Source: Bdellovibrionota bacterium (GTDB lineage Bacteria > Bdellovibrionota > Bdellovibrionia > Bdellovibrionales > JAMPXM01). Taken from it: DNA of 64,000 nt. Position 1 is the first letter of the stretch. Each line of letters starts with the position of its first letter. The position numbers were made by a program, and so were the translations under genes. Shown here piece after piece: positions 1 to 64,000 of the stretch. Below the pieces are notes generated by a model. The model searched no databases, was not told the DNA's origin, and was given only the letters and a program-made list of their open reading frames with translations. Location of the stretch: assembly GCA_963170185.1 (NCBI GenBank), contig CAUJGS010000036.1:1-64000 (forward strand), in the 5' to 3' direction.

Positions 1-1
1 T

Positions 2-1948
2 CCTCTGATTGCCGAAGGTATCGTTCAATCGAAAGTCGGCTACGAAGAAGGACTTAAGAAAGTCGTAAAAGAACTCATTCTCCACGAGTTCGGTCACTTC
101 TTGGGCCTTGGTCACCAATTCAAAGAAAACATCTTGCCGGCAAAAGGTTCGGTTCCAAGCAAGTATGTTTCCGAGCTCGAAAAGCGCGCGGCCAACGGTA
201 TGACCAACGCCACTTCGGTCATGGGCTACCGCCACCCTGTTACGGAACTTCTAACACCTTACGAGGATATCGCTCCAGGACACCAAGACGAGCTGACTCT
301 TCGTTATCTCTACAACATGGAATATCCGACGTTCCGTAAAAACAGCGACGATCAGGATTTCAAATTCGCTAAGCTTCCTGCAAGCGGATTGATCCCAGAC
401 CGTGATCCAAAGAACCCGGAGTTCGAAACATCGTACTTCCCGCAGTGTAACGACTTCCACGCTTCGTTCTCGGCAGATCCATACTGCAATCGTTTCGATC
501 GTGGTTTCGACGCTGACACCATCGTCTCTAGCTACTTTGATGACTTGAACGTCAATAAAGTTTCGCGCATCCACGCCTTCACGGACGCTCGCGGCTATGA
601 CCCTGACTACGCGGAAGGCGCATTGTGGTACACATCGCTACGTTCACTCGGTCGCGTTCGTATCTTCTACGATTACATGCGCCAGAAGTTCGAATCGGAA
701 ATCCGTACGATCTCGCAAAGCAAGCGTGACCTCGACGAATTCTCGCGTGTCTGCCGCGGTGAAATTCAAGGCAGCGCCACGCTGGAAGGAATCTTCCAAC
801 GCAAACCGGAGCTCAAAGAGCTCTGCCGCGTGAACCACAAAGCTGTTCAAGAGATCACGAACCTCTTAAACACGCCCGGACCAGATCGCACGCGCATGAA
901 TTGGGACAATGCTTCGATCTCCGCTCAAGTTATTGGCGGCGATGGCGGCACTGACTACTCGTCGGTATTCGGAACTTATTCGACACTTTCTGTGTTCCCT
1001 CTTAAAATCGCGGCCGTGAACGCGCTGACGACTCCGTATCCGTACACGATGCTGGGTGGCTGGATGTTCCCGATCCCGCGCTTCACGGGCCAAGACGGGC
1101 TCTTCTCTTACTCGACGCTTTACTCGCGTGAGTTCACGAGCGCTCTAGCTTCGGCTCTTGAAAAGAACCTGAAGACCGAGCCGAAGAAAGGCGAATCGGC
1201 ATCGATCGGCCTTCCAGTTCTTTCTTTGGGTTACTTCTTGGATCAACAAGCCATGGGTAACGACGCGATCCGCTTGCCTAAAGACTTCGTCGAAAGTCTT
1301 CGCAACCAATCGCAATTCCGTCTTTCGGTAAAAGCCATCATCATGGAAATGCAAAACCGTGGCGATTCGACTCGTGTGACCCAGCTAGTTGGTACGCTGT
1401 TTGACCCATACAGCAACAAGGCTTCGTCCTTGAACCAAGTATTCCTCTTGCCAGGAGGCAAGGTCATCGCACGCGGCCAAAGCCGCAACTTCATCTATCC
1501 GATCTCGAAACAGCCGATCTTCCTCGATAACAAGACGGCTTATGTTTGGGCCTATCACATTGAGTACGACAAGGCTTACGACGACGTCCTTGCCGCGCAC
1601 AGTGTGAAGACGAAGCTCGAAGACATGCACAAGTCGGCGGTGGACGCTTGTATCCGCGGCGACAATGACGGTCTTGAAAGCTTCTTCTCGAGTCAGGAAG
1701 CGAAGTTCGAAGGGTTCTTCGTTATGGATGGCATCGCATCCGACCCGACGAAGCAGATCAAGTTCCTGGAATCGGTGAACGAGAACTTCCAGACGTACTA
1801 CAAGCTTCGCACGACGGCTGACGGCAAAGGCCCAAGCCAAGAGCGCTGTGAACGAGCTCTCGATGGCGTCGGTGTTATCGTGTCGGCCGCGGCTCTCTTA
1901 AACGGCTACTGGCTACCAGAAGTCCTCGATCAATTGGCGACGAAGTAA
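2..1948 (+). CDS. Metzincin-type zinc metalloprotease, 5' end outside window
   Basis: The reading frame is open from base 2, so the true start lies upstream; 648 residues are visible. The frame carries HEFGHFLGLGH (83-115), a perfect HExxHxxGxxH zinc site, and about 34 residues later SVMGY (215-229), the Met-turn that metzincin proteases place under the metal. Together these make a zinc endopeptidase very likely. The roughly 570 residues after the Met-turn match no domain I recognise. The lost N-terminus probably held a signal peptide, as the downstream partners are lipoproteins and an outer-membrane barrel. The TTG at 101 lies inside the zinc motif and cannot be the start. The next gene begins 13 bases after the stop, so these genes are probably co-transcribed. 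Confidence 0.85.
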   Translation, partial: PLIAEGIVQSKVGYEEGLKKVVKELILHEFGHFLGLGHQFKENILPAKGSVPSKYVSELEKRAANGMTNATSVMGYRHPVTELLTPYEDIAPGHQDELTLRYLYNMEYPTFRKNSDDQDFKFAKLPASGLIPDRDPKNPEFETSYFPQCNDFHASFSADPYCNRFDRGFDADTIVSSYFDDLNVNKVSRIHAFTDARGYDPDYAEGALWYTSLRSLGRVRIFYDYMRQKFESEIRTISQSKRDLDEFSRVCRGEIQGSATLEGIFQRKPELKELCRVNHKAVQEITNLLNTPGPDRTRMNWDNASISAQVIGGDGGTDYSSVFGTYSTLSVFPLKIAAVNALTTPYPYTMLGGWMFPIPRFTGQDGLFSYSTLYSREFTSALASALEKNLKTEPKKGESASIGLPVLSLGYFLDQQAMGNDAIRLPKDFVESLRNQSQFRLSVKAIIMEMQNRGDSTRVTQLVGTLFDPYSNKASSLNQVFLLPGGKVIARGQSRNFIYPISKQPIFLDNKTAYVWAYHIEYDKAYDDVLAAHSVKTKLEDMHKSAVDACIRGDNDGLESFFSSQEAKFEGFFVMDGIASDPTKQIKFLESVNENFQTYYKLRTTADGKGPSQERCERALDGVGVIVSAAALLNGYWLPEVLDQLATK

Positions 1949-1961
1949 CAGGAGCAGACTG

Positions 1962-4900
1962 ATGAAAAACATGAAGACACTCCTAGTGACATCGGTGCTC
2001 CTGACCTCGACGGTCATGGCCTGCACGAAACGCGAAGTCCCTGTGACCCAGCACGAAGGCCCTCGCCGCTCGGACGAGGTCATCTTTGCGCCGGCTTCGG
2101 AAAAGATCGACGTCGAAGCTCTGAAGGCGGTCAACGCATCGTCGTTGAATGCGAAGCTTTCCAATGCGGGCAACGGCGACAAACTAAACGCTCTCAAAGC
2201 ACTTGCGCCGTTCGTTTTAGACCGTGCCTATGTCGAAAACGAGCGCGTGACGTCGTCTAGACAGATGCGCGAAGCTCTTTCCGTCTTCCTGCGAGCGCTT
2301 GTCGGCGACTCGAAGGCCGAAGGCCTAGCTCAGCAAGACCCCAAAGCGGCAGCCGAGTGGATCGAGCGCACACGAGTCGTCATCGAGTCCGGTTGCGATG
2401 GCACCGGCAAAGGATGCTCAAAATCAATCCTCCGATTTTTCAAGCAGGACATTGGCTCATCTAAAGTCATGGAAGTTTCCGCCCGTGAAGTAGAAGTCGA
2501 ACTCGACCGCCTGACAAAGGCCCGTTCGAACTCTTCGGAACTGAAAGCGGATACACAGAAGCTTCAAAACGACCTGGTACGCACTTACTACCGTCGCTTG
2601 AAGATGGCTTATGAACTCAAAAACCAAACGATGGACCGTGAACTTGAGTTCTTGTATCTTTCGCGCGCTTCGCAATATGCCGAGGCCTTCAACACAGAAA
2701 ACCCTTCGACTCGCGAACGCGAACTTCTCGCTCAGCATATCGAAGTTTTCGAAACTATCTTGGCCGGCTTCAATCCCGATCTTTCAAACCCCGCGTTCCG
2801 CGAGCGTTTTGAAAAGTTCGTGAACAACTTCGGGCCTTGGCGCTATTCGCGCCGTGGCGACAACCCGTTTGGCCGTGCTTCGACTCGCATGCTTTCGCTA
2901 GCGGCAAGCAATTTCCTATACACGGATGGCAAGCTTTCGTCTTCATTGGCGACAGCGATCCGCGAATCTCAGGAAGTGCCTCAGGCGCCAGCTGGAACAG
3001 CGCAAGACGCTTTCGAGCAAAAGGCTTTTGACAGCCTCGACAGTTCGTTTGCCGTGATCGTGAAACACATTCGCGAAAAACAGCCCGCGATCTGGAAAAA
3101 CCTCGGCCTTAACGACTCGTTCAAGCGCGACGAATACTTCTTCATCGTGGACCGTATTTTCGGTGATCACCTAACTATTGAAGACGCCAGCGAAGTATGG
3201 CGCGGAACATCGCGCGACTCCAAGGCGCTGCTTCAGGTCGCCGAACAATATGTGAAGATTCAAATCGCGGCGCAAACCGTTCGTACGAACAAGTATATGG
3301 CGGGCATTTATTCGAACCGCGAGTGGTCTTCGACGACTCTCCTCGAAAAGGCCATCGAGCAATCTTACCCTGTTCAAACTCAGTGGAACCAGCTTCTCGG
3401 CCGTATCGAGCGCATCCATCTCTTCTTGGATCGCAGCTTGAAATCGACAGAAGATATCTGGGGAGCTTCGGACTTCAGCAAAGTCGACAAGATGTTCTCT
3501 AGCATCCGTCGCAACATCAAATATCTTTCGGTTTATCCGAACATGATGATGATGGCCTACTATATGGCGGAATCGAAGTTTAAACTTTCGATCTATACGT
3601 TCTTTGGAAAGTTCGACATCGACACAGGTCGTATCATCGGATGGTTCTTTGATGGAAAACTGGCTCCGTTCTTTAACTTCGGAAACGACGGAAATGAACT
3701 CAAGCGCATCGAGACGCTCTATGCGTTCCTCTTTGCTCTAAAGACGGACACCTTTGCTTCGTTCTCGGCATCTCGGGGCGAACGCATCGATGTTGTTAAG
3801 TTCTTTGACGCGGTCATCACGAAGTTCTTGGATGAAGACCGTATCGAGCTTTCGAACGCCATCGACAACATTCGTTCGGAAACTCGCAAGAACAACATGG
3901 AGACGTTCCTTAAGACCTGCGAACAAGATCGTGATCTCATCAATCGCGGCCTAAAACCAGGTTCGGCGGGCGCTCGCCTTCCGATGGATCTCTGGGCTTT
4001 CAAGTTCAGCACATACGTAGGAACAACGGCGTCCGGAGGCCATGGCCAAGCGGCACTTCAGTTCCACAACGAACGCCGCGCGGAAGCGATTCGCAACCTC
4101 AACTCGTCGCTTCGCGCAAAACTCGAGTTCGTTCAAATCATGACTGGCCTTCTGGAAGAGCACATGCGCAAAACCGGAACGACGCAAGCCGAGATCGACC
4201 GTATCCGCGAGCAGATTCGCGGATACACGGCGCGCGTTAGCCAGCTTCGAGCGGAATTCCTGACGGAAATCACTCGGTGGAACCGTACGCTTTCCAACTG
4301 TATTGACCAGGCCGTTCGTGTTGAAATCGACCGCCAGGGCGAACTCTTGGAACTCGAAGAGCGTCATCTTCGTCACGTATGGACGAAGATCAAAGAAGCT
4401 CGTGCATCGCAAAACAAAGAGACGATTCTTGCGAATCTCAACAAAGAGATCGTGAGCTCGACCGGCGCTGCAGGGGTCTCGACTTCGAAACCTTATGTTC
4501 CAAAGAGCAGCGCTACCGAAGACAATTACGTCTATGCGGATCTCGATGTCACTCTTCGCATGATTCAACATTTGAAAAAAGTGGCGCCAAACGTCGACGT
4601 GATTATGCCTTCTGATCTTTCGGATTCCTCGCTTTGGAAATCGGAAAACCGTCGAGTAATTCCGTACTCGAGCTCGGAAGACGAGTTTGTACGCGCTGGC
4701 ATGAAGAACTTCGACGAAAGCACGTCGACGATCATGTCGTGGTTAAACAACACGAACGATCCATCGACGTTCATCAATCGCCTGAAGGTCAACACCGAGC
4801 TCTATAAGCTTGGTCGCTTCAAAGTTTTCGACGTCGCAGCGGAGTCTTGCCGTGGTCAAGACGACATCACGAAGTGCCCAATGAAAGAAGAGCAGATTTC

Positions 4901-5495
4901 GCCGGACGACCTGGTGAACCAAACTTCAACAGTCTTGCGTTTCCTTTCGATGACAGAAGGTGGAAAGGCGAAGAAGGATACTCGTATCATCGCGTTGGTC
5001 GGCGCGACATCGCGTTGGGATCGTGACAAAATTAAGAAGTTCGTCTTGGACGAAAACGGTGATCCCATCACGTTGTTTGAGTCGCTTTTCGAAGGTTTGA
5101 CTTTGGACATGACTCTTCTGGATGAAGCGAAAGACTTCAACCTCACGAATCGATCAATCGGTGAATTCCTGTTCGCCCCCGAACAAGAGTTCCGTACCAT
5201 CGTCAGCCAAGGGTTCCAACCTTCGGTCGACACGTACTTCGGCCGCGGCGAAGCGCTTTTGAAGGCGATCGAAGCTCGTGAGAAAAAAGACGGAACAAGC
5301 GGCAATGTGATCGATTACACGTATGAGATTCGCCCTTCTGGGCTCGCGAGTATTCAAATCGATCGACAAGGCACGACGCCGATCTACTTGGCTCGTCAAA
5401 AGGTAGAAGACTTTGCGACGACACGTGTTCTGTTTGATCGCGAAACAGGCGATGCATTCAAGAAATCGCAACCTGCTACGGGAGACCGCAAGTAA
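1962..5495 (+). CDS. Very large lipoprotein of unknown function (paralogue of 6442-9825)
   Basis: A 1177-residue protein with a lipoprotein signal: hydrophobic core followed by TVMAC, lipidated Cys at position 21. Residue +2 is Thr, not Asp, which suggests outer-membrane sorting under the E. coli rule. An AGGAG ribosome site sits about 9 bases before the ATG. The body is mostly charged and helical. Near residue 516 it contains RRNIKYLSVYP, then GWFFDGKLAPFF, which recur in the second large lipoprotein (RNIKLTSTYP, EWFFNGELAPW). Residues about 740-830 look like a coiled coil. No catalytic motif was recognised. The stop overlaps the next start (TAATG), so translation is probably coupled to the barrel gene. 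Function unknown; surface or periplasmic scaffold is inference. Confidence 0.9.
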   Translation: MKNMKTLLVTSVLLTSTVMACTKREVPVTQHEGPRRSDEVIFAPASEKIDVEALKAVNASSLNAKLSNAGNGDKLNALKALAPFVLDRAYVENERVTSSRQMREALSVFLRALVGDSKAEGLAQQDPKAAAEWIERTRVVIESGCDGTGKGCSKSILRFFKQDIGSSKVMEVSAREVEVELDRLTKARSNSSELKADTQKLQNDLVRTYYRRLKMAYELKNQTMDRELEFLYLSRASQYAEAFNTENPSTRERELLAQHIEVFETILAGFNPDLSNPAFRERFEKFVNNFGPWRYSRRGDNPFGRASTRMLSLAASNFLYTDGKLSSSLATAIRESQEVPQAPAGTAQDAFEQKAFDSLDSSFAVIVKHIREKQPAIWKNLGLNDSFKRDEYFFIVDRIFGDHLTIEDASEVWRGTSRDSKALLQVAEQYVKIQIAAQTVRTNKYMAGIYSNREWSSTTLLEKAIEQSYPVQTQWNQLLGRIERIHLFLDRSLKSTEDIWGASDFSKVDKMFSSIRRNIKYLSVYPNMMMMAYYMAESKFKLSIYTFFGKFDIDTGRIIGWFFDGKLAPFFNFGNDGNELKRIETLYAFLFALKTDTFASFSASRGERIDVVKFFDAVITKFLDEDRIELSNAIDNIRSETRKNNMETFLKTCEQDRDLINRGLKPGSAGARLPMDLWAFKFSTYVGTTASGGHGQAALQFHNERRAEAIRNLNSSLRAKLEFVQIMTGLLEEHMRKTGTTQAEIDRIREQIRGYTARVSQLRAEFLTEITRWNRTLSNCIDQAVRVEIDRQGELLELEERHLRHVWTKIKEARASQNKETILANLNKEIVSSTGAAGVSTSKPYVPKSSATEDNYVYADLDVTLRMIQHLKKVAPNVDVIMPSDLSDSSLWKSENRRVIPYSSSEDEFVRAGMKNFDESTSTIMSWLNNTNDPSTFINRLKVNTELYKLGRFKVFDVAAESCRGQDDITKCPMKEEQISPDDLVNQTSTVLRFLSMTEGGKAKKDTRIIALVGATSRWDRDKIKKFVLDENGDPITLFESLFEGLTLDMTLLDEAKDFNLTNRSIGEFLFAPEQEFRTIVSQGFQPSVDTYFGRGEALLKAIEAREKKDGTSGNVIDYTYEIRPSGLASIQIDRQGTTPIYLARQKVEDFATTRVLFDRETGDAFKKSQPATGDRK

Positions 5496-6442
5496 TGCGT
5501 AAGTCGAATGCCCTTCTTATTCTGATCGCGTGCATGCTGGCCTTTAGCCACGAGGCCCTTGCTCGCTCATCGCGCAACTCGCTCACTGGTAACCCATTGG
5601 ACGAGGACAATAAGAAGGCAAAGCTTTCGACAAAAATTGCACCTACCACCGAACGTAGCCGAATCGACATCAATTCGCTGGTGTCGTACTCAGTTCGTCA
5701 AGATCTGGCACATCCGCGCGAGCCTAAATCGGCTCTGCACCGCCTGCAGGCTTCCGGTACATTGACGATCTTAGACCGCCCGGTGATCAAAGGTTTCGAC
5801 GACGAATTCGCCGAAGAGATCGTGACCCTCGCACTTGTTGTTGGCGGACAAATGACGACTATTGCAAATGAGATCGATGCCACAGGCGGAAACGGTCCAG
5901 CGGAACTCGCCGATATCGACTTTTCGGCATCTCGTTCATTTACAATGAACCCCGTCTTCGGCGCCCGCAGCTCGCTTGAAACAAGTCTCGGCGTTTCGTT
6001 GCCGACATCGCTTGCAAGCCAGTATGAAGGGTTTCATGCCGTTCCCTACGCGGCCGTAACATGGGCGATGCTCTTTCAAGGTGGCCGTTATGGACTTATG
6101 CAGACAGTGTCTGCCGATCATGTCGTCAATGAATATGAGTTCAGCCCCGTCACACGCGAAGTCAACGCTCAAGGCTCTACGGGGTATTCGATCGCGGGTA
6201 CCGTTCGCCTTGGAAGAGGCTTTCGTTTTCGTCTAGGTGGAAACGCACGAATCATTCACTATCTCGACGGCACAAACACGAGTGCGCTTTCCAACGTTCA
6301 GTCGTTGTCGTGGACCGACGGTAAACACTCGATCACCGTTTCCCACAGCAACGGATCGCGAGCGGAAGACCGCGAGACTTCGATGTGGTTTGTGGATGAG
6401 TATCGTCGAGTACTTTCACTCGCGCTTTCGGTGAGGTTCTAA
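5495..6442 (+). CDS. Predicted outer-membrane beta-barrel protein
   Basis: A 315-residue exported protein. It has an N-terminal signal peptide (hydrophobic core, cleavage probably after EALA), then a short charged segment and a C-terminal half rich in alternating hydrophobic and polar strands (GARSSLETSLGVSL, GYSIAGTVRL, RFRLGGNARI). It ends ...ALSVRF: a C-terminal Phe with alternating hydrophobics is the signature recognised by BamA. The gene overlaps the genes on both sides by one base (TAATG each time), so it is translated with the two large lipoproteins and probably forms a complex with them. GGGAGA lies before the ATG. The exact family is not recognised; strand count and channel activity cannot be judged from sequence reading alone. 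Confidence 0.8.
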   Translation: MRKSNALLILIACMLAFSHEALARSSRNSLTGNPLDEDNKKAKLSTKIAPTTERSRIDINSLVSYSVRQDLAHPREPKSALHRLQASGTLTILDRPVIKGFDDEFAEEIVTLALVVGGQMTTIANEIDATGGNGPAELADIDFSASRSFTMNPVFGARSSLETSLGVSLPTSLASQYEGFHAVPYAAVTWAMLFQGGRYGLMQTVSADHVVNEYEFSPVTREVNAQGSTGYSIAGTVRLGRGFRFRLGGNARIIHYLDGTNTSALSNVQSLSWTDGKHSITVSHSNGSRAEDRETSMWFVDEYRRVLSLALSVRF

Positions 6443-9400
6443 TGTCTCGTTTTACATTCGCCCTCACCTCAGTCCTGGTCGCGATTTCAACGTCTTTGAC
6501 GGCCTGTACGAAAGAGTCCACGACTCGCAAGGCCCATGAAGGCTCGAAAACGGAGTCGACAGACTCTCATCTCTACTTGAAAGAAACCCTGGACGGGCAC
6601 GCGTCGCTGACCGAAAGTCGCGACAAAGGCACACTGCTTGGCATTTGGCAAAAACGCCTTAGCCAATCCTCCATGGACAACGAGCTACGAAATGGTACGA
6701 GCCAAGACCGCGAATCGTTCTACAAACTGAGCCAAGACGTACTGGCCGAAGTTCAAGCAACCAAGCCAGAGGTGAACGGCAAGATCGACGAGATCCGCGA
6801 GGCATACCTTTCTGCTTTCGCCAAAGCCATGCTTGGTGGATGTGATCAAGACCTCAATGGCTGCCGATACCTGAAAATCTTCCGTCAAAATCCAACGACG
6901 ATTCCAATGATTTTGGAAGTCGTTCAGCAAAAACAAAGCGGGCTTGAACTTCGTGATCGCTACATGCTGCTCCGACTCGCACATATCTACCTCAATCAAC
7001 GAGAAAATCCCGAGCTCACTCGCCACTTCCTAACGAGCGCTGCCGAGTACGAAACTTTACTGGAAAACTCGTTGGCCGACTCGCGTGATCCACGAGACCG
7101 TAAACGCCTTGAGTCTCATCGCGAAATGATCGATCAATTGCTTTTGGATCTCGCCAGCACGACGAAAACGCCTGTTCTAGAACCCGCCGTTGTTCAGGCC
7201 CTGGCCGACAAGTTCGGCATCTGGAACTTCGACCGTCCACGCACGCAAACCAATTCGACACGCGATCGCGTTCTTCTGCAACTGACGGCACGTCGTCTCT
7301 TTGAAGGCAACGAGCTACAAACCCGTCTTGCGGAGATCGAAGCCTCGCCCGAGGCTCTTGGACGCAAACTCACACCGACAGTCGCGTCGCGTCCCAAAAT
7401 CGGTGAAAGCGTCGGACTTGCGACCAGTGTCCCCAAAACCCTCACGACTTTCCTTTTGGAAAGTCTTTGGATGAAAAAAATCACGATCGCAGAAGCCCGC
7501 GTCTTCTGGGAGAAATCGCTAGAAGGAAAGACTGAATCTGAACGTCTGGTTTTGGCTCAAACCATGAAGCGCGATCTTTTGAATTATTCGCGCGGCCGCC
7601 TCTTCGTTACGGCACAAGACGTCAACAAGATCCTGATCGACTTCTTTCAATCGTCCGGTCGATTTTCGACAGCCGACGCTTTTCAAGAAGCCTTGAAAGA
7701 ATCGGTTCGTGGACAAGTCATGTGGGCGGACGCAACAAGCCGCTTTGAAACTCTCAACACGTTCCACGACCAGAACTTCCGTGGCTATGACAACTCGGAC
7801 CAGATCACGAAGGACCTTACGTTCTTCTTTGCCGGTATTGACCGCAACATTAAGCTTACGTCGACATATCCAAGCATGCTGGTCATGTGTTATCACCTCG
7901 CCCGCCTGAAGTTCAGCTTGCGAATCATGACCTGGTTTGGAGTTTTCAAAATTGAAGCCGGTAAGATCCTTGAATGGTTCTTCAATGGAGAACTCGCGCC
8001 TTGGCTTCCTTACGGAACCGACAAACGCCCGATCTCGAAGTCGGAAATGCTTCTCGTGTTCCACTACGCAGCGGAACTCGGAGTACTAGAAGGTGGCGGC
8101 GTTAACATCGGCACACTGTTTCAAATGATGAACGAGCAAATGCTCGGTACGCTTCGCGAAGATGTTTCGAAAATCAATCGTGCTTTCCGCACAAAATTCG
8201 AAACGGCTTCGCGCGTGACAGAGTTCCGTCAAATCTGTGAGGAACAAAAACGTCGGAACGCGGCCGGTTCGAAAGTCTACGCCTCAAGCCGTATGCCGAT
8301 TGCGAACCTCGAAAACTATGCGTTGATGGGCTTCCCACAAGGCGGCGGCGGCAATCTCTTCCTCGACGAAACATTCTTCGAAGCTTGGTCGTTCTGGGAA
8401 ACGGAACGCGACATCACGCTTATGCGTCTCGACGACAACCTCGAAACAATCCGTCTCGAGCTTTCGCCCAAAATCGAAATGTTCGAGCTCTATCGCGACA
8501 TCGCAAAGGCCCATCTTGAGCGTCATTCGGTCTCAACGCGCGAGGCGAGCCTTGCGGCGATCAATGCTCAAATCCAACCACTTAAGGATTTGCGCAAAGA
8601 AACATACAGCCGCATCTTCCGCATTCACAACTCACTCTCGGACTGCAGTGAAAACTTCCTGCGCGGAGAAATCGAGGCCGAGGCCCATGTCATCCGTGGC
8701 CTTATGGCCCATTTCCGCAGTGTCCACCGCGCGATGACAGCACGTCGAAATGCGGGAACAGCCGGTATCTCTCGTGAATTCGGATTCAGCGGCAAATACA
8801 ATATCGATGACCTCGATCAACACGAGCGTTTGCTTGGTTACACGCAGGAAAGCTACCGCCTTTCACGTGTTCAGGCCTTGCTCTTGGTCACGGATATCCT
8901 TCAGAATGGGTATCGCGACGGCAGCCGCGTCGTCGGCCCGATCCGCGATAAAAACTCGATCATCATTCCCGACCGAGTTCAGAACTTTACCCAAAGCTTG
9001 CGCGAAAAAGAACTCAACATGCCTTGGCGCGAAAGCGAGTCCGAGTTTGTCGACCATGGGATTCAGTTGATCTTCAACCATCGCGACCACGTGCTTTCTT
9101 GGGCCGATCGCTCGAATCGTCAGATCGCATTCATGATGCGTATCGAGTCCCTCGTGGCGTTCGCCAAAGCAGGACCGCAGGAAACCACCGAAGGTGTTCA
9201 GCAGTTCAAGGTGCAGGACCTCTTGAAGTCACACCTCACTATGCTGAAGGCACTGGAAGTCGACGAGGCGATGGCGTATGTATTGAACACGACAGCTCGT
9301 TTCCGCATCCCCTACCTCGAGCAGGTTTTGGATGACTACGCTTGGACAAAGGGCAGCCGCGAATGGCTTGGCCTATTCGATTTTCTTTATCAGAAACTCG

Positions 9401-9825
9401 CGGCTGACCGTCTTGGTGACTTGGTTTCCGACGACAATCAACAGCGCCGTGGGCTATCACGCATCGGCCCTCAGCAGGAGTTTGCGCTTCACCGCACGGC
9501 TATGCGTTCGCTCGGTGAACCGGCACTGAAGATTCCTTCCGAAACTATGGAAATGCTCAATAGCTTCTATAGTCGCCGAATCGACACACAGATCGCTTAT
9601 TTGACGGAAGTCCTCAAAGAGTCACAGCGCCTTGAAACCACTCGCGCCAAGCGGCCCGAGAGCTTCCCTGCTTGGAGACTGTACACCAACCGACCAACAC
9701 CGCGAGTTCCTATCTTAGGCACTTCGCCGGTCGACCATGTGGATGGCTCGTTAAAAGAGATGGCAAGGGCCTATGGATATCAGATCCCGGCCGCCTACAA
9801 AGAGGCCGTGTCGCTATCCAAGTAG
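6442..9825 (+). CDS. Very large lipoprotein of unknown function (paralogue of 1962-5495)
   Basis: A 1127-residue protein with lipoprotein signal TSLTAC (Cys 22). It shares several blocks with the 1177-residue lipoprotein upstream: an N-terminal GGCDQDLNGCRYLK block matching SGCDGTGKGCSKS, FGIWNF matching FGPWRY, and around residue 467 RNIKLTSTYPSM followed by FGVFKIEAGKILEWFFNGELAP. Paralogy is therefore strong, although overall identity looks low, which points to an old duplication. A helical region with coiled-coil character lies around residues 680-760. GTGAGG precedes the ATG, which overlaps the barrel gene stop. No enzyme motif was seen. It is the last gene of the four-gene run; after it the strand content changes to a tRNA and a reverse-strand gene. 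Confidence 0.9.
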   Translation: MSRFTFALTSVLVAISTSLTACTKESTTRKAHEGSKTESTDSHLYLKETLDGHASLTESRDKGTLLGIWQKRLSQSSMDNELRNGTSQDRESFYKLSQDVLAEVQATKPEVNGKIDEIREAYLSAFAKAMLGGCDQDLNGCRYLKIFRQNPTTIPMILEVVQQKQSGLELRDRYMLLRLAHIYLNQRENPELTRHFLTSAAEYETLLENSLADSRDPRDRKRLESHREMIDQLLLDLASTTKTPVLEPAVVQALADKFGIWNFDRPRTQTNSTRDRVLLQLTARRLFEGNELQTRLAEIEASPEALGRKLTPTVASRPKIGESVGLATSVPKTLTTFLLESLWMKKITIAEARVFWEKSLEGKTESERLVLAQTMKRDLLNYSRGRLFVTAQDVNKILIDFFQSSGRFSTADAFQEALKESVRGQVMWADATSRFETLNTFHDQNFRGYDNSDQITKDLTFFFAGIDRNIKLTSTYPSMLVMCYHLARLKFSLRIMTWFGVFKIEAGKILEWFFNGELAPWLPYGTDKRPISKSEMLLVFHYAAELGVLEGGGVNIGTLFQMMNEQMLGTLREDVSKINRAFRTKFETASRVTEFRQICEEQKRRNAAGSKVYASSRMPIANLENYALMGFPQGGGGNLFLDETFFEAWSFWETERDITLMRLDDNLETIRLELSPKIEMFELYRDIAKAHLERHSVSTREASLAAINAQIQPLKDLRKETYSRIFRIHNSLSDCSENFLRGEIEAEAHVIRGLMAHFRSVHRAMTARRNAGTAGISREFGFSGKYNIDDLDQHERLLGYTQESYRLSRVQALLLVTDILQNGYRDGSRVVGPIRDKNSIIIPDRVQNFTQSLREKELNMPWRESESEFVDHGIQLIFNHRDHVLSWADRSNRQIAFMMRIESLVAFAKAGPQETTEGVQQFKVQDLLKSHLTMLKALEVDEAMAYVLNTTARFRIPYLEQVLDDYAWTKGSREWLGLFDFLYQKLAADRLGDLVSDDNQQRRGLSRIGPQQEFALHRTAMRSLGEPALKIPSETMEMLNSFYSRRIDTQIAYLTEVLKESQRLETTRAKRPESFPAWRLYTNRPTPRVPILGTSPVDHVDGSLKEMARAYGYQIPAAYKEAVSLSK

Positions 9826-9936
9826 TTGCAAGGAACTCACCTCGGCACGCACCACGAGTGCCGTCGTGACGTTCTAGGATCGCCTCAAAGCGCTTTACCC
9901 GGAATGAATTTATCGCTAGAAGACCTCTAGTCCATC

Positions 9937-10012
9937 GACTTCATAGCTCAACGGGATAGAGCTCTAGTTTCCTAAACTGGCGATCGAGGTTCGAGTCCTC
10001 GTGAAGTCACCA
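9937..10012 (+). tRNA. tRNA-Arg (anticodon CCT)
   Basis: A complete 76-base cloverleaf can be drawn. The acceptor stem GACTTCA pairs with TGAAGTC and is followed by A and an encoded CCA. The D stem is GCTC/GAGC; the anticodon stem CTAGT/ACTGG holds loop TTCCTAA with anticodon CCT at 9971-9973 (reads AGG); the variable loop is CGAT; the T stem is CGAGG/CCTCG around TTCGAGT. It stands alone, not in a tRNA cluster. Confidence 0.97.
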
Positions 10013-10023
10013 ACTCGCTCCGT

Positions 10024-10046
10024 ACAATAAAGCACGATACAGTGCT
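10024..10046 (-). terminator. Weak possible terminator after the superoxide dismutase gene
   Basis: Reading the minus strand, AGCAC, a six-base loop and GTGCT form a short stem, followed by TTATTGT. The stem has only five pairs, so this is tentative. Confidence 0.3.
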
Positions 10047-10077
10047 ATACCCCGCCTCACACAGACCTTGCAGTATC

Positions 10078-10773
10078 CTATCTTTCAGCGTGGTACTTGG
10101 AAACCTGCTTCCAATCGACGATCCGCCAGAAATTCGCGACGTAATCCGCACGCTTGTTTTGATAGGTGAGATAGTAAGCATGCTCCCAGACGTCGAGGGC
10201 CAAAACTGGCTTGCCCTTCACGGCGGCAATGTCCATGAGCGGATTGTCCTGATTCGCCGTTTTTGCGATCACCAGTTTTCCATCGTCGGTTTTAACCAAC
10301 CACGCCCAACCAGATCCGAACACGCCTTTGGCTTGCGTCTCGAACTCTTTTTTGAAGTTTTCGACCGAACCAAATGACTTTTCGAGATCCTTACGAAGAG
10401 CCGAGGACATTTTTGTTTTCGCCGCCTTTTCTTCGCTGTTCATCAGCGTCCAGAAAAACGAATGGTTCCAATGCCCTCCGCCGTTGTTGCGAACCGCATC
10501 CGGGTACTTGGAAACCGAACCAAGAATTTCAACCAAAGACTTGGCCTTGTCTTGCTCACCAAGAGCGGCATTCAAATTGTCAACGTACGCCTTGTGATGC
10601 TTTCCGTGATGCAGATTCATCGTCGCTTCATCGATGACCGGGGCCAGTGCGTTCGCCGCATATCCCAGCTCCGGGAGCGCAAAGGGCGATTTCGCCTTAT
10701 TCAACTCACCACGCGTCGTCGCGCACCCCAAAGACGGAGCCATTACCAACAATAGAGCCAATACTTTCAACAT
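10078..10773 (-). CDS. sodA: Superoxide dismutase (Mn type), predicted lipoprotein
   Basis: Converts superoxide to hydrogen peroxide and oxygen. Family motifs are clear: LHHGKHHKAYVDNLN with the first metal His, GGGHWNHSFFW with the second, and DVWEHAYY with the Asp and His ligands. GGGH, together with Gln in TANQDNPLM, resembles manganese rather than iron enzymes. The start is set at the ATG at 10773, giving 231 aa: it has AGAGG just upstream and begins a lipoprotein signal with APSLGC (Cys 17). Most bacterial SODs are cytoplasmic, so an anchored extracytoplasmic form is notable; it would protect the envelope from external superoxide. A longer in-frame start at 10851 lacks a signal and is less likely. 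The gene stands alone, read toward the tRNA. Confidence 0.95.
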   Translation of the reverse strand: MLKVLALLLVMAPSLGCATTRGELNKAKSPFALPELGYAANALAPVIDEATMNLHHGKHHKAYVDNLNAALGEQDKAKSLVEILGSVSKYPDAVRNNGGGHWNHSFFWTLMNSEEKAAKTKMSSALRKDLEKSFGSVENFKKEFETQAKGVFGSGWAWLVKTDDGKLVIAKTANQDNPLMDIAAVKGKPVLALDVWEHAYYLTYQNKRADYVANFWRIVDWKQVSKYHAER

Positions 10774-11063
10774 CCTTAACCTCTCCGACGAATTTTCTAA
10801 GACCCGCATTGTTTCGAGCTTCAAAGTATTGATCAAGCATATGTCGCCCAATTCACTGTACTCTGTACTCCGAATAGCCTCGACTACGTGTAAGCCCTGG
10901 AAATACGGAGCTCTTTGCCGTGAAACAGAACGCCATGTTCAGGGTCGAAATGCCTTCCAGCCATATCAAAAAGTAAATCAAAGGACCTCTCTTGAGAGAG
11001 GCTCGACTTCTAATGTACGACCTTCAGAGTTATACATCCTCACCACCTAAAAAGGGCCTTTCG

Positions 11064-11567
11064 ATGAAATCAACTTTCGTGCGTTTCTTGTCGATCTCAA
11101 TATTGGCGTTGCTTGCTACTTTACCTGCACACGCAAGCGCCCCCTCCTCTTCGTTCACCTGTGAGTCGACTCAATCGCCGACGTTTACGGCGACTGCGAC
11201 CCTCGACGACCAAGGCGTCTTGGAGCAGCTCACGATCGATATGGAAGGCGAAGTGCAAGAGCTGTATTCGCCAGCTGTTAAATCGGAGTTCGACGTCATT
11301 GCTCACTTCGCAAAAGACGCCGATGTACAAAAATACGGTCTCTTGACAGAGCTGCTTCGTCTCGCAAAACCGACGGTGGCTCCGTCGTATTTCATCGTTC
11401 ACAGCCTGACTTCGCCAGGCAAAGGCATGAACCTCGACGAAATCATGGAATACCTGATGGACGACCTTTCCGGCACATTGATCCTCGAAGCCCGCGACCA
11501 AGCTCACAACGTTCTCGGCCGCAGCATGATCGTAGGCTGGGGCGGCTATTTCGCAAATTGCCGCTAG
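11064..11567 (+). CDS. Small exported protein of unknown function
   Basis: A 167-residue protein. The ATG at 11064 begins a standard signal peptide (cleavage probably after PAHA), preceded by AAGGG. The mature part is mildly acidic with two Cys (one near the mature N-terminus, one three residues from the end), which could form a disulfide in the periplasm. No domain was recognised. The in-frame start at 10992 would put 24 non-conserved-looking residues before the signal and was not used. A weak terminator-like hairpin follows at 11577-11600. Upstream (10774-11063) is a 290-base gap between divergent genes in which I see no further gene. Confidence 0.75.
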   Translation: MKSTFVRFLSISILALLATLPAHASAPSSSFTCESTQSPTFTATATLDDQGVLEQLTIDMEGEVQELYSPAVKSEFDVIAHFAKDADVQKYGLLTELLRLAKPTVAPSYFIVHSLTSPGKGMNLDEIMEYLMDDLSGTLILEARDQAHNVLGRSMIVGWGGYFANCR

Positions 11568-11576
11568 TGTCCCAAT

Positions 11577-11600
11577 TCGAGACAAATTCTCGAGATTTTT
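11577..11600 (+). terminator. Possible rho-independent terminator
   Basis: TCGAGA, a five-base loop and TCTCGA form a stem, followed by GATTTTT. It lies ten bases after the stop of the small exported protein. The stem is short, so strength is uncertain. Confidence 0.45.
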
Positions 11601-11603
11601 CCT

Positions 11604-11630
11604 GCAACTTTCCTCCCTTCATGTGTGTTC
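11604..11630 (+). promoter_or_regulatory. Putative ECF-sigma promoter of the serine hydrolase gene
   Basis: GCAACTTT, 13 bases, then GTGTTCCC. The same two blocks with identical spacing occur at 21276-21303 before another exported-protein gene. GCAAC-type -35 and GTGT-type -10 elements are common for ECF sigma factors, and one is encoded at 22670. The start codon lies about 40 bases downstream in both cases. Confidence 0.5.
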
Positions 11631-11665
11631 CCTCCTAGGGAGCGGCAACCACGGGGGGAGGAACT

Positions 11666-12811
11666 TTGGGCATCACTCAAAAGGTTCTGATCGGCGCACT
11701 CAGCATCTCAATGTTTTCAGCTTGTGAGTTTTCAGCAAGCCCACAAGCCTCATTGGCCGATACTCCCAACTCGCCCACCAACTCACCCACCGACTCGCCG
11801 CCTGAAATTCAGAAATGCAGTCTTGAAGAGGAAACCGCGCTCGAGTCACAGATGACCCGAGTGCTTTCCGAGGATACCTCCCCCTACGCCTTCAGCTTTC
11901 GTCTCGAGCGTCGAGACGGGCGACGTTTTGAATTCCAAAAAGACGGCGCCACTTTTGACACCGTTTTCGAGTCCGCTTCGTCTTCAAAACTGGTTACATC
12001 ACTCATCATCCTCCGCCTGGTCGACAAGGGCATCTTAAAGCTCTCCGACCGCCCTCAGGATCACATACCCGAGTGGCCAATCACCTCATCCGACCCGCTT
12101 TACAACGCCACTCTCGCCAACCTCCTAAGCTTTACATCGGGGTTCTACGACGAGCCTACGTGCTTGAATCTCCCGACCGGCACACTCGCGAATTGCGCAC
12201 TTACGATCGCCACGATCAACTCTGGCAAAGGGCGAGTTCCGGGAAAGGAGTTCTACTACTCGGGGGCCCATATGCAGATCGCAGGGCTTATGGCGATTCG
12301 CGCCTCCGGTCGGGCCGATTGGACAGAGGTTTTCGACGACTTCAAGCTAGCGACAGGGCTGTTTACGGCATCGGCCTACGATTTACCTTCGCGCTCAAAC
12401 CCGCGCCTAGCCGGCGGCATGCACTGGACCGGAAATGAGTACTTCGCATTTCTCCTCGCCTTAAAAAGGGACAAACTCTTATCCATGGGGCTCCGCAAAG
12501 AGTTTTTTGTCGACCGAACGAATGACGGTGAAGTCGCCATCGTCAACTCGCCGGCGGAGAAAGGTCTCGGCGAGGCCTGGCACTACGGTCTCGGTTTCTG
12601 GCACGAATGCCTAGACACCGAGTTTCACTGTCAGGCAGCCGACCGTATCTCCAGCCCTGGCGCGTATGGGGCCTATCCATTTTGGGATCGGAGAACTGAT
12701 CACATCGGCTTTTTAGCCATGCAAGGCCCTTTAGGCGGCTTCCGCGAAGGAGCCCGCATCGAGCGCCTGGTACAGGATCTCTCTAGCGAGTGGGCTGCTT
12801 GTGGACTTTGA
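11666..12811 (+). CDS. Lipoprotein serine hydrolase, beta-lactamase/DD-peptidase (S12) family
   Basis: A 381-residue protein starting at TTG, chosen because a strong GGGGGGAGGA site lies just upstream and the frame opens with a lipoprotein signal ending FSAC (Cys 20). A Ser/Thr/Pro-rich linker (about 30-50) leads to a penicillin-binding-protein-like domain. SSSK near residue 105 is the SxxK nucleophile motif, followed by the usual hydrophobic helix and LVDKGILKLSDRPQDHIPEW, a hallmark of the family. YYSGAHMQIAGLM matches the Tyr-containing second motif. Likely substrates are peptidoglycan peptides or esters; which cannot be told. It lies under a predicted ECF promoter, suggesting an envelope-stress role. 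It converges on the next gene with a seven-base gap. Confidence 0.87.
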   Translation: MGITQKVLIGALSISMFSACEFSASPQASLADTPNSPTNSPTDSPPEIQKCSLEEETALESQMTRVLSEDTSPYAFSFRLERRDGRRFEFQKDGATFDTVFESASSSKLVTSLIILRLVDKGILKLSDRPQDHIPEWPITSSDPLYNATLANLLSFTSGFYDEPTCLNLPTGTLANCALTIATINSGKGRVPGKEFYYSGAHMQIAGLMAIRASGRADWTEVFDDFKLATGLFTASAYDLPSRSNPRLAGGMHWTGNEYFAFLLALKRDKLLSMGLRKEFFVDRTNDGEVAIVNSPAEKGLGEAWHYGLGFWHECLDTEFHCQAADRISSPGAYGAYPFWDRRTDHIGFLAMQGPLGGFREGARIERLVQDLSSEWAACGL

Positions 12812-12818
12812 GGCCGCG

Positions 12819-13715
12819 CTACAGCGGTAGCACGCAAATATCTAGCGGCGGAGCAAACGGGTTATGTCGAAAGCCTCGCTGCACCAAGCTCTGGTAGATT
12901 CTCTCCAAAATATCTATGCTCACCCGGTAGTTGTCGAGTTCACGCAAGAAGCAGGCGTAGTTGTGCGCAAGTACTCCGCCATTTGGTGGATGAATTGGCA
13001 CCGTGCCGAAGACGTAAGAAGTCAAAAACCCGTAAATGCTTTTGCAAGTCTCTTCCTTCTCCGACTCCGAAAGCTCGTTGAGAAGCTTCGCTCTTCCGCA
13101 AAATGCCACCAACGCGGCCAGCTCCTCATCGATGTAAAGATCGAAGACGGAGTACACATCCTTCAAGTTAACAAGAGTCCAAAGTGCCGCTTTTCGTGCA
13201 ACCGGCGTAGGATAGTCCACGAGATCATAAATCAAAGTGGTCAGTCTCTTGCCTGGCCGAAAGAAACGAATCAGTTCTTCGATCTCACTGGAGATGGTAT
13301 ACTTGCTGTCGTCGTAGCCGAGTAAGTGAAGCGTTTCATGCAAAGCCAGCTTTTTGTATTTCTCGGGTGCCAGCACGGCTTTTTCCCAAGCTGGTCGCGA
13401 AATCACGATTCTCGGAGGCTGAGAGTACGGATAATTCAGCATCATGTACTCTTCGCCGTCTTTGAACAAAGGCGTATTGGAAACCGTCACCACCGTCTCA
13501 AACACTTTTCTTCGATAATCCTGTAAGAAAGCTGGAGTGGGGAGCAGTTCAAACGGCACTCTCTGAAGATCTCGAATCACTTCATTTTGGTAGGCCTGAA
13601 AAGCCTCATTCACCGGGTCCCCACCGTAAAATATATCGGGGCCACCCGCCGACGAGAACTGTCCGGAGAAGATCAGACTCACGGAGGCTAGAATGACTAA
13701 AAAGCGCACCTTCAT
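12819..13715 (-). CDS. Exported HExxH protein (putative zinc metalloprotease)
   Basis: A 298-residue protein. The ATG at 13715 has GAGG six bases upstream and starts a signal peptide (cleavage near FSSA). Residues 126-130 are HETLH, extended as LHETLHLLGYDD, so a gluzincin- or YbeY-like zinc site is possible; the third ligand could be Asp. The C-terminal half is helical and holds several Cys. No known peptidase family was recognised. The upstream gene is a TIGR02147 regulator whose stop lies 11 bases before the ATG; a GTG at 13727 overlapping that stop is an alternative start. Pairing of TIGR02147 genes with exported unknowns is typical of Bdellovibrio-like genomes, as I recall them. Confidence 0.8.
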   Translation of the reverse strand: MKVRFLVILASVSLIFSGQFSSAGGPDIFYGGDPVNEAFQAYQNEVIRDLQRVPFELLPTPAFLQDYRRKVFETVVTVSNTPLFKDGEEYMMLNYPYSQPPRIVISRPAWEKAVLAPEKYKKLALHETLHLLGYDDSKYTISSEIEELIRFFRPGKRLTTLIYDLVDYPTPVARKAALWTLVNLKDVYSVFDLYIDEELAALVAFCGRAKLLNELSESEKEETCKSIYGFLTSYVFGTVPIHPPNGGVLAHNYACFLRELDNYRVSIDILERIYQSLVQRGFRHNPFAPPLDICVLPL

Positions 13716-13726
13716 AAAGATCCTCA

Positions 13727-14473
13727 CTACCGTTTGATAACCGGAACGAAGTTCACATTCACCATCATCACCCGGTCTTCCGTTCCGGCGTCTTCTTGCG
13801 CAAAGCGGCCGACTTCTAAGGCAAACTCATGAATTCGTTTCTTTATTTTTTCGTAGCTGCGTTCATTGATCGAAATAAGGGCCGTCATGTGAACTCGCTC
13901 TTCCACCGGAATGCTCTCCACGCTGTCAGCCGCTTTCAAAATAAAACTCTTCGTCAGCTTCTTGTTGATATCCGTTCGTAAACGTTCATCGCGAACAAGA
14001 TAACGTTCCTGCAAACGTTTAAAATCCCCTTCCTCGGTGCGCTCTATGAGATCCAGCTGTTCCATATCCGAGATAATCGAAACAACCTCCGTCTCTGGCA
14101 GACACAATCTCTCGGCAATCAAAGCCGTATTCAAACTTCGATCGACATCGAGAAAACGAAGAATGGCGAATGTTTCCCATCGTGCAATTTTTGAAAAGGC
14201 CTGATCGTCGAGATCGGCAAAGTTGCGACCTTCTAGAACTTTGATATTGGACTCGATACACTTTTCAATCGTGCCCTCGTCGAGCCCGATTTTAGCGGCG
14301 ATATGCCTGATAAGCCTGACGTTGAGTTTGTATTTCTTACGAAGAATTTTCGAGACGAAGCTTGGCTCCATCTCTAGGAACTTTGCCAACGCCCGCAGCG
14401 AGTAACGTGAGTTCTTTTTTCGTCTTTCTTCAAAGAACTGAATCAACAAATCTTCCAAAGAATGATCCGCCAT
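13727..14473 (-). CDS. TIGR02147/DUF4423-family regulatory protein
   Basis: A 248-residue cytoplasmic protein. The N-terminus (LEDLLIQFFEERRKKN, YSLRALAKFLEMEPSFVSKILRKK) is the helix-turn-helix opening of the TIGR02147 family. It is followed by the winged-helix-like DUF4423 part (FADLDDQAFSKIARWETFAILRF, MEQLDLIERTEEGDFKR). Members occur mainly in Fibrobacter and Bdellovibrio and are assumed to be regulators; their targets are not established. Downstream, in the same transcription unit, is an exported HExxH protein, the most obvious candidate partner or target. The gap to the divergent repeat-protein gene holds a TGTGTC-C-GACACA palindrome that could be an operator. Confidence 0.85.
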   Translation of the reverse strand: MADHSLEDLLIQFFEERRKKNSRYSLRALAKFLEMEPSFVSKILRKKYKLNVRLIRHIAAKIGLDEGTIEKCIESNIKVLEGRNFADLDDQAFSKIARWETFAILRFLDVDRSLNTALIAERLCLPETEVVSIISDMEQLDLIERTEEGDFKRLQERYLVRDERLRTDINKKLTKSFILKAADSVESIPVEERVHMTALISINERSYEKIKKRIHEFALEVGRFAQEDAGTEDRVMMVNVNFVPVIKR

Positions 14474-14594
14474 AAAAACGATGATCTACTCGAAAACCGA
14501 GGGCTAAGACACTTAAAGTTAACGGCTTGTAGCGGATGCCTTCCGCTTCTGAAAGAATTCAAAGTTTTCAACTGCCTACAGCGCTCTAGCCGCT

Positions 14595-14607
14595 TGTGTC
14601 CGACACA
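14595..14607. promoter_or_regulatory. Palindrome in divergent gap, possible operator
   Basis: TGTGTC-C-GACACA is a perfect inverted repeat with a one-base centre, between the divergent TIGR02147 gene and the repeat-protein gene. Location fits a regulator site; no binding data can be inferred. Confidence 0.3.
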
Positions 14608-14723
14608 TTAAAGGGCCCTCGAGACCCTGGTAATACATGTAATACACAGTATTGCGACAAGATCGGGTAGGCCCGCCTAGGACCGACGCTCCTTCCAACG
14701 GAAAAACCGCTACGCTCGAACGC

Positions 14724-16067
14724 ATGTCCACCCTAAGAAGCACGCCGGCGGCAGCACAACCTTTGTTCATCGCTCATGGGCAAACCACCAGCGGTGATAG
14801 CGTTGCGATTTACTGGCGAGGCAACACTCTCTCCGTCTCGACATCGTTCGATATGGTCGGAGGCTTCACGAACGGGAAAAACGTCTTCTTCTATGGTAAG
14901 AGCCTCAACAGCGCTTCGCTAGCGGGCGCTCCTGTGTACTACAAAGATGGCGTCCAATCGCTGCTGCCAATGACCACCGAAGACAAAGCCCTCTCTTTAC
15001 TAGGTGTCTGGATCGCGCAGTCTCAAGGCTTTACCGTCGGCAAAGACATCTACCTCTACGGAGAGGGCTACTGCAGAGCCGGCCGTAGTCACCCGATCTT
15101 TTATAAAAATAACTCGCTGTACGCCCTTCCTCTGAGATCCCCCAACGGAGCTGTGCAGCTATTCGGTGTACGCATCGGCCCGACACAACACTTTGCCGTC
15201 GGACGCGATATTTACTTCTACGGAATGGGTCTCGACTCTCTTGTGGGAGGCAGTCATCCTATCTACTACAAAAACGGCGAACTCCATTTGCTGCCAAGAT
15301 ACTGTAGCAACACGAACGCAGAATTCGACGACATCACACTTGGAGCCAACTCCGGATTTTCCGTGGGACAAGATATTTATTTTTACGGAACAGCCTCAAA
15401 TACGGACGGTAGCCAACAACCATTCTATTTCAAAAATGGAGTCCTTCATTCACTTCCGCTTTCTACGAGCGATGGCAAACTGAGACTAACCAACGCATGG
15501 TTATACAAGACTCAACGTCCGGTCGTGGGTCACGATATCTACCTCTACGGAATGGGCTTCAACTCTTCCGGGCAGTACCCGATCTGCTACCGAAACGGGG
15601 TGCTCTACGCGCTACCGACGGCGACACGCGACGGCCGCCTGCAGGCCGGCAGCATTCATTTCACGGACGTGGGGTTTGGTCCCTCGCAGGGTTTCGCAGT
15701 GGGAAACAACGCATATATTTATGGCGTCGGCGAAGACCATTCTGGTCAACAGCATCCGATCTACTACAAAAATGGTGCTCTCCACGTATTACCGATGACG
15801 ACGACCGACGGGGCCACCGCCTTCCGCACAATCTCTCTCAATGGAGCGCAGGGGTTTTCTCTCAATGAAGATGTCTATCTCTACGGGGAAGGCTACGAGA
15901 CGACGGGCGGTCGGCGACCTCTTTATTTCAAGAACAATGTCCTCCACCCACTTCCGACTCACACAAACGACGATGGCATTGTCTTAACCGACGTCAGCTT
16001 TCTAACGAGCAGCTGGCTTGGCTGCGGCAGTCACCTACTACCCATGGATGAAGCGAACGGCTTCTAA
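14724..16067 (+). CDS. Tandem-repeat protein, about eight 53-residue units, possible beta-propeller
   Basis: A 447-residue protein from the ATG at 14724 (no clear ribosome site; a TTG at 14652 would add 24 residues). It is built almost wholly of repeats of about 50-58 residues with consensus P-IYYKNG-LH-LP....DG........GF-VG-DIY-YG-G. Units begin near 14930, 15100, 15255, 15420, 15580, 15755 and 15920; the first is divergent and the last truncated. Seven or eight Tyr/Gly-rich four-stranded units would suit a beta-propeller closed between first and last units. No signal peptide is visible, odd for such a protein. Resemblance to DKNYY or kelch-type repeats is only general. The gap before it (14474-14723) holds no other gene that I can see. 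Confidence 0.8.
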   Translation: MSTLRSTPAAAQPLFIAHGQTTSGDSVAIYWRGNTLSVSTSFDMVGGFTNGKNVFFYGKSLNSASLAGAPVYYKDGVQSLLPMTTEDKALSLLGVWIAQSQGFTVGKDIYLYGEGYCRAGRSHPIFYKNNSLYALPLRSPNGAVQLFGVRIGPTQHFAVGRDIYFYGMGLDSLVGGSHPIYYKNGELHLLPRYCSNTNAEFDDITLGANSGFSVGQDIYFYGTASNTDGSQQPFYFKNGVLHSLPLSTSDGKLRLTNAWLYKTQRPVVGHDIYLYGMGFNSSGQYPICYRNGVLYALPTATRDGRLQAGSIHFTDVGFGPSQGFAVGNNAYIYGVGEDHSGQQHPIYYKNGALHVLPMTTTDGATAFRTISLNGAQGFSLNEDVYLYGEGYETTGGRRPLYFKNNVLHPLPTHTNDDGIVLTDVSFLTSSWLGCGSHLLPMDEANGF

Positions 16068-16104
16068 GTCACACGTCGCAAATCAGATCCGACACTCGTA
16101 TCTT

Positions 16105-16232
16105 TGACAGGCCTCCCAGCGACGTGCTACTCGATCAGCCGGCCTGATCGCAGATGAAGTCCGGTGAAAGTCCGGCACTGTCCCGCAACGGTTAGCAAGA
16201 TGCTCTTGCAAGTCCGATCTCTACCTTCAGGC
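16105..16232 (+). ncRNA. Cobalamin riboswitch
   Basis: The conserved core is present: GAAGTCCGGTGAAAGTCC, then GGCACTGTCCCGCAACGGT (16156-16192), a variable hairpin around GCAAGATGCTCTTGC (16195-16209), and AGTCCGATCTCTACC (16211-16225). These are the conserved segments of the AdoCbl element, including the B12 box. An upstream hairpin GATCAG/CTGATC (16133-16149) is also seen. The 5' boundary is approximate. It lies before a TonB-dependent receptor, the commonest target, so B12 binding should lower receptor synthesis. Confidence 0.93.
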
Positions 16233-16279
16233 TTAAATTTTCGCGGAAAAACACCCACCGCGCTCTCGGAGGAAGAGAA

Positions 16280-16339
16280 ATGGAATCGACAAAACAGTCT
16301 GTCGTCACGCCTGACGACGTTTCGACGAAGCAAGAATAG
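16280..16339 (+). CDS. 19-codon leader ORF between riboswitch and btuB
   Basis: ATG at 16280 is preceded by GGAGGAAGAGAA, by far the best ribosome site in this leader. The ORF encodes MESTKQSVVTPDDVSTKQE and stops at 16339, three bases before the btuB ATG. btuB itself has only a weak site. A perfect hairpin, GTCGTCA-CGCC-TGACGAC (16301-16318), lies inside the ORF. The arrangement suggests that ribosomes loaded on the leader restart at btuB, so the riboswitch may control btuB by hiding the leader's ribosome site. The peptide has no recognisable function. Confidence 0.55.
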   Translation: MESTKQSVVTPDDVSTKQE

Positions 16340-16342
16340 CCG

Positions 16343-18214
16343 ATGGCACGAACTCGTTTGGCTCTAGCCTCACTTTTTCTTGTTCCGTTTCTTGTTCCGC
16401 TGCTCGTCTCCCCTGCACGGGCCAAAGAGTCCGAGCTCGCGACCATCGAAGTCGGCGACCGCAGTCGCAACACCTCGCCCAATAGTATCGTCGAGATGTC
16501 CGACCTTAAAAGTCGGTCCCCAGAAACGCTCGCGGATGTCTTGCGACTTGTGCCCGGAATCGAAGTCATTCGCCAAGGCGGCGTCGGACAGACGACCTCG
16601 GTCTTTATCCGAGGCGCGAGATCCGAAGATACCTTGGTTCTCATCGATGACACCGAAACCAACGATGCCATAGCACCATCTAGCGGCTTCGACTTCTCAT
16701 CGATATCGGCCGAAAATATCGAGCGCATCGAAGTCTATCGAGGCCCACAGAGTGTACGCTTTGGAGCTGGCGCCTTGGGCGGAGTCATTCGCATCGTGAC
16801 CAAAGAAGGACGCGGCCTGCCGCGTTTTCACTACAAAGCCAGCGGAGCAAGTTACAAAACCTATCGTGGAACCCTAGGGCACTCGGGAGCTCTCGAAAAC
16901 TTCCGCTACATGGTCGCGGTCGATCAGCTTGTGACCGAGGGCTTCAGCGCAGCCGATGACCCAGCCGGAGAAAACGAAGCGGATGGCGCAGACATTCGCT
17001 CGGCTTCGACAAAGCTCTCATGGGTGCCGGACGAATCGAGCCGATATGAACTTTCGATACGGCACGTGCATGCTAAAACTGAAATCGATTCCCATGGCGG
17101 CCAAGGTGGCGACGATCCCAACAACAACACTCAAGCTCGACAAACGATTATCGCGGCATCGACTGCCCACCGGCTTCTTACGAACCAACTAGGGGTTTCT
17201 ATCGGTCTACACCGTGCTCAAGTCGAGCGCGATGGTCAGAATTTTCCGGATTCACGAAATCCCGTAAACTCAACCGACCACTTCGTTAGCACCAATCACA
17301 AGATCTCTTCTGAAATTGATTGGACTCACGGGGTTCATACATTTCGCACGACCGTCAGTTTCCGCGAAGAAATTGGCGAGTCGAATTCTGACTTCGCTGG
17401 AGTCATTTCGAGGATTCCGCAAGTGCGCCAGAGTGTTTACGGCGTCGGTTTTTTTTACCTCTACGACAACGAAAATCTATTCTGGGATTTGGGAACACGA
17501 ATCGATGAAAGCTCCCAGGTCGGTCGCGTTCTTGGCCAACGCCTGGAAGTCGGATATCGATTCTTCGAGAAGCGACTTCGTGCCTCTCTCACTTATGGAA
17601 CCGGATACAAACTTCCAAGTCTTTATCAGCTGCATTCGGCTTACGGCGAGCCGGCACTCTCACATGAAAACTCATCCAGCATTGATGGGACACTTCAGTG
17701 GACGCCCACGAAGAATCTGATTTTCGCGGCGACAGTGTTCGAAAACCGATACCGGGACCTGATCGATTTCGATTTGATCTCCAACCACTATCACAACGTC
17801 GCCCGCGCCAAAAGCCAAGGGGCGGAGTTTGAGCTCTCTTCGGAGGTCGCCGATGGGTTATCTCTTCGCGGCAACTACGTCGTACTCACATCGAAAGATG
17901 AAGCAAGTGGACTCAAACTCTTGCGACGCCCCGAGCAGTCTTGGGGACTTTCTCTTACCTACGCTCAAGCATCCTGGACCTTCACTTCACAGATCCGTAC
18001 AAGAGGCGTTCGCGACGATGTTGACCCGAATACATTCCAGCGTCTCTCTCTTCCCGAGTATTCGAACGTGGCGTTTCATTGCCGCTACTCGGCAAGTGAG
18101 GCCATCAATGTGCACTTATCACTAGAAAACGCACTCGATAGCCAGTACCAAGAGGTCGCCGGTTACAATATCGCCGGGCGCACCTTCCAGCTTTCTTTCT
18201 CAGGAGAGTTTTGA
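16343..18214 (+). CDS. btuB: TonB-dependent vitamin B12 receptor BtuB-like
   Basis: A 623-residue outer-membrane receptor. A signal peptide ends near SPARA; a plug domain follows (LPAKSR-type start, SRSPETLADVLRLVPGIEV, SVFIRGARSEDTLVLIDD, IERIEVYRGPQSVRFGAGALGG) with the standard GALGG motif near residue 150. The rest is a 22-strand-type barrel ending TFQLSFSGEF with a terminal Phe. The substrate is assigned as cobalamin because a cobalamin riboswitch lies just upstream. Energy would come from TonB-ExbB-ExbD, not encoded here; nor are BtuF/C/D. Translation probably depends on the leader ORF ending three bases earlier. Next gene is on the opposite strand after 19 bases. Confidence 0.92.
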   Translation: MARTRLALASLFLVPFLVPLLVSPARAKESELATIEVGDRSRNTSPNSIVEMSDLKSRSPETLADVLRLVPGIEVIRQGGVGQTTSVFIRGARSEDTLVLIDDTETNDAIAPSSGFDFSSISAENIERIEVYRGPQSVRFGAGALGGVIRIVTKEGRGLPRFHYKASGASYKTYRGTLGHSGALENFRYMVAVDQLVTEGFSAADDPAGENEADGADIRSASTKLSWVPDESSRYELSIRHVHAKTEIDSHGGQGGDDPNNNTQARQTIIAASTAHRLLTNQLGVSIGLHRAQVERDGQNFPDSRNPVNSTDHFVSTNHKISSEIDWTHGVHTFRTTVSFREEIGESNSDFAGVISRIPQVRQSVYGVGFFYLYDNENLFWDLGTRIDESSQVGRVLGQRLEVGYRFFEKRLRASLTYGTGYKLPSLYQLHSAYGEPALSHENSSSIDGTLQWTPTKNLIFAATVFENRYRDLIDFDLISNHYHNVARAKSQGAEFELSSEVADGLSLRGNYVVLTSKDEASGLKLLRRPEQSWGLSLTYAQASWTFTSQIRTRGVRDDVDPNTFQRLSLPEYSNVAFHCRYSASEAINVHLSLENALDSQYQEVAGYNIAGRTFQLSFSGEF

Positions 18215-18233
18215 TGTTCAAGTATATGATCTT

Positions 18234-18602
18234 CTAGTGCGAAAATCCCAGAAGAATGCCGACCGCAAGTCCCATCAGAACAAATAATGCGGCCGCCGCC
18301 AGTACACGCTCTCGGCCGCGGACAAACATAATGAAGGTGAAGAAGACTCGAAGAATAGGCAAAGACACCAACGCTGCCAAACCGAGGTAAGCCGTGAGCC
18401 TCGCCCAGTCTTTTGCCGCCAATAAAGCTTCAAGCGTGTCGCCAAGTGGACGGCTTTGATAAGTCGCAAACCGCGTAAAGACATTCCCTACAAAATCAAT
18501 CTGCGCAAGCCAACCGACGGCCATCAAACCGCCGGCGACCAATACACCGACCCTAAGAACTTTGGCAATTGCGAGTTCCACCTCATACGATTCGGTTTTC
18601 AT
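18234..18602 (-). CDS. DUF1634 membrane protein
   Basis: A 122-residue inner-membrane protein with three predicted helices (about 16-35, 70-88, 98-120). Sequence style and position match DUF1634 proteins, which are usually encoded next to a TauE/SafE transporter. Its ATG overlaps the stop of that gene here (ATGA), so the two are translated together and probably form one membrane unit. No transport motif of its own is visible. Confidence 0.85.
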   Translation of the reverse strand: MKTESYEVELAIAKVLRVGVLVAGGLMAVGWLAQIDFVGNVFTRFATYQSRPLGDTLEALLAAKDWARLTAYLGLAALVSLPILRVFFTFIMFVRGRERVLAAAALFVLMGLAVGILLGFSH

Positions 18603-19417
18603 GCCTGAAACCCCTTTACGAGCATCTGAATCGCCACAACAACAAGGAGGATCACAAACAGAACTCGAATCGAACGTGCCTTCATCTTAACCATCGCGCG
18701 CGCGCCAAACCAGGAGCCCACGATAATACCCACCGCAACAGGTGCCGCGATTTCAGCCCGGATATCACCTTTTACGAGATAAGCGCCCGCACTGGCTGCG
18801 GCTGTGACTCCGATCATAAAATTGGATGTTGCCGATGACACCTTTATCGGCAGCTTCATCGCACCGTCCATCGCAAGCACTTTCAAAGCTCCACTTCCGA
18901 TACCCAACATGGCCGACAAGATTCCGGCAAAATACATGTAGAGGATTCCCTGCGGAACCGCTTCGACCTTGTAAGCGTGCTCGGTTCCGTCTTCCGCCGG
19001 ATAAACTCCGCCCAACCCCAAGCGAGCCGACCACGGATGATCCGTCGTCGCCAAAATCTCTTCTCGACGCCGCAACATCGTGTAGGTGGAAAATAAAAGA
19101 AAGGCCGCGAATACGAAGTATAAAACTCGCCCTTGCACGTAGCTTGAAATGAGAAATCCTGAAATCGCACCGGCCACGGTTCCGATCTCAAGCAAGACCG
19201 CCACTCGCAGATTCGTGAGATGATCTCGCAAGAAACTTGCGGCCGCTCCGGAGGATGTCGCGACAATTGAAATCAAACTCGCCGCTATAGCGTAGCGAAT
19301 GTCGATCCCAAGAACCAGGGTCAGAAAAGGAACCGCGATCATCCCGCCGCCGATTCCAAGGATCGCACCCCAAAAACCAGCGACAATCGAGATCGCAAAC
19401 AGTGCTAACTCATACAC
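18599..19417 (-). CDS. TauE/SafE-family anion/sulfite permease
   Basis: A 272-residue integral membrane protein with about eight helices. The opening GFWGAILGIGGGMIAVPFL carries the glycine-rich signature of the first TauE/SafE repeat, and LSAMLGIGSGALKVLAM repeats it in the second half. Members export sulfite, sulfoacetate or other organic anions, or take them up; the substrate here cannot be told. A loop of about 35 residues (charged, RRREEILATTDHPW) separates the halves. It is co-translated with DUF1634 downstream. A strong hairpin terminator at 19460-19500 separates it from the small-protein gene upstream. Confidence 0.9.
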   Translation of the reverse strand: MYELALFAISIVAGFWGAILGIGGGMIAVPFLTLVLGIDIRYAIAASLISIVATSSGAAASFLRDHLTNLRVAVLLEIGTVAGAISGFLISSYVQGRVLYFVFAAFLLFSTYTMLRRREEILATTDHPWSARLGLGGVYPAEDGTEHAYKVEAVPQGILYMYFAGILSAMLGIGSGALKVLAMDGAMKLPIKVSSATSNFMIGVTAAASAGAYLVKGDIRAEIAAPVAVGIIVGSWFGARAMVKMKARSIRVLFVILLVVVAIQMLVKGFQA

Positions 19418-19459
19418 GCGACTATCTAATCCCGATGCGCGAGCCGGAGCAACTCCCTT

Positions 19460-19500
19460 AAAAAAAGAAAAGCCCCACTTCTCGAGGGGCTTTTCTTTAG
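19460..19500. terminator. Strong rho-independent terminator
   Basis: AAAGAAAAGCCCC and GGGGCTTTTCTTT form a 13-pair stem around a nine-base loop, with A/T runs at both ends, so it can work in both directions. It ends transcription of the small-protein gene at 19531 before the TauE gene. Confidence 0.85.
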
Positions 19501-19530
19501 CTTTATTCGAATTGTAGATGAGAAAGCCGA

Positions 19531-19746
19531 CTATGCCGCCTTTTTCCCCGAAAGGGATTTATCGGCCGGTGGCCTCATCGTCTCAGTCCGCCGTGTGTCG
19601 CTTTTCCCGCCCTGTATCAATCTGAGATCTGGACCCGAGCGATTCTTTTCTCGAGCCTTCTCTATCAGTTCTCGATCTAGCTTGTGAAAGTAAGCTTCTT
19701 CTTGATCGTACCCATTGCCTCGTAGCCCGTTACCGAATTTTCCCAT
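19531..19746 (-). CDS. Small charged protein of unknown function
   Basis: A 71-residue hydrophilic protein. Start is the ATG at 19746 with AAGGGG about seven bases upstream. The N-terminal half holds a compact motif, DQEEAYFHKLDRELIEKARE, predicted to be a single amphipathic helix; the C-terminal half is basic and probably disordered. I recall similar short proteins with an EEAYFxxxDRELIEK core in other proteobacteria but cannot name a function. The ATG overlaps the stop of a possible 58-residue ORF upstream (TGATG). A strong terminator follows, supporting a real transcript. Confidence 0.7.
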   Translation of the reverse strand: MGKFGNGLRGNGYDQEEAYFHKLDRELIEKAREKNRSGPDLRLIQGGKSDTRRTETMRPPADKSLSGKKAA

Positions 19747-19922
19747 CAACGTACCCCTTTTTGGTTCCTACGGACAATTCGATGTTCGCGTAAAACCACG
19801 ATGTACGGGGTAAAGATTCGTAGAGTTTGGATGAACTCGAAATCATCGGCACTCAAAATTGAGGCCAACGCCTGAATCATCGCATCTTGAGGCGAAGAAA
19901 TTCCTTGGCGCCTCAGAAACAA
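19746..19922 (-). CDS. Possible 58-residue protein coupled to the small protein at 19531
   Basis: The minus-strand frame ending at 19746 has protein-like composition (SILSADDFEFIQTLRIF, PYIVVLREHRIV) and its TGA overlaps the ATG of the next gene. The start is uncertain: TTG at 19922 without a clear ribosome site, or an internal ATG at 19880 giving 44 residues. A stop lies 13 bases before the TTG, so a longer form would need a frameshift. It may also be a fragment of a larger decayed gene. No family recognised. Confidence 0.4.
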   Translation of the reverse strand: MFLRRQGISSPQDAMIQALASILSADDFEFIQTLRIFTPYIVVLREHRIVRRNQKGVR

Positions 19923-20040
19923 TGCAGTCTTGTTTCATGTCGACGTGCCTCAGTAGTTGCAATGACATCGCATGAGGAAACTTGAACTCATAACGAGCAC
20001 TTCTAAGGTCTAGGCATCATATACACGTAGGAGAATAATC

Positions 20041-21198
20041 ATGTTTAAGACTCTCGCACGACGCACTCTCGCCGGCGCCCTTCTTCTGGGCACGACGCCT
20101 CTCTCGGCCGCCGTGATCGAACCCGTTAATGATGAGAAGCTCGCCGTTGTTGAAGTACGACACGCCAACCCTTCCAGCTATTTCATGAGTCAACCACCCG
20201 AACTGCTTATCAGCACCGGCACCGGAAGCACTCTACTGAATGTGAATCAGAAATACCGCTTCTTGCCAGCGGCTTCGAGCTTCCTCCAACTTCGACAAAA
20301 CAATTCGCTCCCCTCGTACAACCTGCAAACATCCGTGCAATTGACGAGTGGAAAGACGCACATCTTCGACGTCCCTCAACTCGAGTTCTCTTGGGCCGAC
20401 CAAGCTTTCGCCGTGGAAGTCGGACCGATTCCAAAGATGGAAGTTCGGCAGGCTCACTACGCGCAACCTTTTGCGAGGTTCCCGCTCAATCAAGAGGGGC
20501 TCGGCAGTAAAAACCCGTATCTCGCACTGGGCGTACTCCCCGGTACCTACGAGGTTTCGTATGCCATCGTTAAGCCATTTAAAACTATGGCCACAGGCAC
20601 GACTCAATGGGGACTCTCGCAGACATTCGCCCTACAAGAGGCCGACGTTCCGGAACGTTCGACGATGCGCTTTCACAGCGTCGAGAAAAAGACATACGCA
20701 GATGCCGTAATTCCGGCCTGCCAAGGCAGCCCTGTTTATGTATGGGGTTCATCGGGAGGCTTGCCGGCGGCCGAGTTCAAAACCGTTCACAACCTAGCCC
20801 TTGCTGCAAACAAGAGCTTCCATGACGTGCGCTTTTACGCGTCTCCGCACGGAACGCCGATTTCCTATTTCGCACAGTTTGGCAGCATCCAAGTTCCCAT
20901 CTCCGTTGCGCCCGGCAAGCGTGGAGAAATCGAGATCAAACGTCTTGATGTGAATCAAGTGAAAGTCGTACGCGAAGATCAAACCGAATATCTGGCGCCC
21001 TCCACATTCCGTGTTCAACAAAAACGTGCAGACGGTACTATGTTCGATTACGAGCTCACGTATTTCGAGTGCGGCTCAAAGCTCTCCACATTTAATGCGC
21101 CTGCCGGTCTTTACCTTCCGCCTGGGGACTACAAAATCACCATGAACTACAAAACGGCCGAAGGACCAAAGGTCAAAGTCATCGAAGTGACCCTTTAA
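20041..21198 (+). CDS. Exported protein of unknown function, beta-rich
   Basis: A 385-residue protein with AGGAG eight bases before the ATG and a clear signal peptide (cleavage after PLSA). The mature protein is rich in beta-type segments with no Cys cluster, and carries repeated short patterns (EVRHANPSSYF, EVRQAHYAQPFARF), suggesting two or three related domains. KMNY-type ending TMNYKTAEGPKVKVIEV recalls carboxypeptidase-regulatory-like or PEGA domains that hang from exported scaffolds, but this is only an impression. A strong terminator follows at 21233. The gene is monocistronic. Function unknown; periplasmic or surface location inferred. Confidence 0.8.
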   Translation: MFKTLARRTLAGALLLGTTPLSAAVIEPVNDEKLAVVEVRHANPSSYFMSQPPELLISTGTGSTLLNVNQKYRFLPAASSFLQLRQNNSLPSYNLQTSVQLTSGKTHIFDVPQLEFSWADQAFAVEVGPIPKMEVRQAHYAQPFARFPLNQEGLGSKNPYLALGVLPGTYEVSYAIVKPFKTMATGTTQWGLSQTFALQEADVPERSTMRFHSVEKKTYADAVIPACQGSPVYVWGSSGGLPAAEFKTVHNLALAANKSFHDVRFYASPHGTPISYFAQFGSIQVPISVAPGKRGEIEIKRLDVNQVKVVREDQTEYLAPSTFRVQQKRADGTMFDYELTYFECGSKLSTFNAPAGLYLPPGDYKITMNYKTAEGPKVKVIEVTL

Positions 21199-21232
21199 AC
21201 AGCCAGATCCGCCTTAAAGCTTTAGAACGCAT

Positions 21233-21272
21233 AAAAGAGCGTCTCGATTTGAGACGCTCTTTTTATTTATTC
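21233..21272 (+). terminator. Rho-independent terminator
   Basis: AGAGCGTCTC (21236-21245), a five-base loop and GAGACGCTCT (21251-21260) make a ten-pair stem followed by TTTTATTTATT, 35 bases after the stop codon of the exported protein. Confidence 0.9.
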
Positions 21273-21275
21273 TCT

Positions 21276-21303
21276 GCAACTTTTCAAATCGCTCGCGTGT
21301 TTC
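21276..21303 (+). promoter_or_regulatory. Putative ECF-sigma promoter
   Basis: GCAACTTT, 13 bases, then GTGTTTCC. It matches the element at 11604-11630 in both blocks and spacing. It lies right after a terminator and about 40 bases before the start codon of 21341, so a promoter is expected here in any case. Confidence 0.55.
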
Positions 21304-21340
21304 CTAAGCGTAGATGGCCTGAGGCCACAAAGGAGTCACA

Positions 21341-21682
21341 ATGAGCCGCAAAATCATTTCTGCATTTCTGGGAATCGCACTTATCACGACGGCAACCATG
21401 GGTTTGGCCGAAGCTCGTGGTCGTGAAGATCGTCGTCAAACACGTCAATCCGCGCGCATTCAAGAAGGCCGCGCTTCCGGGGATTTGACGAAAGCGGAAA
21501 TGAAGAGGCTTCGTGCCTCTGGCAAAGCGATCAAACAAGCCGAGAAACGCTTTGAGAACAACGACGGAGAAATTGGAGAAAAAGAAGCAAATGCTCTAGA
21601 GGCGATGCAAGACGCACGAAGCAAACAGATCCATCGCTTGAAAAACAACGACCGCTCACAAGAAGACCAGGGCGATCAATAA
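21341..21682 (+). CDS. Small exported Arg/Glu-rich helical protein
   Basis: A 113-residue protein with AAAGGAG before the ATG and a signal peptide (cleavage near GLAEA). The mature part is highly charged and helical: RQTRQSARIQEG, GDLTKAEMKRLRASGKAIKQAE, NDGEIGEKEANAL. This follows the pattern of a widespread family of small periplasmic proteins with two LTxxExxRL units joined by NDG, in which the Asp/Gly turn resembles an EF-hand loop; a metal or cation role is only a guess. It probably starts the ECF regulon segment that continues with the lipoprotein at 21725 and sigma factor at 22670. Confidence 0.8.
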   Translation: MSRKIISAFLGIALITTATMGLAEARGREDRRQTRQSARIQEGRASGDLTKAEMKRLRASGKAIKQAEKRFENNDGEIGEKEANALEAMQDARSKQIHRLKNNDRSQEDQGDQ

Positions 21683-21724
21683 CTCGCACAAAAACACGGA
21701 CCGCGAATCTATCTGGAGGCTATC

Positions 21725-22639
21725 GTGAAAACATCAGTTTCAAAAACACTCTCGCTATCAGCAATCGCTCTTGGTCTAGCACTTACCGGTTGTCGGGCGC
21801 AAAACAATGAATCTTCCGATCTGTACACGACCGACAGTCAGGCGGATTCACTTGAATCAGGTATCACGATGCTACAAGGCATGGCGGACGACGCCAGTGG
21901 AAGCTCGTTTGCTTTTCAACTGGCCCCCGCTTCTTCGAAATTCGCAATCGCGGAAAAGCTCCTCTTTACCACCGCGCAGGCCGCCAATTGCGGCCGAGCT
22001 TATAGCCAAGCTTGCAACGTCGGAGTGAAGTCGATCAGCTACAGCGGGTGCCAGATCGGATCGGCGTTTAGTCTTTCCGGAGAAGTCACTCTGACCTATT
22101 CCAACAATAGCTGCGATCTCAGCATCGGCGAAAACGTGGTGCGCACTTACGAACACACGATATCGGGACCTCGCGGAGGCGCGATCCAAACGACATCGGC
22201 CTTGCGCGCCGACTATCGCGGAACACAAATCGGCGGTGGCGGACGTCTGACGCGAACGGGCGCCAATAGCTGGGATGCCGAGATTCTCGGCAAACACAAG
22301 ATCGGCACACGCAATGGCCGAACTCTTTTTGACGTATCGGTTCGTACCCCATCAGCTATCGAGATCTCCGGAGCATTGGGGCGATCGGGACGCTCGGCCA
22401 TCAGCGGCTCGCTCGAGGTCAATCACAACCGAGCAGGGTTCACGGCACTTTACTCGATCGTGAACGGACAGCCCTTGGTATGGAATGCATCTTGTGCTCA
22501 TCCCGTCTCAGGCCAGCTTAGCGCTAGCTACTCGGGCTCGGTCACCGGAAATGGGACCATCACTTTCACGGGCTGCGGCACAGCTCAGTTGTCAAAAGAT
22601 GGATCGACTCGCACACTCACTATTGGATACGCCGAATAA
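21725..22639 (+). CDS. Lipoprotein of unknown function, Gly/Ser-rich beta structure
   Basis: A 304-residue protein starting at GTG with GGAGG nine bases before it. The signal ends ALTGC (Cys 23). The mature N-terminal part is acidic and disordered-looking; residues about 90-300 are beta-rich with several Cys pairs (CGRAYSQAC, SYSGCQIGSAF, CDLSIG, CAHPVSGQL, TFTGCGTAQL). The repeated pattern of short strands ending in GC suggests a disulfide-bonded fold. No known family recognised. The gene precedes the ECF sigma factor by 30 bases on the same strand and may be part of the same transcription unit. Confidence 0.85.
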   Translation: MKTSVSKTLSLSAIALGLALTGCRAQNNESSDLYTTDSQADSLESGITMLQGMADDASGSSFAFQLAPASSKFAIAEKLLFTTAQAANCGRAYSQACNVGVKSISYSGCQIGSAFSLSGEVTLTYSNNSCDLSIGENVVRTYEHTISGPRGGAIQTTSALRADYRGTQIGGGGRLTRTGANSWDAEILGKHKIGTRNGRTLFDVSVRTPSAIEISGALGRSGRSAISGSLEVNHNRAGFTALYSIVNGQPLVWNASCAHPVSGQLSASYSGSVTGNGTITFTGCGTAQLSKDGSTRTLTIGYAE

Positions 22640-22669
22640 TGCGCGACTACTCCATAGTGAGGCCGTTCG

Positions 22670-23242
22670 ATGACCGACGATCAGCTAATGAAAACTCTGG
22701 CGGATCGACATTCGCCAGAAAAATCGAGGAAAGCCTTTCAGGCCCTCTTCGACAGACATGGAGGCCTGGTTCTCGGCTACTGCACAAGAATCCTCGCGGA
22801 TAAAAGCTTGGCAGAAGACGTCGCCCAGGAAGTTTGGATGAAAGTGATTCAAAACTCAGACAAATACGAAGCCCGCGGTCAATTGCGTCCTTGGCTTCTG
22901 ACACTTTCACGAAACACCTGCTTCAATGTCCTTCGCTCGAGGAAATCGTTGAGTTTCACCGAAGACCTCGAGATCGACGGAAACCAACTCGAACCATCGC
23001 CAGAGATCTCGGCCAATCCACTGAACGACCTTCTTGTCGAGGCGGATAGCCGCGCCGTACGCGACCTGGTCGACCGACTTCCCGAGGCTCAAAGAACGGC
23101 GTTATCGCTGCTCCTTATCGAAGAGCTTTCGTACGCCGAAATTGCGACGGCTATGAGTGTCTCGCTGACGGCCGTAAAAACACATATCTTCCGCGCTCGC
23201 AAATCTTTGGAAAAAGATCTCCGCTCTCGGAGGTCAACATGA
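22670..23242 (+). CDS. ECF RNA polymerase sigma factor (sigma-70 family, RpoE-like)
   Basis: A 190-residue sigma factor that would direct RNA polymerase to envelope-stress or related promoters. Region 2 is clear (ALFDRHGGLVLGYCTRIL, AEDVAQEVWMKVIQN, PWLLTLSRNTCFNVLRS), and region 4 carries the DNA-binding HTH (LPEAQRTALSLLLIEELSY, EIATAMSVSLTAVKTHIFRARK). GTGAGG precedes the ATG. The next gene overlaps by four bases (ATGA) and encodes a one-helix membrane protein, the normal place for the anti-sigma factor. Two matching GCAAC-N16-GTGTT-type promoters elsewhere in the window are candidate targets; no such site is visible directly before this gene. Confidence 0.93.
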   Translation: MTDDQLMKTLADRHSPEKSRKAFQALFDRHGGLVLGYCTRILADKSLAEDVAQEVWMKVIQNSDKYEARGQLRPWLLTLSRNTCFNVLRSRKSLSFTEDLEIDGNQLEPSPEISANPLNDLLVEADSRAVRDLVDRLPEAQRTALSLLLIEELSYAEIATAMSVSLTAVKTHIFRARKSLEKDLRSRRST

Positions 23243-23658
23243 GTTCGTGGTACGAAGAAAGACCTTCGCAAGAGTTCCGTAAACGAGTCGAGCATCGCGC
23301 CTTCCAGATGATCGACAATATGGAAAACCAGACCACGCAAACCGAAGTCGCCGCACGACGCGCAAGCTGGAGTTCTTGGTTTCAAGTTGCAGCTGGGCTC
23401 TCGGTCGCGACACTCATCGGTGTTCTTCTCGCACGTCGAAATGACGATCCGTCCGAAACGGGTTCCGAGTTTGGACATCTGATTTCAGACTCTCTTGCGA
23501 TGGATCTCTTGGAAGAATCCACCCAAAGCCCTGCGGTCCATCAAGCCTCCAATAGAGGCGTCGTCGATCTCGACCTTTTGGCCGATCTCGAGCTGCTGGA
23601 AAGCTTTGATGACCTTTCGGAAATTTCGGAAGATGATCTTACAGAGGAAAAGGTATGA
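23239..23658 (+). CDS. Candidate membrane anti-sigma factor
   Basis: A 139-residue protein with one predicted membrane helix (about 49-68, FQVAAGLSVATLIGVLLA). The N-terminal 48 residues would be cytoplasmic and the acidic C-terminal 70 periplasmic (DLDLLADLELLESFDDLSE). The gene overlaps the sigma factor at its start (ATGA) and the next gene at its end. Size, topology and position fit an anti-sigma factor, but the zinc-binding HxxxCxxC signature of the common family is absent and sequence alone does not prove the role. The DLDLLADLELLE stretch is a form seen near DUF3106 genes, as I recall, in gamma- and deltaproteobacteria. Confidence 0.7.
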   Translation: MSSWYEERPSQEFRKRVEHRAFQMIDNMENQTTQTEVAARRASWSSWFQVAAGLSVATLIGVLLARRNDDPSETGSEFGHLISDSLAMDLLEESTQSPAVHQASNRGVVDLDLLADLELLESFDDLSEISEDDLTEEKV

Positions 23659-23834
23659 GTTCACCCAAGAACGACTCTCCAAGCGATGACTTTCTGAAAA
23701 TGTTCGATGCTCTTCTTTTGATCGAATCTGCAACCGATGCAAAAGAGCTCGTGCACCATTCGGAACTGATTGAAAATCTCGAGTTTCACGAAGCCGAGAC
23801 TTCTGACGATTCGGAAGAACAGGAGTCGCCATGA
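23655..23834 (+). CDS. 59-residue acidic protein in the ECF operon
   Basis: Starts at ATG 23655, overlapping the stop of the preceding gene (ATGA), and its TGA overlaps the ATG at 23831 in the same way. These two couplings make it very likely real, although it is short. The protein is acidic and helical: FLKMFDALLLIESATDAKEL then HHSELIENLEFHEAE and an Asp/Glu-rich tail. No signal peptide. It resembles the acidic tail of the preceding protein (both have long DLL/LLE runs), so a duplicated or split protein-interaction segment is possible. Confidence 0.75.
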   Translation: MSSPKNDSPSDDFLKMFDALLLIESATDAKELVHHSELIENLEFHEAETSDDSEEQESP

Positions 23835-24292
23835 ACCACATCCCTCGCCGAAAGTTTCTTGGACTGCTTACTGGCGCTGTACTCGGGACAATGACTCTCT
23901 CGTCTCAAGCCAAGGCCGACGATCAGGACACAGCTTCGCTTCGCAAACGATTCGACTCGCTCCCTCCCGAAACTCGCCGCGAACTGCTTTTGCGCTATGA
24001 AAGAATCAAGACACTCTCTCCCGAGGACCGCGAACGCTTGAAGGAAATCGCAAGCCGGATTCGCGCAATGCCGCCCGAGCGCCGACAGGCCCTACGTGAT
24101 GGCTTAAAGAAATGGCGCTCTCTTCCGCCAGCGACACGCGAACGAATACGCGAACGCTGGCAGCGCTACCAGAGCCTCACTCCGGAACAACGCGCGCGAC
24201 TCCGTGCGAAGTTTGAGAAATGGCGTCAGCTAACACCCGCTCAGCGCGAACGCCTTCGCCGAGCTATCAATCGACGCCGCCAGGGCAACTAG
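23831..24292 (+). CDS. DUF3106-like exported Arg-rich repeat protein
   Basis: A 153-residue protein. The N-terminus PRRKFLGLLTG followed by a hydrophobic stretch and a cleavage site near SQAKA fits a Tat signal peptide. The mature part consists of repeated helices of about 20 residues with the pattern LSPEDRERLKEIASR, MPPERRQALRDGLKKW, LPPATRERIRERWQR and LTPEQRARLRAKFEKW, typical of DUF3106. This family is commonly encoded with an ECF sigma factor. It is strongly basic (tail RRAINRRRQGN) and may bind nucleic acid or acidic envelope components, but the role is not known. It is translationally coupled to the 59-residue gene upstream. Confidence 0.85.
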   Translation: MNHIPRRKFLGLLTGAVLGTMTLSSQAKADDQDTASLRKRFDSLPPETRRELLLRYERIKTLSPEDRERLKEIASRIRAMPPERRQALRDGLKKWRSLPPATRERIRERWQRYQSLTPEQRARLRAKFEKWRQLTPAQRERLRRAINRRRQGN

Positions 24293-24299
24293 AAGTGAG

Positions 24300-25214
24300 A
24301 TGACAAAGACAACTCGACTTGCAACAAGGCTCGGACTCTTTCTCACTTCCTTCACGGCAGTTCCGCTGACGGCAACGGCTGCCATTGAGGATGTCACTTT
24401 CCGGCTGCCATCGACCCTCACCGTCTCGGCCTCTCAGTCTTCGACTGAAACCAAAAGTCTCGCGGCAGGCCTTAGGCTTATGCTCCCACGAAACTACTGG
24501 CTCGAGTTGGCCGCCGACAGAGCCAGCGAAACAGCGGACGACTTAGAGACCAGCACCTTGGGAAGCTCCATCGCATTCGGCACAGATCCGATAGAGGACT
24601 TCTCCTTCGACATCGGTCTCGATGGGTTTGGAGTCAGCGACCAATACTCCGTTCGCGAGGGACGCATCCGATTGACCGCCATGCCGGCAACCGTCTTTGG
24701 CTGGAAAAACCCCGGCCTAGAAGTAGCGCTCGAGTATCGACAAGCTGGTTTTGAGTTCGCCAATTCACCCAACCCTATCTTCTCCACGTCTTCCGTAAAG
24801 CTAGATGCTCGTACACTCCGCACCGAGTTTGGTTTCTACATGATTTCACCTTGGACGTTACGTGCCTTCTTTGAGCGCGTCTCTCACGATCAGGGCTTTC
24901 AAGATCTCAATCGTCCGTTAGCGCCTCTCTTCGTCCCGGAAACCGCCGTTTCCACGGCGATCTCGTGGCCCAGAGACGAAGACGGGTTAAGCCTCTCGTA
25001 TTCCGCACGAAAGTGGGGAGCGCGAGTCGCCGCCTCACGAAAAGTCGCCGCCGTGACACTCGACAAAACCTTTACGGCGTCCCTAGGCGTTGACTACCGA
25101 TGGACAAGAAAACTCAGCACGGCGTTTCGCTACTCAAATGCAAAATCGGAAAACGACTCTACCCTACCGGCGATCGATAGCTTCGGACTTGAATTCGCCT
25201 TCAGTTTCTATTGA
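24300..25214 (+). CDS. Predicted outer-membrane beta-barrel protein of the ECF operon
   Basis: A 304-residue protein with a signal peptide (cleavage near ATAA) and a mature part of alternating strands (SLAAGLRLML, NYWLELAADRA, PGLEVALEYR, FGFYMISPWTLRAFFERV) ending FAFSFY with a terminal aromatic residue, as in barrels inserted by BamA. About 14 strands could be drawn. It begins seven bases after the DUF3106-like gene, so the sigma-factor operon ends with an envelope protein. The family was not recognised. Its stop overlaps, by seven bases, the end of the convergent sensor remnant. Confidence 0.75.
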   Translation: MTKTTRLATRLGLFLTSFTAVPLTATAAIEDVTFRLPSTLTVSASQSSTETKSLAAGLRLMLPRNYWLELAADRASETADDLETSTLGSSIAFGTDPIEDFSFDIGLDGFGVSDQYSVREGRIRLTAMPATVFGWKNPGLEVALEYRQAGFEFANSPNPIFSTSSVKLDARTLRTEFGFYMISPWTLRAFFERVSHDQGFQDLNRPLAPLFVPETAVSTAISWPRDEDGLSLSYSARKWGARVAASRKVAAVTLDKTFTASLGVDYRWTRKLSTAFRYSNAKSENDSTLPAIDSFGLEFAFSFY

Positions 25215-25970
25215 AAAGCGGCAACATGCTGCGGGCGGCGGTAGTCCGGGCGTGCGAACCGCTCAAGAGAAACCTGAACGATGAGCGCCCCTTGATATTC
25301 GCCTCCTTGGTAGATCGGAGTCGAAAGAAATGCCGCCGGTGCGTCGTACGACGGAACGTAAGAAGCAAAATCCTCAAAGTGAGTTTGTTCGGCAGAAAGT
25401 CCTCGAGATGCCTCAAAGGCGCGGGCTAAACCAGAGTTCGCCCAAGGCCCCGACACAAGCGAAGTTGCGAAGTCGATCTCTTTAAAAACAGAGTAAACGA
25501 TACGTCCGTCGCGTCCGACCAAGAAAACATCGTAGAGTCCTTGTTCTTCAAGCACGTTTTGAAAAGACGGATGAAATCGGGCGTGTGACTCGCCATAGGG
25601 AGTTTTCCTCGCCGGTCGCAGCATCTCGTATTTCTTTTCCACCGGATAAGTGTTGCGCACAATGAAGTCGTACTGCCCGACAACGCTAGCCGGATCCGAC
25701 CGCAAAGTGATGGGCAAAGTCCGAAATCGCCGTGTGCGTGCTCGATTCAAGCGCGAGACCTACAACTCGCGAACGCAGGCCGCCGAGGTAGCTGGCGAAT
25801 TCCGAGTTTCGAGCGACACCTGTCGCGACCTCACCTTGGGCCATAGCGGCCTGATCTGTCGAGCGCTGGTCCAACTCACGCAACACATGACTGACCACAA
25901 TCGGCAGCATCGCCACCAACACGAAGCCCAGCATCATCTTCACGCGGCTCCCGAACTCCCCCGTCCCCAT
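25208..25970 (-). pseudogene. Frameshifted and truncated membrane sensor (cache-domain) remnant
   Basis: The first 90 residues (25970-25700) give a membrane helix (MLGFVLVAMLPIVVSHVL) and a start of an extracellular helix. The frame then stops at 25686, while the second frame (25750-25208) carries on with a coherent sensor domain: SDPASVVGQYDFIVRNTYP, HARFHPSFQNVLEEQGLYD, VFLVGRDGRIVYSVFKEIDFATSL, FLSTPIYQGGEYQGALIVQVS. This order matches the cache domain of methyl-accepting chemotaxis proteins. A single extra base near 25693-25706 would account for the break. After the sensor domain the gene ends at FARPDYRRPQ with no second membrane helix, HAMP or signalling domain, so it is also truncated. 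A sequencing error cannot be excluded for the frameshift, but not for the missing 3' half. Confidence 0.75.
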
Positions 25971-26057
25971 GGCTCAATATAGTCTTAATTTTTGGAGATT
26001 CTCAAGAGCCCTCTCGCGGGGCTCATCTGATTGCAGCCTATAGCCAAAATCTCATTT

Positions 26058-28115
26058 TTAGCGGTCTTGAATACGACGCTCTTCGTCTGCCTTCAGGCGA
26101 CGCAGTGCCAAGCGTTCGATCTCCGCCCCCAAAGGCAAGCGAGCTGCCAATAGCGCCCAGAAGCTTTCGACATCGAGCTCCATACAGAGAAGATCGCTAT
26201 CTGCCACGACTGTCGCAGTACGACGAACACCGGTTCGCAGCAACGCGATTTCGCCAAATGCGTCCCCTGCTCCCATTTCATTTATCTTCTTTGCCTGCTG
26301 CACGGCACTCGCGCGCCCCTGAGCAATGAAGTAACAGCAATCCGCCGGAGCGCCTTCGGTGAATACCACCTGACCCGCTTTAAAAGTCTTTCGCCGGCCA
26401 GCAAAAATCAGAGTGTCCATCGCTTCGCTAGGAAGATCCTTTAACATCGGATTTCCAGAAAGGGCCTGCAAGAGCCAAACTCGAAATTGAAACTCGTCGC
26501 TCGAGGAGAGATCGAGGTTTTTCATCGCTTCAAAATAAGGAATTTCAAGCAGACGACTTGTTTCCATCGACACGACATCGGCCGTTCGAGGCATTCCAAA
26601 AAAGAACGCCGTTTCACCAAACGCACTCCCACTGGTGAGAATCGCCACCACTTTGCGGCGACGCCCCTCAAAGCTCTTGGCGACTCCTAGCTTCCCATCG
26701 AGAACGATAAAGAGAGAACGATCCGTACCACCCTGCCGGCATATCACCTGACCGGCGCGAAATTCCACGACTCGTGCCGCCGATAAAAGCTTGGAGCGAA
26801 TGGGAGCCGTCAACTGTCTTAGGACCGGAAGCTCAGCCCATGCTTCGCGGTCCGCAGCCGCTACATCCAAAACACGGGTCTTCGTGGCCCACATCCGACG
26901 TCGACGATTGAGACGAGCCGCTGCCGGAAGATGGTGCCCCAGCATGGGCTCAAGGTAGACGACAAACATCAAGAGTCCGACAGCCAAAGCCGCAAAGCTT
27001 GCAAGTCTTCGCGAGCCGCTTCCCCAGCTAAGTCCGACAAGCACGCCGCACGCGACCAAGCAGGCCAACATCAGAGCATGCGAGATTCCCGTCCCGAGCT
27101 GGTGAAAGGTTTCAACTTCCTTTAGTTCGTCGTCCTCACGCCAAGCCAACGGCGTGCGATTCCACACCCGCAGTGAACGGGTAAGCGCACTTTTCGTCAT
27201 CGGATGCGCCGCAAGAGCCACGACAAAAAGTCCCGCGGCGAGAAACATCAATAACGCAGATCCGGAAGCCAAAAGCTTCGCGAATGGTATCAAGTTAAAC
27301 TGCTTCACGGCGGCCAAAACCAGGATGACTGGAATCACCCCAGAGAACACCAGCATGAAGTCTGCCGAGCGTCTGAGACCACCGGTGACCGAGAGCGGTT
27401 GGAAACTGAAATATGGCCCGAGAATATCAATTCTCACTTCCGTTTCGCCAGCCTCACTGCCCAACCGCGCCGCCGCTAATCTGAGCAGCGATGTCACACT
27501 TCGTCCGACAATCCCACCAAAATAGAGTCCCGAAACGACGCCTATTAAAACGTAGTCCCAGCGAAACACGGTCATAAACGGCTCGAGGTGCGAACTTCTC
27601 GACAAAAAACCGTAGAGATAGTGAATCAAAAAGACGGCCGTCGGCAAAGACCCCGCAACAAGGAGAAGCGAGATCGCATCAAAGGCTTTCGAAAAATCCG
27701 AGATCTGAAAACCGTGTGACCGAGCTCCCCGCCGTGCCCATTGAGACAGCGGAAATCCCGATGAAAAAGCCTGCAAGACGTCTTCTGGCCACTCATACTC
27801 GCCTCGAATAGAGTCGGCCATTCGCACCAAGCGCACGTCCTCAACAAGATCGTGATCGACCAAGAACGAAAGAAAACTAGAGACCTCGAGAAAAATACGA
27901 GGGCCAATACCCCGAGCACGCATCCGTAGAGCCAGGTCGTAGAGCGAAGCGCCCATACGAACTTGATCCCATAAAAACAAATAGCGCCGGGGAACGGTGA
28001 GTTCAACCAGCGCTTGATCATGGACTCGGGTGTACCGGACTCGTTTGCCATCCGCGACTTCGACTTCGGAATCGATACGCGGCAGTTTTATAGGCTCCTG
28101 CTCGACCGGCAACAT
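26058..28115 (-). CDS. Membrane protein with two cNMP-binding domains, degenerate M50-like core
   Basis: A 685-residue protein, last gene of the pilus operon, five bases after pilR. Residues about 25-100 (RRYLFLWDQV, GASLYDLALRM) resemble the PqqD-like N-terminal domain seen before M50-type peptidases. A membrane region (about 145-400) follows. The segment IVGRSVTSLLRLAAARLG (202-219) aligns with the M50 helix that normally reads HELGHALAARRLG, but the His, Glu and His are all lost, so it is probably not a protease. Two cyclic-nucleotide-binding domains follow: LFIVLDGKLGVA, SAFGETAFFFGMPRTADV (about 460-530), and YFIAQGRASA, AFGEIALLRTGVRRTATV (about 585-650). The GETAF and GEIAL phosphate-binding cassettes look intact. 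It may link cAMP or cGMP to pilus function. Confidence 0.85.
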   Translation of the reverse strand: MLPVEQEPIKLPRIDSEVEVADGKRVRYTRVHDQALVELTVPRRYLFLWDQVRMGASLYDLALRMRARGIGPRIFLEVSSFLSFLVDHDLVEDVRLVRMADSIRGEYEWPEDVLQAFSSGFPLSQWARRGARSHGFQISDFSKAFDAISLLLVAGSLPTAVFLIHYLYGFLSRSSHLEPFMTVFRWDYVLIGVVSGLYFGGIVGRSVTSLLRLAAARLGSEAGETEVRIDILGPYFSFQPLSVTGGLRRSADFMLVFSGVIPVILVLAAVKQFNLIPFAKLLASGSALLMFLAAGLFVVALAAHPMTKSALTRSLRVWNRTPLAWREDDELKEVETFHQLGTGISHALMLACLVACGVLVGLSWGSGSRRLASFAALAVGLLMFVVYLEPMLGHHLPAAARLNRRRRMWATKTRVLDVAAADREAWAELPVLRQLTAPIRSKLLSAARVVEFRAGQVICRQGGTDRSLFIVLDGKLGVAKSFEGRRRKVVAILTSGSAFGETAFFFGMPRTADVVSMETSRLLEIPYFEAMKNLDLSSSDEFQFRVWLLQALSGNPMLKDLPSEAMDTLIFAGRRKTFKAGQVVFTEGAPADCCYFIAQGRASAVQQAKKINEMGAGDAFGEIALLRTGVRRTATVVADSDLLCMELDVESFWALLAARLPLGAEIERLALRRLKADEERRIQDR

Positions 28116-28120
28116 CAGGT

Positions 28121-29530
28121 TTATTCTTCGTCTGGAAGCTCGTCGTCGTCGACCTTACCAAGACTGAATTTTTCGACACGGTAACGCATCGAGCGGAAGG
28201 TGATTCCGAGAAGCTTTGCCGCTCGTTTTTTCACGCCGCTTGCTTGGTGAATCGCTTTGACGAGAAGTTCTTTTTCCAGCTGATCAAGAACCTTCTGAAG
28301 GTCGATACCTTCATCCGTGATCTCGATACCATCGCTCGATACCATCTTGCGACCAGTTGGTGTGTTGACGAACTGAGGAAGAGATTCCGGCAGCACCGTC
28401 GCACCTGATTCCAATGCAACTGTGCGTTCGATGATGTTCTCAAGCTCTCGCACGTTTCCTGGGAAATCGTACTTTTTAAGAAGATCCATCGCCTCTTTGG
28501 AGATCGTTTGAATCTGCTTACCAAAGCGCTCGCTGTACTTCTGCAAGAAGTGACCTGCCAAAAGCGGGACGTCGTCGCGACGCTCGCGCAGAGGTGGCGT
28601 GCGGATATTGATGACGTTTAAGCGGTAATACAAATCTTGTCGGAATGTGCCCTGCTGGACCATCTGTTCAAGATCGCGGTTCGTGGCCGCGATGATGCGA
28701 ACTTCGACCTTGATATCCTCAGTTCCACCGACGCGACGAACTGTCTTCTCTTGAATCGCGCGCAGAATACGAACCTGCGAGCTCAGCGGAAGTTCCCCGA
28801 TTTCGTCCAAGAACAGCGTTCCTCCGTCGGCGACTTCGAAAAGACCGTCTTTGTCGGAAATCGCTCCTGTGAACGATCCCTTTTTATGACCAAAGAGTTC
28901 GCTCTCAACGAGGTTCTCTGGAATAGCTCCGCAGTTGACAGAAACGAAGGGACGATCTTTGAGAGGCGAATTGTAATGGATGGCCTTGGCAACCATCTCC
29001 TTACCGGTACCGCTCTCGCCCGTTACGAGGACATTGGTCGGAGAATCCGAAACCTTGCGGATGAGTTCGAAGATTTTGTGCATCGCTTCGGAATTTCCAA
29101 CCAGATTCTGGAAGGAGTATTCCTTTTGCAATTCTTTGCGAAGAACGCGGTTCTCGACTTCCAAATTGCGGCTACGAAGCGCATTGGCGATGTTGATGCG
29201 AACTTCGTCGATCTTAAACGGCTTTGTGATGTAGTCGTACGCGCCCATTTTCATCGCTTCGACGGCGCTTTCCGCCGTACCGAACGCGGTGATCATCATA
29301 AACAACAAATCCGGATACGCTTCACGGCAGTGCTTAAGAAGCTCAATACCTGTCACGTTGGGCATCTGGAGGTCGGAGATCAAAAGGTCGAAAGACTTCT
29401 TTTTGAGAATGTCGATCGCTTTTTGGCCGTCCTCAACGCAAGTGACCTCGTATCCCTCCTTACGGAGCATGATATCGAGAAACTCGCGGATCGACTCTTC
29501 ATCATCTACAACCAAAATGCGCGGCTTCAC
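28121..29530 (-). CDS. pilR: NtrC-family response regulator PilR
   Basis: A 469-residue sigma-54 activator. The receiver has DDEE (9-12) and the phosphorylated Asp 53 (LLISDLQMP). The AAA+ domain carries [23 protein letters not shown] (GSFTGA in place of the usual GAFTGA contact loop) and [13 protein letters not shown] Fis-type HTH ([16 protein letters not shown]) ends the protein. The start is the GTG at 29530 with GGAGG five bases upstream, not the TTG at 29542. The gene follows pilS by 23 bases. By family role it activates sigma-54 promoters for pilin genes; no pilA is in this window. Confidence 0.95.
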
Positions 29531-29553
29531 TAAAACCTCCAACCGACCAATCT

Positions 29554-31296
29554 TCAGCCGTTACCTGTTCGCTTTTGTCCGCGAAAGGCCTTAGAAAAAT
29601 CTTCGTTTGCCCTCTGAGAATCGGCAAGACTTAATTTGTCTATGCCCTGAGGATTCAGTTTGAACTCCAAGATGAATTCCGTCCCAACACCCTTCGTACT
29701 CTCTACGTAGATACGACCTTGATGGTTCTCGATAATCTTATGTGTGATTGCCAGACCTAGACCAGTTCCCTTGGGCTTTGTCGTATGAAACGGCTCGAAT
29801 ATCCTTCGAAGACCGACAGCATCGATGCCACAACCGCGATCCTTGATCGTAACGACCACCGCATCGTCGCGATCTCGCGACGACACTTCGATTGCCGGGT
29901 TTTCGGTTTCGTTCATCGCCTGATAAGCATTCATCACGATGTTGAGAACCGCTTGCTTAAGCTTATCTCTGTGACCCGGAATCGAGCGGGCCGCCTGCAG
30001 GTCCACGATCTGCTGAATGTCTTTTCTCAGAGAGCCGTTCATTTTTGCCATCTCAAGGACATCGCGAAGAACTTGGTTGATATCGACCGGGTCCTCTTTC
30101 AAGACCTCCGGCCGGACGAAATCCAAGAATTCCGTAATGAGATTATTCAAACGATCGATTTCGCGAAGCGCGATTCGCATCAGCTTCTTCTCTTCCGCGT
30201 TATCCGACGTGAACGACGAATCAAGAAGCTGCAGCGAGCCGCTCATGGAGGCCAATGGGTTTCGGATCTCGTGCGCAATCCCCGCAGCAAGCTGACCGAC
30301 GGCGGCCATCTTTTCACTCTGTCGCATCGCAAACTCTAAACGGCGAACGCGAGTGAGATCGTGAAAGGTGACGATGTAGCCTTTGAGTTCACTCTCTTGC
30401 GGCAGACGACTGACAACAATTTCAAGGGTCTGCCTTCCCTGCATGGGGTTTTGATGAATCCAGTCAAAGCGTGCCGATCGATCCCCGGCCTCGACCTGTG
30501 TCAGAGCTTCGCGAAAACCCGCCAATGCCCCGGGTACAACCTGATCAATCTGTCGACCTACGATTTCACGCGGAACCGGATCAAGGATTTCAAACGCCGC
30601 CTGATTGGCCTGAAGACAAACACCGTCTTCATCGACCGTGATCAGGCCCGTTGCCATATTGTCGACGATAATTGCTTGTAGGTTGCGAAGAGCCCTTAAA
30701 TCTTTGCCCTGCGCTTCAAGTGAGCGCCCCATGAAATCAAGCTGCTCACTCAAATACCCGGCAAGACCCGCGACAGCGAAAAATGCGACGTTGTTAAGAC
30801 CGACGGCGAAAAACAATGCCTGACCTTTTAACTCAGGCCCCACGATCATCAAGAAACTAAAAAGAAACGAGGTCCACATCGCCAGGATGTTCGCTCCTCG
30901 GCGCTGGAACACAAATCCGCAAAGGATGATGTTGACCAGGTACAAGAATAGGAAAATGGACTGATTGACCCCTGTGAAGTGAATCAGCCCCGTGATAAAC
31001 GCGGACTCGAAGAAGAAAAGAAATGCCGTGACAGGCCACGAGTTCAGCGCGCGATCAAAGTAGATAAGGTAGATCGACTGGATCGCAAATGCGATTCCCA
31101 TCAAAATATAGACGGGAAACAGGACGTCGGCGTTCACGAACTCCGGCTGAAGAGCCTGAAACCCGAGGATGATCAACAAAATGGAGATATGAAATCCAAG
31201 TCGAACGGCCGAGATAATCGTCATCGGAGTTCGACTTCTCGAGAAGTCGAACCCTACCGCCTGACGTTTCTCGGGGCGGCCGTCCTTTTGAATCAT
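29554..31296 (-). CDS. pilS: Sensor histidine kinase PilS
   Basis: A 580-residue kinase. Residues about 30-200 hold six membrane helices, the usual PilS layout. A PAS domain follows (DNMATGLITVDEDGV, about 210-320). HisKA has GQLAAGIAHEIRNPLASM with the phosphorylated His 342. The ATP-binding domain has NIVMNAYQAM (N box), DRGCGID (G1) and GTGLGLAI (G2). It would phosphorylate PilR encoded next. The start ATG overlaps the stop of pilC (ATGA). Upstream of its N-terminus is an odd basic stretch (RPEKRQAVGFDFSRSR) of about 25 residues before the first helix. Confidence 0.95.
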   Translation of the reverse strand: MIQKDGRPEKRQAVGFDFSRSRTPMTIISAVRLGFHISILLIILGFQALQPEFVNADVLFPVYILMGIAFAIQSIYLIYFDRALNSWPVTAFLFFFESAFITGLIHFTGVNQSIFLFLYLVNIILCGFVFQRRGANILAMWTSFLFSFLMIVGPELKGQALFFAVGLNNVAFFAVAGLAGYLSEQLDFMGRSLEAQGKDLRALRNLQAIIVDNMATGLITVDEDGVCLQANQAAFEILDPVPREIVGRQIDQVVPGALAGFREALTQVEAGDRSARFDWIHQNPMQGRQTLEIVVSRLPQESELKGYIVTFHDLTRVRRLEFAMRQSEKMAAVGQLAAGIAHEIRNPLASMSGSLQLLDSSFTSDNAEEKKLMRIALREIDRLNNLITEFLDFVRPEVLKEDPVDINQVLRDVLEMAKMNGSLRKDIQQIVDLQAARSIPGHRDKLKQAVLNIVMNAYQAMNETENPAIEVSSRDRDDAVVVTIKDRGCGIDAVGLRRIFEPFHTTKPKGTGLGLAITHKIIENHQGRIYVESTKGVGTEFILEFKLNPQGIDKLSLADSQRANEDFSKAFRGQKRTGNG

Positions 31297-32501
31297 TGAA
31301 CCGATCCCGCCATGTTGAAAATCGGAAGATACATGGCAACGACGATAAACGCGATGATGCCGCCAAGCACGACCATCATCAATGGTTCCATAACACTGGT
31401 GAGTGCCGAAACCGCGACATCAACCTCGTCTTCGTAGAAGTCGGCGACCTTGTTTAGCATCTGGTCGATCGCACCCGTCTGTTCACCGACGCCGATCATC
31501 TGAGTGACCATCTGTGGAATATACTTTTCTTTTGCCAGCGGTACGGTCAGCGACTTCCCTTCGGAAATGGCCTCACGAGCGCGAATCAGCGCGGTTTCGA
31601 TAACCACGTTTCCGGTAACACGCGATGCAATCTCAAGGGCCTCCATAATCGAAACACCCGATGCTAAAAGCGTCGAAAGTGTTCTGGTAAAGCGAGCGAC
31701 CGCCGACTTTTGAATCAAATCACCGACATAGGGGACGTCGATCATAACCGTATCGATAGTCTTTTTCCCTTCGTCGGTACGATAGTAATTGATTAGAAAA
31801 AAAACAGAACCGGCGATGCCACCAATAATCGCCCACCAGTAAGACATAAATATTTTCGACATTTGAACGACGATCTTGGTCAACCCAGGTAGATCCTGAC
31901 CCGAAGAGGCGAAAACTGCCTCGAACTTCGGGATAACGAAAATCATCAGACCCGCGACAACCAAGAACGCGACCGAAAGAATAGCAATCGGATAAACCAT
32001 CGCGCCCTTGATCTGACTTTTTACCTTGGCCGCCTTCTCGATATAGACCGCGAGACGGTTTAAGATCTGATCGATGTTACCGGACTCTTCGCCCGCTTTG
32101 ACCATGTTCACATAGAAGCGGTCAAAAACCAGAGGATGCTCGGCCATCGCTTCCCCGAAACGACGCCCTTGGTTGATGTCGTTCACCATCGATTTCAAGG
32201 CGATGGTCATCCCAGGACTTCGCTGTGACTGCGACAAAACTTCTAGCGATTGCAAGATTGGAATACCCGAACCCAGCAATGTAGAAAGCTGACGTGTGAA
32301 AACTTGAAGCTCTTTTAGCGGAACACCTTTGCCGCCGACTTTTTTCAGTCCCGAGACCTTCTGCTCGGCCTGGGCGACTTTCATCGGCATCAGCTTTTGC
32401 GCGCGCAACCGAACACGCGCTTCGCTCTCGTTGGGCGCGTCGAGTTCGCCTTTAAAAACCCGGCCTCGCGTGTCGCGAGCCTCAAACTGATAGCGAGGCA
32501 C
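31293..32501 (-). CDS. pilC: Type IV pilus inner-membrane platform protein PilC
   Basis: A 402-residue protein of the GspF/PilC family, the platform between pilin and motor ATPases. It has the two typical GspF repeats (FTRQLSTLLGSGIPILQSLEVL near the start, FTRTLSTLLASGVSIMEALEIA in the second) and three long hydrophobic helices. The C-terminus GGIIAFIVVAMYLPIFNM is the strongly conserved PilC end. Start is a GTG overlapping the pilT stop (TAGTG). It is coupled to pilS downstream. All expected features present, no oddity. Confidence 0.96.
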   Translation of the reverse strand: MPRYQFEARDTRGRVFKGELDAPNESEARVRLRAQKLMPMKVAQAEQKVSGLKKVGGKGVPLKELQVFTRQLSTLLGSGIPILQSLEVLSQSQRSPGMTIALKSMVNDINQGRRFGEAMAEHPLVFDRFYVNMVKAGEESGNIDQILNRLAVYIEKAAKVKSQIKGAMVYPIAILSVAFLVVAGLMIFVIPKFEAVFASSGQDLPGLTKIVVQMSKIFMSYWWAIIGGIAGSVFFLINYYRTDEGKKTIDTVMIDVPYVGDLIQKSAVARFTRTLSTLLASGVSIMEALEIASRVTGNVVIETALIRAREAISEGKSLTVPLAKEKYIPQMVTQMIGVGEQTGAIDQMLNKVADFYEDEVDVAVSALTSVMEPLMMVVLGGIIAFIVVAMYLPIFNMAGSVQ

Positions 32502-33568
32502 TAAACACCTGCCTGCTTGAGCATTTTCTCAAGCTGTTCAAGATTCGGAGACGCTTCAAATGCGGTTCTAAGATCGATTTTTCGTTTAAGAACTAGCTGC
32601 ACGAGGCTTTGATTCATCGTGACCATGCCAGACTTTTCTTGCCCAACTTGCATCAAAGATTCGATCTGGTGAAGTTTACCCTCGCGGACCAAGTTCCGAA
32701 CCCCGGGGGTCATCAAAAGAAACTCGGTCGCCACGACCCGACCGCCACCAAGCGCCGGCAAGAGACGCTGCGAGATCACGGCCTGCAAGGTGAACGAGAG
32801 CTGCGCACGAACTCGATCTTGTTGTTCAGAAGGGAAGACACTCACGATACGGTTGATGGTCGCGATCGCCGAGTTTGTGTGAAGTGTCGCGAAGACCAAG
32901 TGCCCCGTCTCAGCCGTGACCAGCGCCGCTTCGATGGTTTCAAGGTCTCGCATCTCCCCTAAGAGGACGACATCCGGATCTTGGCGAAGCAGATACTTCA
33001 TTGCATCGGCGTAGCTCGCCGTATCGGCACCGACTTCACGTTGATTCACGATACAGTTTTTATGCGCGTGAATGAATTCGATCGGGTCTTCCAGCGTCAC
33101 GATGTGACCAAAACTCTCCTGGTTGATTTTATCGACCAGACTGGCGATGGTCGTCGATTTACCAGAGCCCGTAGGCCCCGTGACTAGCACGAGACCATAG
33201 GGAAGCAATGTCAGATCTCCGATCGCCGGTGGCATCGAAAGATCGCCAAACTTTGGCATCGTGACCGGAACTTTACGAAACACGCCGGACACAGCTCCGC
33301 GCTGGAAGAAGAAGTTGGCACGAAAGCGCGCCATGTTTTTCACTTCGAAACTAAAATCCAACTCACGCTCTTCTTCGAACTTGGCTTTTTGGTTATCGCT
33401 TAAAACCGAGTAACAAAGCTTCCTCGTCATTTCTTTCGACAAGATATCCGTTTTAACACGAACGATCCGGCCGTTGACCCGAAGCGCCGGTTGCGCACCC
33501 GAGACAATATGCAAATCCGAAGCTCCCTGATCAGTGGCAAACTTCAGCAATTGCAGCAAAGAAATCAT
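32501..33568 (-). CDS. pilT: Type IV pilus retraction ATPase PilT
   Basis: A 355-residue motor ATPase that depolymerises the pilus. Walker A is GPTGSGKST (near residue 132); the Asp box VTLEDPIEF and Walker B with VVLLGEMRDLETI are clear; the His box is LVFATLHTNSA. RNLVREGKLHQI near the C-terminus replaces the AIRNLIRE retraction motif of classical PilT, a conservative change. Start ATG has AGGACGTGAG upstream. It follows pilB by 27 bases and is joined to pilC by TAGTG. Confidence 0.96.
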   Translation of the reverse strand: MISLLQLLKFATDQGASDLHIVSGAQPALRVNGRIVRVKTDILSKEMTRKLCYSVLSDNQKAKFEEERELDFSFEVKNMARFRANFFFQRGAVSGVFRKVPVTMPKFGDLSMPPAIGDLTLLPYGLVLVTGPTGSGKSTTIASLVDKINQESFGHIVTLEDPIEFIHAHKNCIVNQREVGADTASYADAMKYLLRQDPDVVLLGEMRDLETIEAALVTAETGHLVFATLHTNSAIATINRIVSVFPSEQQDRVRAQLSFTLQAVISQRLLPALGGGRVVATEFLLMTPGVRNLVREGKLHQIESLMQVGQEKSGMVTMNQSLVQLVLKRKIDLRTAFEASPNLEQLEKMLKQAGV

Positions 33569-33595
33569 AACTCACGTCCTCAACTCTAGAGATGC

Positions 33596-35353
33596 CTACT
33601 TCGTCGCTTGTTCATCGCTGACCGTCATCGAGATCAGCTGCTCAAATGAGATTTCTCCCTTTTTGAGCTTCATCAAACCCGCCTTGCGAAGGGATCTCAT
33701 TCCCCCCTTCAATGCGGCTCGTTTGATATCAAGAGGTCCACCGCCACCCAAAATCGCTTCGCGAAGGGCATCGGTGATCGTCATTACTTCATAAATCGCG
33801 ATACGACCTTTGACGCCCGAACCGTTGCAGTTCGCGCAACCTGCGCCACGCACCGTTTCGTACTCGTCGACCTCAGCTTCCGGCACACCGGCTTTGATGA
33901 GTGCCGCTTTTTCGACTTTGTGTGGTTCTTTGCAGCGCTCACACACCCGGCCCGCAAGACGCTGCGCCAGAACAAGCGAGACCGTTGACGTAATGACATA
34001 AGGAGCGACGCCCATATCAAGAAGACGCGAAACCGTCGACGGCGCGTCGTTCGTGTGAAGTGTCGAAAGAACCAAGTGGCCCGTGCTCGCCGCCTTGAAG
34101 GCGACTTCCGCCGTCGTCAAATCTCGAATCTCACCCACTAGAATCACGTCGGGATCCTGACGAAGAAACGAACGCAGGGCATCGGCGAAATCAAACCCGA
34201 TGTCGGCGTTGACCTGAACCTGGTTGATACCGTCCAAGTTGAATTCCACCGGATCTTCCGCTGTCGAGATATTGATTTGCGGATCGTTGAGCGATTGAAG
34301 AGCCGAATAAAGTGTGACGGTTTTACCGGACCCGGTAGGGCCCGTTACCAACACAAGTCCTTGCGGTTCGTTGATCTTCTCTCGGAAGACTTGAAGATCA
34401 TCCTCTTCAAAACCGAGCTTCGTCATATCGAGTTTCAAGTTCGCCTTGTCCAAAAGACGCATAACGACTTTTTCCCCGAAGAGCGTCGGCAAAACGCTCA
34501 CACGGAAGTCGACTTCAAGGCCCGTCGCTGTTTTAACTTTAAGACGACCGTCTTGCGGCTTACGGCGCTCGGCGATGTCGAGACGAGACATGATCTTAAG
34601 ACGCGAAACGAGGCCGGCCGCGATTCCCGGTGGCGGCTGAATTTTCTCGTGCAACAAACCGTCGATACGGAAGCGAACACGGAAACGTTTTTCGTAAGGT
34701 TCGATGTGAATATCCGATGCCTTAAGCTTGATCGACTCCGCCAACATCAAGTTCACGAACTTGACGATCGGACCCGAGTCGTTGTCCTTATCAAGCGCCA
34801 GCGCCTCTAGCGACTGCGTGAAGTTTAAAGCCTCGTCCGAGTTTTCCATCTCGTCGACGAGTCGACCGAGGTCGGCACCTTTGCGGTAATATTTCTCAAT
34901 CGCTTTTTGAATCGCCGTTTCCGCAGCAACCACGACTTCGATTTTGCACTTCGTGATGAAACGCAAGTCATCGCGAACAAAAAGATTCGAAGGGTCCGAG
35001 AAAGCCACAACAAGCGTGTCGCCCGCTTTGGAGACCGGAATCACGAGATGTTTTTCGCAGATTTCGCGACTGACCGACGCAAGCGAGGCTTCGTCGATTT
35101 CAAATTGCTCAAGGTCAACCGCTGGCACGTTGTACTGTGAGCCAAGAAACTCCGCCAGTTCCTTGTCTTTCATGTGGCCCAAACGAACAAGCGCCGACGT
35201 CAAACGTCCGCCGTTTTTCTTTTGGTCTTCGCGAGCTTCCGCCAATTGAATGGCGTTAACTTTTTTCTCGATGACTAAAAGTTCGCCGACTGTTTTCTTC
35301 GGTCCCACTCCTGGGTTCGTTCCGCCGTTATTTGCGGAGCCTGATTGCGACAT
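33596..35353 (-). CDS. pilB: Type IV pilus assembly ATPase PilB
   Basis: A 585-residue extension motor. The N-terminal domain (about 25-160) is the MshEN/T2SSE-N type. The ATPase domain has GPTGSGKTVTLYSAL (near residue 337), TAEDPVEFNLDGINQVQV, PDVILVGEIRDLTTAEVA and STLHTNDAPSTVSRLLD. The zinc-binding CxxC pairs C-E-R-C and C-A-N-C (about 475-515) are present, as in PilB but not PilT. Start is the ATG at 35353 with AAGGAG six bases upstream; a GTG six bases earlier is less likely. A 99-base gap to the preceding gene may hold a promoter. Confidence 0.96.
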   Translation of the reverse strand: MSQSGSANNGGTNPGVGPKKTVGELLVIEKKVNAIQLAEAREDQKKNGGRLTSALVRLGHMKDKELAEFLGSQYNVPAVDLEQFEIDEASLASVSREICEKHLVIPVSKAGDTLVVAFSDPSNLFVRDDLRFITKCKIEVVVAAETAIQKAIEKYYRKGADLGRLVDEMENSDEALNFTQSLEALALDKDNDSGPIVKFVNLMLAESIKLKASDIHIEPYEKRFRVRFRIDGLLHEKIQPPPGIAAGLVSRLKIMSRLDIAERRKPQDGRLKVKTATGLEVDFRVSVLPTLFGEKVVMRLLDKANLKLDMTKLGFEEDDLQVFREKINEPQGLVLVTGPTGSGKTVTLYSALQSLNDPQINISTAEDPVEFNLDGINQVQVNADIGFDFADALRSFLRQDPDVILVGEIRDLTTAEVAFKAASTGHLVLSTLHTNDAPSTVSRLLDMGVAPYVITSTVSLVLAQRLAGRVCERCKEPHKVEKAALIKAGVPEAEVDEYETVRGAGCANCNGSGVKGRIAIYEVMTITDALREAILGGGGPLDIKRAALKGGMRSLRKAGLMKLKKGEISFEQLISMTVSDEQATK

Positions 35354-35452
35354 GACCACTCCTTGGTCGAATAGAGAACCTCCGGCTGTTAAGCCAGAGA
35401 TCCCACTCAGTTTCTCACTGTTTTATTCTATAAAGAATATGCGGCCGGAGCA

Positions 35453-36295
35453 TCAGCCCGGATGAGAGACCGGACTATCGGCGAGGCTCAAGTAGACCTC
35501 CTCCGCCTTACGTCCAGTGAGTTTGGAAATCAAAAGCGCATCCCTCTTACGGCGAATGAGTAGAGAGTTCACGACGGTGACACCGGCGTTGGCGATTTCG
35601 TCTGAAAAGCCGCGGTCCACCGTGGCGCCGGTCCAGTCGATCCAGACCCCGTCGGGCCGGAGGAAGTTCATGTAAGATACATCCTCTAAGATCGACTCTT
35701 CCAAAATCGAATCGTCAAAGGCCTCCACGAGGTTCACCGCCACCGAGGCTTCCGTTGGAATCTGCGTGAGGCGCGATCTCGAAAGCGCTTCGATCTGAAT
35801 GCCCACCAAGCGCCGAGACAAGGCCGCCACCATTTTCTCCGTTGCCTGATCGTCGGGGTCGACAATCATAATGCGCTTAAGGCCCAAGCGAGCGAGGCTT
35901 GCCGCAATGGGTTTTGCAAACTCGATCGCCCCCACAATCAGCCCCGCGCCGTCGACTTCGTAGCGAATCTTTTCTGTCGCAAGACAGGTCTGCATGGCTT
36001 GCGGCAAAATAGAAATCGCGCGAGGAGGCTCACTCCCCTCCATCAAAAGCGCGTCCGCATACCCGATAACCGCCGCCTCCGAACTGGCTCGCCCTTTTCC
36101 GCCAAGCCAGAGCAGTGCCTCTTTGCCGGACTCCTGAAACAGGCGCACAGCGCCGGGCGCTTTGAGTTCCGAAATATCCAGATCCTTGAGGCTTTCTTTG
36201 ACCATAGCGTTTTCTAGTGAAAACGCCTTCACGATGGATTCATGAAGGCCGAGGTCCAAACTGTCCGGAGAAACTGATATGAGCTGCGGCTTCAT
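35453..36295 (-). CDS. AroE-like Rossmann-fold protein of unknown role
   Basis: A 280-residue protein. The middle (GAIEFAKPIAASLARLGLKRIMIVDPDDQATEKMVAALSRR) has the layout of the NAD(P)-binding half of shikimate dehydrogenase, but the canonical GAGGA loop is replaced by GAIEF. SVAVNLVEAFDD occupies the next strand-loop position. The N-terminal catalytic half (residues 1-120) does not show the SxS and KxxTD motifs, so a working shikimate dehydrogenase is doubtful. It overlaps ribF by four bases (ATGA) and lies 99 bases before pilB. A related Rossmann-type gene next to pilB would suit an adaptor or regulator; this is inference. Confidence 0.6.
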   Translation of the reverse strand: MKPQLISVSPDSLDLGLHESIVKAFSLENAMVKESLKDLDISELKAPGAVRLFQESGKEALLWLGGKGRASSEAAVIGYADALLMEGSEPPRAISILPQAMQTCLATEKIRYEVDGAGLIVGAIEFAKPIAASLARLGLKRIMIVDPDDQATEKMVAALSRRLVGIQIEALSRSRLTQIPTEASVAVNLVEAFDDSILEESILEDVSYMNFLRPDGVWIDWTGATVDRGFSDEIANAGVTVVNSLLIRRKRDALLISKLTGRKAEEVYLSLADSPVSHPG

Positions 36296-37263
36296 TTCAA
36301 CATCCCGACGCCACTTGCGATATCTTTTCGAATCTGGGCCACAAGCTCATCCACCGAGCCAAACTTCCGCTCGTCGCGAATACGCGAAACAAAGTGCAAC
36401 TCCAAAAACTCACCGTAAAGATCGCCGTCTTTGGCCCCATCGTAATCCGGCAAGTGCGCTTCGATGTGGAGCTCCATTGAGTCGATCTCGAAAGTTGGAT
36501 TGCGACCGATGTTCACCAGGGCCTTTTCCTTTCGGCGGCGAAACACCGCGTAAGCGGCATAAACTCCGGGCAGGATATTCGACTCGACCGTGGGGTCGAT
36601 ATTGGCTGTCGGAATCCCAATCGTCTTCCCTCGGCCTTTTCCCTTCTTCACACGACCGCGGATGCAGTAGGGTCGCCCCAGCAGCGAGGCCGCATCCTGC
36701 GCATTGCCGGCGGCCAGAAGTTGCCGAATCCGAGTACTTGAGATCACAGTCGAAGCTCCGCCGAGTTCCAAAGAATAGGGCGGCACGACCTCGACACCAA
36801 AGGCGTCCTTTCCACCCGTCCCAAGCATGGCCGCCTGCGATCGCAAGAACTCGATCGAGCCCGCACGGTTGGCGCCGAAGCTAAAGTCGTAGCCCACGAC
36901 GATCGCTTTAGGCTGAAAAGGCTTTAGCACGAAGTCGCGCAAAAAAACCTCGGGCGCCTGTTGAGAAAAATCGCGAGAAAACGGCTGCACCACCAGCGTG
37001 TCGACCCCCAGGCGCTCAAACTGCTCGCGGCGATCTTCGACATCAAAAAGACGTCTGAGCTTGAGTTCGGGCTTTAGCACTGTCAACGGATGCGGTTCGA
37101 AGGTGAACACCACCGCGGGAACCCCAAGCGCCTTGGCTCGCTCAACCGCCGTCTTGATCAGCTCCTGATGTCCCAGATGGACACCATCGAAATTGCCGAT
37201 CGTAACGACGCTCGAAGCCCCGTAGTTCTCGGTCAACTCGCTTACCCCGCCCAAAACCTTCAT
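36292..37263 (-). CDS. ribF: Bifunctional riboflavin kinase / FAD synthetase
   Basis: A 323-residue enzyme that phosphorylates riboflavin to FMN and adenylylates FMN to FAD. The N-terminal nucleotidyltransferase has GNFDGVHLGHQ (23-33) and ISSTRIRQLLAAG; the C-terminal kinase has GRGKTIGIPTANI and GVYAAYAVFRR, YGEFLELHFVSRIRDE. Length is normal for the family. It is the first gene of the minus-strand run, overlapping the AroE-like gene. A hairpin and repeat element (37297-37371) lies in the divergent gap upstream. Confidence 0.96.
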   Translation of the reverse strand: MKVLGGVSELTENYGASSVVTIGNFDGVHLGHQELIKTAVERAKALGVPAVVFTFEPHPLTVLKPELKLRRLFDVEDRREQFERLGVDTLVVQPFSRDFSQQAPEVFLRDFVLKPFQPKAIVVGYDFSFGANRAGSIEFLRSQAAMLGTGGKDAFGVEVVPPYSLELGGASTVISSTRIRQLLAAGNAQDAASLLGRPYCIRGRVKKGKGRGKTIGIPTANIDPTVESNILPGVYAAYAVFRRRKEKALVNIGRNPTFEIDSMELHIEAHLPDYDGAKDGDLYGEFLELHFVSRIRDERKFGSVDELVAQIRKDIASGVGMLK

Positions 37264-37296
37264 TTTCTAACTCCCAGGTACCCCAGCCAGCAATAC

Positions 37297-37371
37297 AGCG
37301 ACGCCCTAAATCTTCCGGTGCCCCTGCACCGGAAGCAGCGAAGGCCAGAGGCCGAAGCGACGCCCTAAATC
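37297..37371. repeat. REP-like element: 16-base direct repeats flanking a hairpin
   Basis: AGCGACGCCCTAAATC occurs at 37297-37312 and 37356-37371. Between them is a perfect hairpin CTTCCGGTGC-CCCT-GCACCGGAAG (37312-37335) and a smaller GGCC-AGA-GGCC. There is no T run after the hairpin, so it is not a typical terminator. It lies in the divergent gap between ribF and the CHASE2 kinase. Confidence 0.65.
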
Positions 37372-37430
37372 GTCATGACGGACTCTACCATCAATGGACA
37401 ACTCCCCCTGAGCCTTGCTACATAGCGTTA

Positions 37431-39353
37431 ATGGATCTGTTCCGGAAAACCCTACGGCTAGCCCACGCGATTTACGTGATGCTCTGGCGCAGACGCTCAA
37501 TCGCTTCTCGGGCACTCCTCTGCTGGGCCGTTGGCGCAATTCTCATCACCGTCGACCAGGCCGGACACCACGACCTGCGCTATAAACTGCGCGGCCCACG
37601 ACCCGGCTCACTTGATTCACGCATCGTGATCATCGATGTCAACGAACGTGACTGGTTGGAACTTGATCCACAAACCCGTAATACCCTTCGCCCACTCAAA
37701 GAAGTCTCGCAAGCCGGCGACCAGATGTTCTGGAACACGATGCTCTGGGAGCGCATTCTCTCGCGAGTTCTGGCCGACCTGCCCGTCGCTGTCGGCGTCA
37801 CCTTTTATTTCGGCGATGGTGTTCGCACGGGAAAGCTCGGCCCCGCCACGCGCGCTCTTTTTGAAGACAATCGTGTCGTATGGGGTGCCGATCTCGACAG
37901 CGCCGGCCGCGCCCTGATTCCAGTTTTCGCGACGACGTACAATCGCAACATCGCCATTCGCAGTCTTCGCGTCGACGACGACGGCACACTTCGCCGCTAT
38001 CAACGGTCGCTGATTCAAATGCCCCACATGGGAACCCGCTTGGCGGAACTCGCACGAGATGCCGAAAAAACTCGCCCGCAAAGTGTCGGTGAAGTGCGCG
38101 GCCTGGAATCGGCCTTCGATAGCGGACAGTCTGGCGACATCAGCGCACCGCTTGAGATCAACTTTCTTGGCGCCTCGGGCTCGTTCCCAACGGTCTCGGT
38201 GCGTGATCTTTTGGAGGGCCGCGTTCCACCAGAGGCCTTTCACGGAAAAGTCGTCATCATCGGCAACCGTTCCGACTCGGCCGAATCCTATACAACCCCA
38301 CTTGGACGCATGAGCCGCGCCGAAGCCCTGGCCAATATCACCGACAATATTCTGCGCGACAAAGTCCCGCGCCGAATGGCGCTTTGGATCTCGTTTCTGA
38401 TCTCGGCCGGACTTGTTTTCGCCGCCGTGATCTTTATCTTAAGCTACCCGCAACCGGTCGTGATCTTTGGTATCGCATTTGGTGCCCTATGTTGGTTCTC
38501 ACTCTCGGCATGGCTCTTTGACTCCTTCGCGCTTTGGATGCCGGCCGTCGGGCCCGTGGTGCAGTTGGCCGTGACCTACATCGTCTTCTTAAGTCACCAA
38601 GTGGCGGCCAACGAAGCACGCAACTGGCGACTCGAACAAGACCGCAAGGCCGCCGAAGAGCTTGAACAGCTGAAAACCAATTTCGTGAGCATGATGAGCC
38701 ACGATCTGAAGACTCCGATCGCCAAGATCCAGGCTATCTGCGACCGCCTGCTGTCCCGATCGATGGAACCCGAGATCGCCGAAGACCTAAAAAACCTTCG
38801 TCGATCCTCCGACGACCTTCACCGCTATATCCGAAGCATTCTGCAGGTCACTAAAATCGAAGCCCGCGAGTTTGCCATCTCGCGTGAACCGGTCGACGTG
38901 AACGAGTCTATCGAGCGGGTTCTTTCGCGACTGCGCCCGCTCGCACAGGAAAAACAGATCCGTATCGAAAGCGAGCTCGAGCCTTTGTTCTCGATCGAAG
39001 CGGACCCGACTCTGCTAGAGGAAATGATCCACAACCTCGTGGAAAACGCGATCAAGTACACACCCGTAGGGGGCGAAGTGCGGGTGACGTCCTCCGAAGA
39101 GGACGACCGGGTCGTGGTGACGGTTCAAGATTCCGGTCCCGGAATCTCCCTGGAGGATCAAGACCGGGTATGGAATAAGTTTACACGTGGCTTAAAGGCG
39201 GAAAGCACCGCGACAGGGTCTGGCCTTGGACTCTATCTCGTGAAATACTTCGTCGAGCTTCACGGGGGGACCGTTTTTCTAGAATCTCCTCCCGGGGCGC
39301 CGTTTGAGCGAGCAGGAACCAAGATCGGGTTCCGTGTGCCTGTTGGAGAGTAA
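37431..39353 (+). CDS. CHASE2-domain sensor histidine kinase
   Basis: A 640-residue kinase. After a first membrane helix (about 27-43), residues about 50-300 form an extracellular CHASE2 domain (LRYKLRGPRPGSLDSRIVIIDVNERD is its typical opening; HGKVVIIGNRSDSAESYTTPLG its typical end). Three more helices follow (about 315-385). HisKA has MMSHDLKTPIAKIQ with His 424. The ATP domain has NLVENAIKYTPV, DSGPGIS and GSGLGLYLVKY. No HAMP or PAS was seen. A divergent promoter region with a repeat element lies upstream. The next gene, 45 bases on, is an NtrC-type regulator, the presumed partner. The signal is unknown. Confidence 0.93.
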   Translation: MDLFRKTLRLAHAIYVMLWRRRSIASRALLCWAVGAILITVDQAGHHDLRYKLRGPRPGSLDSRIVIIDVNERDWLELDPQTRNTLRPLKEVSQAGDQMFWNTMLWERILSRVLADLPVAVGVTFYFGDGVRTGKLGPATRALFEDNRVVWGADLDSAGRALIPVFATTYNRNIAIRSLRVDDDGTLRRYQRSLIQMPHMGTRLAELARDAEKTRPQSVGEVRGLESAFDSGQSGDISAPLEINFLGASGSFPTVSVRDLLEGRVPPEAFHGKVVIIGNRSDSAESYTTPLGRMSRAEALANITDNILRDKVPRRMALWISFLISAGLVFAAVIFILSYPQPVVIFGIAFGALCWFSLSAWLFDSFALWMPAVGPVVQLAVTYIVFLSHQVAANEARNWRLEQDRKAAEELEQLKTNFVSMMSHDLKTPIAKIQAICDRLLSRSMEPEIAEDLKNLRRSSDDLHRYIRSILQVTKIEAREFAISREPVDVNESIERVLSRLRPLAQEKQIRIESELEPLFSIEADPTLLEEMIHNLVENAIKYTPVGGEVRVTSSEEDDRVVVTVQDSGPGISLEDQDRVWNKFTRGLKAESTATGSGLGLYLVKYFVELHGGTVFLESPPGAPFERAGTKIGFRVPVGE

Positions 39354-39398
39354 GCTAGGGACAGGTAGAAACCTGGCGAAGAGAAACCGGAGAACGAC

Positions 39399-40820
39399 AT
39401 GAACCAGATGAAAAAACGCATTCAAGCCCTGATCGTGGACGACGAGGCGGAACTTCGGAAATCCGTCATCTCTGTTCTTCGCAACTCGATGCCCGAATTT
39501 GAGTTCGAAATCCAGGAAGCGGCCGATGGCCGCGAAGCTGTCGAGAAGTTCAAGAGCGCGGACTGGGATCTGGTTTTGATGGACGTTCGCATGCCCGAAC
39601 TCACCGGCATCGAAGCGCTGAAGCTGATCAAAGCGCACGACCCACGCACCTTCGTGGTCTTGATGACCGCGCACTCAAACCTTCAGGACGCGGTCGCCGC
39701 CATCAAAGAAGGCGCTTATGATTACCTCGAAAAACCCGTTCAACCGCAGCGCCTGATCGAAATCGTCACACGCGCCAACGAAGCCCGCGAAATGGTTTCG
39801 CGCTTGGCACTTTCAAATCCGATTTTTGACGACGACATCGATAGCGAGTTCGTCGGCACCAGCAAAAAGATGCGCGACGTCTTTGACCTCATCCATCGTC
39901 TCTGCAAAGTCGATACGACGGTCTTGATTCGCGGTGAAAACGGAACCGGAAAAGAATTGGTCGCGCGCGCGATCCACTTCAACTCGCCACGCAAGTCCGG
40001 CTCGATGATCGCCATCAACTGCGGCGCGATTCCAGAAAACCTCATGGAGAGCGAACTCTTCGGCCACGAAAAAGGCTCTTTCACGGGCGCTCATGAACGC
40101 AAGATCGGAAAGTTCCAGCTCGCCAACAACGGCACAATCTTCCTCGACGAGGTCGCCGAGCTCAAACCAGAAATGCAAGTGCGGTTGCTTCGTGTCCTGC
40201 AAGAACGCAAGTTCATGCCGGTCGGTTCGAATCGCGAAGTGAAAACCGACGCGCGCATCATCGCGGCGACAAACCGGAACCTAGAAAAGATGATCGAAGA
40301 AGGCACGTTCCGCGAAGATCTGTTCTATCGCCTAAACGTTATGCCGATCTTCTTGCCACCTCTTCGCGAACGCACTGATGACATCGCCGAGCTTTCGCAA
40401 TATTTCATGAAACGCTTCTCGCGCGCTCACAACCGCCAGATCAACTCGATCACGGACGAGGCATTGCAAGTCTTGAAGCAGTACAAGTGGCCGGGAAACA
40501 TTCGAGAACTTGAAAACGTGATCGAGCGATCGTTCATCATTGAGAACAGCGACCGGATCACCGTCGCTTCTCTGCCGGAATCTGTCGTGAACAAGGCCAA
40601 AGAAAACATGGCGCCCGTTCAGTCCGCACAGATTTCGGCAGCCGGCGTTTTGGACTACGATGCCTTCAAGGAACAAGCGGAGAAGGAATTTATCATCTCG
40701 GCTCTTCGCGCCAACAAAGGGCGTATCAACAAAACCGTCGCCGAAGCCAACATCCCGAAGAACACCCTTCTTCGCAAGATCAAGCGCTACGAGATCAACG
40801 TCGACGACTTCAAGGATTAG
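39399..40820 (+). CDS. NtrC-family sigma-54 response regulator
   Basis: A 473-residue protein: receiver with VDDEAE and Asp 62 (LVLMDVRMPE); AAA+ domain with GENGTGKE, ESELFGHEKGSFTGA and FREDLFYRLNVM; C-terminal Fis HTH (RINKTVAEANIPKNTLLRKIKRYEI). GGAGAACGAC precedes the ATG. Presumed partner of the CHASE2 kinase. The receiver is somewhat longer than usual (LRNSMPEFEFEIQE insert), a small oddity. Like PilR it has GSFTGA. Its end overlaps the convergent membrane-protein gene by 11 bases. Targets would be sigma-54 promoters; none was recognised here. Confidence 0.94.
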   Translation: MNQMKKRIQALIVDDEAELRKSVISVLRNSMPEFEFEIQEAADGREAVEKFKSADWDLVLMDVRMPELTGIEALKLIKAHDPRTFVVLMTAHSNLQDAVAAIKEGAYDYLEKPVQPQRLIEIVTRANEAREMVSRLALSNPIFDDDIDSEFVGTSKKMRDVFDLIHRLCKVDTTVLIRGENGTGKELVARAIHFNSPRKSGSMIAINCGAIPENLMESELFGHEKGSFTGAHERKIGKFQLANNGTIFLDEVAELKPEMQVRLLRVLQERKFMPVGSNREVKTDARIIAATNRNLEKMIEEGTFREDLFYRLNVMPIFLPPLRERTDDIAELSQYFMKRFSRAHNRQINSITDEALQVLKQYKWPGNIRELENVIERSFIIENSDRITVASLPESVVNKAKENMAPVQSAQISAAGVLDYDAFKEQAEKEFIISALRANKGRINKTVAEANIPKNTLLRKIKRYEINVDDFKD

Positions 40821-41322
40821 GCTGGCGCGGGCGCATCCAGCAGCCTAGGCCGACACCGATTGGAATCCAAACCCAGGAACCAATCGCGAGGCCGACGGCT
40901 GTCACGTAAAACAGCATCACGAGATTCGTCGGAAGCTTGGCTAGATCAAACAACCCAGCCAAGCCCTCGGGGCTCCGCACGGCGCCTACAACTCCAAACC
41001 CGACGGTGACCGCCACCATCATGATGAGAACTGTCACAAACGAGATAAAAATCCCGGCCGTAACAGCCGCAGTTTTGGGATGTGGCCAATTCTTCTCGAT
41101 CGCGAGCTTCCGCTTTGCCGGTCCGATCAGACACTTCTGAGCGATCACGACAGCCAATACCAGAGGAACTAAAAACGCCGCGCCAGACCCGAAACCGGCC
41201 TTCAAACTCTGGGTCATAAACGACATCGTGAGAACGATACCGACCCACGCAACTCCCGCAAAGAAGATCCCCAGCTCGACCGGCTTTAGCCCACGTGTCC
41301 AAGAAATCAGCTTACATTTCAT
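40810..41322 (-). CDS. Small membrane protein, probable target of TetR regulator
   Basis: A 170-residue integral membrane protein with four predicted helices (about 14-35, 45-62, 85-110, 130-160). Start ATG at 41322 has GGAGAG upstream. No family was recognised. It is divergently transcribed from a TetR-family gene, and two palindromic sites (41334-41351 and 41366-41377) lie between them, the nearer 12 bases from the ATG. This placement means repressor binding would block this gene. Transport or efflux is possible; no transport motif seen. Confidence 0.75.
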   Translation of the reverse strand: MKCKLISWTRGLKPVELGIFFAGVAWVGIVLTMSFMTQSLKAGFGSGAAFLVPLVLAVVIAQKCLIGPAKRKLAIEKNWPHPKTAAVTAGIFISFVTVLIMMVAVTVGFGVVGAVRSPEGLAGLFDLAKLPTNLVMLFYVTAVGLAIGSWVWIPIGVGLGCWMRPRQPNP

Positions 41323-41333
41323 AAAACTCTCCT

Positions 41334-41351
41334 TTTTGAACATGTTCAAAA
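41334..41351. promoter_or_regulatory. TetR operator 1
   Basis: TTTTGAACATGTTCAAAA is an 18-base perfect palindrome containing TGAAC-N2-GTTCA, between the divergent TetR and membrane-protein genes. Confidence 0.7.
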
Positions 41352-41365
41352 TCTACCAGATTTTC

Positions 41366-41377
41366 TGAACGCGTTCA
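41366..41377. promoter_or_regulatory. TetR operator 2
   Basis: TGAACGCGTTCA is a 12-base perfect palindrome with the same TGAAC-N2-GTTCA consensus as the first site; the centres are 29 bases apart. Confidence 0.65.
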
Positions 41378-41427
41378 AATTTTATCGAGACAACCACCGC
41401 TCTATCTGCCAGAATCACAGCTAAGTT

Positions 41428-42144
41428 ATGGAAACTAAGAAGAATTCAAAAAGTTCCACGGCTAGCCCCAAAGCCCTGGCCGCCAGACAGCATCTCGCCG
41501 AGACAGCTCTCAAGCTCTTTGCCGAAAAGGGCTTTGAAAAGACCACAATGCGCGATCTAGCAAAAGAGGCCGGTGTTTCATTGGGCCACTTTTACTATCA
41601 CTTCAGTTCCAAGGAAGAGATCGTAAACGTCTTCTACCTTGAGACCCTTTCCGAAATCGAAGAGGCCTGTAAGAAGCTTAAAACTGAGACAAAGAAGTTT
41701 GAAGAGCGCTATATCGGCCTTGTACGGGCACGCATGAAAACCTTCGAGCGCCAACGCTCGCTCGTGATTGCGATCTCCGGCGTTGCCGTCGACCCGAAGT
41801 CCCCGCTTTCGCCCTTTGGTCCGGCCACCAAAGAGATTCGCCTAAGAACGATCGGCCTCATCGAAGACCTCATCAATGATAGCGACTTTCGTTGCGGAGA
41901 AAAGATCGCGCCTTACGCCCCGACTCTGCTTTGGTATCTCATGATGGGCTTCATCTTCTACTGGGTCTTCGATTCCTCTCGCAAACAAGCGCGCACCGAC
42001 GAACTCACCGAACGCCTCACACCGCTGGTTTTAAAACTGATGCGAGCAAGTCGCCTCCCGCTGGCAGGCACGGTACTACGCCCCATTCACACGATTTTGA
42101 ACGACTTCATTCCGCTTGAAACCAGGGACGAGAAACTTCCCTAG
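41428..42144 (+). CDS. TetR-family transcriptional regulator
   Basis: A 238-residue regulator. Residues 22-66 form a clear TetR DNA-binding domain: ETALKLFAEKGFEKTTMRDLAKEAGVSLGHFYYHF, with the usual GVSxGxFYYHF recognition helix, then SKEEIVNVFY. The C-terminal ligand domain (about 75-215) has the typical helices and an aromatic patch (LLWYLMMGFIFYWVF). The N-terminal 15 residues are Lys/Ser-rich and loose. It probably represses itself and the divergent membrane protein through the two TGAAC-N2-GTTCA sites. It ends in a four-base overlap with the convergent glycosyltransferase gene. Confidence 0.93.
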   Translation: METKKNSKSSTASPKALAARQHLAETALKLFAEKGFEKTTMRDLAKEAGVSLGHFYYHFSSKEEIVNVFYLETLSEIEEACKKLKTETKKFEERYIGLVRARMKTFERQRSLVIAISGVAVDPKSPLSPFGPATKEIRLRTIGLIEDLINDSDFRCGEKIAPYAPTLLWYLMMGFIFYWVFDSSRKQARTDELTERLTPLVLKLMRASRLPLAGTVLRPIHTILNDFIPLETRDEKLP

Positions 42145-43319
42145 GAAAGCAAGTGCGAGATCGCGCGCTCCGGGCGAATAGACTTCATGCACTCGTGAGT
42201 GCCAATAGGGCAGCTCTGCCCACCGTGCTTGCCGCAAGGACGGCACGCGAGCTTTTCTTCTGGTTCTAACACGAAGGCGGAGTTCGACCAGGGACGATAT
42301 CCAAAATCCAAAACCGTCGGCCCAAAGAACGAGACGATCGGAGTTTCCGCAAGGGCTGCAAGGTGCATGGCTCCCGAATCATTCACAAACGCCTGACTCG
42401 CTCGCGCCAACACCTCTGTCGTCTCAAGCAGTGAAAGCTCGCCCGCGAGGTTGCGAACTCGTGTCGAAACATCGCCGCCATGCGGTTCCGCTATCTGACC
42501 ACCGATTTGACCGCCGATTTGACTAACGATCTCTTCACAAAGTCCACGCTCATCTTTCGTACCGACAAGGTCTATCGAAAAGCCTCGTGACAACGCCGCC
42601 CCCACCACGGCGGAAAACCCTTCCGTCGTCCACTGCTTCGTCTTCCATACAGAACCCGGAGCCATCGCAATTCGCTTTGCATCGCGCCCTCGGCTAGAAA
42701 AGCGAGAAAGCTTCATCGAGGCCCAGCCTGGTACCTCCATCAATTTCCCATCCGAACCCACACCGGCGCGTCCGTCAGCCTGATCAAGAGCGAAGCTCCT
42801 AAGGCGCTCGCGCCAGAGATCGGAGGTTACGAAGCAATCCGCTTGCAAAAGCGCAAGCTGCCGCATGGCCTCCGGCAATGCCATCGGTCGCGTCACCGCC
42901 TGAGAGTACATCATCGAGAAAATGCCAAATGGCTCCGACCGATATCCGACCGTGTGGACATGACAATCGCGACCCGAACCTGATTTCACCACCGAGCGAA
43001 GCTTCAAACGAGCGGCCCAAACGCGGGAACGAGGAGATTCATGCGGACTAACTAGAACTCGGCTAGAGGCGTAAGCCCACCAAGTTTCAAGTTCGTTCAT
43101 CGCTCGATCGTAAGAACCGGCTTCCCCTTTTTCGACCTCAAGCACACGATCGAAAAGACCCAAGGCTTGAAAGAAATCGCCCAATCCTTTTCGACAAATC
43201 AAGAGAAGACTATCGTTTGCGACTTCGTGCTCGAGAAGGGCCTTTGCAAGCGGAATCGACAAGAGCGTGTCGCCCAAGAAAGCCGTTTGCAGAATTGCGA
43301 TTTTTCGTCCGCCCGACAT
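42141..43319 (-). CDS. Glycosyltransferase family 9 (heptosyltransferase-like)
   Basis: A 392-residue GT-B enzyme of the GT9 family, which adds ADP-heptose to the LPS core. Signatures: KIAILQTAFLGDTLLSIPLAKALL at the N-terminus, APGSVWKTKQWTTEGF at the donor site, and FVNDSGAMHLAALAETPIVSFFGPT with the conserved D-S-G-x-x-H near 315. The C-terminal Cys cluster (CRPCGKHGGQSCPIGTHEC) is common in this group. The next gene upstream on the same strand is a second GT9, 12 bases away. Exact step (first or second heptose) cannot be told. Confidence 0.9.
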   Translation of the reverse strand: MSGGRKIAILQTAFLGDTLLSIPLAKALLEHEVANDSLLLICRKGLGDFFQALGLFDRVLEVEKGEAGSYDRAMNELETWWAYASSRVLVSPHESPRSRVWAARLKLRSVVKSGSGRDCHVHTVGYRSEPFGIFSMMYSQAVTRPMALPEAMRQLALLQADCFVTSDLWRERLRSFALDQADGRAGVGSDGKLMEVPGWASMKLSRFSSRGRDAKRIAMAPGSVWKTKQWTTEGFSAVVGAALSRGFSIDLVGTKDERGLCEEIVSQIGGQIGGQIAEPHGGDVSTRVRNLAGELSLLETTEVLARASQAFVNDSGAMHLAALAETPIVSFFGPTVLDFGYRPWSNSAFVLEPEEKLACRPCGKHGGQSCPIGTHECMKSIRPERAISHLLS

Positions 43320-43331
43320 GGAGCTAGATCA

Positions 43332-44525
43332 TCACAGTCCGGGAGAGACCTCAAGCCGAAGCCGTTCAGGCGCCACCGAATGCTCTCCCAAAAGTCCCAC
43401 CACTTTGCGAGCCATTTCACGGAAGTCCACCAAGTCATAACACATGGGCTTCATCGAGCACTGACGCTTCCAGCACGGGGCACAGCCTGCCAATGTTTCA
43501 AGCTTATGACCGCGTCCATAGATTTCGATTTCGTGTGAACATGTGGGACCAAACCAGGCAATTACCGGTCGTTTAAGACCAATCGCAAGATGAAGCCCAA
43601 AGCTGTCTCCGGAAATGACGACATCACACGCCGCGACGCTCGTCATCCCGTCTCGAATTCCAGCCGTCGTCGCCGACTCGACCACGTCGATGCCGCTCAC
43701 TCCCGCAAGTTTAGCAATTTCCGCATTTCGATCGGTATCCTCGCGCCCACCCAACAAAACGAAACGCACACGCTTTAGTTTTGCGATCTCTTTAATCAGA
43801 CCGACATGCCCCTCAATGGAAAGCTTCTTTGCGGCGATGGTGTCTGCGCATCCCGTGTTCAAGCCAACAACTGGTAACGTCTCTTTCCCGCTCCAAGCAA
43901 CACGACGCGCTTCCACTTCCAAAGCCTCAGCGGCTGTCAGACGAAGCTGGTATTCCTCGCAAAGATACTCGCCAAGCTCCAAAGCTTCGTGCACGAGGCG
44001 GTTCTCGGTTTTACGATTCTCGAAAAACTTTTTCCTATTGGAGAGGCCAATCTCCCAAAGCTCTTTCGCGGCGTCAGTCGCCGGAATGATCACGCCGCTA
44101 AAACTGTCAGCCCGAAACCCGTAGATCTCTTTCGGCAACAAGCGCAACTGGGCCAAAACCCCTTCCGCTTCGAGCGACTTATCGATGACCAACGCGACGT
44201 CAAACTTCAGGGCACTTAGCTTAAGAATATCCGCTGTCACCGTGGTCAACACACGGTCGATGCCTGGCACTCCGGCAAGAATCTGATCGCCCGGCCGATC
44301 CGTCACCCAAGTCAGCAAAGCGCCGGGGTACTTTCTATGAATTGCTGGCAAAAGCGCCGTCGAACGAGCGACTGCTCCCAACGCTCCCAAGTGAACCACA
44401 AGAATGTTTTTGTTTCTGGCACGTGCTTCAAATGCCGGACACTCGGCCACGCAGTTTACTTTTCGCGAGTCCACCTGAGTGCATGGCTTGTAACCATTGA
44501 AATGGCGGCAAGAAGTCTGTCCCAT
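43332..44525 (-). CDS. Glycosyltransferase family 9 with N-terminal four-Cys motif
   Basis: A 397-residue GT9 protein. The GT-B domain begins at NILVVHLGALGAVARSTALL (near residue 40) and has GLNTGCADTIAAKKL and VISGDSFGLHLAIGLKRPVIAWFGPT with the catalytic region. Before it is a 38-residue extension with four Cys at 6, 15, 25 and 29 (CRHFNGYKPC, CVAEC), spacing that could bind iron-sulfur or zinc. A second Cys cluster (CAPCWKRQCSMKPMC) lies near the C-terminus. The two clusters could pair. Probably acts with the next GT9 on core saccharide. Confidence 0.87.
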   Translation of the reverse strand: MGQTSCRHFNGYKPCTQVDSRKVNCVAECPAFEARARNKNILVVHLGALGAVARSTALLPAIHRKYPGALLTWVTDRPGDQILAGVPGIDRVLTTVTADILKLSALKFDVALVIDKSLEAEGVLAQLRLLPKEIYGFRADSFSGVIIPATDAAKELWEIGLSNRKKFFENRKTENRLVHEALELGEYLCEEYQLRLTAAEALEVEARRVAWSGKETLPVVGLNTGCADTIAAKKLSIEGHVGLIKEIAKLKRVRFVLLGGREDTDRNAEIAKLAGVSGIDVVESATTAGIRDGMTSVAACDVVISGDSFGLHLAIGLKRPVIAWFGPTCSHEIEIYGRGHKLETLAGCAPCWKRQCSMKPMCYDLVDFREMARKVVGLLGEHSVAPERLRLEVSPGL

Positions 44526-44663
44526 ACTCTCAATTTTAGTAGGAAGTCGATTTTCTGCCTATCCGCCCTCGGTCTTGTAATGGCTTGATAAGCCCTCAAA
44601 GAAAGTGCCGCTTCCCCTTCAAAGGTCTTGGAATCGATGCCCGGGACGTAGTATTCGAGTTCT

Positions 44664-45320
44664 ATGAAACTCGTACTTACAGGTGGACCTTCCGGCGGAA
44701 AAACGACATTGGCGCAAGCTTTGATGGCCGAAATGGCTGACCAACTCATTGTCGTCCCAGAGTCCGCAAGCATCCTCTATGGCGGCGGATGGCCACGTCG
44801 GAAAAATCACGACAGTGTTCGTTTCCAACAGCGCGCCATCTACTATGTTCAGCGTGAACTGGAAGCCATGCTCGCCGACGAAAACAAAGCCGACAAAAAA
44901 CCCTCGGGAAGATCACGCCTGCTTATTTGTGATCGCGGAAGCCTTGATGGCTTGGCCTACTGGCCGGATCGTGCGACGCCCGAAGACTACCTCAAGTCCG
45001 TCGGCTCGACAGTCGAAAAAGAAGTCGCGCGCTACGACTGGGTCTTACACCTCGATACGGCCCCTCGTACAAACTACGATCTCGACAATCCTCTACGCGC
45101 GGAAACCTACCACGAGGCGTCTGAGCTCAACGAGCGAATCCGCGATGCGTGGAAATCCCACCCTCAGCGATTTATCGTCGGTTCGGCGGCTAACGGTTCG
45201 TTTAGCGCGAAACTCAATCGCGCGCTCTTTATCGTGAAAGAGGTTTTGCGTGGCGAAACCTATGCCGCGATCTTAAAATCGCTCGAACTCGGCAAAGACA
45301 CTCACAGCACCGAAGCTTAG
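44664..45320 (+). CDS. P-loop ATPase, AAA_28/NadR-like
   Basis: A 218-residue protein. The N-terminus MKLVLTGGPSGGKTTLA is a complete Walker A; CDRGSLDGLAYWPD has the Walker-B/lid region of the AAA_28 family, related to the ribosylnicotinamide kinase part of NadR. YDWVLHLDTAPRTNYD and RAETYHEASELNERIRDAW complete the nucleotide-kinase fold. Substrate unknown. The gene is monocistronic between two converging sets; its stop lies five bases from that of the MBL-fold gene. Confidence 0.85.
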   Translation: MKLVLTGGPSGGKTTLAQALMAEMADQLIVVPESASILYGGGWPRRKNHDSVRFQQRAIYYVQRELEAMLADENKADKKPSGRSRLLICDRGSLDGLAYWPDRATPEDYLKSVGSTVEKEVARYDWVLHLDTAPRTNYDLDNPLRAETYHEASELNERIRDAWKSHPQRFIVGSAANGSFSAKLNRALFIVKEVLRGETYAAILKSLELGKDTHSTEA

Positions 45321-45324
45321 ACCT

Positions 45325-46668
45325 TTAAAGCGTCGGCGACGGCAGAACCGTCATGCCCAGCTCATTTTCGATACGAAGCTTGAGCGCTTGGCTGGCTTCT
45401 TTTTCACCATGGGTGATGTAGACACCCTTGCTTTGCTGCGGGCCGCTTTTTAGCCAGTCGATCAGTTCCGAACCGTCGGCATGAGCCGAAACGTTGTCGA
45501 GAACCGCGACCTCCATTTTAACTTCCAACTCTTGACCGTGAATGCGAATCGTCGGCTCACCCGCAAGCATCTTCGCGCCGCGAGTTCCTTCGGCCTGATA
45601 CCCCGTGAACAGAATCGTGTGTTTCGCATCACCCACCAAGCTCTTGAGATGGTGCAAAATTCTGCCCCCCGTTGCCATACCATTGGCGGCGACAATGATC
45701 GCCGGGTCACGCCGGTCATTTAATGCTCGCGACTCTTCGACATCCGCTACAGGAATTGCGACGTCGCAAATCTCTCGAACACGCTCTTCCGACAAAATCG
45801 TTTCTTCCGCGTGTTTACAGAAAACGCCATTCACCCGAATCGACATCGGGCTATTGAGGTAAACCGGTACATCCGGAATCGATCGGGCTTCTTTCAGACG
45901 AAGCAATGTTTCAAGAACCAGCTGTGTGCGCCCAACCGAGAATGCAGGAATCAAAACGATTCCTCCCCTTCCAATCGTGCGAACAATCGCATCGCGAAGC
46001 TGAGTCTCGAGATTCGACTCAACATGCTCGCGATTGCCATAGGTGGACTCCACGACCACGTAATCCGCCTCCGGTCGAGGCTCCGGAGTCTTGAGAATCG
46101 GATCACTGGGCCGCCCGATATCGCCAGAGAAGATAACCGACTCACCGTCGATTTCGAGATAAACCGAGGCGGCGCCTAGAATATGTCCGACCCGAGTGAA
46201 CTTCGCTTGAAACCCGGGAGCCGGTTCGAACGTCTCGTGAAAGTCGATCGACCGCAAAAGTCGCAGACTTTTCTCGGCCTCTTCGACCGTGTAGAGAGGA
46301 AGCGCCGGTGAATGTTTGGAGAAGCCCTTGCGATTGGCGTAGCGCGCATCTTCTTCGTGCAAATGAGCACTGTCGAGAAGCAGGATCGAACAGAGATCCT
46401 CCGTTGGCGGCGTGACGAAGACCGGGCCTCGAAACCCCTGCGCCACCAAACGCGGCAGATAACCTGAGTGATCAATATGCGCGTGGGTAAGAATCACGGC
46501 GTCTATCGACGACGCAGGCACCGGAAACGGATTCCAATTGCGCAGCCTAAGCTCCTTGCTTCCCTGAAACATCCCGCAATCGATGAGCACTCGTTTACCA
46601 GACTTGGACTCAACCAGATGTCGAGAGCCGGTCACCGTTTCAATGGCACCAAGAAACTTGATATTCAA
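45325..46668 (-). CDS. MBL-fold/beta-CASP hydrolase (RNA-processing exonuclease family)
   Basis: A 447-residue metallo-hydrolase. HAHIDHSGYLP supplies the HxHxDH zinc motif, HILGAASVYLE and FSGDIGRPSDPI the next ligands, and IPAFSVGRTQLVLETL with GMATGGRILHHLKS marks the beta-CASP domain found in CPSF/RNase J-type enzymes. ADGSELIDWLKSG and GVYITHGEKEASQALKLRIE end the protein with the usual RMMBL segment. Start is TTG with GGGAG seven bases before. Action on RNA is by family inference. It is last in the minus-strand envelope cluster, 13 bases after DUF3108. Confidence 0.92.
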   Translation of the reverse strand: MNIKFLGAIETVTGSRHLVESKSGKRVLIDCGMFQGSKELRLRNWNPFPVPASSIDAVILTHAHIDHSGYLPRLVAQGFRGPVFVTPPTEDLCSILLLDSAHLHEEDARYANRKGFSKHSPALPLYTVEEAEKSLRLLRSIDFHETFEPAPGFQAKFTRVGHILGAASVYLEIDGESVIFSGDIGRPSDPILKTPEPRPEADYVVVESTYGNREHVESNLETQLRDAIVRTIGRGGIVLIPAFSVGRTQLVLETLLRLKEARSIPDVPVYLNSPMSIRVNGVFCKHAEETILSEERVREICDVAIPVADVEESRALNDRRDPAIIVAANGMATGGRILHHLKSLVGDAKHTILFTGYQAEGTRGAKMLAGEPTIRIHGQELEVKMEVAVLDNVSAHADGSELIDWLKSGPQQSKGVYITHGEKEASQALKLRIENELGMTVLPSPTL

Positions 46669-46681
46669 TGCAAGACTCCCA

Positions 46682-47827
46682 CTATTGACGCTTCAAGCGA
46701 TTTAATGAACCGACAATGGTGCCGAGCTTAATCTTGCTCTCCATACGCACCATGATCTTGTTCTCGTCATCCGTGAGCCAGAACAGATTGTCGCCGATAT
46801 TTTTCTTCTCGCCGTCTTTTTCCGCCGAAGGGCGAATCACGATCGTCGACAGTTTCCCTATCTTGGTATCCAAGACTTCTCGCCGCACAACCTCACAGGT
46901 GATCAGGAGATTTTCATTTTCGTGCGACATGCGAAACTGGATCTTTTTTCCCGGAGTTAGCTGGAATACGCGAAGATACCAAAGCGAGGAGAAAATATTC
47001 TGAGAGTATGGCGGCATCTCCCAGTCTTGTTTCTTCTCTTCGACGCCGCTTTCTTTTGTGATCTTCTTGTCCCAGAAGAACATGCGCTCTTGCTCCCAAT
47101 TGTGCAGAGCCCGCGCATTGCGAAGTAGCTTCGACTCTTTGACATTCAAGGTGTAGCTAAATGGCCGTAGCGTTTCGAAATCGACCAACGTTTCGGCATA
47201 ATCGTCCACCTTGTAGAACATCTCAAAGACCGACACTGTCTTGGCGATGCTGTGAAAGCGATAAGCTTTACGGCCATTCACTTCCACAAAGGGACGCACT
47301 TGCATCGTGAGCTCGCCCGCGTCCACACCAAAATAGGAAATATCGAGGACCACTTCTTCGCCGACCTTGAAGGGATCCACAAGCGGACGACGCGTTCCCG
47401 CCGCAAAACCTTCGCTGTCCTCGATACTCGGCTCACGAGGTTTCGGCCCGTCCTCTTTGACCTGACCTTTTGCAACCTTGCCCACCTTCGGTTTTGGCGT
47501 TGGTTTAGGCTTAGGCGTGGGCTTTGGTTTCGATGTGGGTTTGGGGACCGGGGTCGGCGCGGGGGCGGCCGCACCGGCCGCTTCCGAGACCTCACCAGGT
47601 GCGGGGGGCGGGGTTGGCGTCGCGATTTCTTTTACCTGAATCGCCTGATCGAACTCTTTGTTCTCAAGAACTTTTTCGGAATTCTCAAATTGCAGGAAAC
47701 GACTGGCGCACCCCGTGGTTAAAACAGCCACCGAAACAGCCGCCGAAACAGCCACCGAGACCGCCGTCATCGCCGCGACGGTCCGTGCGGCGAAAGAGCG
47801 GACAGAGTGAGTGTGCTGAAGTTTCAT
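46682..47827 (-). CDS. DUF3108 lipoprotein with Lys-Pro linker
   Basis: A 381-residue protein. The ATG at 47827 overlaps the stop of the acyltransferase gene (ATGA). The signal is unusually long (AAMTAVSVAVSAAVSVAVL before TTGC, Cys 40) with repeated AVSVAV. A Pro/Ala/Glu segment and a KPTSKPKPTPKPK-type linker (about 95-125) lead to the DUF3108 domain (about 160-380: VGEEVVLDISYFGVDAGELTMQV, RFHSIAKTVSVFEMFYKVDDYAET, LFWLTDDENKIMVRMESK). DUF3108 proteins are periplasmic beta-sheet proteins of unknown role; the position within lpx genes suggests a part in envelope polysaccharide or lipid transport. Confidence 0.85.
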   Translation of the reverse strand: MKLQHTHSVRSFAARTVAAMTAVSVAVSAAVSVAVLTTGCASRFLQFENSEKVLENKEFDQAIQVKEIATPTPPPAPGEVSEAAGAAAPAPTPVPKPTSKPKPTPKPKPTPKPKVGKVAKGQVKEDGPKPREPSIEDSEGFAAGTRRPLVDPFKVGEEVVLDISYFGVDAGELTMQVRPFVEVNGRKAYRFHSIAKTVSVFEMFYKVDDYAETLVDFETLRPFSYTLNVKESKLLRNARALHNWEQERMFFWDKKITKESGVEEKKQDWEMPPYSQNIFSSLWYLRVFQLTPGKKIQFRMSHENENLLITCEVVRREVLDTKIGKLSTIVIRPSAEKDGEKKNIGDNLFWLTDDENKIMVRMESKIKLGTIVGSLNRLKRQ

Positions 47828-48672
47828 CCGAAATTTTTCCATCTGCGGTGAATCCACATCCATTGCTCGGGATGCCTACGAACGATCTCCTCGATTTTAT
47901 CCGTATATACCTGGGTCATGGCACGAATGTTCTCGTCACGACTTGGTCCAACGTCTGGGGCTCGCCAGGGAATCGGCTCGGAAAACTCGATAACGTGGTG
48001 GCCGTTTGGTTGGCGGTAGGTCGCCACCGGAATCACAGGACTTCCGGTCCGCTCGGCCATCACGGCCAACCCCATCGCCGTTCCCGTTTCTTTTCCAAAA
48101 AAGGTGGTCTTGCAGCCGATCGGAGGGCCCATAAATTGATCGAGAACAAAAATCACGATGCGGTTTGCTTTGATCGCGCGCAAAATCTCAAACGAGCTTT
48201 TCTCCGGCGAAATAAACTGCGTGCCATGCCGACCGCGCAGTCGGAACCAGAGGTCATTTAACCACTTGGCTTTAAAGATCTTAGATATCAAAGAAATCGG
48301 CCAACCGTGGCGAGACGCGGCCGCCGTGCTGAGATCGCCATTTCCGACATGCAAACACAGAAAGTAAACGCCCTTACCCTCTGCCAAACATCGATCAACG
48401 ATTTCCGTTCCTCGCAGTTCGAAGTATTTTTCGAAGTCCGCCTTCTCCATTAGCGGAAGCCAGAAATACTCGATCAGCGACTTTCCCATGTGAAGCAACG
48501 AGGCTCGCGCAATGCGGACATGCTCGGAATGTGTTTTCTCGGGAAACGCCAAGGCCACGTTTTCGACGGCAACTTTGCGTCGAATACGAAACACATCAAA
48601 CCACAGCCAACCAAGAAGATTACCGGCGACTGGGACGAGAAAGAATACGAGTTTGATCCATAATGATCGCAT
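47824..48672 (-). CDS. lpxL: Lipid A acyltransferase, LpxL/HtrB family
   Basis: A 282-residue membrane-associated acyltransferase. HVGNGDLST carries the H-x4-D active-site motif; FVLDQFMGPPIGCKTTFFGKETGTAMGLA and ERTGSPVIPVATYRQ fit the lysophospholipid acyltransferase fold. It would add the secondary acyl chain to lipid A after LpxK. The start at 48672 has TTGGAG upstream, giving a 53-base overlap with lpxK; a longer start at 48705 is possible. Encoded directly after lpxK. Whether it uses laurate or another acyl group cannot be told. Confidence 0.88.
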   Translation of the reverse strand: MRSLWIKLVFFLVPVAGNLLGWLWFDVFRIRRKVAVENVALAFPEKTHSEHVRIARASLLHMGKSLIEYFWLPLMEKADFEKYFELRGTEIVDRCLAEGKGVYFLCLHVGNGDLSTAAASRHGWPISLISKIFKAKWLNDLWFRLRGRHGTQFISPEKSSFEILRAIKANRIVIFVLDQFMGPPIGCKTTFFGKETGTAMGLAVMAERTGSPVIPVATYRQPNGHHVIEFSEPIPWRAPDVGPSRDENIRAMTQVYTDKIEEIVRRHPEQWMWIHRRWKNFG

Positions 48673-49690
48673 CCAAACGCTCCAAGCCGACACGGTCCGA
48701 TTCATCCACAGGTATCAAGTTCAAACCTGCTACTTCAAGAGAAAGAGCCGGCTCGATCTTCTCCCAAACTGCCTTAAGTTTGACGGCATCTTTCTCAGTG
48801 GTCAAAACGCTATTCGCGCCAGCCTGACTTGCCAGGCTCTTGATCTTCCTAACATCGGCGTCGCTATAGGAATAGTGATCGCCAAATGCCAACTCACCGG
48901 CCACCTCAACACCTTGTCGCTTCACCAGTTCAAAAAAATTCGATGGGCTCGCAAGCCCCGCCACGAGATACGCTTTTCCTGCTCGCACCGTGCTCGAGAC
49001 CACAAGGTCTTGGCGAAGAGCGAGAATCTGAACCTGCCTTCGGCGTAGCATATCCAATCGGTTTCGAATATCCGCTTTAAGCGCCTTGAGTTTTGCGGCC
49101 TCAGCCAGTTCCGTCTTCGTCAAAACCACGAGATCCGCGCGCTCCAGTGCGGTAAGAGGTTCGCGGAGTCGACCCGCTGGCAAAACTCGCCAATGCCAGT
49201 CCGGAGCCGACGCATCGATCAAGACGATGTCAAAACTGCGGCGAAGCTTTAAATGCTGAAACCCATCGTCTAGCAAGATAAGCCGCGTGCCCTCGGCCGC
49301 AATCAGATCCTGCGCCGCACGCACACGGGACTCGCCAACAAAAACCGGAACGGACGTCGACTTGGCGATGAGCGTCGGCTCATCACCAAAAAGAGTAGCC
49401 GCCTCAAGCCGATCGGGTTCGACACGTAAAACGCCCTTGGTACTTCGTCCGTATCCACGACTGACCACCCCGATGCGGGCTTTCTCTTTCCAACGGTTCA
49501 CGAGCATCACGGTAAACGGCGTTTTCCCCGTCCCACCGGCCTGCAGGTTTCCGATGGAAACAACGTAGGCCCCGCTTGGATCACTGGGAAAAACGCCGAC
49601 CAAGTAAAACCAGGCGCGAATACGCATGACCATTGCGTAGACAAGCGAAAGCGGCCACAGCAGAACAGCGTGCAATGGGAGCGATTTCAT
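48620..49690 (-). CDS. lpxK: Tetraacyldisaccharide 4'-kinase LpxK
   Basis: A 356-residue kinase that phosphorylates the 4' position of the lipid A disaccharide. The Walker A-like loop SIGNLQAGGTGKTPF (47-61) is typical, followed by SRGYG, GDEPTLIAKS, ILLDDGFQHLKLRRSFDIVLIDA and PAGRLREPL. An N-terminal membrane helix is present. The ATG overlaps the lpxB stop (ATGA). Normal length. In Bdellovibrio, lipid A phosphates are reported to be replaced by mannose, so a normal LpxK here is of interest. Confidence 0.95.
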   Translation of the reverse strand: MKSLPLHAVLLWPLSLVYAMVMRIRAWFYLVGVFPSDPSGAYVVSIGNLQAGGTGKTPFTVMLVNRWKEKARIGVVSRGYGRSTKGVLRVEPDRLEAATLFGDEPTLIAKSTSVPVFVGESRVRAAQDLIAAEGTRLILLDDGFQHLKLRRSFDIVLIDASAPDWHWRVLPAGRLREPLTALERADLVVLTKTELAEAAKLKALKADIRNRLDMLRRRQVQILALRQDLVVSSTVRAGKAYLVAGLASPSNFFELVKRQGVEVAGELAFGDHYSYSDADVRKIKSLASQAGANSVLTTEKDAVKLKAVWEKIEPALSLEVAGLNLIPVDESDRVGLERLDAIIMDQTRILSRPSRR

Positions 49691-50859
49691 TTTTTGAAGT
49701 ATTCCTCAAGGCGCGCGACGACTCTTGAGGTCGCGCCAACGGCTCCGAGCTTTTCTTTTAGGTGCTGAAGATCGATCACTTTTTTCCGACGAACAGTCTC
49801 ATCGAGAAGCTGCTCAAGCTCAGTCGCCATGCCTTCTGGCGAAGCGGCCTCTTGAAAGAGTTCACGCATGGCTTCTTTTTCGAGAATCAGGTTCACCATT
49901 CCAAAATACTTCGTGTGTGTCACAAGTCGCTTGGCAAACCACGCGGTGATTGGCGACATGCGATACATGATGACCATCGGCTTCTCCAAAAGACCGACCA
50001 TCAGAGTCGCCGTTCCGGACGCCACCAATAACACATCACACATCTCGATCATGTCGAGCGGATCAGCTTTGATAATCTGTACGGGGACCGACAAGTTCGA
50101 GACTTCACCCTGAAGACGCTCGCGCTCGATCGTGGGAGCGCATAAGAGCACCGGCCGAACCTGCGGATAACGCTTCACGAGTAGCTCCGCCGCGGCCAGT
50201 TGGTCTTGAAGGTGGTGCTTGAGCTCACTTTCACGACTTCCCGGCATGAGACCCAAAACCGTCTCGAAAGGCTGAATGCCAAACTTCTCGCGTCGAAGCG
50301 CCGGAACCGACTTGCGTTCGTTGTCGCGTTTTACAAGCTCATCCAAAAGCGGATGTCCGACGAAGCTCACCTTCATGCCGTGTTCGCGGTAAAACGCTTC
50401 CTCAAACGGAAAGAGCACGAGAATTTCGTCTACAACTTTTTTTATCAGCTTTACGCGCCCTCGGCGCCAAGCCCACACCTGCGGCGAAATATAGTACACG
50501 ACCTTGATGCCGCGTTTTTTCAAATCCTTCGCTAAGCGCAAGTTGAAATCCGGATAGTCCAACAACAAAGCAAAATCCGGCTTCACCCGATCGCATTCGT
50601 CGAGCAAAGAATGATATACGCGACGAATCAGCGGGAAGTGTTTGATCACTTCCGATAGGCCGACGACGGCCATCTCCTCGGACTTTCCCAAACGACGGAA
50701 ACCCAAAGACTCCATCTCGCGACTGCCGATGCCGAAAGCATCGACCTTCCGACCGGCCGACTGCCACGCTTCAAGAATTCTCTGTGCGTAAAGACTCGAA
50801 GAAGCTTCGCCGGCAACGATGAGAACTCGGCCAGACTGGCCCACCGACGTATCGCTCAC
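49687..50859 (-). CDS. lpxB: Lipid-A-disaccharide synthase LpxB
   Basis: A 390-residue GT19 enzyme joining UDP-diacylglucosamine and lipid X. Signatures: VLIVAGEASSSLYAQRIL, PDFALLLDYPDFNLRLAKDLK, GIKVVYYISPQVWAWRRGR, LVLFPFEEAFYREHGMKVSFVGHPL and GLMPGSRESELKHHL. Start is taken as the GTG at 50859, ten bases past the preceding stop; the longer frame reaching 50940 lies inside the dehydrogenase gene. SSSLYAQ in place of the usual SGDLHAA near the start is a family variation. Precedes lpxK with ATGA coupling. Confidence 0.93.
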   Translation of the reverse strand: MSDTSVGQSGRVLIVAGEASSSLYAQRILEAWQSAGRKVDAFGIGSREMESLGFRRLGKSEEMAVVGLSEVIKHFPLIRRVYHSLLDECDRVKPDFALLLDYPDFNLRLAKDLKKRGIKVVYYISPQVWAWRRGRVKLIKKVVDEILVLFPFEEAFYREHGMKVSFVGHPLLDELVKRDNERKSVPALRREKFGIQPFETVLGLMPGSRESELKHHLQDQLAAAELLVKRYPQVRPVLLCAPTIERERLQGEVSNLSVPVQIIKADPLDMIEMCDVLLVASGTATLMVGLLEKPMVIMYRMSPITAWFAKRLVTHTKYFGMVNLILEKEAMRELFQEAASPEGMATELEQLLDETVRRKKVIDLQHLKEKLGAVGATSRVVARLEEYFKK

Positions 50860-50869
50860 TTCACACGGC

Positions 50870-51919
50870 TCACAGACTAGCTCCGCTTTCTGAGCGACGC
50901 TTAAGGGACTCCGAGATCGAAGACTGAATTTGCGCCGCAAGCCTCATCGCCGCAAGGCCATCGGAACCCGAAACCGTGACATCGATCTCGCGACGACACG
51001 CCTTCAAGAAATCCTTCGTCTCCTCCAGCAGAGCATCGCCTTTTTCAAGACTCCAATGTTCGAAATCGAGTGGAAGCTCTTTGGGGTCGGTGACTTTCGA
51101 CAAATCCTCCGGCCAGTCTCCACCCGTTTTAGTAGTGAGATTCACGTCGCCGGAACCGAAGTCGATCGAGAGATATTGTTTTTCCTGGAAGACGCGAAAT
51201 TTGCGAGTCGCCGATTGCGACACACGGCTTGCCGTGATGTTGGCAACCGTACCCGACTCAAACTCGACTCGCGCATTGGCGATATCCACCAGCGGAGTCA
51301 ATACCGGTGTCCCGATCGCCGAAACCGAAACGACTTTCGATTTCACGAGCGACAGAATCACGTCGAGGTCGTGAATCATGAGGTCTAAAACCACGTCGAC
51401 ATCCACACCGCGTGGCTTAAATGGCGCAAGACGATGACACTCGATAAACAACGGCCGCTTAAGCTTTTCTTTGGCCGCAATCAGAGCCGGATTAAAACGT
51501 TCGACGTGGCCGACTTGCAAAACCAAACCACGTGACTGCGCAAGCCCCACGACCTCTTCGCCTTCTTCCAAAGTCGAAGTCATTGGCTTTTCGACATTCA
51601 CATGAACGCCAGCTTGAAGAAACTTTTTCGTCAGATCGTAGTGCGCTCGCGTGCTCGCCGCAATCGTGACGGCATCAAGCTTTCCCCGTTCGGCGATCGC
51701 CAAAAGTTCATTGATCGATTCAAACGCCTTGCACCCAAGCTCTGTCGCCACTGTCTGGGCGCGCTCCAAGCTTGCGTCCGCGACACCTAAAAACTCGATC
51801 TTGCCAGCAAGCGCGGAGTCCTTGGCCAAAGCCGCGTACTTTTGAGCGTGAAATCTTCCCAAGTACCCTACGCCAACAACCGCGCAACGAAGCGTATCGG
51901 AATCCTTGCGTTCGGTCAT
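50870..51919 (-). CDS. Gfo/Idh/MocA dehydrogenase, GnnA-like
   Basis: A 349-residue NAD(P)-dependent sugar dehydrogenase. GVGYLGRFHAQKYA is the dinucleotide loop; VEKPMTSTLEEGEEVV carries the EKP motif; DLMIHDLDVILSLV the catalytic DxxxHD. Placement between lpxA and lpxB matches gnnA, which oxidises UDP-GlcNAc at C3 before amination to the 2,3-diamino sugar. Reported Bdellovibrio lipid A is made of 2,3-diamino sugar, so this fits. No partner aminotransferase gnnB is seen nearby. ATG overlaps the lpxA stop. Confidence 0.88.
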   Translation of the reverse strand: MTERKDSDTLRCAVVGVGYLGRFHAQKYAALAKDSALAGKIEFLGVADASLERAQTVATELGCKAFESINELLAIAERGKLDAVTIAASTRAHYDLTKKFLQAGVHVNVEKPMTSTLEEGEEVVGLAQSRGLVLQVGHVERFNPALIAAKEKLKRPLFIECHRLAPFKPRGVDVDVVLDLMIHDLDVILSLVKSKVVSVSAIGTPVLTPLVDIANARVEFESGTVANITASRVSQSATRKFRVFQEKQYLSIDFGSGDVNLTTKTGGDWPEDLSKVTDPKELPLDFEHWSLEKGDALLEETKDFLKACRREIDVTVSGSDGLAAMRLAAQIQSSISESLKRRSESGASL

Positions 51920-52707
51920 AGTGCCAGCCCTCTACTCGAACTCACCGCGAATTCAATGAACTTCTCAACGGTTGGGCTCGAGCCACACTCTTGGCGAATC
52001 CGTGCGATCGACTCATCCACCGTGCCGCCACCTTTGGTGACAATCCGCACAGCGCGGTTAATCGCTTCGACGTCTTCTTTCGAATATCCGGCGCGCTCCA
52101 TTCCGATGCGATTCGAAGCACGCATGACCGCGTACTTCCCTTGCGCAATCGTGAACGGCAAGATGTCTTTGTTCACCGCCGAATCGCCGGCGATGTAGGC
52201 GTACATGCCGACCTTAACGAATTGATTGAACGCGCAGATACCACCGACCTTCACATGATCTTCGAAAGTCACGTGGCCGGCGAGCTGCGTGGTGTTGGCG
52301 ATCACGACGTGATCGCCAATGGTGCAATCATGCGCGACGTGCGAGTACGCCATGATCAAGCAGTGGTTGCCGATACGCGTGGTTCCCCAACCCGCCTTCG
52401 GCGAACCGCAGTTCACCGTCACCATTTCGCGAAAGATATTGTCGTTTCCGACTATCAGTCTCGTCGGTTCATTTTTATATGAGAGATCTTGCGGAGCGCC
52501 GCCGACCACGGCCCCCGCGCTAAAGATGTTCCGTTCGCCGATCTCGACGATTCCGAACTCATTTCCAAGGCTGACATGGCTTTCCAGCACGCACCCTTTG
52601 CCGAGCGTGACTTTGCCACGCACGATACAGAACGGGCCGATGACCACATCGTCTGCGATTTTGGCTTCCGGAGAAATAAAGCTCGACGGATGAATCTTCG
52701 CGCTCAT
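51916..52707 (-). CDS. lpxA: UDP-(amino)GlcNAc acyltransferase LpxA
   Basis: A 263-residue hexapeptide-repeat enzyme catalysing the first step of lipid A synthesis with hydroxyacyl-ACP. Hexapeptide coils (ISPEAKIADDVVIGPFCIV, LGKGCVLESHVSLG) are followed by SAGAVVGGAPQDLSYK, SHVAHDCTIGDHVVIANTTQLAGH with the catalytic His in AHDC. FREMVTVNCGSP replaces the usual xRExVTIHRGT, dropping the His, a change that could affect substrate choice (possibly the 3-amino sugar made by GnnA). Start ATG at 52707, just after the fabZ stop at 52710. Confidence 0.94.
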   Translation of the reverse strand: MSAKIHPSSFISPEAKIADDVVIGPFCIVRGKVTLGKGCVLESHVSLGNEFGIVEIGERNIFSAGAVVGGAPQDLSYKNEPTRLIVGNDNIFREMVTVNCGSPKAGWGTTRIGNHCLIMAYSHVAHDCTIGDHVVIANTTQLAGHVTFEDHVKVGGICAFNQFVKVGMYAYIAGDSAVNKDILPFTIAQGKYAVMRASNRIGMERAGYSKEDVEAINRAVRIVTKGGGTVDESIARIRQECGSSPTVEKFIEFAVSSSRGLAL

Positions 52708-52709
52708 GT

Positions 52710-53210
52710 CTAAACCTTTACGAACTCTTTGGGCTTCTCTTTCAAAAAGACCTTGGCGATCATTTCCGCTTCCGCGACCGTTTCGCCGTCGATCTGCATC
52801 GAGCACTTGAGGACCATGATTTGCCCACGGTCTTTCACGATTTCAGCGAAGAGCTTAAGCTGATCACCGGGAACCACAGGACGGCGGAAACGAGCTTCGT
52901 TGATACCGGCGATGGCCACATCCATCTCCGGACCCGTTGGATCGACGACGGCCAAGCACGCCGCCTGCGCCATCGCCTCGATCTGAAGAACACCCGGCAT
53001 CACCGGCCGATGCGGAAAGTGGCCAGGAAAAAATGGCTCGTTGAAGGTGACGTTCTTTACCGCCTCGATTTTCCAACCGACTCGATTCTTACCATCACCG
53101 TTTCGCTCGAGACGATCCACCCGATCCACCAGCAAAAACGGAAATCGGTGCGGCAAAATCCGCAAGATATCCGAAATATCATAAACCGGCTTGGACGACT
53201 CGGGCGCCAT
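52710..53210 (-). CDS. fabZ: 3-hydroxyacyl-ACP dehydratase FabZ
   Basis: A 166-residue hot-dog-fold dehydratase in fatty-acid synthesis, usually encoded before lpxA because both use 3-hydroxyacyl-ACP. [13 protein letters not shown], then [23 protein letters not shown] carries the catalytic His and Glu. GGAGAGAAAA precedes the ATG. The usual lpxD gene between skp and fabZ is missing: fabZ starts 39 bases after skp. Confidence 0.96.
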
Positions 53211-53249
53211 TTTTCTCTCCTAACAACTCTTCCTTAAGGCACTTAAAAC

Positions 53250-53783
53250 TTACTTCGACTTTTCGAACTCTTTTACGACTGTGTCTGTGAGGTCCGCTGT
53301 TTTTGCGCCCCAAAGAATTGCACGACGATCCAAGATCGCTGTGTAACCGCCGCTTTTTGCGAGCTTATCGATAACCGTTTCCATTTTCTTCGCGATCGGC
53401 TCGAGCATATCGCGTTCTTTCTTCTGAATCGCCTGTTGGCTCTCTGCAACTTCTTGCTGGAACTTCATGCGCTCTTGCTGAATCTCGATCGCCTTCTTTT
53501 CACGAGCTTCGTCTGTGAGAAGTGACTTCTTTTTCTCGAGGTCTTCGAACATCTTCTTCAGGTCGCCCTCGCGCTTCGTGAACTCGTTCTTCTTTTTGTC
53601 GAACTCGCCCTGAAGATCTTTGGTCATCTTTTGACCAGCTGAAGTCGCGCGAATCGCTTTTTCGATATCGACGATTCCGACTTTCGCCGCGCCATCTGCC
53701 TTCGGAGCCTCTTGCGCCGACGCACCCAAAGCCACGAAGCTCATCGCCAAAACTGCTGCCATCGCTGTAATTTTATTTCCCAT
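53250..53783 (-). CDS. skp: Periplasmic chaperone Skp/OmpH
   Basis: A 177-residue protein. Start at 53783 with GGAGA upstream and a signal peptide ending near GASA. The mature part opens VGIVDIEKAIRATSAGQK and has long charged helices (KKNEFTKREGDLKKMFEDLEKKKS), the Skp coiled-coil arms, then GGYTAILDRRAILWGAK. It holds unfolded outer-membrane proteins and hands them to BamA, encoded just upstream. Confidence 0.93.
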   Translation of the reverse strand: MGNKITAMAAVLAMSFVALGASAQEAPKADGAAKVGIVDIEKAIRATSAGQKMTKDLQGEFDKKKNEFTKREGDLKKMFEDLEKKKSLLTDEAREKKAIEIQQERMKFQQEVAESQQAIQKKERDMLEPIAKKMETVIDKLAKSGGYTAILDRRAILWGAKTADLTDTVVKEFEKSK

Positions 53784-53831
53784 GTGAAAATCTCCTTTTT
53801 TCGTTTTCTTCAAACTCTACAAAACTAAATC

Positions 53832-56459
53832 TTAGAATGGTGTTCCAATCGCGAACTGAAAGACCACCGCCGGCTCTTCAAGCTCCGGCTTACGTTCGAG
53901 CGGGAAACCCCACTCAAAACGCAGAGGACCGATTGGCGAGAACCAACGGAAACCAAAACCAACGTTGCTACGGAACTCCGAAAGCGCCAAAACGTCGTCC
54001 GCATTTCCGATATCGTAGAATACGACGCCCTTGATTCCCGCTTCCGTGATCAATGGGAACTCCAACTCCGCCTGATAGAAAAGCTGCTCTTTGCCACCAA
54101 ACGGACGCCACGCGCGGATCTCTGCCGTCTCCGGTGGAAAGCCTCGGCTGATAAGATCGTTGTACACCTTTGTCGAGCGCTTGCGTTTAGCAATCGAGAA
54201 CCAGTTGTATCCACGAAGCGAGTTCGCACCGCCCAAGAGGAACAGTTCGTTGAATGGCGGCTCGCGCCCGTCAACGTTGGAACGAATGAACCCGTAGGTC
54301 AGGTTGTTGCGGAAAACGACGTCCCAGAACACTTTCTCGTAGAAGCGTGCGGTTCCAATCCCCTTGGTGAATTGGTGGTCGCCACCAAGACCCGCGTACT
54401 CCAAGGAAAGTGACGAGTACACACCACTTGTCGGAGTGAAGCGGTCGTTTCGCTTATCGTATTCCAACGTCAGAGTCGCCGACGATGTCACGCCGTTTGG
54501 GTTCCCTTGCGGGTTCGGATCGCCACCGGGCATCGGAACCGGGAAGAGAACAGGATCGCCGTACTCCGAATCAAGGTTGATTTCCGCCGATTCCAGTTTG
54601 TAGCGAAGGAACGTGCGCAAGAACCGGGTGATCGGATAACCCACCCGAAGCGCGCCACCCTTTTTTGTCTCCTCGTACTCCGTCGTTGTACGCTTCGACT
54701 GGTAAGCATCGACGCCCACCGACCAATTCGTGTCGAGGAAGTAAGGTTCGGTGAAGTTGAAGTTGAAGAGCGACTGGTTGCTCGACATGTCGACCGACAC
54801 ACCCAAACGCTGGCCCTTACCAAGCAAGTTAATCTGGTTCACCTGACCATTGAAGATGAACTGCGAGTAGGTCGAATACCCCGCACCAACCTGAATCGAT
54901 CCAGTGTTGCGTTCCTTCACCACGATGTCGATGTTCATCAGGTCTTGGTTTTCAGCCGGAGTCGAAGAGTTGAAGTTCACTTCGTCGAAGAAACCGAGGC
55001 GTTTTACGTTGTCGAGCGACTCGCGACGACGAGTCTCATTGTAAAGCTCGCCCTCTTCGACAAGAAGCTCGCGGCGAACAACTTTGTCGCGCGTCTTCGA
55101 GTTTCCTACGACATTGATGCGACCAAAATAAACCTTGTTGCCCTTGTCGATTTCAAACGTGATGTCGAGTTCGCGGTCTTTGTCGCGAGGACGCGTGCGC
55201 GGGATGATGTTCGCGTAAGCGTAACCCAAGTCACCGTACTTCGCCTGAACGGTGCGGATGTCCTTCAGAAGAGTTTCGTGCTGGTACCATTCGGTGCCGT
55301 CGATCTCAGTGGCTTCTTCAAGCTCGCTACGCGGGAAAAGCAGGTCACCAGCAAAGTCGATGGTTCCGACTTTGTAGCGTTCGCCCTCTTCCACGCGGAT
55401 CGTGATGTAGATGCCTTTTTTGTCTGGGGTTACATACACCTGAGGACGATCGACCTTCACCTGCACGTAACCTTCGTTGAAATACAGGTAGTTGATCAAT
55501 TGCACATCGCGGTCAAACGCGTCTTGCTTGTACGAGCCGCTGCTCGACATGAAGCTAAAGAACCCGCCCTCTTGCGTCTGCAAAAGCCCTTTGATGCGCC
55601 CATCTGGGATGTGCTTGTTGCCAAGAATCGAAATGCGCTTAACTTTGACCTTGTCGTTTTCCTGAATGTCGAACGTGAGCTTCACGGCCTCTTCGCCGCG
55701 CCCATCTTTTCCAGCCGGGTCCACACGAGGTGTGACACGAGCCAGGAAGAACCCTTTGTCCTCGTAGAGCTTCTGAATTTTCTCGACCGCCTCGCGAATC
55801 TTCCCCATGTTGAGAACTTCGTAGGCCTTAAGCGCCGCCGTCGTTTGAAGCTCGGTCGAATCGATTTCGACATTGCCAGCAAATGCAATCTCGACAATCG
55901 AGGGCTTCTCAACAACCGTGTAGGTCAGCTGAACTCCGCCCTCGACATTCGCGCGCTCGACTTTCACATCGTAAAAGAAACCTGTTTTGAACAGCGAATC
56001 GAGATCCTGACGAACCTTGTCCGCCTCAAGCGCCGCTCCGGTTTTGGTAATTAACTTCGCGACAACCGCGTCGGCCTCGATCTTCTTGTTGCCTTGAACC
56101 ACGATCTTTTGAACCGTCGGTCCCGTTCCGCTAGGAACAAGAGTCCGCGCCGCCGTTCCAGTTCGAGCGGCCGGGTTTGCGCGATTCGTTGCACGCGCGC
56201 GATTGGCAGCTCGATTGCCTGTGCGCGGACGTGCCGGCGTCGCGCGCGGCTGCGTCCGATTCGCACTTGCTCCAGAGCTTCGAGCCTGGGTTCGAGACTG
56301 GGCTGGTTCGCGAGATTCGTCCTGAGCTTGAGCAACAAACGTGAACGACGTGAAAGCGGTCGCAACGATTGCCAAGACGGACACGGTGAAGAGACTTGGG
56401 GTCAGACGTAGGGGGTGGTTCAAGTTGCGGCCCAGGATGAATTCCCTCAAACTTTCCAA
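53832..56459 (-). CDS. bamA: Outer-membrane assembly factor BamA
   Basis: An 875-residue protein that inserts barrels in the outer membrane. After the signal (about 20-46) comes an unusual Arg/Ala/Thr/Pro-rich, strongly basic segment (about 48-112) not found in most BamA proteins. Five POTRA domains follow (first VQKIVVQGNKKIEADAVV, last VGNSKTRDKVVRRELLVEEGELYN), then the barrel (GYSTYSQFIFNGQVNQINLLGKGQRLG) with the conserved SLRGYNW and VGFGFRWFSPIGPLRFEWGFPL, ending QFAIGTPF. The start is uncertain: TTG at 56459 lacks a good ribosome site and other TTG codons follow. Confidence 0.95.
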   Translation of the reverse strand: MESLREFILGRNLNHPLRLTPSLFTVSVLAIVATAFTSFTFVAQAQDESREPAQSRTQARSSGASANRTQPRATPARPRTGNRAANRARATNRANPAARTGTAARTLVPSGTGPTVQKIVVQGNKKIEADAVVAKLITKTGAALEADKVRQDLDSLFKTGFFYDVKVERANVEGGVQLTYTVVEKPSIVEIAFAGNVEIDSTELQTTAALKAYEVLNMGKIREAVEKIQKLYEDKGFFLARVTPRVDPAGKDGRGEEAVKLTFDIQENDKVKVKRISILGNKHIPDGRIKGLLQTQEGGFFSFMSSSGSYKQDAFDRDVQLINYLYFNEGYVQVKVDRPQVYVTPDKKGIYITIRVEEGERYKVGTIDFAGDLLFPRSELEEATEIDGTEWYQHETLLKDIRTVQAKYGDLGYAYANIIPRTRPRDKDRELDITFEIDKGNKVYFGRINVVGNSKTRDKVVRRELLVEEGELYNETRRRESLDNVKRLGFFDEVNFNSSTPAENQDLMNIDIVVKERNTGSIQVGAGYSTYSQFIFNGQVNQINLLGKGQRLGVSVDMSSNQSLFNFNFTEPYFLDTNWSVGVDAYQSKRTTTEYEETKKGGALRVGYPITRFLRTFLRYKLESAEINLDSEYGDPVLFPVPMPGGDPNPQGNPNGVTSSATLTLEYDKRNDRFTPTSGVYSSLSLEYAGLGGDHQFTKGIGTARFYEKVFWDVVFRNNLTYGFIRSNVDGREPPFNELFLLGGANSLRGYNWFSIAKRKRSTKVYNDLISRGFPPETAEIRAWRPFGGKEQLFYQAELEFPLITEAGIKGVVFYDIGNADDVLALSEFRSNVGFGFRWFSPIGPLRFEWGFPLERKPELEEPAVVFQFAIGTPF

Positions 56460-56499
56460 ATTCTTTAAAAAAATTCAGCACTTGTGTAGACTGGACCAG

Positions 56500-56528
56500 A
56501 GCCTAGTGGAATCCCAAGGGCTTGTCAA
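56500..56528 (-). promoter_or_regulatory. Probable sigma-70 promoter of bamA
   Basis: On the minus strand TTGACA (56528-56523), 17 bases, then TAGGCT (56505-56500). The -35 box is perfect and spacing ideal; the -10 box matches three of six consensus bases, including the first A and last T. Transcription would begin near 56493, about 34 bases before the proposed bamA start. Confidence 0.5.
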
Positions 56529-56566
56529 AACGGCCCGATGCGTTACCGTTCCATTAAAACAGAGCG

Positions 56567-57265
56567 TCAAATCCCGCGATCCCACTGTCCATCACGCATA
56601 TGAAGCATGCGTGGAAAGCGAGCAGCGAAGTTTTGATCGTGGGTGACGACCACAAGCGTGAGCCCCAACGTCTGATGCAGTTCGAACATCAGATCCTGAA
56701 TACGCGCCGCGTTCTGAGTGTCCAAGTTCCCTGTCGGTTCGTCGGCAAAAAGAATCTGCGGCTTTCGCACAATCGAACGCGCAATCGCGACTCGCTGCTG
56801 CTCCCCACCGCTGAGTTCATTGGGCCGATGATGCAGACGATCCTTAAGCCCCAACAACACCAGTTTCTCCTCGGCCGCCTTCACCGCGAGATGCATGGGC
56901 TCGCCGCCAATCCGAAGCGGCATCGCCACGTTTTCCAAAGCCGAAAACTCACCCAAGAGATGGTGAAACTGAAAAACAAAACCCATTGTCTGATTGCGAT
57001 GTTTGGCGAGTTCATCGTCATTTAGGCGCGTGAGATCAAGCCCCGCGTGAAAGACCTTACCCAATGTCGGACGATCAAGTGTTCCGAGAATATGCAGCAA
57101 CGTGCTCTTTCCCGCACCGCTGGCGCCGACGATACTTAGCGCTTCGCCCTTTTGAATGGTGAGATCAATACCTCGCAAGATCTCAAGACGCTGTCCCCCC
57201 GCCATCGGATAAGACTTCGTGACCCCGCGCGATTCGAGAAAAAAACGAGAGCCCATATCAGTCAT
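56567..57265 (-). CDS. lolD: Lipoprotein-releasing ABC transporter ATPase LolD
   Basis: A 232-residue ATPase that powers extraction of lipoproteins from the inner membrane by LolCE. Walker A GASGAGKST (47-55), Q loop FVFQFHHLLGEFSALENVAM, signature LSGGEQQRVAIARS, Walker B ILFADEPTGNLD and H loop VVVTHD are all intact. ATG at 57265 has GGAGGG eight bases upstream and lies within the last codons of the lolC gene. Ordinary length. Confidence 0.95.
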   Translation of the reverse strand: MTDMGSRFFLESRGVTKSYPMAGGQRLEILRGIDLTIQKGEALSIVGASGAGKSTLLHILGTLDRPTLGKVFHAGLDLTRLNDDELAKHRNQTMGFVFQFHHLLGEFSALENVAMPLRIGGEPMHLAVKAAEEKLVLLGLKDRLHHRPNELSGGEQQRVAIARSIVRKPQILFADEPTGNLDTQNAARIQDLMFELHQTLGLTLVVVTHDQNFAARFPRMLHMRDGQWDRGI

Positions 57266-58550
57266 GTCGCAAACCCTCCACGGGATCAAGCTGAGACGCC
57301 CGCGCCGCCGGCGCCAGCGAGGCGACCACGCAAATCGTCACGGCCGCAAACACCACGATCCCGATGTCGATGGGATCAAATTCCACACCGATTCTATTTA
57401 ACTTGTAAACTTCGGCTGGAAGAAGATCGAACGCACTCTGCGCCCATAAAAATGCGCCGGCCAAGCACACGCCAAGCAGCAACCCGAAAGCCGTTCCCAC
57501 CACACCAAACAAAAATCCCTGATAGCGAAAAATAGCGGCCACTTCGCGCTTGGAAAGCCCCAAAGCGCGAAGAATCGAAACATCCGAGGTGCGCCGAAGA
57601 ACGCCGATAAAAATATTGCTCGCAACATTAAAGCTCGCCGCGATCACCATAATGAAGATCACAAAGAAAATCGCCATGCGCTCGTACTTGATGGCGCGAA
57701 AGAAGTTCCGATTCCCCTCTGTCCAATCCATGATCCACCAGTTCGAACCAAGCGCCCGGGTGAGATCGATCGCGGCCTGCTGCGCGCGAGCCGAATCCTT
57801 CAGTTTCACACGAAGCCCTACAAACGGCGCCGAGATCGCGCCGATTCGTTTTGCCTGAGCGATGGACGTCACAATCGTGCGTTCGTCGTAGTCCGACTTT
57901 CCGAAATCGACAATGCCCGTGACTTTGAACTCCGCCACACTGGAAACGAAGGCCGATGTGTCCTGCGCCGACGGCTTCGGCAAAACGACCTTGAACCTGT
58001 CGCCAATCCCCAGGCCAAAGCGTTTCGCGAGAGCCTTTCCGACCAAAGCGCGCGGCATCTCGGCGTCCTCGCGTTCGCTGTGCCCAATATCAAATTCACC
58101 CCGAATCACGCGCGAGCGAATTTTTAGAACCGAATCGACCGACTTTTCATCCACACCCTGAATCACGACACCGTTGAGCTTTCCCTGCCCAACCACGATC
58201 GCCTCCAAAGTGATAAACGGCGTAAGCCCCACCATGTCCGGAAGTGCCTCTTTCAAACGCGACCGCGCGCGCTCCAAAGTCAGCGGCTCTTCTCCGCGAC
58301 GAACGACAAGAATATCGCCAAAAACATCGATCAAGGCCGAACGAAGCGTCGCTTCAAACCCGCTCACCACGGCCATCGCGACCGTGAGCGAAGCTACGCC
58401 AATCGCAAGACCTATGATCGAGAGAATCGCCGGCAGCCCCATGCGGCGCCAAATCGGCACACGCTTTTGTCCGTCGCCGTGACCACCGCCACCCGCGGCA
58501 CCCGTGTGATGCGCCAAGAAGCGGGCCGCCAGCCAAAGCTTCACGTTCAC
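57258..58550 (-). CDS. lolC: Lipoprotein-releasing ABC permease LolC/LolE
   Basis: A 430-residue MacB-type permease: N-terminal helix, periplasmic domain (about 55-270, SGFEATLRSALIDVFGDILVV), then three helices (FVIFIMVIAASFNVASNIFIGVL, GVVGTAFGLLLGVCLAGAFLW, VVFAAVTICVVASLAPAARAS). ILRALGLSKREVAAIFRYQG is the coupling helix contacting LolD. A Gly/His-rich insert (HHTGAAGGGGHGDG) precedes the first helix, unusual for the family and possibly metal-binding. A single permease gene suggests a LolF-type or homodimer system. Start GTG overlaps the prfB stop (GTGA). Confidence 0.92.
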   Translation of the reverse strand: MNVKLWLAARFLAHHTGAAGGGGHGDGQKRVPIWRRMGLPAILSIIGLAIGVASLTVAMAVVSGFEATLRSALIDVFGDILVVRRGEEPLTLERARSRLKEALPDMVGLTPFITLEAIVVGQGKLNGVVIQGVDEKSVDSVLKIRSRVIRGEFDIGHSEREDAEMPRALVGKALAKRFGLGIGDRFKVVLPKPSAQDTSAFVSSVAEFKVTGIVDFGKSDYDERTIVTSIAQAKRIGAISAPFVGLRVKLKDSARAQQAAIDLTRALGSNWWIMDWTEGNRNFFRAIKYERMAIFFVIFIMVIAASFNVASNIFIGVLRRTSDVSILRALGLSKREVAAIFRYQGFLFGVVGTAFGLLLGVCLAGAFLWAQSAFDLLPAEVYKLNRIGVEFDPIDIGIVVFAAVTICVVASLAPAARASQLDPVEGLRHD

Positions 58551-59696
58551 TCGTCACCTAGGCCAGCAGACGTTGCGACCCGTTCGTTCACGGGATTTTT
58601 CAGGTAGGAGTAAATGAAATCATCTAGGCCGCCATCCATCACCGTCTGAACCTGACTGGTCTCATGCTGCGTGCGATGGTCTTTTACTAGCTGATAGGGA
58701 TGCATGACATACGAGCGAATCTGCGAGCCCCACTCAACGGCTTTTTTCACCGAGTTCGCTTCGTCCTTGGCTTTGTTGCGGGCTTCGACCTCGCGTTCGT
58801 ACAAAGCCGCCTTCAACATCTTGATCGCACGATCGCGATTGGCGTGCTGCGAGCGTTCGTTTTGACATTGCACCACAATGCCCGTCGGCATGTGCGTCAT
58901 ACGAACCGCTGAGTCCGTTTTGTTGACGTGCTGACCACCGGCGCCCGAAGCGCGGTAGGTGTCGACTTTGACGTCGTTCATGTTGAGATCGATCTTGATA
59001 TCGTCGTCGACTTCCGCCCAGCAGAACACGGAAGCAAACGAAGTGTGTCGTCTGGCATTGGCGTCGTAAGGGCTCACGCGAACCAGGCGATGCACGCCGT
59101 TTTCCGCCTTCAGATACCCATAGGCATAAGGGCCCTCGATCAAAAGTGTCGCCGACTTGATTCCCGCCGCTTCTCCGTCGGAACGTTCGATCTCGGAAAC
59201 TTTGTATCCCTGCTTTTCACCGTAGCGCATGTACATGCGGTAAAGCATTTCAGCCCAATCCTGAGCCTCCGTGCCACCTGCGCCGGCGTTGATCGAAAGA
59301 TAGGTCGAATTGCCATCCAATTCGCCAGAGAGCATCTTCTTAATTTCAAGTTCGTGAACGAGATTTTCCAAAGCCGATGTTTCGCTCACGACTTCTTCGA
59401 ACGAAGACTCATCCGCCGCCTCAGCGGCCATTTCCAGCAGCACAAGCGCGTCTTCGCTTCGCGACGACAAGGACTTCCACGCCGTGATGTCTTTCTCCAA
59501 AAGCGAACGCTCTTTGTTCAGCTTTTGCATTTTCTCGGGATCATTCCAGACAGCCGGGTTCTCCGACTGCATCGTCACCTCTTGAAGGCGTTTTTCCTTT
59601 TTAGGAATGTCAAAGATACCCCCGTAGTTCGGAGGATTTTTCTAAGATGGCGTTTAGCCGCCCTTTGAAGTCAGAAGCTTGCGTCGAAATGCTCAT
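58547..59696 (-). CDS. prfB: Peptide chain release factor 2 (programmed +1 frameshift)
   Basis: RF2 releases finished proteins at UGA and UAA. Translation begins at the ATG at 59696, runs 28 codons to TAT CTT, meets an in-frame TGA at 59612-59610, and shifts +1 onto GAC, making a 382-residue protein ending at 58547. The slip site CGG GGG TAT CTT TGA C closely matches the classical AGG GGG TAT CTT TGA C. The rest has NAGAGGTEAQDWAEML, RRHTSFASVFCW (the SPF-region equivalent) and the catalytic GGQ in ASGAGGQHVNKTDSAVR. The shift is autoregulatory: low RF2 favours it. A frame beginning at 59578 alone lacks the true N-terminus. Confidence 0.97.
59607..59622 (-). promoter_or_regulatory. prfB programmed +1 frameshift site
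   Basis: GGGGG lies three bases before CTT TGA C on the minus strand. The G run acts as an internal ribosome site, and the slow UGA codon drives the slip. Confidence 0.95.
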
Positions 59697-59705
59697 GAAA
59701 CCGTC

Positions 59706-60182
59706 TTACCAACGGCGTCTAACAGCGTCAAAGACCTTGTCCTGAAGTCGAAACATCCGCTTTGCGCCGGCTACCGACACTTCGTGGTCATAGCCCAAGA
59801 GATGTAGGACACCGTGTAACACCATGTAGCCAAGCTCGTCTTGAAACTTCATGTCATGCTCTTTCGCCTGCCGTTTCAGCACGTCGAGCGAAAACACCAG
59901 CTCGCCAAGTGAGCCCGGTTCCGTCGGCGCAAAACTTAAGACGTCCGTGGCGTAAGCCTTGCCGCGATACTCGCGATTGAGTTTGGCGATTTCGGACTTC
60001 GTGACGAACACCAGCTGCAAAGACTCCGCACCGCCCAACGCTTTTTTCGCTTTGCCAGAAAGACGAAGCGGTTTGCGAAGCTCGGTTAGGATCGCCACCA
60101 CCGCGCGCTTCACAAAAGCCTTCGGCACTCGCTGCCCGCGACTTGCGATAAACTCGACCTCGACAACCGGCCGCTTACGCAT
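59706..60182 (-). CDS. ybeY: Endoribonuclease YbeY
   Basis: A 158-residue rRNA-maturation metalloenzyme. The zinc motif HGVLHLLGYDH (His 123, 127, 133) is intact, as is the front half LNREYRGKAYATDVLSFAPTE. Start at 60182 overlaps the stop of the HD-domain gene by eight bases; a longer reading to 60293 would run inside that gene. It is followed by prfB ten bases on. Confidence 0.95.
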   Translation of the reverse strand: MRKRPVVEVEFIASRGQRVPKAFVKRAVVAILTELRKPLRLSGKAKKALGGAESLQLVFVTKSEIAKLNREYRGKAYATDVLSFAPTEPGSLGELVFSLDVLKRQAKEHDMKFQDELGYMVLHGVLHLLGYDHEVSVAGAKRMFRLQDKVFDAVRRRW

Positions 60183-62625
60183 TTCCGCGCCCGGAGAACT
60201 GCGATGTCGGCGCGTCGGCCGCACCACCGCCCGCACGCTTCGGATAGTCGATACGCTGGTGATAGATTCCCAAAAGAACTCGGATGAAGGCATCTTCGAT
60301 GATCGAAAGATCCTTCAGCGTGAGATTACATTCCTCGAGTTGGCCATCCATGAATTTACGCTGAATGATGTTCTTCACGATGTTTTGTAGACGCATCGGC
60401 GTCGGTTCATCCAGCGAGCGCGACGCCGCTTCGATAGAATCAGCGAGCATGATCAACGCCGCCTCGCGAAACTGCGGACGCGGGCCCGGGTAACGGAAGT
60501 CCTCTTCGTGGACCTCGTCGATTTCCTCGTCTTGATTCTCGACCGCACGGTTGTAAAAGAATTGAATCAACGTCGTTCCGTGATGCTGCACGATACCGTC
60601 GATGATCGGCTTTCCAAGTTTGTGCTCAAGCCCAAGCTCCACACCGTCTTTCACGTGAGCGATCAGAATCGTCTTCGACATGTGAGGACTCAAGTGATCG
60701 TGCGGATTCTGCCCAGGTTTTTGGTTTTCAATGAAGTACTGGGCGTGTTCGGTTTTGCCGATGTCGTGATAGTAGCTCATCACCTTGGCAAGAAGCGGGT
60801 TGGCTCCGATTTCTTCGGCCGCCGACTCCACCATCGAGCCCACCACGAGCGAGTGATGGTACGTTCCAGGTGCCTTCACGATCATCTCTTTTAAGAGCGG
60901 GTGGTTGAGATTCGCCAGCTCCATGAGCGCGACGTCCGTGGTTGCATTGAACAACGACTCCAAAATCGGCACCACGGCCGAAGCCAAAAGCGACGCGATC
61001 AAGCCCGACAAAAATCCCGCCGGCACCGACCACGCCAAAGTCGAAAGAAAGGCTTCGTCGTTTCTAGAAAGAATCGTCGTCACCAAGAGCACCATGACGG
61101 CATTGACAAGCCCGGTGCGCACTCCCGCCCAGTGTAAGTCATTTCGTCGCTTAAACTTGTGAACTCCTCGCGCGGCCGCAAGACCGCCGATCACACTGAC
61201 CAAGACGAAACCAAACTTGAAGTCGACCATGACCCCAAGCACGACCGCCATGAACAGCGTAAAGATCCAAACCACTTCGCCTGAAACGATCAAAAGACCA
61301 ACCAACATCGGCCCCAGCGCCACAGGCGCTAGGTACATAAACGCCTGTTCGGGAATCATCGAGCCAAAGTGCGATGAAAACGCCGCGTTCGTCAGGAAGA
61401 TGAAAAACTTCGTCATCACCGTCACCAGAATCGTGACCAACCCCATGATGGCGAGATCTTTGTTCGATATCTCAACGCGATTCAAAGTGAACCGACGCAA
61501 GTATGAGAAGAAGACGAGTGCCATCACCACAAACATCGTCGCGGTGACAAGACTCACCAGCTTGCGATTGCGGTCACTGCGCTGAGTTTCGATCTGATTC
61601 AAAAGAGTTTTATGGATGGGAGAAACAACACTGCCGTCCGGAATGATGATCTGACCCTTTTTCACCGAGATCACAACCGGAAGTACCTCGGCACGAGCCT
61701 TTTCACGTCGGGTCTCAGTCTCTTGCCGATTGGGAGTCACGGTGGGCTGAATAAGCGCCCGAGCCAGCTCCTCATAAAGTCGCGCATCTGACGTGTTGAA
61801 TGCACGTCGTTTCGCGATGGCTCCGATACCCAAACCCTCTTCATCACGCAGGTCGCGCATATCCACGGCCGTGTTCAGACTTTCTCGCCCACGCCCGGTG
61901 CGCGTGACCTCACGAAGCAGAACCTCTTTTGTGCTGGGCGGAACCGACTGCGGCAGATTGTCGACAAGTTTCATCTGGGACCAAAGGTCCACCTGATCCG
62001 TCAACGCCGCTTCGATACGAGGAGAAAATCGTTTTTCAATCAACCACTCGTAAACCGGTTCCGAAACCGAAGCGCCCAGCAGCTTTTCAAACTGACTCTT
62101 GCCGGCCATCAATTTTTTTAACTGATCCCAGCGCTCGAATTCATCTTTGGAAAGCGAGACCTTTCGCATTTCATCGCGCCCTTTGCGAAACGCGCTGTAA
62201 ATGCGTCCGTAAACCTCGTCGTAGGTGCCGCGGTCGTAGTCAAAGACTGGAGTCACGCCAAGCTCGGACTGCCTGCGTTTTTGTTCGGTGGAAACCTCGT
62301 CGACGATTTCAAACGAAACCGGACTCTTGATATCACGCGCGACCGTGTCGCCAATGCGTGCCGAGAACGTGAAATCAAAATCGTTGAACAAGAGAAACGA
62401 AAGCAGCAGTGAGAACAAAAACAAGGCTGCAAGACGGCGCAACTGAAGCTTTTCATCCAGTTTGGCGATGATCGATCCGAGAAAGGTTTTTTCAAACCCG
62501 AGATCGTTTACCCAATCCAAGAACCGCATCGAGTGATCGATGTAATGCGATCTCGCATGCAACGATTCGCGGCTACCGCTCTTCCCGAAGGACGATTTTT
62601 TTCCAGGTTTTCCGAACTTGCCCAT
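60175..62625 (-). CDS. 7TM-HD phosphohydrolase (PgpH-type, possible c-di-AMP phosphodiesterase)
   Basis: An 816-residue membrane protein. A Gly/Lys/Ser-rich tail is followed by one membrane helix (about 66-85), a large extracellular 7TM-HD domain (about 90-350, with VKKGQIIIPDGSVVSP at its end), six or seven helices (about 355-560) and a cytoplasmic HD domain: TYHHSLVVGSM, HDIGK with His 620 and Asp 621, DHLSPHMSKTILIAHV, IVQHHGTTLIQFFYNRA. This is the layout of PgpH, which hydrolyses cyclic di-AMP in Gram-positives. It leads the envelope cluster and overlaps ybeY at its end. Confidence 0.94.
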   Translation of the reverse strand: MGKFGKPGKKSSFGKSGSRESLHARSHYIDHSMRFLDWVNDLGFEKTFLGSIIAKLDEKLQLRRLAALFLFSLLLSFLLFNDFDFTFSARIGDTVARDIKSPVSFEIVDEVSTEQKRRQSELGVTPVFDYDRGTYDEVYGRIYSAFRKGRDEMRKVSLSKDEFERWDQLKKLMAGKSQFEKLLGASVSEPVYEWLIEKRFSPRIEAALTDQVDLWSQMKLVDNLPQSVPPSTKEVLLREVTRTGRGRESLNTAVDMRDLRDEEGLGIGAIAKRRAFNTSDARLYEELARALIQPTVTPNRQETETRREKARAEVLPVVISVKKGQIIIPDGSVVSPIHKTLLNQIETQRSDRNRKLVSLVTATMFVVMALVFFSYLRRFTLNRVEISNKDLAIMGLVTILVTVMTKFFIFLTNAAFSSHFGSMIPEQAFMYLAPVALGPMLVGLLIVSGEVVWIFTLFMAVVLGVMVDFKFGFVLVSVIGGLAAARGVHKFKRRNDLHWAGVRTGLVNAVMVLLVTTILSRNDEAFLSTLAWSVPAGFLSGLIASLLASAVVPILESLFNATTDVALMELANLNHPLLKEMIVKAPGTYHHSLVVGSMVESAAEEIGANPLLAKVMSYYHDIGKTEHAQYFIENQKPGQNPHDHLSPHMSKTILIAHVKDGVELGLEHKLGKPIIDGIVQHHGTTLIQFFYNRAVENQDEEIDEVHEEDFRYPGPRPQFREAALIMLADSIEAASRSLDEPTPMRLQNIVKNIIQRKFMDGQLEECNLTLKDLSIIEDAFIRVLLGIYHQRIDYPKRAGGGAADAPTSQFSGRGNA

Positions 62626-62772
62626 AAATGATTCGCCGATATCTCGCCGCTGTTTTACCTATGTGACTTCCTTAAAGATTACCCGAGTTTTTCTGCCGAC
62701 GCGCTACTTGACTCGACCTTTGCCGCAAAGCGCGTGCCTCGACAAGACCAGCATCCTGTGGGACCTAGCCTA

Positions 62773-63756
62773 ATGCCTGAAAACACACAGAATTCCCAAG
62801 GCCAAAGCCCCACTCCTCAATCCGTCCTGACAGCTTTCGCCGAGTTTGTAGAAACCGTTCGCCGCTTACGCGCCCCGGAAGGCTGCCCCTGGGATCGCGA
62901 GCAAACCCATCGCTCTCTTGTTCCCTATCTTCTCGAGGAGAGTTTTGAACTGGCAGAGGCCATCGAAAACGGGAACGATTCAAAGATCACCGAAGAATTG
63001 GGCGACGTGCTCTTACAGGTCGTCTTGCACGCGCAAATCGCAAACGAAACAAGACGCTTTGACATCGAGGCGGTCGCTCGCAGCATCAACGAAAAGATGA
63101 TTCGTCGCCACCCACATGTCTTTGGCGATCACGAGTCTGGGCAAACAGCCGCTGATTTTAAAGGCATTACCAGCGACCAGGTTCTAAAAAACTGGCAAGA
63201 AATAAAAGCCACGGAAAAAGCGACGCTCGAAGCCACTGGCGTGTCGCAAGACGCTGGTCCACGCACGGTCTTGAAAAACATCAAAGGAACCGACTTTCGC
63301 TTCGACGTGCCACTGGCGCTTCCAGCCCTTCAACGGGCGTCGAAGATCGGAGACAAAACCAAGAAGCGTCGCTTCGACTGGCCAGACTGGCGAGGCGTGA
63401 TGAGTAAAATCGACGAAGAGCTTGCCGAACTAAAAAAAGCTCTCGAAGAAGCCAACTCCGTCCATCACGTCCCAAAGGACCACGCCGAAACCGGCCCGAT
63501 TCAAGACCCTATCGCCAGCGAAATCGGCGATCTGCTTTTCACCGTTGCGCAACTGGCTCGCCATCGCGGGCTAGATCCCGAACAGGCCTTGCGTGAAACC
63601 AACTCACGTTTCGAACGGCGCTACGGAGTTTTGCACGAACTCGCAAGCGAACTTGAAAAGAAAGACGGCCGCGGCTGGGACGCCCGTTCGCAAGACGAAC
63701 TCGAAAAACTCTGGCAAGAATCGAAAACCCGTTTACGCGAAGCTGGTCTTGAGTAA
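62773..63756 (+). CDS. mazG: Nucleoside triphosphate pyrophosphohydrolase MazG
   Basis: A 327-residue house-cleaning NTP pyrophosphatase. It has two MazG domains: GCPWDREQTHRSLVPYLLEESFELAEAIE with EELGDVLLQVVLHAQI (first), and RRFDWPDWRGVMSKIDEELAEL with EIGDLLFTVAQLARHRGLDPE (second). The E-x-x-E-x12-E-x-x-D metal motifs are complete. Start is the ATG at 62773; a GTG at 62734 would add 13 residues. Its stop overlaps the next start (TAATG). Confidence 0.96.
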   Translation: MPENTQNSQGQSPTPQSVLTAFAEFVETVRRLRAPEGCPWDREQTHRSLVPYLLEESFELAEAIENGNDSKITEELGDVLLQVVLHAQIANETRRFDIEAVARSINEKMIRRHPHVFGDHESGQTAADFKGITSDQVLKNWQEIKATEKATLEATGVSQDAGPRTVLKNIKGTDFRFDVPLALPALQRASKIGDKTKKRRFDWPDWRGVMSKIDEELAELKKALEEANSVHHVPKDHAETGPIQDPIASEIGDLLFTVAQLARHRGLDPEQALRETNSRFERRYGVLHELASELEKKDGRGWDARSQDELEKLWQESKTRLREAGLE

Positions 63757-64000
63757 TGTCGCTCACCGCGCTCAAGAATTGGATGAAGTACCAAGAGCGA
63801 CTCGCGCGCGGGCTACTCAAAGAGTTTTCCGATCTCTTTCAAGATAAAACAGAAATCGCGGAAGTCCGAAAACGCACGCTCGAGCTCGTGCCTTTTTGGG
63901 TGGCGGCCGGAGCCACCGGCGCCATCAGCGTGATCTACGCTCGCAGCTTTCATTACGCCGAACAGCTTTCAAGCCGCATCTTTCAAGAAATCGGCGATTG
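63756..64000 (+). CDS. Start of membrane protein gene, possible ClC-type chloride channel
   Basis: Starts at ATG 63756 in a TAATG overlap with mazG and runs off the window; 81 residues visible. A 45-residue cytoplasmic part (RLARGLLKEFSDLFQDK) leads to a membrane helix, PFWVAAGATGAISVIYARSFHYAEQL, whose Gly/Ala spacing and following aromatic segment resemble helix B of ClC channels. With so little sequence the call is tentative. Confidence 0.5.
   Translation, partial: MSLTALKNWMKYQERLARGLLKEFSDLFQDKTEIAEVRKRTLELVPFWVAAGATGAISVIYARSFHYAEQLSSRIFQEIGD

What the first reader, a model, noticed from the sequence alone, without database searches (positions are those of the whole stretch)
2..9825. 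Four-gene run of protease, two giant lipoproteins and a barrel: possible new surface system
A metzincin protease, a 1177-aa lipoprotein, a 315-aa predicted outer-membrane barrel and a 1127-aa lipoprotein are encoded in one direction with TAATG overlaps at both joints of the barrel gene. Coupled translation of two paralogous giant lipoproteins around a barrel suggests one envelope complex, with the protease acting on it or on external substrates. I recognise no described machine with this composition.
Basis: partly seen in the sequence, partly recalled or inferred. Interest (0 to 1): 0.75.

Follow-up and report, generated by a model that had tools for sequence, protein, structure and literature searches.

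The report
Undescribed lipoprotein-protease-barrel operon of predatory bacteria
A block of genes for a zinc protease, two related giant fat-anchored proteins and an outer-membrane pore is kept together in the same order across many relatives of the predatory bacterium Bdellovibrio; it looks like one undescribed protein-cutting machine of the cell envelope, built on a simpler protease-plus-pore pair found throughout that phylum.

Summary
Genes lie at the stated coordinates, both TAATG joints are real, both giants have lipoboxes and are paralogues (E=8e-43), and the 315-aa protein folds as a 12-stranded barrel. The protease is cut by the contig edge; relatives show it is a ~1240-aa lipoprotein too. 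In 23 of 23 complete clusters from 15 Bdellovibrionota genomes, protease, lipoprotein A and lipoprotein B occur in that order and strand, a few bases apart. No isolated A or B was found, nor any relative outside the phylum. The barrel lies between A and B in 13 clusters, before the protease in one, and is missing from nine; each of those genomes carries one elsewhere. The barrel resembles FapF/COG4313 channels (fold; PT[S/N] motif at beta5-beta6) but lacks the other Fap parts. Beyond the finding, a homologous barrel sits beside nearly every large (>=949 aa) metzincin lipoprotein gene sampled (23 of 24 chosen without regard to barrels), including a second locus in this genome. So protease+barrel looks like the core; A and B (confident all-helical model, no PDB match) are an elaboration. 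Best reading: an outer-membrane lipoprotein protease complex with a dedicated barrel. Surface display and direction of transport are inferred.

The parts
2..1948 (+). C-terminal 648 aa of a metzincin lipoprotein protease (gene truncated by contig start; full length ~1210-1270 aa in the genus)
   Evidence: 86% identical to the 1267-aa protein of G004
83..115 (+). catalytic zinc motif HEFGHFLGLGH
   Evidence: HExxHxxGxxH and a Met-turn found in every cluster protease of >=1150 aa
215..229 (+). Met-turn SVMGY of the metzincin fold
1962..5495 (+). giant lipoprotein A (1177 aa; lipid Cys21; invariant Cys145, 152, 653, 780); predicted all-helical solenoid/coiled coil
5493..5497 (+). TAATG overlap: stop of lipoprotein A, start of barrel
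5495..6442 (+). 12-stranded outer-membrane barrel (315 aa), FapF/COG4313-like fold, C-terminal Phe
6002..6010 (+). PTS motif of the barrel (P170-S172) at the base of the beta5-beta6 loop, the most conserved feature of the wider barrel family
   Evidence: FapF PTG motif in PMC5557850
6440..6444 (+). TAATG overlap: stop of barrel, start of lipoprotein B
6442..9825 (+). giant lipoprotein B (1127 aa; lipid Cys22; conserved Cys134, 141, 599, 735), paralogue of A
9937..10012 (+). tRNA-Arg(CCT) that follows the cluster in this genus and in G012 (flank marker, not part of the machine)

Best explanation
The four genes are one operon for an outer-membrane lipoprotein protease machine of Bdellovibrionota. 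SHOWN: protease, A and B are co-inherited as a tightly packed unit; all three carry lipoprotein signals; A and B come from one old duplication and keep the same cysteine pairs; a 12-stranded FapF/COG4313-type barrel is always available in the same genome; the wider phylum has the same barrel family beside other large metzincin lipoproteins without A and B. INFERRED: the barrel is the dedicated outer-membrane partner (conduit or anchor) of the metzincin lipoprotein, and probably helps place it and its partners at the cell surface. A and B, tethered by lipid on either side of the barrel, form a helical scaffold that holds the protease and its protein substrates. The active metzincin then cleaves external (for example prey or other environmental) proteins. 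The 0.4 is for this whole picture; that the genes form one functional unit is about 0.9, and outer-membrane location about 0.8.
For: Synteny in 23 of 23 complete clusters, 15 genomes. Gaps mostly within about 20 nt or overlapping. A and B fall on nearly separate sides of one tree, 3 label changes against 18 in shuffles. Cys21/145/152/653/780 invariant in 29 of 29 A; their equivalents in at least 26 of 27 B. Catalytic motif intact. Barrel model with 12 strands, best PDB matches FapF and COG4313 channel, E 2.4e-8 and 1.3e-7; PT[SN] at the beta5-beta6 base as in FapF. Genomes with barrel-less clusters (G029, G036, G035, G154, G158) each hold a barrel elsewhere; G029 has one orphan barrel for four clusters. 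Metzincin-barrel pairing in 23 of 24 large metzincins chosen without regard to barrels, 0 of 4 small ones. As the lipoprotein protease is the only other member of the two-gene module, it is the natural client or partner of the barrel.
Against: No experiment, no interface model and no evidence on which leaflet the lipoproteins occupy. TM-scores to FapF are modest (0.46-0.56 by query length) and sequence evidence for the FapF/COG4313 family is weak (1 of 41 barrels hits PF13557, E=2.6e-4). A shared barrel in G029 argues against a barrel that is a stoichiometric part of every complex. Nearly all relatives appear to be metagenome assemblies, so predatory lifestyle is assumed.
Confidence: 0.4

Rival explanations
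1. Nutrient-capture system working like SusCD: the surface protease and giant lipoproteins cut and hold proteins, and the barrel (COG4313 channels are importers) takes up the peptides.
For: Second-best fold match is the COG4313 importer; several divergent cluster copies per genome (four in G029, three in G154) resemble substrate-specialised loci; predators live on protein.
Against: No TonB-type barrel or SusD-like fold; a single barrel for four clusters in G029 is a poor fit for substrate-specific import, though a general channel could still do it.
Confidence: 0.25
2. Secretion/maturation system working like Fap: a periplasm-facing protease processes a substrate (or the barrel) so that the FapF-like pore can export it; A and B are chaperones or substrates.
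For: FapF is the top fold match, the PTG-like motif sits at the same place, and Fap secretion needs its own protease FapD (PMC5557850).
Against: No exported third-party substrate in the operon; the protease is a metzincin, not C39; no coiled-coil/plug domain, only ~28 disordered residues before the barrel.
Confidence: 0.2
3. Envelope quality-control or remodelling protease working like BepA: the lipoprotein metzincin trims or degrades outer-membrane proteins, with the barrel as substrate or platform.
For: Lipoprotein protease genes next to a barrel gene are almost universal among the large metzincins sampled.
Against: A and B are dispensable, patchy (17 of 291 sampled genomes) and duplicated, unlike housekeeping; BepA is an M48 protease (PMC7950410).
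Confidence: 0.1
4. Coincidental neighbours kept together by operon drift, without joint function.
For: In the window's own family the cluster sits at one conserved place, next to tRNA-Arg(CCT), so part of the synteny there is simple inheritance.
Against: Same order in five further families with unrelated flanks and 15-25% protein identity; no isolated A or B.
Confidence: 0.03

Closest known systems
Pseudomonas Fap system (FapF pore + FapD protease), PMC5557850
   Same: 12-stranded barrel fold; PT-motif at the base of beta5-beta6; an operon-encoded protease
   Different: metzincin lipoprotein instead of periplasmic C39 protease; no coiled-coil/plug domain; no amyloid subunits; two giant helical lipoproteins
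COG4313 outer-membrane channels (PF13557 Phenol_MetA_deg; 4rl8)
   Same: barrel fold and PT-motif region
   Different: no lipoprotein protease partner described; 1 of 41 barrels hits the family, weakly
DUF4953 Met-zincin proteases (PF16313)
   Same: HExxHxxGxxH and Met-turn; profile match E up to 1.4e-11 in cluster proteases
   Different: ~1190-1450 aa with long extra regions and a cluster-specific conserved N-terminal half; operon partners
SusCD / surface lipoprotein-barrel nutrient systems of Bacteroidota
   Same: large lipoproteins encoded with a barrel, several copies per genome
   Different: no TonB-dependent barrel, no SusD fold
Slam surface-lipoprotein translocators
   Same: barrel encoded beside the lipoprotein it might display (analogy from memory)
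   Different: no Slam family match; no N-terminal TPR domain

Membership tests
Metzincin clan / DUF4953 Met-zincin (PF16313) | HExxHxxGxxH zinc motif and Met-turn | tested here: met
   window 83-115 and 215-229; every cluster protease >=1150 aa
Metzincin clan / DUF4953 Met-zincin (PF16313) | match above the Pfam cut-off of 24.2 bits | tested here: inconclusive
   window fragment 16 bits, below the cut-off; all 14 cluster proteases match at E<=0.1, best 1.4e-11
Fap amyloid secretion system | 12-stranded barrel pore | tested here: met
   AF2 model with 12 strands; FapF is the best PDB match
Fap amyloid secretion system | PTG motif at the base of beta5-beta6 | tested here: met
   as PT[SN]; P conserved in at least 90% of 41 barrels
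Fap amyloid secretion system | N-terminal coiled coil and helical plug on the barrel | tested here: not met
   28 disordered residues precede strand 1; some members have longer low-complexity leaders (L131, 404 aa)
Fap amyloid secretion system | C39 peptidase FapD and amyloid subunits FapB/C in the operon | tested here: not met
   gene maps of all clusters
SusCD | TonB-dependent 22-stranded barrel with plug; SusD-fold lipoprotein | tested here: not met
   12 strands; no Pfam match and no PDB fold match for A
Slam | Slam barrel family with N-terminal TPR domain | tested here: not met
   no Pfam match, no N-terminal domain
Known anti-phage defence systems | PADLOC model match | tested here: not met
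   no hit for any of the four proteins
Surface-exposed lipoprotein complex | outer-leaflet location and physical association of the parts | not testable with these tools
   only single-chain structure prediction was available

The most novel reading that the evidence does not exclude
Bdellovibrionota have their own class of surface-proteolysis apparatus. A FapF-like barrel is the dedicated translocator for metzincin lipoproteins across the phylum, and in the elaborated form it also displays two giant helical lipoproteins that act as the substrate-handling arms, used on prey or environmental protein.
Probability: 0.3. Interest if true: 0.85.

Novelty: categorically new. Interest (0 to 1): 0.66.

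Why it matters
Predatory bacteria must cut through or digest other cells, yet few of their proteolytic machines are defined. This gives a named, testable unit: a phylum-wide protease-barrel pair with a four-gene elaboration whose two giant lipoproteins match no known family or solved fold. If the barrel places the protease on the surface, it would be a new route of lipoprotein display; if it imports peptides, a new feeding system. Both can be tested, because the simpler pair also appears in complete, single-contig genomes of the same order.

Tried and rejected
Pfam, NCBIfam, PADLOC and PDB sequence searches for A and B: nothing. Fold search of A against PDB and viral models: only generic helical proteins, TM<=0.16 by query length, so no function borrowed. 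Plasmid and phage origin: no match for A in plasmids or B in phages. Papers: none describes such a cluster; the recent Bdellovibrio predation proteome deals with serine and other proteases. N-terminal half of the window's protease on another contig: not found. A shared 'Cys...HE' tether after the lipid Cys in A and B (13 of 32 against 2 of 102 other lipoproteins) is suggestive only. Weak lipoprotein-A hits in G221 and G058 were inspected and dropped as chance.

Full report
WHAT IS THERE. The window begins at base 1 of contig C36. Four + strand genes follow: a 648-aa open-ended protease (2-1948), lipoprotein A (1962-5495), a barrel (5495-6442) and lipoprotein B (6442-9825). Both barrel joints are TAATG. 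The protease fragment has HEFGHFLGLGH and SVMGY. Full-length orthologues (1208-1267 aa in the genus) begin with a lipobox, so the protease is a lipoprotein too. A and B are paralogues (E=8e-43).

CONSERVATION. A search of 60 relatives with A found matches in 14 genomes; one is a weak chance hit (G058). A profile search of 291 genomes of the phylum found 18, one of them a weak N-terminal hit. A scan of one genome for each of 84,980 species with the protease profile gave 26 loci, all in records titled Bdellovibrionales, Bdellovibrionaceae, Bdellovibrio, Bdellovibrionia or Oligoflexia. That scan used two short peptide patterns, so distant relatives elsewhere could be missed. Mapping with profiles gives 23 clusters complete from protease to B, in 15 genomes. 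All 23 have protease, A and B in that order on one strand. The barrel is between A and B in 13, before the protease in one (G024 C13), and absent from nine (four in G029, two in G036, one each in G035, G158 and G154). Neighbouring genes overlap or lie a few bases apart (some large overlaps there come from over-long start choices). No isolated A or B was found.

BARREL IN TRANS. Each of the five genomes with barrel-less clusters has a cluster-type barrel elsewhere. G029 and G036 have one orphan barrel gene (404-aa frame); G035, G154 and G158 have one in another cluster. So the system seems to need a barrel, but not one per cluster.

THE WIDER MODULE. The protease profile also hits many other metzincins in the phylum (207 of 291 genomes). 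Neighbourhoods were read for 28 large ones (>=949 aa); 27 have a same-strand barrel homologue within two genes. Four of these loci were fetched because of a barrel hit; leaving them out, the count is 23 of 24. The barrel profile was built partly from such neighbours. Six neighbours never used for building still match (E 2e-47, 4e-27, 2e-22, 2e-17, 3e-6 and 0.003; the last two weak). None of four small metzincins (860-894 aa) has a barrel. The sample includes genomes of genus g20 assembled in one or a few contigs (L136-L138), which I take for Bdellovibrio-like but cannot name. This genome has its own second pair: a 1402-aa metzincin after a 315-aa barrel (L154).

STRUCTURES. The barrel (11 sequences; pLDDT 80.5, pTM 0.72) has 12 strands. 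The best PDB matches are FapF (E 2.4e-8) and the COG4313 channel (1.3e-7). Its most conserved feature, PT[SN], lies directly after strand 5, where FapF has a PTG motif at the base of beta5-beta6 (PMC5557850). By sequence the link is weak: 1 of 41 barrels matches PF13557. Lipoprotein A (22 sequences; pLDDT 86.0, pTM 0.72) is nearly all helical, with very long helices, one of 74 residues. No solved structure resembles it overall (TM<=0.16). Four cysteines besides the lipid one are invariant in A and nearly so in B, which points to disulfides and hence an oxidising compartment (inference).

EVOLUTION. In a tree of 53 A and B sequences the two labels need 3 changes against 18 in shuffles: essentially one old duplication, with some long-branch rows unsure. 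In this genus and G012 (another genus of the family) the cluster ends beside tRNA-Arg(CCT). The four same-genus relatives have a fifth gene, a small single-membrane-span protein that overlaps the protease start (by 4 nt in three of them); in this genome that place is off the contig.

INTERPRETATION. The unit is shown by synteny; the mechanism is inferred. The simplest reading of the two-gene form is that the barrel's partner is the lipoprotein protease itself, and that A and B were added later as a scaffold or substrate-handling pair. Whether the barrel displays, exports, imports or anchors cannot be decided here, hence 0.4 for the preferred picture. 'Categorically new' refers to the system: the protease superfamily and barrel fold are known, the giant lipoproteins and the combination are not.

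LIMITS. Nearly all relatives appear to be metagenome assemblies; expression, location and complex formation are untested; no multimer prediction was available; subscription papers and preprints were not searched.

Noticed in passing
L154 (G000:C41:33000-51000), 6189-7136 and 7198-11406: A second barrel + large metzincin lipoprotein pair (315 and 1402 aa) in the window's own genome, without giant lipoproteins.
   Followed up: partly
L035 14688-15077; L036 14285-14653; L038 8266-8613; L054 6259-6516: Genus-specific small protein with one membrane span (WLLLLF..FFGIAAEEA) whose gene overlaps the protease start by 4 nt in L035, L036 and L054; off-contig in the window.
   Followed up: partly
window 9937-10012; same tRNA in L035, L036, L037, L039: tRNA-Arg(CCT) directly downstream of lipoprotein B in five genomes of the family: a fixed location, possibly an old integration site.
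   Followed up: partly
L131 8171-9385 (G029) and G036:C197:7101-7904: Orphan barrels in genomes whose several clusters lack a barrel; the one in L131 is 404 aa with a lysine-rich leader.
   Followed up: partly
window 2022-2057 and 6505-6540 and equivalents: A and B share a Cys-x(~8-10)-H-E stretch after the lipid Cys (13 of 32 A/B, 2 of 102 other lipoproteins): possible sorting signal.
   Followed up: partly
L134 355-2760 (G249:C107): 801-aa lipoprotein of no Pfam family directly upstream of a metzincin-barrel pair: perhaps another add-on partner.
   Followed up: no
L155, L167, L168, L173: A separate class of 860-894 aa DUF4953-type lipoprotein metzincins without barrel neighbours.
   Followed up: partly
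window 10078-10851 (-): Looks like an iron/manganese superoxide dismutase with a lipoprotein-type signal (by eye only).
   Followed up: no
window 12819-14473 (-): Overlapping pair: a helix-turn-helix gene resembling the TIGR02147 group (by eye) and a 302-aa secreted protein.
   Followed up: no
L038 4555-8390 (G002): Protease gene split into two overlapping frames: frameshift or assembly error.
   Followed up: no
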